32,668 nt of DNA from positions 1-32,668 of the forward strand of contig CAMOYN010000003.1 in the NCBI GenBank assembly GCA_946630035.1. Reading direction: 5' to 3'. The stretch is from an uncultured Lachnospiraceae bacterium (lineage in GTDB: Bacteria > Bacillota > Clostridia > Lachnospirales > Lachnospiraceae). Shown here in pieces: positions 1 through 32,668 of this stretch. How positions within the stretch are numbered: position 1 is the first letter of the stretch; every line of letters begins with the position of its first letter. The position numbers and the translations under genes were made by a program. The notes beneath the pieces are model-generated. The model ran no database searches and was not told where the DNA came from. It was given only the letters and a program-made list of their open reading frames with translations.

Positions 1-254
1 AGGAAGGTGCTTCGCACCTTGCGCGGCGCGGCAAGAACGCCAAGGCGTTCTTGATTGCCCGAACGAAGCGCGTCAACGTCACGAGAAATCATCAGGATTT
101 CTCGTGACGCTGAGCGGTGCCCAAGCAGCTTGGGGCGAACCACTTAGAAAATTGTGGCCCCTCCGCTCCGGCTCCGATGAGAACCTGACACGCCTTCTCC
201 GGAAAAAAGAACATCCCGCCTTTAGAGGGCAGAGTTCTGAAGGGAGGGTAGCAA
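1..254. other. Intergenic stem-loop cluster upstream of the frd-like operon, no gene seen
   Basis: This stretch shows four consecutive inverted repeats: AAGGTGC/GCACCTT (4-10/14-20), CAAGAACGCC/GGCGTTCTTG (32-41/44-53), the perfect 13-bp GTCACGAGAAATC/GATTTCTCGTGAC (78-90/96-108), and CCCAA/TTGGG around 120-135. The open frames crossing it lack coding character and overlap the stems. The first two stems belong to a composite element that recurs at 7931-7986. I see no convincing -35/-10 pair here. The first operon gene is preceded by a GGGAGGG ribosome site near 241-247. Confidence 0.6.
2..53 (+). repeat. Composite stem-loop element, copy 1
   Basis: The copy starts GGAAGGTGC, has a short loop, GCACC, then a GCGC-rich link, and then a 10-bp stem CAAGAACGCC/GGCGTTCTTG around an AA centre. 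The copy at 7931-7986 has the same order and near-equal spacing. Its second stem reads CAAGACTCGC/GCGAGTCTTG: the outer CAAGA/TCTTG is kept while the inner five base pairs differ but still pair. The right part (14-33) also resembles 30174-30193 at 17 of 20 positions. Function unknown. Confidence 0.55.
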
Positions 255-746
255 ATGGGGTTTGGAAGACATGTGCTCACGGTGGCGGCGGGGATTTTGC
301 TGCTGCTGGGGGTGCCTCTGATGTGCACGGAGAGGGGAAGGGGCCTTCTCCTGTCGGGGGGTGTGGATGCCGTGAGCAGTGCCTCCGTGATTCTGGATCA
401 GCCTTCGGGGGAGTATGTGGTTCTGATCAATGGGGGGATGAGGAAGAGCCAGGAGACTCTGGAGGCCTGGAAGTCCTTTTTCGGAGGCGAGGAGATTGCC
501 TACATCTTCGAGGACATTGCCTGCTCGGTAGCGGCGGGAGACGCAGGAGCTCTGGAAATGGCCCGGAGCTTCCAGTCCCGTCTGCCGGAAAATCAGATGC
601 AGATCCGTACAGAGGACGCCACTCTTCTGATGTCAAGGGCAGATCATGGAAAATTTGATGTGCTGATCATGTCGAAGGAGTTTTCCGAGGCATATCATGG
701 GGAGACAGTGCCGAAAGAAGGACTGGAATGGATCTCCCTGAATTAA
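255..746 (+). CDS. Hypothetical exported or membrane-anchored protein, first gene of the frd-like operon
   Basis: This is a 163-residue protein. One hydrophobic N-terminal segment (about residues 7-24, running into a Cys near 24) suggests a signal anchor or signal peptide, so the rest should lie outside the membrane. Residues 36-43 read VDAVSSAS, which loosely resembles the DAV-S-GAT flavinylation motif of FMN-binding domains and the DAVTSAT motifs of the protein at 5729-7873. The true motif ends in Thr, so this is suggestive only. The start at 255 follows a GGGAGGG site. It lies 23 bp upstream of the cytochrome b gene and seems to be the first cistron of the complex operon. No named domain is recognised. 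Such small proteins may be accessory to the reductase, but that is inferred from position alone. Confidence 0.7.
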   Translation: MGFGRHVLTVAAGILLLLGVPLMCTERGRGLLLSGGVDAVSSASVILDQPSGEYVVLINGGMRKSQETLEAWKSFFGGEEIAYIFEDIACSVAAGDAGALEMARSFQSRLPENQMQIRTEDATLLMSRADHGKFDVLIMSKEFSEAYHGETVPKEGLEWISLN

Positions 747-769
747 AATAGAAGGCGAGGAGATCCGGT

Positions 770-1330
770 ATGAGAAAATGGAATGCACGGATCAGTGTTC
801 TGATCATGGTTTTGTTTCTGATTCATGGAATTGCCGGGGGCTTTCAGCTCATGGGCCTGATCCCGGGAGGACAGCCCATTTTCCATGTCATCAGCGTACT
901 TATGGTAATCCTGATTCTGATTCATGCGGGGATTGGCTGTAAGCTGACAGTAGATACGATACGGATCTGCCGGAAAACGGGAGTTTCCTATTTTCGTGAA
1001 AATGCTTTGTTCTGGACCAGGCGGATCAGTGGAGTGGCACTGATGATTCTGGTCTTGTTTCATATCCTCCTGTTCTGGGAAAACGGGGGAGAAGTCCTGC
1101 GCCTCTCTCTGTTTGAGGGGCCACAGCTGGCGGCAAATCTCCTGATGGCGGCTTCACTGGCGGTGCACATTCTGTGCAATATCCGGCCTCTGATGGTTTC
1201 CCTGGGAAAGGAAGGCCGTCATGTGAGCGTCAGGGATATTATGCTGATCCTGGCGGCAGTGCTTCTGTTCTGTACGATTGGCTTTGTGATTTATTATCTT
1301 CGTTGGAACGTTTTCTGGAAATATCGGTAA
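770..1330 (+). CDS. Fumarate reductase/succinate dehydrogenase cytochrome b-like membrane subunit
   Basis: The 186-residue, strongly hydrophobic protein has about five membrane helices (roughly 8-31, 37-58, 83-103, 118-138 and 155-177). Histidines lie within the first four: H19, H52, H98 and H133. That count fits the four axial ligands of a di-heme b subunit of the Wolinella FrdC type. The stretch WTRRISG at 82-88, ahead of H98, resembles the R-x-S-G signature of SdhC/FrdC subunits. The protein would anchor the flavoprotein and iron-sulfur subunits encoded next and exchange electrons with menaquinone. The start follows a GAGGAG site at about 757-762. The family call rests on topology, the His pattern and operon position, because cytochrome b subunits are poorly conserved. 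Confidence 0.75.
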   Translation: MRKWNARISVLIMVLFLIHGIAGGFQLMGLIPGGQPIFHVISVLMVILILIHAGIGCKLTVDTIRICRKTGVSYFRENALFWTRRISGVALMILVLFHILLFWENGGEVLRLSLFEGPQLAANLLMAASLAVHILCNIRPLMVSLGKEGRHVSVRDIMLILAAVLLFCTIGFVIYYLRWNVFWKYR

Positions 1331-1388
1331 ACTGTGAATCAGGCATAGTGGTACCTGCGGAAAAGCAGCAGCGTAAGAGGCGGTTAGC

Positions 1389-3017
1389 ATGGATTGTGTG
1401 AATATTATCGGAGCGGGGCTGGCGGGTCTGTCGGCGGCAATGACTCTGGCAAAAAGAAATATACGGTGCCGTCTGGTGTCAGTTCAGTCTTCGGAGCGGG
1501 CGCAGTCTGTCCTGGCAGAGGGCGGAATCAATGGCGCGCTGGACACGATGGGGGAATCGGATGATGTCCGTTTTCACATGGAAGACACTTTAAAGGCGGG
1601 GGTTTATCTGGCGGATCCGGAGGCAGTGCGGGGACTTGCGGAGCATGCGCCGGAGGTGATCCGGATGCTGCGGGATCTGGGGGTTCCTTTTAATACCCTG
1701 GAGAATGGAGAAATCCGCCTGCGTAACTTCGGCGGCCAGAAAAAGAAGAGGACCGCCTATGCCAAGAGCAGCACAGGAAAGATTATTATGTCGGCGATGA
1801 TTGATGCGGTGAGGCGGTATGAAGCGGAGAGCCGGATCCTTCGGATGCCGCATCATGAGTTCCTGAAACTTGCACTCGCGTCTTCGGCGGCAGGGACGGG
1901 TGAGAGGATATGTTCCGGCGCAGTGGTCCGGGATGTCTGGACGGGAGAAGTGGAGGTGCTGCCGGGGCCGGTGATTCTTGCCGTGGGAGGAATGAATGGC
2001 ATGTTTCCGGGGATGACGACGGGAACGACAGCGAATTCGGGGGATGCCGTGGCAGCCGTTTTCCGGCAGGGAGTGCGCCTGGGAAATATGGAAATGATAC
2101 AGTATCATCCTACGACCTTCGGTATTGCAGATAAGCGGTGTCTGGTGACGGAGGCTGCCCGGGGAGAGGGCGGCCGGCTGTTCATTGAAAGAAATGGTGG
2201 CCGCTGGTATTTTATGGAGGAAAAATATCCGGAGCAGGGAAATCTGGCGTCGCGGGATGTCATTTCCCGCCAGATGTATTTTGTGATGCATGATCCTTCC
2301 TGCGGAGGACAGGTCTACCTGGATCTGACGGAGCTGGGGAAGGAGATCTGGCAGCAGCGTCTGCCGGATCTGAGGAAGGAACTGATCCATTATCTGGCCC
2401 TGGATCCGGCGAAATCCCCGATTCCGGTGGAGCCCGGGATTCACTATTTCATGGGCGGCATTGAGGTAGATGTAGGTCATCAGACGAACATCCGCGGGCT
2501 TCTGGCGGCGGGGGAGTGCTGCTGTCAGTACCACGGGGCAAACCGGCTGGGCGGAAATTCCATGCTGGGAGCCTTGTACGGGGGAAGGGTAGCGGCGGAC
2601 TCCGTGGCTGAGCAGGTTATGGAAGGAATCCGGGAAGAAACGGCGGGATCGGAGAAGGTCGGAAGCATGAATGAGGAGCTCAGAGGGGAAGAGAAAGGAA
2701 ATGCTGGGGAAATTTCCCCGGAGCTGGTCCGGCAGATTGCGGTCATCCTGGGAGATTCCTTGGGCATTGTGCGGAAGGGGGAAGCGTTGGAGGAGGCGAG
2801 GATTTCTCTGGAGAAGCTTCTGCCGCAGTGTAACAACGAACGGGAAAGAAACCGTGTGTATCTGGCGCAGGCGATGGTCATATCGGCAGAACTTCGGCGG
2901 GAGAGCCGGGGCGCTCACTACCGGTCGGATTACCCGGAGACGGAAGCCGCCATGGCAAGGCAGACCTGGGCAGAGTGGACTTCCGAAGGTGTGATGGTAC
3001 AGTTTCGTCAGAATTAA
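1389..3017 (+). CDS. frdA: Fumarate reductase/succinate dehydrogenase flavoprotein subunit
   Basis: The 542-residue flavoprotein catalyses fumarate/succinate interconversion on the cytoplasmic face of the complex. The N-terminus has a dinucleotide-binding GAGLAGLSAA motif (residues 8-17). Signature stretches seen are MIQYHPTTF (substrate His), CLVTEAARGEGG, LASRDVISRQ (catalytic Arg), HYFMGG (active-site His) and HGANRLGGNS (active-site Arg). Where E. coli FrdA and SdhA have the RSHT motif with the His that binds FAD covalently, this protein reads RAQS (Q39). FAD is therefore probably non-covalent, and in E. coli loss of this His impairs succinate oxidation more than fumarate reduction. L-aspartate oxidase (NadB) is a related alternative, but the linked cytochrome b and FrdB genes favour a reductase complex. 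The FrdB gene follows after 13 bp. Confidence 0.88.
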   Translation: MDCVNIIGAGLAGLSAAMTLAKRNIRCRLVSVQSSERAQSVLAEGGINGALDTMGESDDVRFHMEDTLKAGVYLADPEAVRGLAEHAPEVIRMLRDLGVPFNTLENGEIRLRNFGGQKKKRTAYAKSSTGKIIMSAMIDAVRRYEAESRILRMPHHEFLKLALASSAAGTGERICSGAVVRDVWTGEVEVLPGPVILAVGGMNGMFPGMTTGTTANSGDAVAAVFRQGVRLGNMEMIQYHPTTFGIADKRCLVTEAARGEGGRLFIERNGGRWYFMEEKYPEQGNLASRDVISRQMYFVMHDPSCGGQVYLDLTELGKEIWQQRLPDLRKELIHYLALDPAKSPIPVEPGIHYFMGGIEVDVGHQTNIRGLLAAGECCCQYHGANRLGGNSMLGALYGGRVAADSVAEQVMEGIREETAGSEKVGSMNEELRGEEKGNAGEISPELVRQIAVILGDSLGIVRKGEALEEARISLEKLLPQCNNERERNRVYLAQAMVISAELRRESRGAHYRSDYPETEAAMARQTWAEWTSEGVMVQFRQN

Positions 3018-3030
3018 GGAGGAAACCCGG

Positions 3031-3750
3031 ATGCGGATAGAATTTAAGATCCTGCGGAGAGATTCGGCGGAAACCGCTGCCTGGTGGCAGGGAATTTGCT
3101 TCGAGACGGAAGACGAGAATGCTACCGTGGCGTCAGCTCTGCGAAAAATCAATGAGGCGGGAAATCTGGTGGACACAGAAGGCAGGACCGTAAAGAAAAT
3201 ACTCTGGGAGAACAGCTGTCTGCAGAAAAAGTGCGGTGCCTGTGCGATGGTGATTAATGGGAAGCCGAGATTAGCCTGTGACAGTTTCCTGCGGAATTAT
3301 CAGAAAAAAGGAAGAGGGAAGATTACGCTGGAGCCCCTGCGGAAATTCCCTGTGATTGCGGATCTGATGGTCGACCGGAGTATTTTGTTCGAAAATCTGA
3401 AACAGATGCAGCTCTGGAGCCGGGAGGAGGTCCACCTTACAGAAAAGCAGCGGGAGACGGCCTACGATGCTTCCCGGTGTCTGCAGTGTGGCTGTTGCCT
3501 GGAAATCTGCCCGAACTACCTTCCGGGAGAGTCATTCTTCGGGGCGGCAGGATTTGTTCCGGCGGCCCGGCTGATTGCGTCGCTGGAGGGAGAGGAGAAA
3601 CAAAAACTGCAGAAAGCCTACCGGGAGCATGTGTTTGCCGGGTGCGGGAAGTCCCTCGCCTGTGCAGACATCTGTCCCGCCGGGATTGAAGTGGAACGTC
3701 TCCTGGTTCGGTCCAATGCGGTCGCGGTATGGAAGAAATCGTTATTTTGA
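3031..3750 (+). CDS. frdB: Fumarate reductase/succinate dehydrogenase iron-sulfur subunit
   Basis: The 239-residue protein carries electrons between the flavoprotein and the cytochrome b. The N-terminal ferredoxin-like domain holds the [2Fe-2S] pattern C-x4-C-x2-C-x11-C (CLQKKCGAC, then a Cys 11 residues after the third). The C-terminal half has CLQCGCCLEICP for the [4Fe-4S] cluster. It also has C-x5-C-x3-CP (CGKSLACADICP), matching the remaining cluster ligands of E. coli FrdB. Length is typical. An AAGGAGG site lies just before the start, directly behind the flavoprotein gene. The 3' end overlaps the convergent marR-like gene by 9 bp, leaving no room for a separate terminator. Confidence 0.9.
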   Translation: MRIEFKILRRDSAETAAWWQGICFETEDENATVASALRKINEAGNLVDTEGRTVKKILWENSCLQKKCGACAMVINGKPRLACDSFLRNYQKKGRGKITLEPLRKFPVIADLMVDRSILFENLKQMQLWSREEVHLTEKQRETAYDASRCLQCGCCLEICPNYLPGESFFGAAGFVPAARLIASLEGEEKQKLQKAYREHVFAGCGKSLACADICPAGIEVERLLVRSNAVAVWKKSLF

Positions 3751-4173
3751 TGAGGATTCCCTGGTGTACTGAAGACAGCGATTGGCCAGACGCACCCAGT
3801 GTCTGCTGTCTTCTTCCCCCAGCCAGGTGAGAAGGTTCTTCCGTTCCTCTCTCAGCTGCTGCCTCAGTTCCAGCGCTCTCTGAACTCCCTTCTCCGTCAG
3901 ACGGACATGCACTTTGCGTTTATCACCCCCGTCCCGCAGGCGTGAAATCAGATCTTTCTTTTCCAGTGCTTTCAGAATATTGGCGATCCGGCCGGTGGTC
4001 AGTCCGGTCTTCGCCAGCAGTTCCCCGGGCAGCATCTCCTGGTCGTTGGCCAGCAGACAGAGTAAAATACCGTCCTCCCCGGATGTGGAAAAACGCGCAC
4101 CCAGCTGGAAGGATTCCCGAAAATACTCTTCATGCATCTGATTGTATTCCTCGACTCGCTTATCAATACTCAT
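3742..4173 (-). CDS. MarR-family transcriptional regulator
   Basis: The 143-residue protein has the winged-helix layout of the MarR family: an N-terminal dimerisation helix, a helix-turn-helix around LLAKTGLTTGRIANILKALE (about residues 52-71), and the wing with DGGDKRKVHVRLTEKG. MarR proteins bind DNA as dimers and often respond to small molecules or redox state. The gene is convergent with the iron-sulfur subunit gene and divergent from the ApbE gene, so it may act on the 4174-4452 intergenic region. A TGGTTAG/CTAACCA inverted repeat (4198-4204/4235-4241) lies just upstream and is a candidate operator. Its target and ligand cannot be read from the sequence. Confidence 0.85.
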   Translation of the reverse strand: MSIDKRVEEYNQMHEEYFRESFQLGARFSTSGEDGILLCLLANDQEMLPGELLAKTGLTTGRIANILKALEKKDLISRLRDGGDKRKVHVRLTEKGVQRALELRQQLREERKNLLTWLGEEDSRHWVRLANRCLQYTRESSSK

Positions 4174-4197
4174 GAATATACCCGCAGATTCATCACT

Positions 4198-4241
4198 TGG
4201 TTAGTTTACTACATATAACAAATGATATTTTAGCCTAACCA
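4198..4241. promoter_or_regulatory. Candidate operator: DtxR-like half palindrome and inverted repeat upstream of marR
   Basis: TTAGCCTAACC (4230-4240) matches the core of the DtxR/IdeR iron-box consensus. I count 14 of 19 matches to TTAGGTTAGCCTAACCTAA over 4224-4242. A second copy of the arm, TGGTTAG, lies at 4198-4204 in inverted orientation. The pair could be bound by the adjacent MarR protein or by a metal regulator. Prediction only. Confidence 0.4.
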
Positions 4242-4272
4242 GATTTTCGTGTCAATCTGCCCTGTCCGGCTA

Positions 4273-4304
4273 TTGATTTTATCGAAAATGATTCTCATTA
4301 ATAT
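4273..4304 (+). promoter_or_regulatory. Candidate Fur box overlapping the apbE promoter
   Basis: GAAAATGATTCTCATTAAT (4284-4302) agrees with the Fur consensus GATAATGATAATCATTATC at 14 of 19 positions by eye and keeps the AATGA..TCATT dyad. A plausible -35 TTGATT (4273-4278) lies upstream, with an AT-rich -10 around 4296-4304. The box would therefore sit across the core promoter, the classic position for iron-dependent repression. The 150-nt leader that follows shows no riboswitch that I can identify. Confidence 0.45.
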
Positions 4305-4452
4305 AGGTAGAAACAGCAACCGGAGCCTGTCCGCGGGATTGGTAGTTGCGAAAAAAACTAAGAGCCATTATAATCTCTATGCTGATGTGTTTATCTCGGA
4401 AGCAGATAAGACTCCCATCTCTGCAGGTGGAAATAACGAGAGGAGTATATCA

Positions 4453-5568
4453 TTGAAAATGAAAATAAAAATCCCGCTTATATTGTGTGCTGTGTGTCTG
4501 ATGGCGGGCTGCAGTCCGGGCAGGAGCACCACACCGGAGACCTCCGCCGGAGCCGGGGAAAGCACCATGGCAGAAAAAGCTTCCGAGGCTTCGGAGAAGG
4601 AACCGGTGGAGGAGGGGGCTGAGACAGAGGCGGTGAAGGAACTCTTTGCCATGGACACTTACATGACGATTCGTACCGTTGGTGCCCGGGCGGAGGAGGC
4701 GGCCGAAGCTGCGGCGAAGGAGATTGCGCGTCTGGATGCGCTCCTCTCCACCGGCAGCGAGACCAGCGAAATCTCTGTTCTGAACCGGGAGACAACCGGC
4801 CAGGTGTCTGAGGATACGCTGATTCTGGTGGAGCGTGCGAAGGAATTCTGGCAGGAGACAGAAGGGGCCTTCGACATCACGGTGTATCCGCTGATGGAAA
4901 CCTGGGGATTTACCAGCGGGGAGTACCGTGTCCCGACGGAATCGGAACTGACGGATCTGCTGCAGCATGTGGACATGAATGCGGTACAGATCGACCAGGA
5001 AAACAGTCAGATATCCTTTTCCGATGAGAATGTCCGGATCGACCTGGGCGGTATTGCCAAGGGATATACCTCGGCTCGTCTGATGGATCTGTTCCGGGAA
5101 TATGATCTGAAACACGCGATCGTGAGCCTCGGAGGCAATGTGCAGGTGCTGGGGGACAAGCCCGATGGCAGTGCCTGGCGGATCGGAATTGAAGATCCCA
5201 GCGGATCCAGGGACTATCTGGGCGTTTTGGAGACAAAAGACCGGGCCGTGATCACATCCGGCGGCTACGAGAGATATTTCGAGCAGGACGGAAAACATTA
5301 TCATCACATTCTGGATCCCTCGACCGGCTATCCCGCCGAGAGCGGACTGATCTCCGTGACCATTGTGAGTGAAGACGGAACGATGGCCGACGCCCTCTCC
5401 ACCTCCCTGTTTGTCATGGGAAAAGATAAGGCCATCGCATTCTGGCAGAACCATGCAGATACCTTCGAGATGATCCTGCAGGAAGAGGATGGAACTCTGG
5501 TGATCAGCGAAGGGCTGAAAGATGCCTTCTCCACGGATATAAAGGCAGAGTTTGTATCGCGGAAATAA
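4453..5568 (+). CDS. apbE: FAD:protein FMN transferase (ApbE), lipoprotein
   Basis: ApbE attaches FMN to Thr of target proteins outside the cytoplasmic membrane, using FAD and Mg2+. Read from TTG 4453, the protein has about 371 residues with a lipoprotein signal ending LMAGC (Cys20), then a Thr/Glu/Ala-rich tether to about residue 60. The catalytic domain shows ELFAMDTYMTI, the DLGGIAKGYT motif, a SLGGNVQVLG loop, HHILDPSTGYP and ADALSTSLFVMG, all typical of the family. TTG 4453 is chosen because AGGAG (4441-4445) lies 7 nt away; ATG 4459 is also possible. The frame is open upstream to 4249, but that part precedes the ribosome site and reads poorly. A candidate Fur box lies upstream and a gene with two DAVTSAT motifs follows downstream. 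Confidence 0.9.
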   Translation: MKMKIKIPLILCAVCLMAGCSPGRSTTPETSAGAGESTMAEKASEASEKEPVEEGAETEAVKELFAMDTYMTIRTVGARAEEAAEAAAKEIARLDALLSTGSETSEISVLNRETTGQVSEDTLILVERAKEFWQETEGAFDITVYPLMETWGFTSGEYRVPTESELTDLLQHVDMNAVQIDQENSQISFSDENVRIDLGGIAKGYTSARLMDLFREYDLKHAIVSLGGNVQVLGDKPDGSAWRIGIEDPSGSRDYLGVLETKDRAVITSGGYERYFEQDGKHYHHILDPSTGYPAESGLISVTIVSEDGTMADALSTSLFVMGKDKAIAFWQNHADTFEMILQEEDGTLVISEGLKDAFSTDIKAEFVSRK

Positions 5569-5628
5569 AGAATCTGCTGTGCCATTTGAGAAAATATCTC
5601 AAAGCCTGTAAATGGGGACCGGTTTTCA

Positions 5629-5700
5629 TTGACGTAAAAAATATGAAATGATAGAATACGAGTGGTTAGACAATGCAAACAAATGTAAGTCTAGCCACTC
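5629..5700 (+). promoter_or_regulatory. Strong promoter followed at once by a 12-bp 5' mRNA hairpin
   Basis: TTGACG (5629-5634), an exact 17-bp spacer and TAGAAT (5652-5657) form a near-consensus housekeeping promoter. The expected start lies near 5663-5666. That falls inside GAGTGGTTAGAC/GTCTAGCCACTC (5660-5671/5689-5700), a 12-bp stem with one G-U pair and a 17-nt loop. The transcript should thus begin with a hairpin, which commonly protects mRNA 5' ends. A T-rich stretch follows the stem, so attenuation is an alternative. AGGAGG at 5715-5720 serves the gene at 5729. Confidence 0.6.
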
Positions 5701-5728
5701 TTTCTATTTTATACAGGAGGAAAACGTG

Positions 5729-7873
5729 ATGAAACAAAGTATTAGACGTCTGCTTGCCGGTGTGTTTATGGCCGGACTGGCATTTTCCCTTGCCCCTAAA
5801 ACGGCTCAGGCAGCAGAGAAGTATGTGCTGATGAATATTCCCTACGGAGAGTTTTATGAAGCCGAGGGAGTGTCCGGAGTAGATGCCGTGACATCTGCCA
5901 CGAAGAACAAACCCCGTACAGGAACACTGGCCGGAGGATCCTATCATGTAAATGCGGACGGCACCGATATCACAGGTGTCACTTATCCGGTAAAAGTGGA
6001 GGATGACACCATTCTGGCAAACTACACCGAAATCACAGAGGAGAGTTCGGTAGACATCACTGTTACGAACCGCGGTACGACTACTACGACGACCTACAGC
6101 GGGAAAGAGGCCCTCTTTGAAGCCCCGAGCTATGCCTACTATGTGCTGAGTGAGAAACCTTCTCACTATAAGACGCTGAAGGCCGATGGCAGTTTCTCGG
6201 CTGTGCAGGGAGAGACATTTACTACGGTCTATACGGCATCGGCCGATGTGACAGTGGGAGCCCGGCATGCAGATATTGAAATCGCCCTCAGCGGAACTGC
6301 GGGAATTGCCCAGGGAGATGCGGTGTCCGGTATTGTGCTGACCGATTCCGACGGGAAAAAGTACGCTCTGCGGCATATCGTAAATATCTGGCGGACGACC
6401 GAGATCGGCTGGAACCTGTCCGATTTTGATCTGAACGGCAAGACCATTACCAATGTCCGCTATTATACTCCCACTTCCGTGATTGATTATCCTCTGAACA
6501 TCCGTATCGGTAGTTCCGGATATGTTCTGATGAACATCCCTTACGACAAATTCTATGAGGGAGAAGGAGTTCCGGGGGTGGATGCCGTTACTTCCGCAAC
6601 GAAGAGCAAACCCAGGGCGGGTACCCTGGCCGGAGGATCTTACCATGTGAATTCCGATGGCAGCGACATCACAGGAATCACTTATCCGGTGTTCGTAAAA
6701 GATATGTCTGCACTGCAGAATTACACCCAGGTCACCGATGAAAACTCCCTGACCATCACGGTGAAACTTCGCGGCCAGGAAAATACTACGACCTATACCG
6801 GTAAGGAGACCTTGTTCGAAGCCCCCAGCTATGCTTACTATGTATTAAATGAGAAGCCGGCCCGTTACAAGGTTATGAATGAGGATGGAAGTTTCTCCGT
6901 TGTCAACGGCAGAGCCGCTTCTGTTGAAGGCGCGACCGGCGAGGTGACCATCGGCGCAAGACATGCCGATGTCGAAGTGAGCCTCAGCGGTACCACCGGA
7001 ATTGAAAAAGGAGATACCGTATCCGCCATTATCATGACGGATTCCGACGGAAAACAGTACGGTCTGCGTCACATCGCGAATATCTGGCGCGGCACCGAGA
7101 TCGGCTGGAGCAACTCGGAAATGGATATGACCGGAAAGACGATCAAAAATCTCCGTTACTATACACAGGATGCCGTGATCGATTTCCCGGTGGAAATCCC
7201 GATTGTCGAAAAACAGGAAGAGCCGAGTTCGGAAGAACCGACCTCCGAAGAGCCGACCTCCGAGGAACCGTCCTCGGAAGAACCGACCAGCGAAGAACCT
7301 GGCTCGGAAGAACCGACCTCTGAGGAACCGGTTCGCGAAAAGGAGATCGTCAAGGGAAAGATTTACACCGTAGATGACATGTTCTATCGCGTAACCGATG
7401 CAGGTAAAAATGGAAAAGGCACCGTGACCCTCATCAAAGCCTCCGAGGCAAAGAAAAATAAGATGAAGAGTGTTTCCATGCGCAGAACCGTAAAGATTTA
7501 CGGGAAGACCTTCTATATTACAGCCATCGGCAACAATGCTTTCCGCGGATTTACCAAACTGCAGGTGGTAAATATCGGAAATGGCGTAAAGAAAATCGGA
7601 AAGAGAGCGTTTGCCCAGAATCCCGCCCTGCAGACCGTCGTGATCGGAAAGAGCGTCGATACAATCGGTAAACTGGCCTTCAGCGGCTGTGATAACCTCT
7701 CCTCCCTTACGATCAAAACTACGAATCTGACGAAAGAGAAGGTAGAGGCCAAAGCCTTCGCAGGTACACCGGAGAACCTGGAAGTCCGGGTTGCCAGAAA
7801 AGTACTGAAAGCCTATAAGAAACTGTTGGTAGAAAAAGGTATTTCCGGGAATGCGGTCATTGCCTCCAGATAA
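5729..7873 (+). CDS. Secreted surface protein: two Tp47-like domains, SEEP repeats, C-terminal LRR_5
   Basis: The 714-residue protein has a signal peptide (cleavage expected after AQA, residue 28). It has two similar domains of about 230 residues (32-263 and 265-494), each starting YVLMNIPY and containing GVDAVTSAT (D52-T58 and D285-T291), then LAGGSYHVN. This resembles domain A of Treponema penicillin-binding protein Tp47, a domain found in many clostridial surface proteins. A flexible linker of SEEPT-type pentapeptide repeats (about 498-534) follows. The C-terminus has BspA-like LRR_5 repeats (IGNNAF, IGKRAF, IGKLAF) and a short tail. No LPxTG anchor is seen. The start is the ATG 8 nt after AGGAGG; the frame is open further upstream but lacks a ribosome site. 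The DAVTSAT motifs make it a candidate ApbE substrate, which is speculative. Confidence 0.8.
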   Translation: MKQSIRRLLAGVFMAGLAFSLAPKTAQAAEKYVLMNIPYGEFYEAEGVSGVDAVTSATKNKPRTGTLAGGSYHVNADGTDITGVTYPVKVEDDTILANYTEITEESSVDITVTNRGTTTTTTYSGKEALFEAPSYAYYVLSEKPSHYKTLKADGSFSAVQGETFTTVYTASADVTVGARHADIEIALSGTAGIAQGDAVSGIVLTDSDGKKYALRHIVNIWRTTEIGWNLSDFDLNGKTITNVRYYTPTSVIDYPLNIRIGSSGYVLMNIPYDKFYEGEGVPGVDAVTSATKSKPRAGTLAGGSYHVNSDGSDITGITYPVFVKDMSALQNYTQVTDENSLTITVKLRGQENTTTYTGKETLFEAPSYAYYVLNEKPARYKVMNEDGSFSVVNGRAASVEGATGEVTIGARHADVEVSLSGTTGIEKGDTVSAIIMTDSDGKQYGLRHIANIWRGTEIGWSNSEMDMTGKTIKNLRYYTQDAVIDFPVEIPIVEKQEEPSSEEPTSEEPTSEEPSSEEPTSEEPGSEEPTSEEPVREKEIVKGKIYTVDDMFYRVTDAGKNGKGTVTLIKASEAKKNKMKSVSMRRTVKIYGKTFYITAIGNNAFRGFTKLQVVNIGNGVKKIGKRAFAQNPALQTVVIGKSVDTIGKLAFSGCDNLSSLTIKTTNLTKEKVEAKAFAGTPENLEVRVARKVLKAYKKLLVEKGISGNAVIASR
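7219..7332 (+). repeat. Imperfect 15-bp tandem repeats encoding SEEPT/SEEPS pentapeptides
   Basis: About eight copies of a unit coding for S-E-E-P-T/S/G/V separate the Tp47-like domains from the LRR region. The acidic, Pro-rich repeat is typical of a wall-spanning spacer. Synonymous codon changes between copies suggest selection on the peptide rather than a very recent expansion. Confidence 0.7.
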
Positions 7874-7930
7874 CGCATTTCATCTCCTTCCGAGATAAAC
7901 GCTCCGCGGGGATGCGCACGTGTGCGGTGC

Positions 7931-7986
7931 GGAAGGTGCCATACGGCACCCCGCACACGGCGCGCAAGACTCGCAAGCGAGTCTTG
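7931..7986 (+). repeat. Composite stem-loop element, copy 2
   Basis: GGAAGGTGC, a short loop and GCACC are followed by a GC-rich link with GGCGCG. Then comes the stem CAAGACTCGC/GCGAGTCTTG around an AA centre (7965-7974/7977-7986). The arrangement matches copy 1 at 2-53, with compensatory differences inside the second stem. Here it lies 57 bp after the surface-protein stop codon and just before an intrinsic terminator. Confidence 0.55.
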
Positions 7987-7996
7987 AATGAAAACA

Positions 7997-8030
7997 CCAC
8001 CGGGGACCTGTCCCCGGTGGCTTTATTGTG
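7997..8030 (+). terminator. Intrinsic terminator after the Tp47/LRR surface protein gene
   Basis: CCACCGGGGAC (7997-8007) pairs perfectly with GTCCCCGGTGG (8010-8020) and is followed by CTTTATT. The same CCACCGGGGAC sequence forms part of the outer arm of the large hairpin at 15625-15760. Confidence 0.7.
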
Positions 8031-8148
8031 CTGTTTTATTGAAAGAAATTCGCAGAAACTATAGCAAAATGGGAGAGTTTAAGGTAAAATAGATAAGCTA
8101 AAGGGAATTATTATTATCTGATGTGTTATACGGAAAGCAGGTGGGACA

Positions 8149-9090
8149 GTGCTGAATATTTACAAAACCGAAGACGGTGTGATCAGTGAACTGGAGGAGT
8201 TTGAACCGGGGATCTGGATAAAACTGACAGCGCCCACCAAGGAAGAGGGCAAGAGAGTTTCCCAGGCGTTCGATATCGATTTCGACGATATCCGGGCCGC
8301 ACTCGATGAAGAGGAAAGCTCCCGTATCAGTCTGGAAGATGGCTATACCCTGATTCTGGTGGACATCCCTACTCCGGAGATCCGTCACGAAAAGACCGCG
8401 TACACGACTGTGCCGCTGGGTATCCTTCTGACCCAGGACGTGGTGATTACCGTATGTAATGAGAACACCCCTATCCTGAATTACTTTACGGGGAAAAAAC
8501 TGCGGGATTTCAGTACAAAGAAGAAAATGCGTTTTGTCTATCAGATCCAGATGCGGACGGCGATGCTCTACCAGAGTTATCTGAAGGTGATCGATCAGAA
8601 GCGGACGGAGATTGAAGAAAGAGTCGGGGCCGATACCGAGGACGTGGATCTGATCGATCTGCACGAACTGGAATCCACCCTGGTATATTTTGCGACTTCT
8701 CTGCGGGCCAATGGCATCGTACTGGACCGGCTGCAGCGCTATAAGAGACTGGCTCAGTATCCGGAGGATATGGAACTGCTGGAAGACGTGATCATTGAGA
8801 ATAAACAGGCCATCGAGATGGCCGGAATCTACCGGGACATCATCGACGGTACCCGGCAGCTGCTTTCCTCTGTGATTGACAACCGCCTGAACAACGTCAT
8901 GAAGTATCTGACATCCATCACCCTGGTGATGGCTATTCCGACCATTATTTCCGGGTTGTACGGCATGAACGTGGCGGGAGAATGGATGCCGCTCTCCAGT
9001 ACACCCCACGGATTCCTGATTATCTGTATACTGACGCTGATCATCTGTATCATCACCATGTTGATACTGAAAAAGAAAAAGATGCTGTAA
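8149..9090 (+). CDS. corA: CorA-family magnesium/divalent cation transporter
   Basis: The 313-residue membrane protein has a long, soluble, charged N-terminal domain (about 1-250) that forms the cytoplasmic funnel. Two C-terminal helices follow (about 254-271 and 288-308). The diagnostic GMN motif (272-274, within SGLYGMN) closes the first helix, and a Lys-rich tail ends the protein. These proteins assemble as pentamers and conduct Mg2+ or Co2+; a few relatives transport Zn2+. The start is GTG 8149 behind a weak AGGTGGG-like site. It appears to be a single-gene unit with its own bidirectional terminator at 9166-9203. Confidence 0.88.
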   Translation: MLNIYKTEDGVISELEEFEPGIWIKLTAPTKEEGKRVSQAFDIDFDDIRAALDEEESSRISLEDGYTLILVDIPTPEIRHEKTAYTTVPLGILLTQDVVITVCNENTPILNYFTGKKLRDFSTKKKMRFVYQIQMRTAMLYQSYLKVIDQKRTEIEERVGADTEDVDLIDLHELESTLVYFATSLRANGIVLDRLQRYKRLAQYPEDMELLEDVIIENKQAIEMAGIYRDIIDGTRQLLSSVIDNRLNNVMKYLTSITLVMAIPTIISGLYGMNVAGEWMPLSSTPHGFLIICILTLIICIITMLILKKKKML

Positions 9091-9118
9091 AGCATCTTCG
9101 CACGGAAAAATAGAAGAT

Positions 9119-9150
9119 ACCGGGATACGATAAAACACCGGGATACGATG
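9119..9150 (+). repeat. Short tandem direct repeat between corA and gap
   Basis: CCGGGATACGAT occurs twice within about 30 bp (starting near 9120 and 9138) just upstream of the corA terminator. No function is evident; it may be a replication-slippage product. Confidence 0.5.
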
Positions 9151-9165
9151 AATCACTGAGATAGG

Positions 9166-9203
9166 AAAACAGGCAGAGGCCCTCGGGCCACTGCCTGTTT
9201 TTT
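9166..9203. terminator. Bidirectional terminator between convergent corA and gap
   Basis: AAAACAGGCAG pairs with CTGCCTGTTTT, with an inner GGCCC/GGGCC stem and a TC tip. A T-run follows on the plus strand (to 9203) and the A-run before the stem gives a T-run on the minus strand. It serves the plus-strand corA and the minus-strand gap gene. Confidence 0.85.
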
Positions 9204-9291
9204 CATCATAGATAGGCATCGTACTGTATTGATTTGTACGAGCTACTCGGCTACTATGTCATTACAGATAACGGAAACCGAACCTGAAGTC

Positions 9292-10410
9292 TTATTTGTC
9301 TGCTTTAGGGGCAGCTTTCTTGGCAGGCTCTTTAGCAGCAGCGGCTGCTTCCGCTTCCTTCTTGGCCGCTTCCTTGGCAGCTCTTTCCTTCGCCTTCATA
9401 TCCTGACGGGCGGCATACTGCACCAGGTTGATGCACTGGTTGGAATAACCCCACTCATTGTCGTACCAGGCGATCAGTTTAACAAAGGTGTCGTCCAGCA
9501 TGATACCGGCCTTCACGTCGAAGATGCAGGTCTGGAAGTTGCCTCTGAGGTCAGTAGAAACGATATCATCGTGGTTGTACTCGATGATACCCTTCATGGA
9601 ATGACGGCTGGCATCTTCTACGGCATCGCAGATCTCTTCGTAGGTGGTAGGTTTCTTCAGCTGAGCGGTCAGGTCAACCACGGATACATCGTTGGTAGGA
9701 ACACGGAAGCTCATACCGGTCATTTTGCCCTTCAGCTCCGGAATAACCAAGCCAACCGCCTTGGCAGCACCGGTGGTGGAAGGAATGATGTTGTTGAATA
9801 CGGAACGACCGGTTCTCCAGTCACGTCCACCGTTGGAGTCAACAGGCTTCTGCTTGGATGTGGAGGCATGGATCGTGGACATAAGAGCACGCTCGATACC
9901 GAAGGTGTCGTTGATAACCTTTGCCAGAGGAGCCAGGCAGTTGGTGGTACAGGATGCATTGGAAATAATCTTCATGCTGGGATCGTAGGTCTTGTTGTTA
10001 ACACCCATAACGAAGGTCGGGAAATCAGGATCTTTACCGGGAGCCGTCAGGATAACCTTCTTGGCACCGCCTTCGAAGTGCTTGGAGCACTCTTCCAGGG
10101 TACGGAACTTACCGGTAGATTCGATGATATACTCAGCACCGGCAGAAGCCCAGTCAATCTTTGCGGGATCTTCTTCCGAGAAAACGCGGATCTTCTTACC
10201 ATTGATAACCAGTTCCGTATCGGTAGCACGAACTCTGCCTTTGAAACGGCCAAATACAGAGTCATACTCCATCTGATATGCCATACGTTTGATATCTGCA
10301 TTACGCAGGTTGATAGCACATACTTCGATATCGGTGTCTCTCTCTTCGAGAATTCTCATGATAACACGACCGATACGACCGAAACCGTTGATTCCTACTT
10401 GAACTAACAT
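9292..10410 (-). CDS. gap: Glyceraldehyde-3-phosphate dehydrogenase, divergent, with Ala/Lys-rich tail
   Basis: The enzyme oxidises glyceraldehyde-3-phosphate to 1,3-bisphosphoglycerate in glycolysis. The 372-residue protein has GINGFGRIGR at the N-terminus, catalytic SNASCTTNC (Cys154), His181 and WYDNEWGYSN near the C-terminus. The stretch after His181 (QKPVD, then DWRTGR and NNIIPSTTGAAKAVG) follows the E. coli GapA type rather than the common clostridial GapC type. At the position of the NAD-selecting Asp (AIND in E. coli) it reads AINLRN (L35), which may relax NAD preference. About 39 residues beyond the usual end form an Ala/Lys/Glu-rich tail. The ribosome site is AAAGGAGA on the minus strand. 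The gene has its own promoter at 10500-10528 and shares a terminator with corA. Confidence 0.92.
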   Translation of the reverse strand: MLVQVGINGFGRIGRVIMRILEERDTDIEVCAINLRNADIKRMAYQMEYDSVFGRFKGRVRATDTELVINGKKIRVFSEEDPAKIDWASAGAEYIIESTGKFRTLEECSKHFEGGAKKVILTAPGKDPDFPTFVMGVNNKTYDPSMKIISNASCTTNCLAPLAKVINDTFGIERALMSTIHASTSKQKPVDSNGGRDWRTGRSVFNNIIPSTTGAAKAVGLVIPELKGKMTGMSFRVPTNDVSVVDLTAQLKKPTTYEEICDAVEDASRHSMKGIIEYNHDDIVSTDLRGNFQTCIFDVKAGIMLDDTFVKLIAWYDNEWGYSNQCINLVQYAARQDMKAKERAAKEAAKKEAEAAAAAKEPAKKAAPKADK

Positions 10411-10499
10411 GGCTTTCTTCTCCTTTTCCAGGTAATGATACCGGCTCAGCCGGCAGAGCTGCCCGTCGGGAAACAGGCGATTCTTTTTTCGATGTTTAT

Positions 10500-10528
10500 A
10501 TTATAAATCAGGGAAAAAGAAATAGCAA
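10500..10528 (-). promoter_or_regulatory. Promoter of gap
   Basis: On the minus strand, TTGCTA (10523-10528), a 17-bp spacer and TATAAT (10500-10505) form a good housekeeping promoter. The leader of about 80 nt contains short GC-rich dyads (CCGGCTCAGCCGG near 10441-10453) before the AAAGGAGA ribosome site. Confidence 0.65.
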
Positions 10529-10735
10529 TTTTAAAGGTTATATATTAAAAAATGTTTTTTGTATCGGATAAAATATCAACAAAAAAAATAAGCACAAATC
10601 AATTGCACCATTTTACTAATATAGATCGTAAATGTTATATATGAGAACGGTCTGAATAGAAGAATATACGGCTGTGAAATCAAATAAATTGGTTTCAAAA
10701 TATAAAAATTAAAAGAATAGAGGAGGCAGAGAATT
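10529..10735. other. AT-rich intergenic region between gap and the LRR protein gene
   Basis: Together with the gap leader this makes a 325-bp gap between divergent genes. It is very AT-rich with A-tracts. A weak plus-strand promoter (TTACTA near 10613 and TATATA about 17 bp later) is possible for the LRR gene, whose ribosome site GAGGAGG lies just before its start. No RNA gene or ORF with coding character is seen. Confidence 0.4.
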
Positions 10736-11350
10736 ATGTTTATGAATCAGAAAATGCGCAGCTTCGTAACCCTGGCACTGTTGACGGCATTCCTTATCCT
10801 GGGAAACGGACAGCTTGTGGCGGCGGACCGGACCTCCGGCACCTGTGGGAAACAGCTCACATGGAACTACAAAGAAGGAGTGCTGCGGATCCGGGGGAAA
10901 GGAAGGATGAAGAACTACGACGGGTTCAATAAGGAGCTGGAACTGAAGCCGGGGCCCTGGAGAAAACTGAAAATCAGGAAGATCGTGGTGGAGGAGGGAG
11001 TTACCAGCATAGGAGATCAGGCCTTTTATGGCTTCACCGCCCTTCGCCGTGTAAAACTGCCCGGGTCACTGGTAACCATCGGAAAGAACTCCTTCGAGGG
11101 ATGCGACCATCTCACTTCGATCCGGCTGCCCCGCAATCTGCGCCGGATCGGCCTCAGAGCCTTCGCTGACTGCGGGAATCTGCGAAACATCCGAATCTCC
11201 ACCACAAAACTAACAAGGAAAAAGATCGGATTAAATGCTTTTTCCGGAACCCATACGAAAGTCCATGTGAAATGCCCGAAGCGCCTGGAAAAACGCTACC
11301 GAAAGTGGCTGATCCGGCAGGGGCTGTCGATGCATTCGGTCTGGGAATAG
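10736..11350 (+). CDS. Small secreted LRR_5 (BspA-like) protein
   Basis: The 204-residue protein has a signal peptide (hydrophobic about 10-26, VAA at the expected cleavage site). It has the GTCGKQLTWNYKEGVLRI module that often precedes BspA-like leucine-rich repeats, then LRR_5 units (IGDQAF, IGKNSF, IGLRAF). Its C-terminal segment (TTKLTRKKIGLNAFSGT and onward) is clearly related in order and sequence to the end of the large surface protein at 5729-7873, so the two are paralogues in their LRR part. Such proteins are secreted or wall-associated and may bind host or matrix molecules. ATG 10736 or ATG 10742 could start it; the GAGGAGG site fits either. No wall-sorting motif is present. Confidence 0.8.
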   Translation: MFMNQKMRSFVTLALLTAFLILGNGQLVAADRTSGTCGKQLTWNYKEGVLRIRGKGRMKNYDGFNKELELKPGPWRKLKIRKIVVEEGVTSIGDQAFYGFTALRRVKLPGSLVTIGKNSFEGCDHLTSIRLPRNLRRIGLRAFADCGNLRNIRISTTKLTRKKIGLNAFSGTHTKVHVKCPKRLEKRYRKWLIRQGLSMHSVWE

Positions 11351-11378
11351 TAAATAAGAGTTATAAAGTGTAACATTT

Positions 11379-11414
11379 AAAACGCAGCCATTTTTCATAA
11401 AATGGCTGCGTTTT
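11379..11414. terminator. Bidirectional terminator between the LRR gene and the peptidase gene
   Basis: AAAACGCAGCCATTTT (11379-11394) pairs perfectly over 16 bp with AAAATGGCTGCGTTTT (11399-11414) around a TCAT loop. The A and T ends make it functional in both directions between these convergent genes. Confidence 0.88.
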
Positions 11415-11435
11415 CAGTGTTATGAAACAGCTGTT

Positions 11436-12320
11436 TTAGTCGTAGGTTTCCATCCATTCTCTCAGAAGCTTCACATAGCGCTCATTGTCTTCTACAAAGC
11501 ACATGTGGCGGCATCCTTCAAACAGCTCCCAGCGGGAATTCGGGATGCGGTCGAAGAGATCCTTGGCCACCACCGGAGTGCAGAGATCATCGGTACCGCT
11601 GATGATGAGCGCCGGCTCTTTCCATTTCATGACTTCTTCCTGATATTCAAAATTCTTCAGGCTGCCCATGGGATTATATTCGTTAGGTCCCCATCCGTAC
11701 AGATAGGATTCAGAGCCGGATTTCTTCGGGCGGCGCAGGCATTCCGGATATTCTTCGCCAAAGGAGAGAGGAGCGCAGTGAGCCTCCATGTAATGATCAT
11801 TGGCCACAAGATACGCCGGATCTTCGTAATTACCGGTTTCTTCCGCCTTGGCGATGGCAGCCTGATCCTCCGGGGACATCTGCCGGATCATGCGATGTGC
11901 CTCTTTGGCCCAGAGACTGGCAGAAGCCATGGTGCTGGAAAGAATGACCGAACGCACGCCTTCCGGGTGATAATTGCAGAGATATTCAACGGCCAGCATA
12001 CCGCCCCAGGACTGACCCAGAAGATGCAGTTCATCCAGCCCCAGGTGCTTGCGAAGAGCGATCAGCTCATTGTCCCAGGTCTCCGGCGTCCAGAGCTCCG
12101 GGCATCCGTCCAGATAGGAATTGCCGCAGCCAATCTGATCGTAGGAGATGATGGCACGTCCATCCTCCGCGAGCACATCCAGTACTTCAAAGTAGTTGTG
12201 GGTAGAACCCGGGCCGCCGTGCATAAGAACCAGAGGCTTGCGGTTTCCGGTGCATTCACCGACGATACGGTAGTAGGTCTGGTGTCCGAGATAAGGCATA
12301 TAACCTTCGACAACTTTCAT
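11436..12320 (-). CDS. pip: Proline iminopeptidase-family alpha/beta hydrolase
   Basis: The 294-residue cytoplasmic enzyme belongs to peptidase family S33 and would release N-terminal proline or similar residues from peptides. It shows the oxyanion motif HGGPG (34-38), the nucleophile elbow GQSWGG with Ser104, an Asp in SGTDDLCTP (244/245) and a His in GCRHMCF (His272), so the triad is complete. Length is normal for the family. The minus-strand ribosome site is AAGGAG. It ends next to the shared terminator at 11379-11414. Substrate preference within S33 cannot be decided from sequence, and an amino acid amidase is an alternative. Confidence 0.88.
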   Translation of the reverse strand: MKVVEGYMPYLGHQTYYRIVGECTGNRKPLVLMHGGPGSTHNYFEVLDVLAEDGRAIISYDQIGCGNSYLDGCPELWTPETWDNELIALRKHLGLDELHLLGQSWGGMLAVEYLCNYHPEGVRSVILSSTMASASLWAKEAHRMIRQMSPEDQAAIAKAEETGNYEDPAYLVANDHYMEAHCAPLSFGEEYPECLRRPKKSGSESYLYGWGPNEYNPMGSLKNFEYQEEVMKWKEPALIISGTDDLCTPVVAKDLFDRIPNSRWELFEGCRHMCFVEDNERYVKLLREWMETYD

Positions 12321-12424
12321 GGCGTTACTCTCCTTGTGATTGAAGTTTCATATGTATCTTAAATGTACTTATATTTATAACGATTGTCAATAAGGAAGAT
12401 GGGACCGGCAGTAATATTCCTGCC

Positions 12425-12874
12425 TCAGTCTTTTTCTTTCCCGGAGAAGAGCGTCATAACAGCTCCCAGGATGACAAACAGATCTCCCAGATTGAATACC
12501 AGACGGCGGATCGGCCGGAGGGAAAACTGCAGATAATCCACTACATATCCGTGCTTCCACCGGTCGGCCAGATTGCTGAAAGCGCCCCCGGTGATCAGGG
12601 AAAGTCCCAGCTTCTCCATTGTATGTCCTTTCTTTCGGGAGAGCCGGAATAACCGGATGACGAAAAGGAGAAAACCACCGGCGGTGGCAGACAACATCAG
12701 CGACGGGTAGTCCTTTCCGATATTCAGCAGAATCCCCGGATTATGAAAACGGGAGATCGTGACATGACCATCCCCCACAGGCTGGGGGAAAGCGTGAGGA
12801 TCCTGCGCCTCAATTCCCTCCTTCAGACGAAGATCCAGGGCAGAAACCGCCGCGGCAAGTAAGAAATAGAACAT
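12425..12874 (-). CDS. lspA: Signal peptidase II (LspA)-like membrane aspartic protease
   Basis: LspA removes lipoprotein signal peptides after lipid attachment. The 149-residue protein has four hydrophobic segments (about 2-15, 56-77, 88-100 and 124-143). It has the family blocks FHNPGILLNI, GGAFSNLADRWKHGYVVDY and VFNLGD. The two catalytic aspartates are present as Asp113 (VVDY) and Asp131 (NLGD). Some consensus positions differ: the usual D-Q-x-T-K near the first helix reads LDLRLK, and the common N-T-G reads N-P-G. It may therefore be a second, divergent LspA rather than the main housekeeping copy. It is divergently transcribed from the lipoprotein gene at 13031, which is a plausible substrate. 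Confidence 0.78.
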   Translation of the reverse strand: MFYFLLAAAVSALDLRLKEGIEAQDPHAFPQPVGDGHVTISRFHNPGILLNIGKDYPSLMLSATAGGFLLFVIRLFRLSRKKGHTMEKLGLSLITGGAFSNLADRWKHGYVVDYLQFSLRPIRRLVFNLGDLFVILGAVMTLFSGKEKD

Positions 12875-13030
12875 AAGAGACCTCCGTATTTATTAAGAAT
12901 CATTTGTCAGTTATTAAAATTTCATGATTTCACGAAAAATTCGTACATTTTTTCTCCAGAATCTATTATACTGGATAAAACGTTTCTGTGCAAATGGAAT
13001 GAAACATCTGAATAATATAGGAGGATCGAA
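12875..13030. promoter_or_regulatory. Divergent promoter region, lspA-like and trigger-factor lipoprotein genes
   Basis: A plus-strand -10 (TATTAT 12964-12969 or TATACT 12967-12972) precedes the lipoprotein gene by about 60 bp; its -35 is poor. AGGAGG lies just before the ATG at 13031. No minus-strand promoter stands out for the lspA-like gene. Confidence 0.4.
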
Positions 13031-15610
13031 ATGAAAAAATCAGGAATTATGATGCTGAGCCTGATGCTGGCGCTCTCAATGTCCGCCTGCAGCAGCTCCG
13101 GCGCCCAGAGTAAATCAGAAACAACCGCTGCGGAGACGACCGCAGAAGCCGCCGGCACCACGGCCGCAGAAGCCGCCGAGACCACGGCAGCAGGCACTGA
13201 AACCACGGCCGCAGAAGCCGCCGAAACCACGGCAGCCGGCACTGAAACCACGGCCGCAGAAGCCGCCGAAACCACGGCAGCTGGCACTGAAACCACCGCC
13301 GCAGAAGCCGCCGAAACCACGGAAGCAGGAGCGGAAACCACGGCCGCAGAAGCCGCCGAAACCACGGCAGCAGGCACTGAAACCACCGCCGCAGGAGCCG
13401 CCGACACCACGGCTTCCTATGCAGATTATGTAAAACTGAACGATTATCTCGGAATGGAGATCGATGTGATTGCCAGCGAGGTGACCGATGACGAAGTACG
13501 GGCCGAGATCGAAGGCATTCTGGAAGAGGATGCAGTGGAGGCCGACGTCACGGATGGTGCTTCCGACGGAAATACCATGGATGTCTCGATCACGGTAAAA
13601 GTGAATGGAAAAGTGGAAGAGGATCTCTCGGAACCGGAAACCGTGATGACACTGGGCTTCGGTGAGTACGGAGAGGACGTTGACAATGCGCTGATGGGCG
13701 CCAAGGCCGGCGATGAAGTTACCGTGAATGTCACGCTGGATGACATGTACGGGGATGAATGGGACGGCAAAGAAGCGGAGTACACCATTAAAGTAAGTCG
13801 GGTGTACCGTGATATCGTGCCGACCCTGACCGAAGAGTACGTAAAGGAACATACGGATTATGACAGCGTCGATGACTGGAAGGCGGCAGTTAAGGCTGAG
13901 TTGGAAGAGTACAACAAGGAGTCCCAGGTGGAAGAAGCCAGGGTCAATGTAATCGATCAGGTGATCGCAGCTTCTGAGATCAACGGTTACCCTCAGGAAC
14001 TCTATGACAGCATTTCCGATTCCTTCCAGGAAATTTATACCAACTATGCCCAGATGTACGACATGGAGAGCTGGACCGATATCATCAGCGAAGAGGAGCT
14101 GGATGCCTATGTGCAGCAGGAAGTCAACTATGTCATGGTGGTGCAGGAGATCGCAAATCGCGAGAATCTCAATATGAGCGAGGAGGAATACCAGACTTAC
14201 CTGAAAGAGCATCTGGAGGACTACGGATTTGAAACCGTAGAAGACCTGGTGGGCTATTATGGAGATGTGCGTATGCATGAACGTGCCATGATGGACAAGG
14301 TGGGAGAATATCTGGTCTCCAAGGGAACGATCCATGAGATGAGCGAAGAGGAGTACGATGAGAAGTACTCTCCGGCCGAGGCTGCCGAGGCAGTAGAGAT
14401 CGAAGTCGCTCCCTACGATCCCTTTGACTATGTCACTCTCGGAGATTATAAAGGAGTGCAGGTAGATATCCGTAAGACCGAGGTCACCGAAGAGCAGCTG
14501 AATGAAGAGATCGAAGCTCTGCGCATGGATGAATCCGAGCAGGAGGATGTCACCGACGGAGCACAGATGGATGATTATCTTCAGCTTTCCTACGAAGTGA
14601 AGGTGGATGGCAAAGAAGCCAGCGATCTGAACGTAGAAGAGATGGAATACCAGATTGGTATGGAAGATCCCTCCAAAGAGTTTGATGACGCACTGCTGGG
14701 AGCCAAGGCCGGCGATCATCTTCAGATCAAGACGACCCTGGGCGAAGACTACGGGGAAGATTACAACGGGAAAGAAGCGGAATACGACGTAAACGTGCTG
14801 CGTGTATACCGGGATATTCTGCCGGAATTTACCGATGAGTTTGTAAAAGAACATACCGAGTATGATACGGTAGAGGCTTATAAAGAAGCCAAAATGCAGG
14901 AACTGATTCAGAACGATGAAGATTACAACAGAGAAGAAGCATCCGATCTCCTGATCAGTAAGGTAGTGGAGAATGCCACCATTTCCGGTTATCCCCAGGA
15001 TCTGCATGATTCCGTCCGGGCTTCCATGGAGGCCATGTACAACAGCTACGCCGCTTTCTTTGGCGCCACCGACTGGAAAGATCTCGTCACAGAAGAGGAG
15101 ATGGAGCAGGCGACCGTGGAAGAAATCCACACGAAGCTGGTATTTGAAGCCATTGCCAAGCAGGAAAACATCGAAGTAAACGATGAAGAACTCCAGAAAT
15201 ATATCGAGCAGACCGTAAAAGAGTTTGAATATGAAAGCACCGACGCTTTGCTGGAGGAATACAGCGAAGCAGAACTTCTCGAAATCGCTGTTCGTGAAAA
15301 GATCACCGATTTCCTGATGGACAATGCGGTATTCAACGAACTGACAAAAGAGGAATATGAGGCGATCTACGGCTCCGACTTTGAAGAAGTAGAAGAAGAG
15401 GACGAAGAGGACGCGGAAGCAGATGCCGACGTAGATGCGGAAGAAGCCGATGAAGATGCGGAAGCAGACGAGACCGAAGAAGTCGTGGAAGCCGACGCAG
15501 AAGAAACAGAGAACAACGAAACCACAGCGGAGGAGACTGCCGAGACTGCAGAGACCGCAGAAGAAAAGGAAGCTGCGGAAGAAGCACCGGCCGAAGCCTC
15601 CGGCGAATAA
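13031..15610 (+). CDS. Lipoprotein with two tandem trigger-factor-like (FKBP plus chaperone) modules
   Basis: The 859-residue protein has a lipoprotein signal ending MSAC (Cys20) and a Thr/Ala/Glu repeat stalk (about 30-125). Two homologous modules of about 320 residues follow, starting DYVKLNDY (132) and DYVTLGDY (466). Each module begins with an FKBP-like domain as in trigger factor (DVTDGA, GAKAGD, then a GKEAEY block) and continues with VYRDI-(V/L)-P and a helical chaperone-like arm (FVKEHTEYD, SGYPQ). An acidic Glu/Asp/Ala tail fills 784-859. Trigger factor is normally a single-copy, cytoplasmic, ribosome-bound chaperone of about 430 residues. No ribosome-binding N-domain is seen, so this is likely an extracytoplasmic folding factor or prolyl isomerase, analogous in role to PrsA. 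It lies divergent to an LspA-like gene. Confidence 0.82.
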   Translation: MKKSGIMMLSLMLALSMSACSSSGAQSKSETTAAETTAEAAGTTAAEAAETTAAGTETTAAEAAETTAAGTETTAAEAAETTAAGTETTAAEAAETTEAGAETTAAEAAETTAAGTETTAAGAADTTASYADYVKLNDYLGMEIDVIASEVTDDEVRAEIEGILEEDAVEADVTDGASDGNTMDVSITVKVNGKVEEDLSEPETVMTLGFGEYGEDVDNALMGAKAGDEVTVNVTLDDMYGDEWDGKEAEYTIKVSRVYRDIVPTLTEEYVKEHTDYDSVDDWKAAVKAELEEYNKESQVEEARVNVIDQVIAASEINGYPQELYDSISDSFQEIYTNYAQMYDMESWTDIISEEELDAYVQQEVNYVMVVQEIANRENLNMSEEEYQTYLKEHLEDYGFETVEDLVGYYGDVRMHERAMMDKVGEYLVSKGTIHEMSEEEYDEKYSPAEAAEAVEIEVAPYDPFDYVTLGDYKGVQVDIRKTEVTEEQLNEEIEALRMDESEQEDVTDGAQMDDYLQLSYEVKVDGKEASDLNVEEMEYQIGMEDPSKEFDDALLGAKAGDHLQIKTTLGEDYGEDYNGKEAEYDVNVLRVYRDILPEFTDEFVKEHTEYDTVEAYKEAKMQELIQNDEDYNREEASDLLISKVVENATISGYPQDLHDSVRASMEAMYNSYAAFFGATDWKDLVTEEEMEQATVEEIHTKLVFEAIAKQENIEVNDEELQKYIEQTVKEFEYESTDALLEEYSEAELLEIAVREKITDFLMDNAVFNELTKEEYEAIYGSDFEEVEEEDEEDAEADADVDAEEADEDAEADETEEVVEADAEETENNETTAEETAETAETAEEKEAAEEAPAEASGE
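13157..13381 (+). repeat. Five 45-bp tandem repeats encoding a TTAAEAAETTAAGTE stalk
   Basis: Five consecutive 45-bp units encode a 15-residue Thr/Ala/Glu repeat (residues 43-117). The fourth copy is diverged (TTEAGAE). The units are highly similar at DNA level, so copy number is likely to vary between strains. The sequence forms a flexible stalk between the lipid anchor and the first folded module. Confidence 0.85.
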
Positions 15611-15624
15611 CCCAGACGCGAGAC

Positions 15625-15760
15625 GCGAGCCGCCACCGGGGACAGGTCCCACCGGCGGAGAAAAAACGGGAGAGCTCCCTCCGGCATGCCATCCGGCAGC
15701 CGGCGGGAGCTCTCCCCGGTTTTTCTCCGCCAGAGGGCCCCGTCCCCGGTGGCGGCTCGC
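15625..15760. repeat. 136-nt near-perfect long hairpin (nested inverted repeat)
   Basis: The outer arms GCGAGCCGCCACCGGGGAC (15625-15643) and its exact complement (15742-15760) pair over 19 bp. Inner arms at 15654-15679 and 15705-15731 pair over about 26 bp with a one-base bulge (GGCGGAGAAAA... with ...TTTTCTCCGCC), and the loop holds CCGGC/GCCGG. The outer arm shares CCACCGGGGAC with the terminator at 7997-8020. It begins 15 bp after the lipoprotein stop. It may be a miniature mobile or REP-like element, or a very strong transcript end. Confidence 0.8.
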
Positions 15761-15772
15761 GGTGGCGGAAAT

Positions 15773-15806
15773 AAAAAAAGAGCGCCTCGCGACGCCCTTT
15801 TTTAAA
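15773..15806. terminator. Putative bidirectional terminator after the long hairpin
   Basis: AAAAAAGAGCG (15774-15784) pairs with CGCCCTTTTTT (15793-15803) with one mismatch around a short GC loop. The A-run and T-run ends would allow termination on either strand. Confidence 0.5.
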
Positions 15807-15815
15807 AGGAGAAAA

Positions 15816-15839
15816 ATGTATGAAAACTACAAATGGTAG
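15816..15839 (+). CDS. Possible seven-residue leader peptide (MYENYKW)
   Basis: An ATG preceded by AGGAG (15807-15811) opens a seven-codon frame with two Tyr and a final Trp codon next to the stop. A GGCCG/CGGCC-rich dyad follows (about 15845-15864), then a second RBS-led small ORF. The layout resembles a translated leader, but no aromatic amino acid biosynthesis gene follows, so this is a weak call. Confidence 0.25.
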   Translation: MYENYKW

Positions 15840-15892
15840 GTAGTTGGCCGACGGCCTCTCGGCCGCCATTAGTAAAACGAAAGAGGAGAAAA

Positions 15893-16006
15893 ATGTGTCG
15901 ATATATGGAACATCTGAAAATCTCTTCTCAGATGGGTTTTAGCTTTGTTTTTTCTGTGTTCCTTTTGATGGTATTATCATATCGCAGGTTTGTGAATGAC
16001 CTGTGA
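15893..16006 (+). CDS. Possible small membrane peptide, 37 residues
   Basis: The frame starts at an ATG after AGGAG (15884-15888) with the same AGGAGAAAAATGT context as the ORF at 15816. The peptide is basic at the start, hydrophobic in the middle (FSFVFSVFLLMVLSY) and ends YRRFVNDL. It may be a small membrane or toxin-like peptide. Against it, CATCTGA/TCAGATG (15911-15917/15927-15933) followed by T-rich sequence looks like a terminator inside the frame. No family is recognised. Confidence 0.3.
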   Translation: MCRYMEHLKISSQMGFSFVFSVFLLMVLSYRRFVNDL

Positions 16007-16176
16007 CGTGAAAATAATCAATTTATTAAAAAGAAGTGCGATTCTTTCCATTTTATAAAGTGATCGAAAGAAAAAATGAAGGAAAGCAGGGGGATTTTGT
16101 GAAGGGATGCTCTTGCATTTTAGGAGAATAGCGAGTAGAATATGGAAAATGAATTATCCGGAAGGGGTTTTTTAAT
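16007..16176 (+). other. AT-rich leader region of the aminotransferase gene
   Basis: This completes the gene-poor 15611-16176 gap. The sequence is AT-rich with no clear consensus promoter. AAGGGG near 16162-16167 is the only, weak, ribosome-site candidate for the start at 16177. Confidence 0.3.
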
Positions 16177-17829
16177 ATGAAGAAAACGTATGCTTCGCTG
16201 TCCCGGGAAGAACTGGTGGCGTTGAAAGAAGAACTGGAAAAGCAGTATGAACAGAAAAAGGCTCTGGGCCTTTCGCTGGATATGTCCCGTGGTAAGCCTG
16301 CGGCGGATCAGCTGGAACTTTCAGAGGAAATGCTGAGCCTGCCGGTGTGGAAGGCGGAGAACGGAACCGACGGCAGAAATTATGGTGCTCTGGATGGTGT
16401 TCCCGAAGCCAAAAAGATGATGGCGGACATGATGGGATGCCCTGTGGAGAATGTCATTGTCGGAGGAAATTCCAGCCTGAATCTGATGTATGATGCTCTG
16501 ATGCGTGCGGAGCAGTTTGGTGTTCTGGGATCGACTCCCTGGAGTAAACTTCCGCTGGTGTCTTTTCTGTGCCCGGTTCCCGGCTATGACCGTCACTTCC
16601 GGATCACGGAAACCCTGGGGATCAATATGATCAATGTCCCGATGACCGAGGACGGCCCGGACATGGATATCGTGGAGAAACTGGTGGCATCGGATGATAC
16701 GATCAAAGGTATCTGGTGTGTGCCGAAATTCAGCAATCCTAGCGGTGTGGTATACTCCGATGAGACGGTACGACGTCTGGCGGCGCTGAAACCGGCAGCG
16801 AAGGACTTCCGCATTTTCTGGGATAATGCCTATGTGGTCCATTATCTGTATGAGGAAGATCAGCCTCAGATCCTGGATATTATCACGGAATGTGAAAAAG
16901 CCGGCAATCCGGATATGGTTTATGAATTTGCCTCTACTTCCAAGGTGACCTTCCCGGGAGCGGGTATTTCTGCCATGGCAGCTTCTGAGGCGAACCTGAA
17001 GGAGCAGAAGAAATATCTGGGAGTTCAGACGATCGGCTATGACAAGCTGAATATGCTGCGGCATGTGGCATTCCTCAAGGATTTTGATGGAATGAAAGCG
17101 CATATGATGAAGCAGGCGGCTCTGATTCGTCCGAAGTTTGAAGCGGTGGAAGAGATGCTGGAGCAGGAGCTGGGCGGTCTGGAGATCGGAAGCTGGACCA
17201 TGCCGAAGGGCGGATATTTCATCTCCTTCACGTCCCTGACCGGATGTGCGGCCCGTATCATCGAGCTGTGTAAGGAAGCCGGCGTGAAGATGACCGGTGC
17301 CGGAGCGGCCTTCCCCTACGGAAAGGATCCCCGGGACAACAATATCCGTATCGCTCCCACCTATCCCACGGTAGAAGAACTGACGCAGGCCGCGGAGCTG
17401 TTTGTTCTCTGCGTAAAACTGGCCAGTGCGGAGATTCTGATTCGCCGGATGGATATCGATCCGGTGATCCGCAAGGTATTTACCCAGGAAGACTATGACA
17501 ATATCATGGCACTGGAAGATCACCGCACCAAGGAATTCTACGAGTCCACCCCGGTGGACGACTGGATTGTGAAGGTCACCCATAAGCCTCAGCGTTTCCG
17601 CCGGGAGAGAATGCTCTACATCGTGCAGCTGAACCATTATCTGGCGGATAACCTGGCCAACGATGATATGTACTGGCGGGCAGAACCGAAGAAATTCTTC
17701 GCCGGCACTCCCAGCCTGGAGCAGATCTGGGATGCCCTGCAGGCAAATCTGGATTATTTCAATGATAAAGAGGAGTTTCATGTCGCACGACTGAACCTGA
17801 CCTTTGACAAGCCGGAATTTGATTCCTGA
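16177..17829 (+). CDS. Aspartate aminotransferase-like PLP enzyme (class Ic type) with C-terminal extension
   Basis: The first 423 or so residues form a fold-type I aminotransferase. They include SRGKPAADQ near the N-terminus, GGNSSLNL, the PLP-phenol pocket WDNAYVVHY (about 215-223), STSKVTFPGAG with the Schiff-base Lys256, and NNIRIAPT with the carboxylate-binding Arg391. The pattern matches the class Ic aspartate aminotransferases, usually about 420-440 residues long. The protein continues to 550. Residues about 424-550 (including RRERMLYIVQLNHYLADNL and WRAEPKKFFAG) match no domain I know. The extension is continuous in frame with normal codon use, so it does not look like a sequencing artefact. 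The substrate is presumably aspartate or another dicarboxylic amino acid. The citrate transporter gene follows 185 bp later. Confidence 0.82.
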   Translation: MKKTYASLSREELVALKEELEKQYEQKKALGLSLDMSRGKPAADQLELSEEMLSLPVWKAENGTDGRNYGALDGVPEAKKMMADMMGCPVENVIVGGNSSLNLMYDALMRAEQFGVLGSTPWSKLPLVSFLCPVPGYDRHFRITETLGINMINVPMTEDGPDMDIVEKLVASDDTIKGIWCVPKFSNPSGVVYSDETVRRLAALKPAAKDFRIFWDNAYVVHYLYEEDQPQILDIITECEKAGNPDMVYEFASTSKVTFPGAGISAMAASEANLKEQKKYLGVQTIGYDKLNMLRHVAFLKDFDGMKAHMMKQAALIRPKFEAVEEMLEQELGGLEIGSWTMPKGGYFISFTSLTGCAARIIELCKEAGVKMTGAGAAFPYGKDPRDNNIRIAPTYPTVEELTQAAELFVLCVKLASAEILIRRMDIDPVIRKVFTQEDYDNIMALEDHRTKEFYESTPVDDWIVKVTHKPQRFRRERMLYIVQLNHYLADNLANDDMYWRAEPKKFFAGTPSLEQIWDALQANLDYFNDKEEFHVARLNLTFDKPEFDS

Positions 17830-17847
17830 TGAGATTCCGCTACGGTG

Positions 17848-17895
17848 TTAAGAATCTTAAGAAAAATTAATATTATTGCTAAGATATATTAATAG
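17848..17895 (+). promoter_or_regulatory. Candidate response-regulator operator: direct TTAAG/TTAAT repeats upstream of citM
   Basis: TTAAGAA occurs at 17848 and again at 17857, then TTAAT at 17867, TAAGA near 17881 and TTAAT near 17889. Spacing of 9-13 bp, close to one helical turn, is typical of tandem sites for OmpR-family regulators. The array ends about 30 bp upstream of a TATAAT -10. The OmpR-type regulator encoded at 19407-20090 is the obvious candidate to bind it. Confidence 0.4.
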
Positions 17896-17924
17896 TTTCA
17901 AAACATATATTAACCTTCTTCCGA

Positions 17925-17977
17925 TATAATCAATTGCAGATAGGACGGCGATGCGGAACCGACAGGCGGCATCGCCG
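17925..17977 (+). promoter_or_regulatory. citM -10 box and 9-bp leader hairpin
   Basis: TATAAT (17925-17930) has a poor -35, consistent with an activator-dependent promoter. The leader then forms CGGCGATGC/GCATCGCCG (17946-17954/17969-17977) with a 14-nt loop, ending 25 bp before the AGGAGG site. It has no T-run, so it is more likely a stabilising or translational element than a terminator. Confidence 0.5.
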
Positions 17978-18014
17978 CCCGAACAGTCAATTATTCCTAA
18001 AGGAGGAAAACTGT

Positions 18015-19412
18015 ATGGGTGAAACTGTTGTTGGCATTCTGGGGTTCCTGACAATTGTTGCAATCGTGGTAACGCTTTTTAAGAGTAAGACGCTGCCCAG
18101 TATTGCATTTATTGTTTTCCCCTCCATCCTGGCTGTGATCCTGATGATCGGTGGTTACTACAACATCGAGCAGGTCGGCAAGCTGATCAAGGGCGGCTTC
18201 GGAAGCACAGGTGCTACCGCTGCTCTGTTTGTATTCTCTGTTCTGTACTTTGGTATTATGACGGATGCAGGTATGTTTGATGTCATCATTAACAAACTGA
18301 TGGGTCTGGTAGGCGACAGTGTTATCGGCGTTACGCTGATGACGGCTGTGATCGCTCTGATCGGCCATCTGGATGGTGGTGGTGCTTCCACATTCTGTAT
18401 CGTAATTCCTGCCATGCTTCCCATCTACAAGAAGATGCACATGCGTCCCACGACGCTGCTGCGAATTGCCGTTCTTGCCATGGGTGTTCTGAACCTGATG
18501 CCCTGGGCAGGTCCTACCATGCGTGCGGCATCCGTACTGAACATGGAAGCAGGAAATCTGTGGACCACCCTGATCCCGATCCAGATTTTCGGTATTATTC
18601 TCTGTCTGGCACATGCAGTGCTGGCTGGTTTCCAGGAGCAGGCAAGAGGGGCTGGACTTCATGGAAAACTGGCACAGACGGAAGGTGCGGTAGAAGTGGC
18701 AGAGGCAGCTGCCGATACGAAGACCAATGATCTGGCCCGTCCGAAGCTGTTTGTCTTCAACATTATCCTTACCATCGCTGTTATCGGACTGCTGATCTGG
18801 GATCAGTTCCCCAGCTATGTTCCTTTCATGCTCGGTGTAGCTGCCGGTATCCTGGTGAATTATCCGGATGTCAAACTGCAGAAAAAAGTCATCAATCTGC
18901 ATGCCGGCCCGGCTCTGATGATGTGTTCCACCCTCATGGGTGCCGCGATTCTGATGGGTATTCTTGTATATGGATTTAACGTAGATGGCTCGGCGGTTAT
19001 CGCGAAACCCGGAACAGAGATGGCCATCGTCAGCGTGGTTACCTGCATGGCAGATCTGATTAAGATGATTCTCCCGGCAGCCCTGGGTTCTCACCTGCCG
19101 CTGGTGATCGGTATTCTGTCCGTTCCGTTGGCACTGTGCTTCGATACAGACTCCTACTTCTATGGAATGCTGCCGATCATGATCGCGATCGGTGCCGGCT
19201 TTGGCGTAGAAGCCCTGCCGATCGCAGTGGCTATGGTTGTCTGCCGTAACTGTGCGACATTCATCAGCCCGATGGTTCCGGCAACTCTGCTGGGTATCGG
19301 TCTGGCGGATGTGGATATCAAAGATCATATCAAAGCCTCTTTCCTGTATGTCTGGGCTTTCTCCATCATCTGCATGATCTTTGCCATCATCCTGGGTATC
19401 ATCCCGCTATAA
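18015..19412 (+). CDS. citM: CitMHS-family citrate (metal-complex):proton symporter
   Basis: The 465-residue integral membrane protein has about 11-12 hydrophobic helices. The family signature IGHLDGGGAST (about 117-126) resembles the D-H-L-D-G-x-G block of Bacillus CitM/CitH, which import citrate complexed with Mg2+ or Ca2+. A charged loop (about 205-240) separates the halves. ATG 18015 is chosen because AGGAGG lies just upstream (18001-18006); the frame is open back to 17934 but those codons coincide with the leader hairpin. The 3' end overlaps the convergent response regulator gene by 6 bp. The adjacent two-component system probably senses the substrate. Metal and acid specificity cannot be told from sequence. 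Confidence 0.88.
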   Translation: MGETVVGILGFLTIVAIVVTLFKSKTLPSIAFIVFPSILAVILMIGGYYNIEQVGKLIKGGFGSTGATAALFVFSVLYFGIMTDAGMFDVIINKLMGLVGDSVIGVTLMTAVIALIGHLDGGGASTFCIVIPAMLPIYKKMHMRPTTLLRIAVLAMGVLNLMPWAGPTMRAASVLNMEAGNLWTTLIPIQIFGIILCLAHAVLAGFQEQARGAGLHGKLAQTEGAVEVAEAAADTKTNDLARPKLFVFNIILTIAVIGLLIWDQFPSYVPFMLGVAAGILVNYPDVKLQKKVINLHAGPALMMCSTLMGAAILMGILVYGFNVDGSAVIAKPGTEMAIVSVVTCMADLIKMILPAALGSHLPLVIGILSVPLALCFDTDSYFYGMLPIMIAIGAGFGVEALPIAVAMVVCRNCATFISPMVPATLLGIGLADVDIKDHIKASFLYVWAFSIICMIFAIILGIIPL

Positions 19413-20090
19413 TACGATAAATTTATAACCCAGCCCCCAGACGGTCTGCAGATACTGCGGCTGTTTGGGGGTATCTTCGATTTTACCCCGAAGATGATTG
19501 ATATGAACCGTGACCGTGTTCTCATCCGTCAGATCATCATTCCACACCTGACGATAAATCTGGGCTTTCGTAAATACCTGCCCGGGATGTTCCATGAAAA
19601 ATGCCATCAGTTTGGTTTCTTTGGAGGACAGCAGGATCTCCTGGTTATTTTTCTTCAAAATCAGAGTGGAACGATTATATGAAAACGGCCCCAGAGTGAT
19701 GAAATTACTGTCGGTGGTCAGCTGACGGCTGCGGCGGATCAGTGCTTTGACCTTGGCTCCGAGAATAACCGGGTTGAAAGGTTTGGTGACATAATCATCC
19801 GCACCCAGTTCGAGCCCATACAGGGTGTCATAATCCTCATTTTTGCCGCTGACAATAATGATGGGAGTCGTGTTGCGGGCCGCACGGATCCGTTCCACGG
19901 CTTCAAAACCATCCATGCCATCCATTGTGATGTCCATCAGAATCAGAGAATAGGTGTGGCTCTTCAGTAATGCAAGAGCTTCCTCGGCGCTCCCGGCGAT
20001 ATCGGTGGCCAGCTGGTTGCTGTGCATGACCTTTTTCAAAAGACGCTGTATAGTCGGATCATCATCCACGATCAGAACTTTTTCTTCCAT
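19407..20090 (-). CDS. OmpR-family response regulator
   Basis: The 227-residue protein has a receiver domain with acidic DDD at 9-11, phospho-acceptor Asp53 (LILMD) and Lys103 (VTKPF). A winged-helix DNA-binding domain follows (about 130-227, ending QTVWGLGYKFIVL). It is divergently transcribed from the histidine kinase at 20183 across a 92-bp region and convergent with the citrate transporter. The likely job is to activate transporter transcription in response to the kinase. The partner kinase is of the NtrB/DctB type, which more often pairs with NtrC-like regulators. The minus-strand promoter TTTACA-17-TATATT (20178-20183, 20155-20160) overlaps the kinase start codon. Confidence 0.9.
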   Translation of the reverse strand: MEEKVLIVDDDPTIQRLLKKVMHSNQLATDIAGSAEEALALLKSHTYSLILMDITMDGMDGFEAVERIRAARNTTPIIIVSGKNEDYDTLYGLELGADDYVTKPFNPVILGAKVKALIRRSRQLTTDSNFITLGPFSYNRSTLILKKNNQEILLSSKETKLMAFFMEHPGQVFTKAQIYRQVWNDDLTDENTVTVHINHLRGKIEDTPKQPQYLQTVWGLGYKFIVL

Positions 20091-20154
20091 GTGTTATATC
20101 TCCTGTGGACCAATTGTCTGGTCAGGACATCGGAACTTATGAAGTCTCTTTATT

Positions 20155-20183
20155 AATATAATACTTTTACGGGGATTTGTAAA
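20155..20183. promoter_or_regulatory. Overlapping divergent promoters of the response regulator and kinase genes
   Basis: On the minus strand, TTTACA (20178-20183) and TATATT (20155-20160) are 17 bp apart and serve the regulator. On the plus strand, TATAAT (20157-20162) lies about 20 bp before the kinase start. The two -10 boxes overlap, so the two genes probably compete for polymerase. Confidence 0.5.
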
Positions 20184-22003
20184 TGCAGTCAGATTTATCA
20201 GAAAAATCATTGAGAAAAGGAACTATGCTCCCCTGGCTTCTGACGCTGGGGATTCTTATGGCCGTGGCAGGCACAGCCCTTCTGTACCTTTTCCGGGACT
20301 ACAGAGAAACCATCTTTGACAGTCAGAAGAATCAGCTGATTAACATTTCCGAGAGTGTAGCCAACAGTATTGTGGTTTATCTGGAAAACTATCAGAAGAC
20401 GGTAGAAAGCATTCAGCATCTGGAAGAATACCGGCAGGCAGAAGAGGAATTCCGGAAGGGAAATCATGGCCCGATGGAACAGCTCCTGGAAGAGGAACGA
20501 ACCGTGAGTCCAGAGGAAATCACCTGCCTGCGATATACAGACACCGCAAAGGAAAGCTGCTATGCAGGGACGGTAGATACGTTTCACCAGATCAGAAATA
20601 TGGGCAGCGGACGAGGCTTTAAGGAGATTTCCACCTGCAGTGATGCCGATGGAATACTGTATTTCTGCCTGAGGGCGGACGATGAAGATGGCGGGATTCT
20701 GGAACTGTATCTGCCGATCCGGAAGGTATATGAGCATACGGCTTCTTATATCCGCATGGGAGAAAACGGATATGTTATGATCAAAGACTCCGACGGTATG
20801 ATACTGATGCATCCGGTGGAGGCACAGATCGGCATAGATGTTCTGGGGGACCGGAAAAAAATCTACCCGGATCTGGATTATTCAGAACTGGAAATTCTGA
20901 TTGAACATCAGCTGGCAGGGGAGAGCGGGGTGGAGACCTACTATTCCTACTGGTGGGCTGACAATCCGCCCAGCCGGGTAAAAAAGGTTTCTGCCTATGT
21001 TCCCGCGTTTATCGGCAATGATTTCCTGAGTATCAGCGCCGTCATGGATTATGCAGAGATCTCGGCCCCGGTGCAAAATGTCGGCGTCCGGATCCTCCTG
21101 GTCAGCATTTTACTGGTGGTTACATCCCTGATTTTCCTCATGCTGATCTACCGGGTTTTTTCCCAGCAGGCGCAGATTACCAGAGAAAATGCCCGGCTGA
21201 AACGGATCAATGAAGAACTGGAGCGGCTGCATCAGCAGGAGGAGCAGCTGGCACAGCAGCAGCGTCTGCAGCTGATCGGTACCATGACCAGCGGAATTGC
21301 CCACGAGTTTAATAACCTTCTCACTCCGATCATGGGATACTCCGCCATGATTCTGGAGGGAATGGACAGGAACGACGATAATTACGAAGATATGAAGGAA
21401 ATCCTGGGATCGGCCGAAAAAGCGAAGTCCATCATCGACCAGATCACTCAGTTTTCCCGGAAAAATGCAGAGCAGATGGTTTCGCCGGTCCATGTGGGGG
21501 AGGCTGTCCGGGGAGCACTGATCATTGTAGAGGCGGCGAAGCCCCGCAATGTGAAGATGGAAACCCACCTGGAGATGGAGAAGGACCTGTGCATGGGAAA
21601 TACCGTCCAGATTCACCAGATGGTGACCAATCTCTGTAATAACGCGATTCACGCCATCGGAAAAGAGCCGGGAGTACTGAGCGTCCGCACAGACACACTG
21701 CGGCCGGAGACAGAGACAGATCCCTACTTCCACGGGAAGGAAAAGAAACTCTTCTACCGGATTCAGGTCACGGATACCGGATGTGGGATGGACGCCGCCA
21801 CCGCAGAGCAGATCTTTATTCCGTTTTTTACCACAAAAAAGCCCGGTGAAGGAACCGGGCTGGGACTGGCGATTGTACAGCGTCTGGTGGAAGCGCACCA
21901 GGGGCATATTCAGGTGACGAGTAAGCCGGGGGAAGGCACCACCTTCGTGATCTGGCTTCCGCTGGTGGATCCGACGGAAAATCAGTCCGTAAAGAAAGAA
22001 TGA
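20183..22003 (+). CDS. Membrane sensor histidine kinase with extracellular Cache-type domain
   Basis: The 606-residue kinase has TM1 at about 16-36, a long extracellular sensor (40-300) and TM2 at about 302-324. A Gln/Glu-rich coiled linker follows, then an H-box GIAHEFNNLLTPIMGY with His374 and an HATPase domain ending with DTGCGMD and GTGLGLAIVQRLVEAHQG. The sensor contains GENGYVMIKDSDGMILMHP (about 193-211), typical of membrane-proximal Cache/PAS-like folds that bind carboxylates and other small ligands. The H-box resembles NtrB and DctB, C4-dicarboxylate sensors. With the citrate transporter two genes away, a citrate or related acid sensor is plausible but inferred. The 3' end overlaps the convergent CYTH gene by 22 bp. 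Confidence 0.88.
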   Translation: MQSDLSEKSLRKGTMLPWLLTLGILMAVAGTALLYLFRDYRETIFDSQKNQLINISESVANSIVVYLENYQKTVESIQHLEEYRQAEEEFRKGNHGPMEQLLEEERTVSPEEITCLRYTDTAKESCYAGTVDTFHQIRNMGSGRGFKEISTCSDADGILYFCLRADDEDGGILELYLPIRKVYEHTASYIRMGENGYVMIKDSDGMILMHPVEAQIGIDVLGDRKKIYPDLDYSELEILIEHQLAGESGVETYYSYWWADNPPSRVKKVSAYVPAFIGNDFLSISAVMDYAEISAPVQNVGVRILLVSILLVVTSLIFLMLIYRVFSQQAQITRENARLKRINEELERLHQQEEQLAQQQRLQLIGTMTSGIAHEFNNLLTPIMGYSAMILEGMDRNDDNYEDMKEILGSAEKAKSIIDQITQFSRKNAEQMVSPVHVGEAVRGALIIVEAAKPRNVKMETHLEMEKDLCMGNTVQIHQMVTNLCNNAIHAIGKEPGVLSVRTDTLRPETETDPYFHGKEKKLFYRIQVTDTGCGMDAATAEQIFIPFFTTKKPGEGTGLGLAIVQRLVEAHQGHIQVTSKPGEGTTFVIWLPLVDPTENQSVKKE

Positions 22004-22452
22004 TTTTTATAGACGGTCCGGCTCATGTTGCTGTTGTGAAAACGGGGATCGTCTGTCACATCCTGCGCCATCCAGGCAGGAGGTACGAAGGCGACGGCCT
22101 CCTCCACGGAGGGAAATTCCACTTCGGCCATGGCGAGATCGTCGAAAGGCTCTTCGAAGAGATCCAGCTCTACGGTATAGGGTTCCAGTGGAATCAGAAT
22201 CCGCCTTTTCCGGATGACATTTCCTTCGGCTTTGGCTTTCAGCTGCTGGTAGGATTCCTCCGGCAGAGGCAGTTCAAATTCCTGGCGGACCATCTTACCG
22301 CCCCCCTTGACGGTGAGGAAATAGTCCTGATCCCGTCTTCGCACCCGCACGACCGGATCCTGACACAGATAGGCCTGCTCAATTTCATAAGAGTTGTATT
22401 GATCGAGATGATCCGGCAGAGCCGGAACCAGAAATTTACGTTCAATTTCCAT
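21982..22452 (-). CDS. CYTH-domain protein (inorganic triphosphatase/class IV cyclase-like)
   Basis: Read from ATG 22452 the protein has 156 residues. It begins MEIERKFLV, the diagnostic ExExK motif of the CYTH triphosphate tunnel fold. Alternating charged residues follow (VRVRRRDQDYFLTVKGGG, VRQEFELPLP, RKRRILIP, VELDLFEEPFDDLAMAEVEFP), as expected for strands lining a cationic/acidic tunnel. Bacterial relatives hydrolyse inorganic triphosphate or thiamine triphosphate, while a few make cAMP. The GGAGG site lies just before this start; the frame extends 11 codons upstream without a ribosome site. It overlaps the end of the kinase gene on the opposite strand. Confidence 0.88.
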   Translation of the reverse strand: MEIERKFLVPALPDHLDQYNSYEIEQAYLCQDPVVRVRRRDQDYFLTVKGGGKMVRQEFELPLPEESYQQLKAKAEGNVIRKRRILIPLEPYTVELDLFEEPFDDLAMAEVEFPSVEEAVAFVPPAWMAQDVTDDPRFHNSNMSRTVYKNHSFFTD

Positions 22453-22524
22453 AGTATTTTCCTCCCTGTAATGGATATTATACACCAGCCTTTGTTGATT
22501 TGAAATAAAAATATCGAGAACCCC

Positions 22525-22553
22525 TTGATTCTTGGGGGATTATACTTTACAAT
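22525..22553 (+). promoter_or_regulatory. Promoter of the small membrane peptide-trmL gene cluster
   Basis: TTGATT (22525-22530), a 17-bp spacer and TACAAT (22548-22553) form a good promoter. The -35 lies inside a small dyad, CCCCTTGATTCTTGGGG (22521-22537), which might be an operator. Confidence 0.55.
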
Positions 22554-22601
22554 ACCTTTTGACTTAAAAACAACTATTTCTATGAGGAGAACATTTGCTT
22601 T

Positions 22602-22724
22602 ATGATGAACTTCAGAGATAAGAAATCCAAAAGAACACTGGCCCTGGTTATCTGCGTATTTATCTGCGTGGCTATGGTTGTCGGTCTGCTGACCGGTATC
22701 ATGGGCGTCGCCGGCATGATGTAA
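22602..22724 (+). CDS. Small membrane protein, 40 residues
   Basis: The ORF starts ATGATG after a GAGGAG site (about 22584-22589). The peptide has a basic N-terminus (NFRDKKSKR) and a single hydrophobic helix (LALVICVFICVAMVVGLLTGIMGVAGMM). Codon use and spacing are gene-like. It is followed by the next start after 17 bp, so it probably leads the operon with the PurM-like and TrmL genes. It is too short for most gene finders. Its family is not identified. Confidence 0.6.
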   Translation: MMNFRDKKSKRTLALVICVFICVAMVVGLLTGIMGVAGMM

Positions 22725-22741
22725 GGAGTCCCAGAGGTTTC

Positions 22742-23281
22742 ATGGATATCGTAATGACAGGATATGCGGGCCTGGCAGAGAGCATCCGGTTGGCAGTAAG
22801 TCACCGGGAAAAGCTGCTGGAAACGTTGCCTGCCTCCTACCTGGATGACTGGCTGTCATGGGAGGATGGGATCGCAGAGCCGGGAAATCCGAAAGACGGG
22901 AAGAATCCGGATTCTGTTTTCTGCTCCGCCCTGTGCTGCATTCCCATCGGGGAGGGCGGCCTCTTCCGGGCGCTCTGGCAGCTGGCAGAAGAACTGGAAC
23001 AGGTTCTGAACCGTCCGGCCATCGGACTTGCGGTGGTTCTTGACGATATCCCGATCTGCCAGGAGACAATTGAAATCTGTGAAAGATTGAACCAAAACCC
23101 ATACCAGCTGCCCTCCGGCGGCTGGCTTTTGGCGTTACCGGAAGGAAAATATCTTCCCGGGGAGACAGCGGGAAAAAGGATCGGAAGCATCACCGAGGGC
23201 AAGGCCCGGCGGATCTTCGGGAAAGAGGGGATACGCTATCTGGAGAAACCCCGTCAGGAAAATACGGATATTCCTGAATGA
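22742..23281 (+). CDS. Stand-alone AIR-synthase (PurM)-like C-terminal domain protein
   Basis: The 179-residue protein begins MDIVMTGYAGLAESIRLA. It contains EGGLFRALWQLAEEL, IPICQETIEICERLNQNPYQLPSGGWLLAL and IGSITEGKARRIF, ending YLEKPRQ. This order matches the C-terminal half of the AIR-synthase-related proteins often labelled hydrogenase maturation factor in clostridia. The normal N-terminal half with the Gly/Asp-rich ATP-binding region (G-x-G-x-D-D-A) is missing, and it is not present in any frame upstream. It may act as a partner domain, a degenerate paralogue or a regulator. It lies between the 40-residue membrane peptide and trmL, 19 bp before the latter. Confidence 0.65.
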   Translation: MDIVMTGYAGLAESIRLAVSHREKLLETLPASYLDDWLSWEDGIAEPGNPKDGKNPDSVFCSALCCIPIGEGGLFRALWQLAEELEQVLNRPAIGLAVVLDDIPICQETIEICERLNQNPYQLPSGGWLLALPEGKYLPGETAGKRIGSITEGKARRIFGKEGIRYLEKPRQENTDIPE

Positions 23282-23300
23282 AATCGTGCGGGAGGCAATC

Positions 23301-23801
23301 ATGGTAAACGTAGTTCTTTTGGAGCCGGAGATGCCGGCCAATACGGGAAACATAGGGAGAACCTGTGTCGCTACCGGTTCCCGGCTGCACCTGATCCGTC
23401 CTCTGGGATTTCAGCTGACGGATCGTATGATCAAGAGGGCGGGTCTGGATTACTGGCCCCAGCTGGATGTAACCGTCTATGATGATTACACCGATTTCCT
23501 GAACAAAAACCCCGGCGCCCATATCTATATGGCCAGCACCAAATCCCGGAATATCTACACCCAGCCGGAATACGAAGACGGATGTTATCTTATGTTCGGC
23601 AGGGAGAGCGCTGGCATCCCGGAGGAGATCCTCATTCGGAATCCGGAAAACACCATGCGGATTCCCATGCTGGGGGATACCCGCTCCCTGAATCTTGCCA
23701 ATTCCGTGGCCGTGGTGGTCTATGAAGCTTTGCGGCATCAGAATTTTGCCGGTTTGAATTTAAAAGGCGAACTTCATCGCCTGTCCTGGGATAATCAGTG
23801 A
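23301..23801 (+). CDS. trmL: tRNA (cytidine/uridine-34 2'-O)-methyltransferase
   Basis: The 166-residue SPOUT-family enzyme methylates the wobble ribose of tRNA-Leu using S-adenosylmethionine. Seen are VLLEPEMPANTGNIGRTCVATG near the N-terminus, LMFGRESAGIPEEIL in the middle and MRIPMLGDTRSLNLANSVAVVVYEALRQ-like sequence at the trefoil-knot SAM site (with ..ALRHQN here). ATG 23301 is preferred because GGGAGG lies 5 nt upstream; a GTG at 23286 is in frame but has no site. Length is standard. Confidence 0.92.
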   Translation: MVNVVLLEPEMPANTGNIGRTCVATGSRLHLIRPLGFQLTDRMIKRAGLDYWPQLDVTVYDDYTDFLNKNPGAHIYMASTKSRNIYTQPEYEDGCYLMFGRESAGIPEEILIRNPENTMRIPMLGDTRSLNLANSVAVVVYEALRHQNFAGLNLKGELHRLSWDNQ

Positions 23802-23813
23802 ACCGATATAATA

Positions 23814-23880
23814 ATACCAGGCTCAAAAGGTCATGCAGTCCATGCAGGCATGGAATGCATGACCTTTTTGAACCTGGTAT
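23814..23880. terminator. Long nested stem-loop between trmL and the convergent kinase gene
   Basis: ATACCAGG..CCTGGTAT (23814-23821/23873-23880) encloses AAAAGGTCATGCA/TGCATGACCTTTT, and the tip forms CCATGC/GCATGG. The 67-nt hairpin sits between convergent genes and may act as a terminator in both directions, although a free T-run is lacking. Confidence 0.5.
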
Positions 23881-23887
23881 CACAGAT

Positions 23888-25297
23888 TTACAGATCCGAT
23901 TTTGCAGGTGACAGGCTGAAGATGAATTCCGTGCCCGCCCCCTCGGTGCTGATGACATCGATGGTTTCTTCGTGGGCTGTGATAATCTCTTTTACGATCG
24001 CCAGCCCGAGCCCGGTCCCTTTTTTATCCTTTCCCCTGGAGGAATCGCCTTTGAAAAAACGGGAGAAGATCTGTTTCTGATCCTCCCGGGAGATTCCTAT
24101 GCCGGTGTCCCGGATCGAAACAAAAACCTTATTTCGACGCTGACTGACACCGATGGTTATGGACGAATTATCATAAGAGAATTTTATGGCATTATCGATC
24201 AGGTTGTACAGCACCTGTTGTATCTTTCCCATATCCGCGTAGACACGGATGGACGCTTCTTCCAGAATCAGATCGAAGGAAATCTGACGCATCTGACATT
24301 TTCTCTCAAAGGTCTCACAGACATTTTTTATCAGAGGACAGATATCAAAGTCCGAATATTCCAGATGGAGATTTTTGCGGTTCAGGGAATTCAGCGACAG
24401 CATACTCTGGGTCAGGTTTTCCAGACGTTCTGTCTCATGAATGACGATCCGCAGATATTTTTCTTCATTTTCCCGGGGGATGATTCCGTCCAGGATGGCC
24501 GTCAGATACCCCTTGATCGAAGTCAGGGGAGAACGGAAGTCGTGGGATACATTGGCTATGAATTTTTTCTGATAATCTTCAGAATTGGCCAGCTCGCTGG
24601 CCATCAGGTTCAGCGTTTCCGCCAGATAACCCATCTCATCGTTTCTCGTTACCGGAATCTTGTGCTGAAGATTGCCGGAGGCATATTCCCCGGCCCCTTT
24701 GGTGATCCGGTCCAGGGGACGCATCACCAGAACATAGATCTCTATGTAAAGCAGAAAAGAGAACAGGAATACAATGAGTGCGGTGAGGTAGGAAGGCTGT
24801 AACATCGAATCACTGTAGGACAGAACATCCTCCAGCGGTGTATGGGCAATGACATATCCGTAGGTCTGGAAGTTGGCCGTGATGGGTGCCTGGACACTGA
24901 GCATGTCCTGAGAAAAGAAACCGTAGTAATGGCCGGTCTGATAATAACTCTGGGAGGCGGCCGGGTCGAAGTGCTCAATCGGGACCCCTTCCAGAGAGTT
25001 CTTTTCACTGGAATCAAAATGGATCATGCCATCGGTATCGATGAACCAGATCCGCATGTCTGCATAATCCTCCACTCCGCGAAGACGGTTACGGAAATCG
25101 GAGGGAATCTGTCCGCTGATATACAGAGAACTGTAATTGTCAGCGATTCGGATGGCTTGTGAATAAATACGGGAAGCCGCATTCCTCAGCGCCGCCCTGG
25201 TGGTCAGCCGGGCGGTGAAGATGGAGACAATGCCGAAACAAATCAATCCGAAAAACAGATATCCCAGGATAAAACGGGTATAGAGTGATCGCTTCAT
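23888..25297 (-). CDS. Membrane sensor histidine kinase (PhoR/WalK-like)
   Basis: The 469-residue kinase has TM1 at about 8-28, an extracellular sensor of about 140 residues, TM2 at about 170-192 and a HAMP domain (RPLDRITKGAGEYASGNL). An H-box FIANVSHDFRSPLTSIKGY with His252 follows, then an N-box (NLIDNAIKFSYD) and G-boxes (DTGIGISREDQ, KGTGLGLAIVKEI). It is co-directional with and 59 bp downstream of its response regulator gene, so the pair forms one operon. The extracellular domain (IWFIDTDGMIHFDSS) resembles a single Cache/PAS-like fold. The signal is unknown. Confidence 0.92.
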   Translation of the reverse strand: MKRSLYTRFILGYLFFGLICFGIVSIFTARLTTRAALRNAASRIYSQAIRIADNYSSLYISGQIPSDFRNRLRGVEDYADMRIWFIDTDGMIHFDSSEKNSLEGVPIEHFDPAASQSYYQTGHYYGFFSQDMLSVQAPITANFQTYGYVIAHTPLEDVLSYSDSMLQPSYLTALIVFLFSFLLYIEIYVLVMRPLDRITKGAGEYASGNLQHKIPVTRNDEMGYLAETLNLMASELANSEDYQKKFIANVSHDFRSPLTSIKGYLTAILDGIIPRENEEKYLRIVIHETERLENLTQSMLSLNSLNRKNLHLEYSDFDICPLIKNVCETFERKCQMRQISFDLILEEASIRVYADMGKIQQVLYNLIDNAIKFSYDNSSITIGVSQRRNKVFVSIRDTGIGISREDQKQIFSRFFKGDSSRGKDKKGTGLGLAIVKEIITAHEETIDVISTEGAGTEFIFSLSPAKSDL

Positions 25298-25356
25298 CTT
25301 GTCACTTCCTTGAACTCCCCGCCTTTGCAGACGGGGAGTAAAAAAACAGTATAATA
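25298..25356 (-). other. Intercistronic hairpin between regulator and kinase genes
   Basis: CTCCCCG/CGGGGAG (25315-25321/25332-25338) lies between the regulator stop and the kinase ribosome site. On the coding strand the T-run precedes rather than follows the stem, so it is not a canonical terminator. It may affect mRNA processing or kinase-to-regulator ratio. Confidence 0.4.
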
Positions 25357-26058
25357 TTAACGGTTCTTGATTTCAAAACGATAACCAATCCCCCAGACAG
25401 TAGCCAGACGCCAGTTTTTGTGGTCACCCAGCTTTTCGCGAAGCCTCTTGATATGGACATCCACGGTGCGGCTGTCACCGACATATTCATATCCCCAGAT
25501 ATGATCCAGGAGCTGCTCACGGGTAAATACCTGATTGGGAGAAGAGGCCAGGAAATATAACAATTCCAGCTCTTTCGGCGGCATATCCAGATCTTTCCCG
25601 TTGAATGTGACAGAGTAATTTGTCAGATTGATAGTGAGGTCCGGAAGCTGGACAATCTTGGCGGGGACGCTGCCGGAGGGAGCCGGCTGCTGGGAAGTCC
25701 GCCGCAGCACCGCTTTAACCCGGGCCACGATCTCTTTACAGTCAAAGGGCTTGATGATATAGTCGTCCGCACCGAGTTCCAGACCAAGAACTTTATCAAA
25801 AACTTCCCCTTTGGCGGAAAGCATTATGATAGGGACCTGGGATTCCCGGCGGATCTCCCGACAGACCTGATAACCGTCCATGCCGGGGAGCATCAGATCC
25901 AGCAGGATCAGATCCGGCCCGAAGACATGGAAGGCGGTAAGTGCGGATTCCCCGTCCGCTACGGTCTTCGTAGCATAACATTCTTTCACCAGATAAAGAG
26001 ACAATAATTCAGATATATTGGGATCATCATCGACGATCAGTATTTTCTGTTTGGACAT
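25357..26058 (-). CDS. OmpR/PhoB-family response regulator
   Basis: The 233-residue protein has acidic residues at 10-12 (DDD), phospho-acceptor Asp54 (LILLD), Lys103 (IIKPF) and a winged-helix effector domain with PPKELELLYFLASSPNQVFTREQLL and WGYEYVGDSRTVDVHIKRLREKLG. It is encoded just before its kinase and after mutS2 on the same strand (57-bp gap), so some read-through from mutS2 is possible. Its GGAGGC ribosome site lies close to the start. Targets are unknown. Confidence 0.93.
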   Translation of the reverse strand: MSKQKILIVDDDPNISELLSLYLVKECYATKTVADGESALTAFHVFGPDLILLDLMLPGMDGYQVCREIRRESQVPIIMLSAKGEVFDKVLGLELGADDYIIKPFDCKEIVARVKAVLRRTSQQPAPSGSVPAKIVQLPDLTINLTNYSVTFNGKDLDMPPKELELLYFLASSPNQVFTREQLLDHIWGYEYVGDSRTVDVHIKRLREKLGDHKNWRLATVWGIGYRFEIKNR

Positions 26059-26115
26059 AAGGGCCTCCGATTTTTTGGCAGTAAAGGAAACACGGAAATA
26101 TCCGATTTCACTTTT

Positions 26116-28488
26116 CTATTTGAAAGTGACAATGGTCACTCCGTAGCCACCTTCGTCGTATTCCGCTTCCCGGTAACCCGAAATGCGGGATTTATCCTTT
26201 CGCAGGAATTCTCTTACAGCACTGCGAAGTGTTCCTGTACCCCGGCCATGGATGATTCTGGCGGTGGGGTAGTGGGCCAGATAGGCATCGTCCAGATACT
26301 TGTCCAGAAGAGGAAGCGCTTCATCCACCGTTTTTCCGATCAGGTTCAGCTCTCCTGTGACGGATGAAGATTTTGCCATGCGGATCGCACCGGTGCCATG
26401 TTTCTGCTTCTTGCCCTCGTAGGAAACGGTGGCTTCCTGGAGCAGTTCCAGATCACTGATCTTGACATTCGAGCGAAGAATACCCATCTGGACGGTCACT
26501 TCTCCCTTGGCATTGGGGAGTGAGCTGATGGTACCGTTCAGACCGAGGGAAAGAACCTGGACGGCATCTCCGATATGGAAGTCTTCCGGAGCAGTGGTAC
26601 CTGTCTTTTTCTTCTTTTTTTGTCCCTGACTCAATTTGCGGTCATGCGCGTCAATCCGGCTGCGAAGACCGGCGCGCTCCGCCTCCATCTCACTGGTGAC
26701 CCGGACTCCCTGCTTGTTGAGATTCCGTATAACCCGGTCCGCCTCGTCTTTGGCATCCTGCAGGATATTGCGGGCTTCCTCTCTTGCCTGCCGCAGAATG
26801 GTTTCTTTGCGGTCTGCCATGTTATCCAGTTTGTTCTTTACTTCCTTCTGCATGCGGGAGGCTTCCGCCCGCATACGTTCCGATTCCTGCCGGTCTTTTT
26901 CCAGCTGAATCCGTTTCTCTTCCAGGTCAGAGATGACATCCTCAAATGCCTCATCCTTCTCGCCGATGGAGGCCTGGGCTTCTTCGATGATGTCCTCCAT
27001 CAGCCCCAGTTTGCGGGAGATGGCAAAAGCATTACTCTTACCGGGAACACCGATCAGCAGCCGGTAGGTAGGACGGAGGGTGGCTACATCAAACTCACAG
27101 GAAGCATTTTCCACACCCGGTGTGGAGAGAGCATAGATCTTCAGCTCCGAGTAGTGGGTGGTAGCGATCGTATGAATGTGTCTGCGGTGAAGTCTCTGTA
27201 AAATCGCCATGGCCAGAGCGGCTCCTTCCACAGGATCCGTGCCGGCCCCCAGCTCATCAAAGAGAACCAGAGATGCCTCGTCAGCTGAATTCAGAATCCG
27301 CACCGTATTGGTCATATGGGCCGAAAACGTGGAGAGATTCTGTTCAATGCTCTGCTCATCCCCTATATCCGCATAGACTTCATTGAAGATGCCGAGTTTC
27401 GAACCCGAATCCGCAGGAATATGCAGTCCGGACTGTCCCATCAGGGTAAAGAGCCCTACCGTCTTCAGTGTGACTGTTTTTCCGCCCGTGTTGGGACCGG
27501 TGATAACCAGAAGGTCAAATTTGCCTCCCAGCCAGAGATCGATGGGAACCACTTGCTTCGCAGGGAGCAGGGGGTGTCGTGCTTTTTTAATACGGATATA
27601 ACGGTCTTCGGAAAACAACGGTTCGCTTCCTTTGTATGAACGGGATAACTGCGCTTTGGCGAAGACAAAATCCAGATGGGTCAGTATGGTTACATCCGCG
27701 GCGATCTCTTCCGGATGCTCGGCGGCCCGGGAAGACAGTTCGGCCAGCACGGCTTCAATCTCTTTCTGCTCCTGGACAGAAAGCTCCTTCAGTTCGTTGT
27801 TCAGACGTACGATGGGCATCGGCTCGATGAAAAGGGTAGAGCCACTGCCGGACTGATCGTGAACCAGACCGGGAACCTGGGCCCGGTATTCCGTCTTCAC
27901 AGGGAGGCAGTATCTCCCGTCACGAACCGTGATAACACCATCCTGCAGCATGGTGCGGTGGCTGTTTAGAAGAGCGTTCAGCTGATCATGAATCCGGTTC
28001 TGCACACCACGCATATTTCTTCGCACTTTGGACAGACCGGGACTGGCATCATCACTTACTTCTTCTTCTGAAGGCAGACAGCGGGTGATCTCATTGTACA
28101 GAGAAGGCAGAGGCTCCAGTCCGGAAAAATATCCTTCCAGGGAATCCGGGTCTTCCCGGTCCTCTCTGTGACCGTAGGCCTTCACCCTTGCGGCAGCACC
28201 CAGCAGGGAAGCGACAGAAAGCAGTTCCCGGGGACTCAGTGAGGATCCCACAGAGAGTCGCATCAGAGAACCGCGGACATCGGTCACTCCGGCAAAGGAA
28301 AGGCTGCCTTTTCCGATCAGACGCATCTCGGCGTCACTCGTCTCTTTCTGGGCGGTGAGAATCTCGTTCCGGTCCGTCATCGGACGGAGCTCTTCGCACT
28401 TCTTTTTCCCAGAGGGAGAATGAGCAAGATCGGTTAAACGATGTATGATTTTATAGAATTCCAACGTATTATATATTTTCTCATTCAT
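26116..28488 (-). CDS. mutS2: MutS2/RqcU family ATPase with C-terminal Smr endonuclease domain
   Basis: MutS2 is a MutS paralogue without the mismatch-recognition domain. It suppresses recombination in some bacteria and, in Bacillus, acts on collided ribosomes. Read from ATG 28488 the protein has 790 residues. Core and lever helices are followed by Walker A GPNTGGKT (331-338), Walker B LVLFDELGAGTDP (about 408-418), a TTHYSELK switch and a long coiled-coil (about 500-630). A small beta domain and the Smr domain with LNLIGKTVDEA and IIHGRGTGTLR (about 710-790) end the protein. No good ribosome site precedes 28488; an in-frame TTG at 28524 is an alternative. Confidence 0.95.
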   Translation of the reverse strand: MNEKIYNTLEFYKIIHRLTDLAHSPSGKKKCEELRPMTDRNEILTAQKETSDAEMRLIGKGSLSFAGVTDVRGSLMRLSVGSSLSPRELLSVASLLGAAARVKAYGHREDREDPDSLEGYFSGLEPLPSLYNEITRCLPSEEEVSDDASPGLSKVRRNMRGVQNRIHDQLNALLNSHRTMLQDGVITVRDGRYCLPVKTEYRAQVPGLVHDQSGSGSTLFIEPMPIVRLNNELKELSVQEQKEIEAVLAELSSRAAEHPEEIAADVTILTHLDFVFAKAQLSRSYKGSEPLFSEDRYIRIKKARHPLLPAKQVVPIDLWLGGKFDLLVITGPNTGGKTVTLKTVGLFTLMGQSGLHIPADSGSKLGIFNEVYADIGDEQSIEQNLSTFSAHMTNTVRILNSADEASLVLFDELGAGTDPVEGAALAMAILQRLHRRHIHTIATTHYSELKIYALSTPGVENASCEFDVATLRPTYRLLIGVPGKSNAFAISRKLGLMEDIIEEAQASIGEKDEAFEDVISDLEEKRIQLEKDRQESERMRAEASRMQKEVKNKLDNMADRKETILRQAREEARNILQDAKDEADRVIRNLNKQGVRVTSEMEAERAGLRSRIDAHDRKLSQGQKKKKKTGTTAPEDFHIGDAVQVLSLGLNGTISSLPNAKGEVTVQMGILRSNVKISDLELLQEATVSYEGKKQKHGTGAIRMAKSSSVTGELNLIGKTVDEALPLLDKYLDDAYLAHYPTARIIHGRGTGTLRSAVREFLRKDKSRISGYREAEYDEGGYGVTIVTFK

Positions 28489-28593
28489 GTATAACAGTGT
28501 ACCATAACAGACGGAAAAGTGCAATCTGGTGCAAAAATGGGGATGACAAATAATGAAAACTGAATTATACTGTTGGTTATGGGGAGCGACTGC

Positions 28594-28652
28594 TTGACAT
28601 TGAACAGCGAAAGGTTATGAACCTGAGTACTATTTAATAACCTGGAGGAACT
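28594..28652 (+). promoter_or_regulatory. Promoter and leader of the HtrA-like gene
   Basis: A perfect -35 TTGACA (28594-28599), 16-bp spacer and TATGAA (28616-28621) precede the gene. AGGTTAT/ATAACCT (28612-28618/28636-28642) forms a dyad overlapping the -10, a possible operator or leader hairpin. TGGAGGAA provides the ribosome site. Confidence 0.6.
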
Positions 28653-28659
28653 CAGATCC

Positions 28660-30147
28660 ATGTCAGAAGCGAAGGGAAAGGATACTAAGAAGAAAGAAGA
28701 AATTGAAAAAGGAAACAGAGCATTTATCCGGGAGACAATTCAGGAGCCCAGAAAGAAAAGGAATATCCTGAAATCCATTCTTACGGCTTCCGCAGTTGGA
28801 ATTGCTTTCGGAGTGTCTGCCAGCCTGAGTTTTGCGCTGGCCGGCAACTGGTTTCCTCAGGTGTTGGATTATACGGCGGAAAGTACCAGGGAGAGTATTG
28901 CAATACCGAGGGATCAGACCCCCAGTTCAACCGCATTGGAAGATATTGCTACGACCTCGTCGGAAACATCGACGGAGACTGTGGCAGAAACTGTGGAAGA
29001 GACCTCGACAGAATCACTGGAAGAGACCTCGGCAGTGATCTCGACAGAAACGGAAAGTTCGGCCTGGGAAGAAACGGAAAATCTGCGGCAGGAGTATCTG
29101 AACGACCACATTGAAGCCGTGCTGGAATCCATGCTGGAGAACCTGGACAGTGAAGATTTTGAAGTAGACAACGGGGTAGTCACAGCCGACACCGCAGAAT
29201 GCATTGATCAGGTACAGCATATCACAAAAGAGCTGAAGAACAGCATGGTACTTGTCACAACCAATTCAGAAGAGGAAGACGTTTTTAATCACGCTTATGT
29301 CCGCAGTCAGGAGGCCTTCGGAGTAGTGCTGGCAGTGACCGGCCAGGATGTTCGGATCCTGACGGAATCCTATCTGCTGGAGGATGCTGACAGTGTACAT
29401 ATTGTGTTGAACAATAAAAAGATTTACGGAGCGAAACTGATCGGGATGGACCGCACCACGGGAATTGCCTGCGTCTCGATTCCCATCGAGACCATCGAAG
29501 CGGAGGATATGTCCTGCCTGAAGCCTGTCAGACTGGGAAATTCCTACCTGCTGGAGCCAGGCGATATCGTTGTGGCCCTGGGAAATCCGATGGGCTATGT
29601 TCCTTCGGTCGGCTGGGGGATTGTGTCCTATATCGAGAGAAATCATCAGGGAACAGATCTGATTTTCCAGCTGATCCAGACCGATATTGCCGGGGACACG
29701 GCGGCCACAGGGTTCCTGGTAAATACCCAGGGAGAGATGGTCGGCTGGATAAAACAGGATTACAGCGATGAGAGCCGTAAACACCTGATTGCCGCCTTAT
29801 CCATTTCAGATATAAAGGGACACCTGGAATCGATTACCAATGGCGGAGACCTGACCAGCCTGGGGATCCAGGTTCTGGAAATCAACCGGGAGATGAAGCA
29901 GGAACAGAACCTTCCCGGCGGACTCTATATTTCCCGCTGCATCAGTGACGGACCTGCCTTCAATGCAGGGATTCAGAACGGGGATATCATAATCCGGCTC
30001 GGCGACACCCGGCTGTCCACCCTGACCGACCTCCAGACTGCCCTGGCCAAGTGTGAGCCGGGAGAGACGGTGGATGCGGTCGTTTTGCGCGGGAGCCGAG
30101 GGGTCTATGCGGAACAGGTATTTGAAGTGACACTGAGCGCAAGATAA
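28660..30147 (+). CDS. HtrA/DegP-like membrane protein with PDZ domain, catalytic triad lost
   Basis: The 495-residue protein has a charged cytoplasmic N-terminus (1-36), one membrane helix (about 37-62) and a Ser/Thr/Glu-rich stalk (about 85-140). A trypsin-like domain (about 185-390) and a C-terminal PDZ domain (about 395-495, with GLYISRCISDGPAFNAGIQNGDII) follow. The protease scaffold is recognisable (LGNSYLLEPGDIVVALGNPMG, then QTDIAG, then LVNTQGEMVG). The catalytic positions are altered. The His of the T-N-x-H motif is Tyr238 (LTESYLL), the Asp of the D-x-x-T-D-L-A motif is Gly268 (DRTTGIA), and the Ser of GNSGGPL aligns with Ala349 (GDTAATGFL). It is therefore expected to be a non-proteolytic surface chaperone, scaffold or sensor. 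The gene is divergent from mutS2. Confidence 0.85.
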   Translation: MSEAKGKDTKKKEEIEKGNRAFIRETIQEPRKKRNILKSILTASAVGIAFGVSASLSFALAGNWFPQVLDYTAESTRESIAIPRDQTPSSTALEDIATTSSETSTETVAETVEETSTESLEETSAVISTETESSAWEETENLRQEYLNDHIEAVLESMLENLDSEDFEVDNGVVTADTAECIDQVQHITKELKNSMVLVTTNSEEEDVFNHAYVRSQEAFGVVLAVTGQDVRILTESYLLEDADSVHIVLNNKKIYGAKLIGMDRTTGIACVSIPIETIEAEDMSCLKPVRLGNSYLLEPGDIVVALGNPMGYVPSVGWGIVSYIERNHQGTDLIFQLIQTDIAGDTAATGFLVNTQGEMVGWIKQDYSDESRKHLIAALSISDIKGHLESITNGGDLTSLGIQVLEINREMKQEQNLPGGLYISRCISDGPAFNAGIQNGDIIIRLGDTRLSTLTDLQTALAKCEPGETVDAVVLRGSRGVYAEQVFEVTLSAR

Positions 30148-30149
30148 CC

Positions 30150-30192
30150 GCTGCGCAATAAGTAATGTGCGGCGCACCTTGTGCAGCGCAGC
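30150..30192 (+). repeat. Hairpin with partial copy of the composite stem-loop element
   Basis: GCTGCGC/GCGCAGC (30150-30156/30186-30192) encloses GTGCG/CGCAC. The segment 30174-30193 matches 14-33 at 17 of 20 positions (GCACCTTG then GC-rich GCGC and GCA). It starts 3 bp after the stop codon of the HtrA-like gene. No T-run follows, so terminator function is doubtful. Confidence 0.45.
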
Positions 30193-30237
30193 AGTAACAC
30201 AAAAATCAGACAGAAAGATACATAGGTTATTTTACAC

Positions 30238-31179
30238 ATGAAATGGATACAGAGTATGCGGGAATCCGATCGGATTTCGGACATCTATCTTTGCAAAAAC
30301 AAGATTAATGCCAAGACGAAGGCAGGGAAAACCTACTATTCGTTACAGCTGCAGGACAAAACGGGGACCATCGATGCCAAGATCTGGGATCTGTCCAGCG
30401 GGATTGATCACTTTGAAACCATGGATTACATCCATATTGATGGCGATGTGACCACCTATCAGGGGAGCCTTCAGCTGAACATACGCCGGGTCCGCATCGC
30501 CCACGAAGGGGAGTATAACGCCGCCGATTATCTTCCGGCCACACCCTACGACCGGAAAGAGATGGCACGGAAACTCACGGAACTGGTGACCAGCGTGGAG
30601 GATCCCCATTACCGGGAACTGCTGTCCTCCTTTTTCCAGAAAGACCGTGACTTTGCGATCCGTTTCGTAAATCATTCTGCCGCTAAAAGTGTACATCACA
30701 GCTTCGTCGGAGGACTGCTTCAGCATACCCTTCGCGTGGCAGAACTGTGCGATTTCTATTGCAGACAATATCCTGCACTGAACAGGGACCTTCTGATCAC
30801 CGGGGCCCTCTGCCATGATATAGGAAAAACCAGAGAACTGGCAGCTTTCCCACAGAACGATTACACCGATGAAGGACAGCTGATCGGACATATTGTGATC
30901 GGCTATGAGATGGTCATGGAACGCATCCGGACCATCCCGGATTTCCCGGAGAAAAAGGCGGCGGAACTGGGCCATCTTATCCTTTCCCATCACGGAGAAC
31001 TGGAGTATGGCTCCCCCAAAAAGCCGGCTCTGATCGAGGCGATGGCGCTGCATTTCGCAGACAACACGGATGCAAAAATGGAGACCATGACAGAACTCCT
31101 CTCCGGCGCATTAAATGACACCGACTGGCTGGGATACCAGCGCCTGCTGGATACCAATATCCGCAAGACCAGCCGGTAA
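30238..31179 (+). CDS. yhaM: YhaM-family 3'-5' exoribonuclease (OB-fold plus HD domain)
   Basis: The 313-residue protein has an N-terminal OB-fold nucleic-acid-binding domain (about 14-90: KAGKTYYSLQLQDKTGTIDAKIW). A C-terminal HD metal-dependent domain follows, with His163 (GGLLQHTLRVAEL) and the His193-Asp194 pair (CHDIGK), then HLILSHHGELEYGSPKKP, typical of YhaM. The family degrades RNA from the 3' end and participates in mRNA turnover and processing. The start is ATG 30238 with only a weak ribosome site. The rlmD gene follows 87 bp later, and the two are probably cotranscribed. Confidence 0.92.
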   Translation: MKWIQSMRESDRISDIYLCKNKINAKTKAGKTYYSLQLQDKTGTIDAKIWDLSSGIDHFETMDYIHIDGDVTTYQGSLQLNIRRVRIAHEGEYNAADYLPATPYDRKEMARKLTELVTSVEDPHYRELLSSFFQKDRDFAIRFVNHSAAKSVHHSFVGGLLQHTLRVAELCDFYCRQYPALNRDLLITGALCHDIGKTRELAAFPQNDYTDEGQLIGHIVIGYEMVMERIRTIPDFPEKKAAELGHLILSHHGELEYGSPKKPALIEAMALHFADNTDAKMETMTELLSGALNDTDWLGYQRLLDTNIRKTSR

Positions 31180-31266
31180 AAAAGCTTAGCCGGTAAAAGC
31201 GCTTCCGGAAGGACAGGCTGCAGAAAACGATAACCAGAAACATTCTATCCACAGAACAGACAAGAC
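31180..31266 (+). other. Short intergenic region with an 11-bp direct repeat
   Basis: AGCCGGTAAAA occurs at the end of the yhaM gene and again 17 bp later. The first copy includes the stop codon. No promoter or terminator is evident before rlmD, whose ribosome site is weak. Confidence 0.4.
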
Positions 31267-32668
31267 ATGGAAAAAAATACAATTCTACAGATACACATAG
31301 AAGATATGACAGAACAGGGGGAAGGGATCGGCAAAGCCGATGGCTACCCCCTTTTTGTAAAGGACACCGTCATCGGAGATCTGGCCGAAGTAAAAGTCAT
31401 CAAAGATAAAAAGACATACGGATACGGGAAACTGCTCCGCATCCTGGAACCATCCCCCGACCGGGTAACTCCCCGCTGCCCCGTAGCCGGCCCCTGCGGA
31501 GGCTGCCAGCTGCAGAACCTGAATTATAGCGCACAGCTGGAATTCAAACGAAAAAAAGTGGCAAATCATCTGAGAAGACTGGGCGGATTTCAACAGTTAG
31601 AGGTCAACCCGGTAATCGGCATGGAGCACCCCTGGGAATACCGGAACAAATGCCAGGTACCCGTGGGCCGCGGAAAAGACGGCCAGCCTGTGATGGGATT
31701 TTATGCCGGGAGAACCCACAGCATCATAGAAACAGAACAGTGCTGCCTGGGAGATCCGGTCAACGAGAAAATCCTCTCCCTGATCCGGGAGCATATGATC
31801 CGGTGGAAGATAGAACCCTATGACGAGAAGAGCGGCAAAGGCCTGATCCGCCATATCCTGATCCGCCAGGGCCGGAAAACCGGCCAGATCATGGTCTGCC
31901 TTGTGATCAACGGCCAGCGGATATCCCACGCAGAACAGCTGGTGGACGAGCTGAAGAAAATCCCCGGTCTCACCTCGGTAAGCCTAAACATTAACAGAGA
32001 AAAGAATAATACCATACTGGGACAAAAGCTGATTTATCTGTACGGAGAGGAATACATAACCGACGGGATCGGAGACATTGCATTTCGAATCTCCCCTCTG
32101 TCCTTCTTTCAGGTAAACCCCGTACAGACAGAAAAACTATATGCCAAAGCCCTGGAATTCGCCGGGCTCACCGGCGAAGAAACCGTCTGGGATCTTTATT
32201 GCGGAGCCGGGACCATATCCCTCTTCCTCGCACAACACGCCAAACAGGTATACGGCGTTGAAATCGTACCCTCCGCAGTGGAAAACGCCCGGGAAAACGC
32301 CAGACAGAATCACATCACCAATGCACAGTTCTTCCTGGGAAAATCCGAAGAAGTCCTCCCGGAACACTACGATCAGATATACCGGGAAACCGGAAAACAC
32401 CTCCAGGCAGACGTAATCGTCGTAGATCCTCCCCGCAAAGGCTGCGAACGCCAGCTGCTGGAAACCATGCTGGCCATGTCCCCCCAACGGATCGTATATG
32501 TCAGCTGCGACTCCGCCACCCTCGCCCGGGACCTGAAAATCCTTTGCAGCGATGGAAATTATGAAATCAAAGCAGTACAGCCCGTCGACATGTTCCCGCA
32601 AACCGTGCACATCGAGACGGTATGTCTTTTGTCCAAACTATCTGAGGCAAAGCATCATATCAGCGTTC
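31267..32668 (+). CDS. rlmD: 23S rRNA (uracil-1939-C5)-methyltransferase RlmD-like, incomplete at right edge
   Basis: At least 467 codons are in the window and the frame is still open at the end. An N-terminal TRAM domain (about 1-60) is followed by the [4Fe-4S] ligands C71, C77 and C80 (CPVAGPCGGC), with a likely fourth Cys in TEQCC. The SAM-binding motif is DLYCGAGTISLFLA, and DPPRKGC and the catalytic-Cys region YVSCDSATLARDL come next. This family transfers a methyl group from S-adenosylmethionine to uracil C5 of rRNA; TrmFO-like or RlmCD substrates are also possible. The usual C-terminus is HxETVxLLxK. Here HIETVCLLSK is followed by more in-frame sequence (LSEAKHHIS), consistent with the extra C-terminal domain of many clostridial homologues. 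Confidence 0.92.
   Translation, partial: MEKNTILQIHIEDMTEQGEGIGKADGYPLFVKDTVIGDLAEVKVIKDKKTYGYGKLLRILEPSPDRVTPRCPVAGPCGGCQLQNLNYSAQLEFKRKKVANHLRRLGGFQQLEVNPVIGMEHPWEYRNKCQVPVGRGKDGQPVMGFYAGRTHSIIETEQCCLGDPVNEKILSLIREHMIRWKIEPYDEKSGKGLIRHILIRQGRKTGQIMVCLVINGQRISHAEQLVDELKKIPGLTSVSLNINREKNNTILGQKLIYLYGEEYITDGIGDIAFRISPLSFFQVNPVQTEKLYAKALEFAGLTGEETVWDLYCGAGTISLFLAQHAKQVYGVEIVPSAVENARENARQNHITNAQFFLGKSEEVLPEHYDQIYRETGKHLQADVIVVDPPRKGCERQLLETMLAMSPQRIVYVSCDSATLARDLKILCSDGNYEIKAVQPVDMFPQTVHIETVCLLSKLSEAKHHISV

Follow-up and report, generated by a model that had tools for sequence, protein, structure and literature searches.

The Locus

The window, i.e., the whole stretch of DNA that was analysed, is 32,668 nt long. 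An open reading frame with an ATG start (28660-30147, + strand, as for all features of this gene given below) encodes a protein of 495 amino acids, here called pseudo-HtrA. A ribosome site, GGAGG, was read directly at about 28644-28648, ~11 bases before the ATG. Further upstream lies a sigma-70-type promoter, ATGACA-17-TATACT (28543-28571), with 10 of 12 matches. It is conserved in the genus: TGACAAA and ATTATACT are invariant across five members. The promoter-like matches in the window (four found, 2.1 expected) are not clearly above chance; hence, the promoter is backed by its conservation and not by its strength. This corrects the strong promoter named in the first-pass annotation.

The divergent neighbor is mutS2 (26116-28524, - strand; TIGR01069, 954.8 bits). 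Downstream of it, profile matches identify an OmpR-family response regulator, MtrA/YycF-like (25357-26058, -), followed by a HAMP-HisKA sensor kinase that is most WalK-like (23888-25297, -). A YycF search of the genome gave its best match on another contig (283 bits) and not at the neighboring response regulator; none of the matches reaches the 340-bit cut-off. The next gene downstream of pseudo-HtrA encodes a yhaM-like OB + HD protein (30238-31179, +) and adjoins it in nearly all loci of the family. It is followed by rlmD (31267-32667, +; TIGR00479, 480 bits), which reaches the end of the window. Near the kinase genes, two small open reading frames (22000-22503, +, and 23190-23738, -) are ~40-50% conserved in genus relatives, with no Pfam or NCBIfam match for either.

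Domain Organization of Pseudo-HtrA

The protein is laid out like an HtrA: a single membrane helix near the N-terminus is followed by an acidic Thr/Ser linker and then by the trypsin-like and PDZ domains. The helix (approximately residues 36-62, 28765-28845) lies at the hydropathy maximum, has a basic flank on its N-side and is the one hydrophobic segment present; the membrane anchor described earlier is indeed maintained. It is preceded by a cytoplasmic juxtamembrane motif, F-I-x-E-x-I (residues 22-28, 28723-28743), of which E25 is found in 96% of the family copies. The extracytoplasmic linker (residues 63-181, 28846-29202) was delimited by its Thr/Ser/Glu-rich composition, with 43 of the 68 residues checked being Thr, Glu or Ser, and differs in length and sequence among family members.

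The degenerate trypsin-like (S1C) domain spans residues 182-390 (29203-29829), as judged from PDB matches and from the Pfam domain Trypsin_2 (PF13365, residues 221-362, 4.6e-12). The PDZ domain (residues 395-482, 29842-30105; PDZ_2/PDZ_6) carries an LGI carboxylate-loop signature and a GDII motif. It too has been maintained, as previously suggested: PDZ_2 (PF13180) matches residues 401-481 at 6.3e-12, and the landmarks G402, G421, D442 and R477 are invariant in alignment A1 and at or near 100% in the 157 family copies discussed below. Compared with the PDB, the family profile matched solved DegP and DegQ structures up to 1.8e-58, with both domains covered. An AlphaFold model built from a two-row alignment was poor, with a mean pLDDT of 44 in the protease domain. 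The best NCBIfam model is TIGR02037 (degP_htrA_DO), at 140.9 bits for a cut-off of 416.2, and the protein falls below the curated cut-offs of all NCBIfam HtrA models. In one genus member (G001, L041:2652-4487), pseudo-HtrA is 612 amino acids long and has a Ser/Ala-rich insertion of more than 100 residues, which separates the degenerate protease domain from the PDZ core.

Loss of the Catalytic Triad

At the position of the catalytic His stands Tyr238 (29371-29373), in ILTESYLL aligned to ILTNNHVV. The Asp position is occupied by Gly268 (29461-29463), in DRTTGIAC aligned to D..TDLAV, and the Ser position by Ala349 (29704-29706), in GDTAATGFL aligned to PGNSGGPL. The oxyanion loop PGNSGG reads GDTAATG, so that GNSGG is lost, and nearly all family members have a catalytic loop shortened by one residue. 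Three alignment routes agree on the triad columns: phmmer to solved HtrAs, a comparison of the family profile with the PDB and a MAFFT alignment that includes 35 triad-intact HtrAs. The by-eye alignment of the first-pass annotation, from which these three residues had been read, was therefore correct. A shifted alignment that restores a triad is ruled out by the agreement of the three routes and by the lack of any conserved nearby His or GNSGG.

The pseudo-HtrA locus was read in 157 related genomes. None of the 157 syntenic copies retains the catalytic His, the full triad or the GNSGG motif. Gly is found at the Asp position in 114 copies, and Asp in 12; the Ser position holds Gly in 69, Ala in 43 and Ser in 18, none within GNSGG. 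The absence of the triad is thus conserved throughout, but the replacement residues vary. Since no single residue has become fixed at the substituted positions, the old active site was released and not remade into one conserved new site.

Nine of ten genus members have an orthologue with 40-53% identity; across the family, which is most likely the Lachnospiraceae, identity is ~25-33%. Members of this large clostridial family are abundant gut commensals. The distribution was surveyed in 200 genera of the family, using genomes at least 95% complete together with the genome of the window. A strong, mostly full-length match was present in 140 genera. Among the remaining 60, a very diverged, triad-less copy lies directly beside yhaM in 15; pseudo-HtrA is thus retained in 155 of the 200 genera sampled. 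No copy was found beside yhaM in 42 genera, and in three, yhaM itself was not found.

His-Asp-Ser is found both in the unlinked HtrA paralogues that these genomes encode and in the HtrAs of other families. As a control, 21 tandem HtrA pairs outside the family were inspected, and 41 of the 42 copies keep the three residues. This rules out a general drift of duplicated HtrAs: triad loss is unusual for duplicates, and a family-wide loss is exceptional. The single deviating copy (G302, L171:2584-3765) has Ser, Asn and Asp at the His, Asp and Ser positions and a GNDGG loop. Its tandem partner is triad-intact, both members of each of the other 20 pairs have the three residues, and this loss is independent and apparently recent.

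Origin and Selective Constraint

In a tree computed without the triad columns, a branch with 100/100 support separates the pseudo copies from the other sequences. The tree alone does not resolve which active lineage is the sister of this clade. Outside the family, the mutS2/RR/HK - htrA - yhaM - rlmD locus (RR, response regulator; HK, sensor kinase) carries a triad-intact HtrA. Two families (f21 and f22) have the gene order of the window, with HK, RR and mutS2 leftward and htrA, yhaM and rlmD rightward; in three others (f24, f7 and f2), mutS2, RR, HK, htrA, yhaM and rlmD follow each other in one direction. The one-way order also occurs in seven genomes of the family itself; hence, both arrangements are present within it.

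Six residues (P310, D333, K386, E390, N394 and R477) are common to the pseudo form and the syntenic triad-intact HtrAs, and are much rarer in the other active HtrAs of the family. D333 is found in all pseudo copies and in 13 of 13 syntenic HtrAs. A cytoplasmic motif before the membrane helix, Y/F-x-x-E/Q-x-I-K, is likewise common to the pseudo copies and the same-locus triad-intact HtrAs across families, and its conservation suggests a putative cytoplasmic contact. Judging from synteny, shared residues and the N-terminal motif, pseudo-HtrA most likely descends from the active HtrA of the same locus. As that locus holds a triad-intact HtrA with these residues outside the family, the triad was lost in place, apparently a single time, close to the root of the family.

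In close pairs of pseudo-HtrA, dN/dS (NG86) was 0.08-0.12, compared with 0.11-0.17 in the active paralogue and 0.02-0.04 in yhaM. Pseudo-HtrA is constrained, yet looser than its housekeeping neighbor yhaM, and its within-genus values rule out pseudogene decay. The constraint is unevenly distributed. The mean entropy of the trypsin-like domain is 2.43 in pseudo-HtrAs vs. 1.42 in active HtrAs; the values for the PDZ domain are closer (2.29 vs. 1.93).

The first-pass annotation had proposed a selected non-proteolytic role, and the evidence agrees with it: a family-wide loss of the triad, a single clade, a low dN/dS, a conserved synteny and a separate HtrA-type protease in the same genomes. From its sequence, pseudo-HtrA is almost certainly non-proteolytic and functional.

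Association with the Two-Component System and Proposed Role

An orthologue of the neighboring response regulator was identified in 40 of 40 near-complete genomes with pseudo-HtrA (67-80% identity) vs. 16 of 42 without it (66-78%; one case at 55% was counted as absent), a co-occurrence with a Fisher p of ~1e-10. After correction for relatedness using a YhaM tree, ~5.3 independent pairs agree and none opposes, with a median p of 0.06. The tree-corrected association is borderline, i.e., suggestive and not decisive.

The reading that we prefer, and hold to be about as probable as its contrary, is a non-catalytic, PDZ-bearing accessory of the adjacent two-component system, acting in envelope stress. 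Its parts differ in strength. Binding of peptides through the PDZ domain is somewhat probable, while a joint action with the neighboring two-component system falls a little short of an even chance. Pseudo-HtrA would face outward on its one membrane helix. Its intact PDZ groove would bind exported proteins at exposed C-termini or at misfolded segments, with no cutting, and the remodelled cleft of the former active site could contribute to this binding. Through its membrane helix and the cytoplasmic F-I-x-E-x-I motif, the protein might then touch the sensor kinase of the mutS2-RR-HK unit and in this way report or tune envelope stress.

Several points speak against the link with the kinase. The response regulator is still present in the 16 genomes that have no pseudo-HtrA, and in most family members the pseudo-HtrA and kinase units are divergent and not co-transcribed. 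The adjacency dates far back, and common descent, not function, may account for it. A more specific form of the accessory reading is less probable than not: the family would have turned a two-component-linked HtrA into a dedicated non-cutting receptor of envelope stress that signals to the WalK-like kinase, with the PDZ domain and the dead protease domain together forming a ligand-sensing module. No description of such a protease-to-receptor conversion was found in the literature searched.

Active HtrA and Alternative Readings

A separate active HtrA, raised in the first-pass annotation as the possible target of a decoy, is a regular feature of these genomes. A strong Trypsin_2 match of the HtrA type lies elsewhere in 40 of 40 near-complete genomes with pseudo-HtrA and in 41 of 42 without it, and a His-Asp-Ser paralogue was read in nine of nine genus relatives that carry the pseudo form. 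No active HtrA was found in the source assembly of the window, which is 67% complete; given the copy in all nine relatives, this absence probably reflects incompleteness. The active paralogue is unlinked to the pseudo-HtrA gene and has a different, long N-terminus. In a single-protein scan across named genomes, only one distant HtrA was found, with its triad intact. One near-complete genome of the family (G148) has no Trypsin_2 match whatsoever, neither an active HtrA nor pseudo-HtrA.

A non-catalytic partner of this active HtrA, be it a subunit, an activator or a decoy, is the best of the alternatives, though an unlikely one. The two proteins would form mixed trimers or compete for substrate, as for MamO and MamE. 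The regular presence of the active form favors it, as do the triad-intact paralogues read in both genus and family, and a precedent exists in MamO, which promotes MamE-dependent proteolysis although its triad does not work (PMC4794232). However, the active HtrA is near-universal whether or not pseudo-HtrA is present, and so its co-occurrence gives no pairing signal; the lack of linkage and the dissimilar N-termini also count against a partnership. On co-occurrence, the accessory of the two-component system is preferred to a partner of the active HtrA.

A stand-alone envelope chaperone or holdase, which would prevent the aggregation of exported proteins with no dedicated signalling partner, is slightly less likely again. 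HtrA proteins are generally able to bind unfolded clients without cutting them, and pseudo-HtrA has retained both the PDZ domain and its homology to the HtrA fold. The association with the response regulator in 40 of 40 genomes would nevertheless be left without a reason, and the fast evolution of the protease domain fits a loose binder and not a conserved client site.

Non-standard catalysis, whether by a Thr or a displaced Ser nucleophile or by a different enzyme activity housed in the former cleft, is highly improbable. Some copies do have a Ser or Thr close to where the nucleophile used to be, and MamO, with a Thr at this position, was initially taken for a protease (PMC4794232); but the clade conserves neither a nucleophile nor a general base nor the oxyanion glycine, and its loop is shortened. 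Even more improbable is a decaying remnant heading for loss, to which the 42 genera with no copy beside yhaM and the 15 with very diverged copies might point, since the copies read have full-length open frames, dN/dS is low, the promoter is conserved and 155 of the 200 genera keep the gene.

Comparison with Known Systems

Within the literature that could be searched, bacterial HtrA pseudoproteases are documented mainly in magnetosome islands, and no report of the present clade was found in the open-access literature, most subscription journals being outside this coverage. In magnetotactic bacteria, HtrA pseudoproteases have arisen independently in three taxa (PMC4794232). Pseudo-HtrA resembles MamO and inactive MamE in being a degenerate-triad HtrA homologue kept by selection, with an active HtrA-type protease in the same genomes. 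In MamO, on the other hand, a di-histidine site binds metal, and a transporter domain lies at the C-terminus (PMC4794232). Pseudo-HtrA has a PDZ domain and no transporter domain, comes from a different phylum, lies outside any magnetosome setting and owes its origin to a loss that took place in situ, at an old housekeeping/two-component locus. The NCBIfam MamE model gives it only 45.9 of 800 bits. HtrA pseudoproteases are already known from MamO; the clade described here is found in ~155 of 200 sampled genera of one clostridial family.

With DegP, DegQ, DegS and HtrA (MEROPS S1C), pseudo-HtrA shares the domain order TM - trypsin-like - PDZ, but it has neither the catalytic triad nor GNSGG. Domain searches label such proteins trypsin-like peptidases, a label that is probably wrong for enzyme function. 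A regulatory output can survive the loss of catalysis: a serine-dead HtrA keeps one such output, for which the PDZ domain is needed (PMC6387919).

The accessory membrane proteins of WalRK-type systems, known or presumed kinase modulators that differ between organisms, are similarly encoded beside a two-component system, although none of those considered here is an HtrA relative (PMC9210968). As noted above, the genome has a better YycF match than the neighboring response regulator. A parallel in context is mycobacterial pepD, an HtrA-like gene directly downstream of mprAB, the deletion of which raises sigE (PMC3062566). In both cases, an HtrA-like membrane protein is encoded beside a two-component system. 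PepD/MprAB is itself linked to envelope stress (PMC3062566), a link that is a proposal for pseudo-HtrA. Moreover, PepD is an active protease, whereas pseudo-HtrA is triad-less, and the pseudo-HtrA gene and the kinase unit are usually transcribed away from each other. Sister families still carry the triad-intact form at this locus, which allows a direct before/after comparison. As the triad was lost in place, the locus would provide a clean test of a non-cutting role for an HtrA beside a two-component system.
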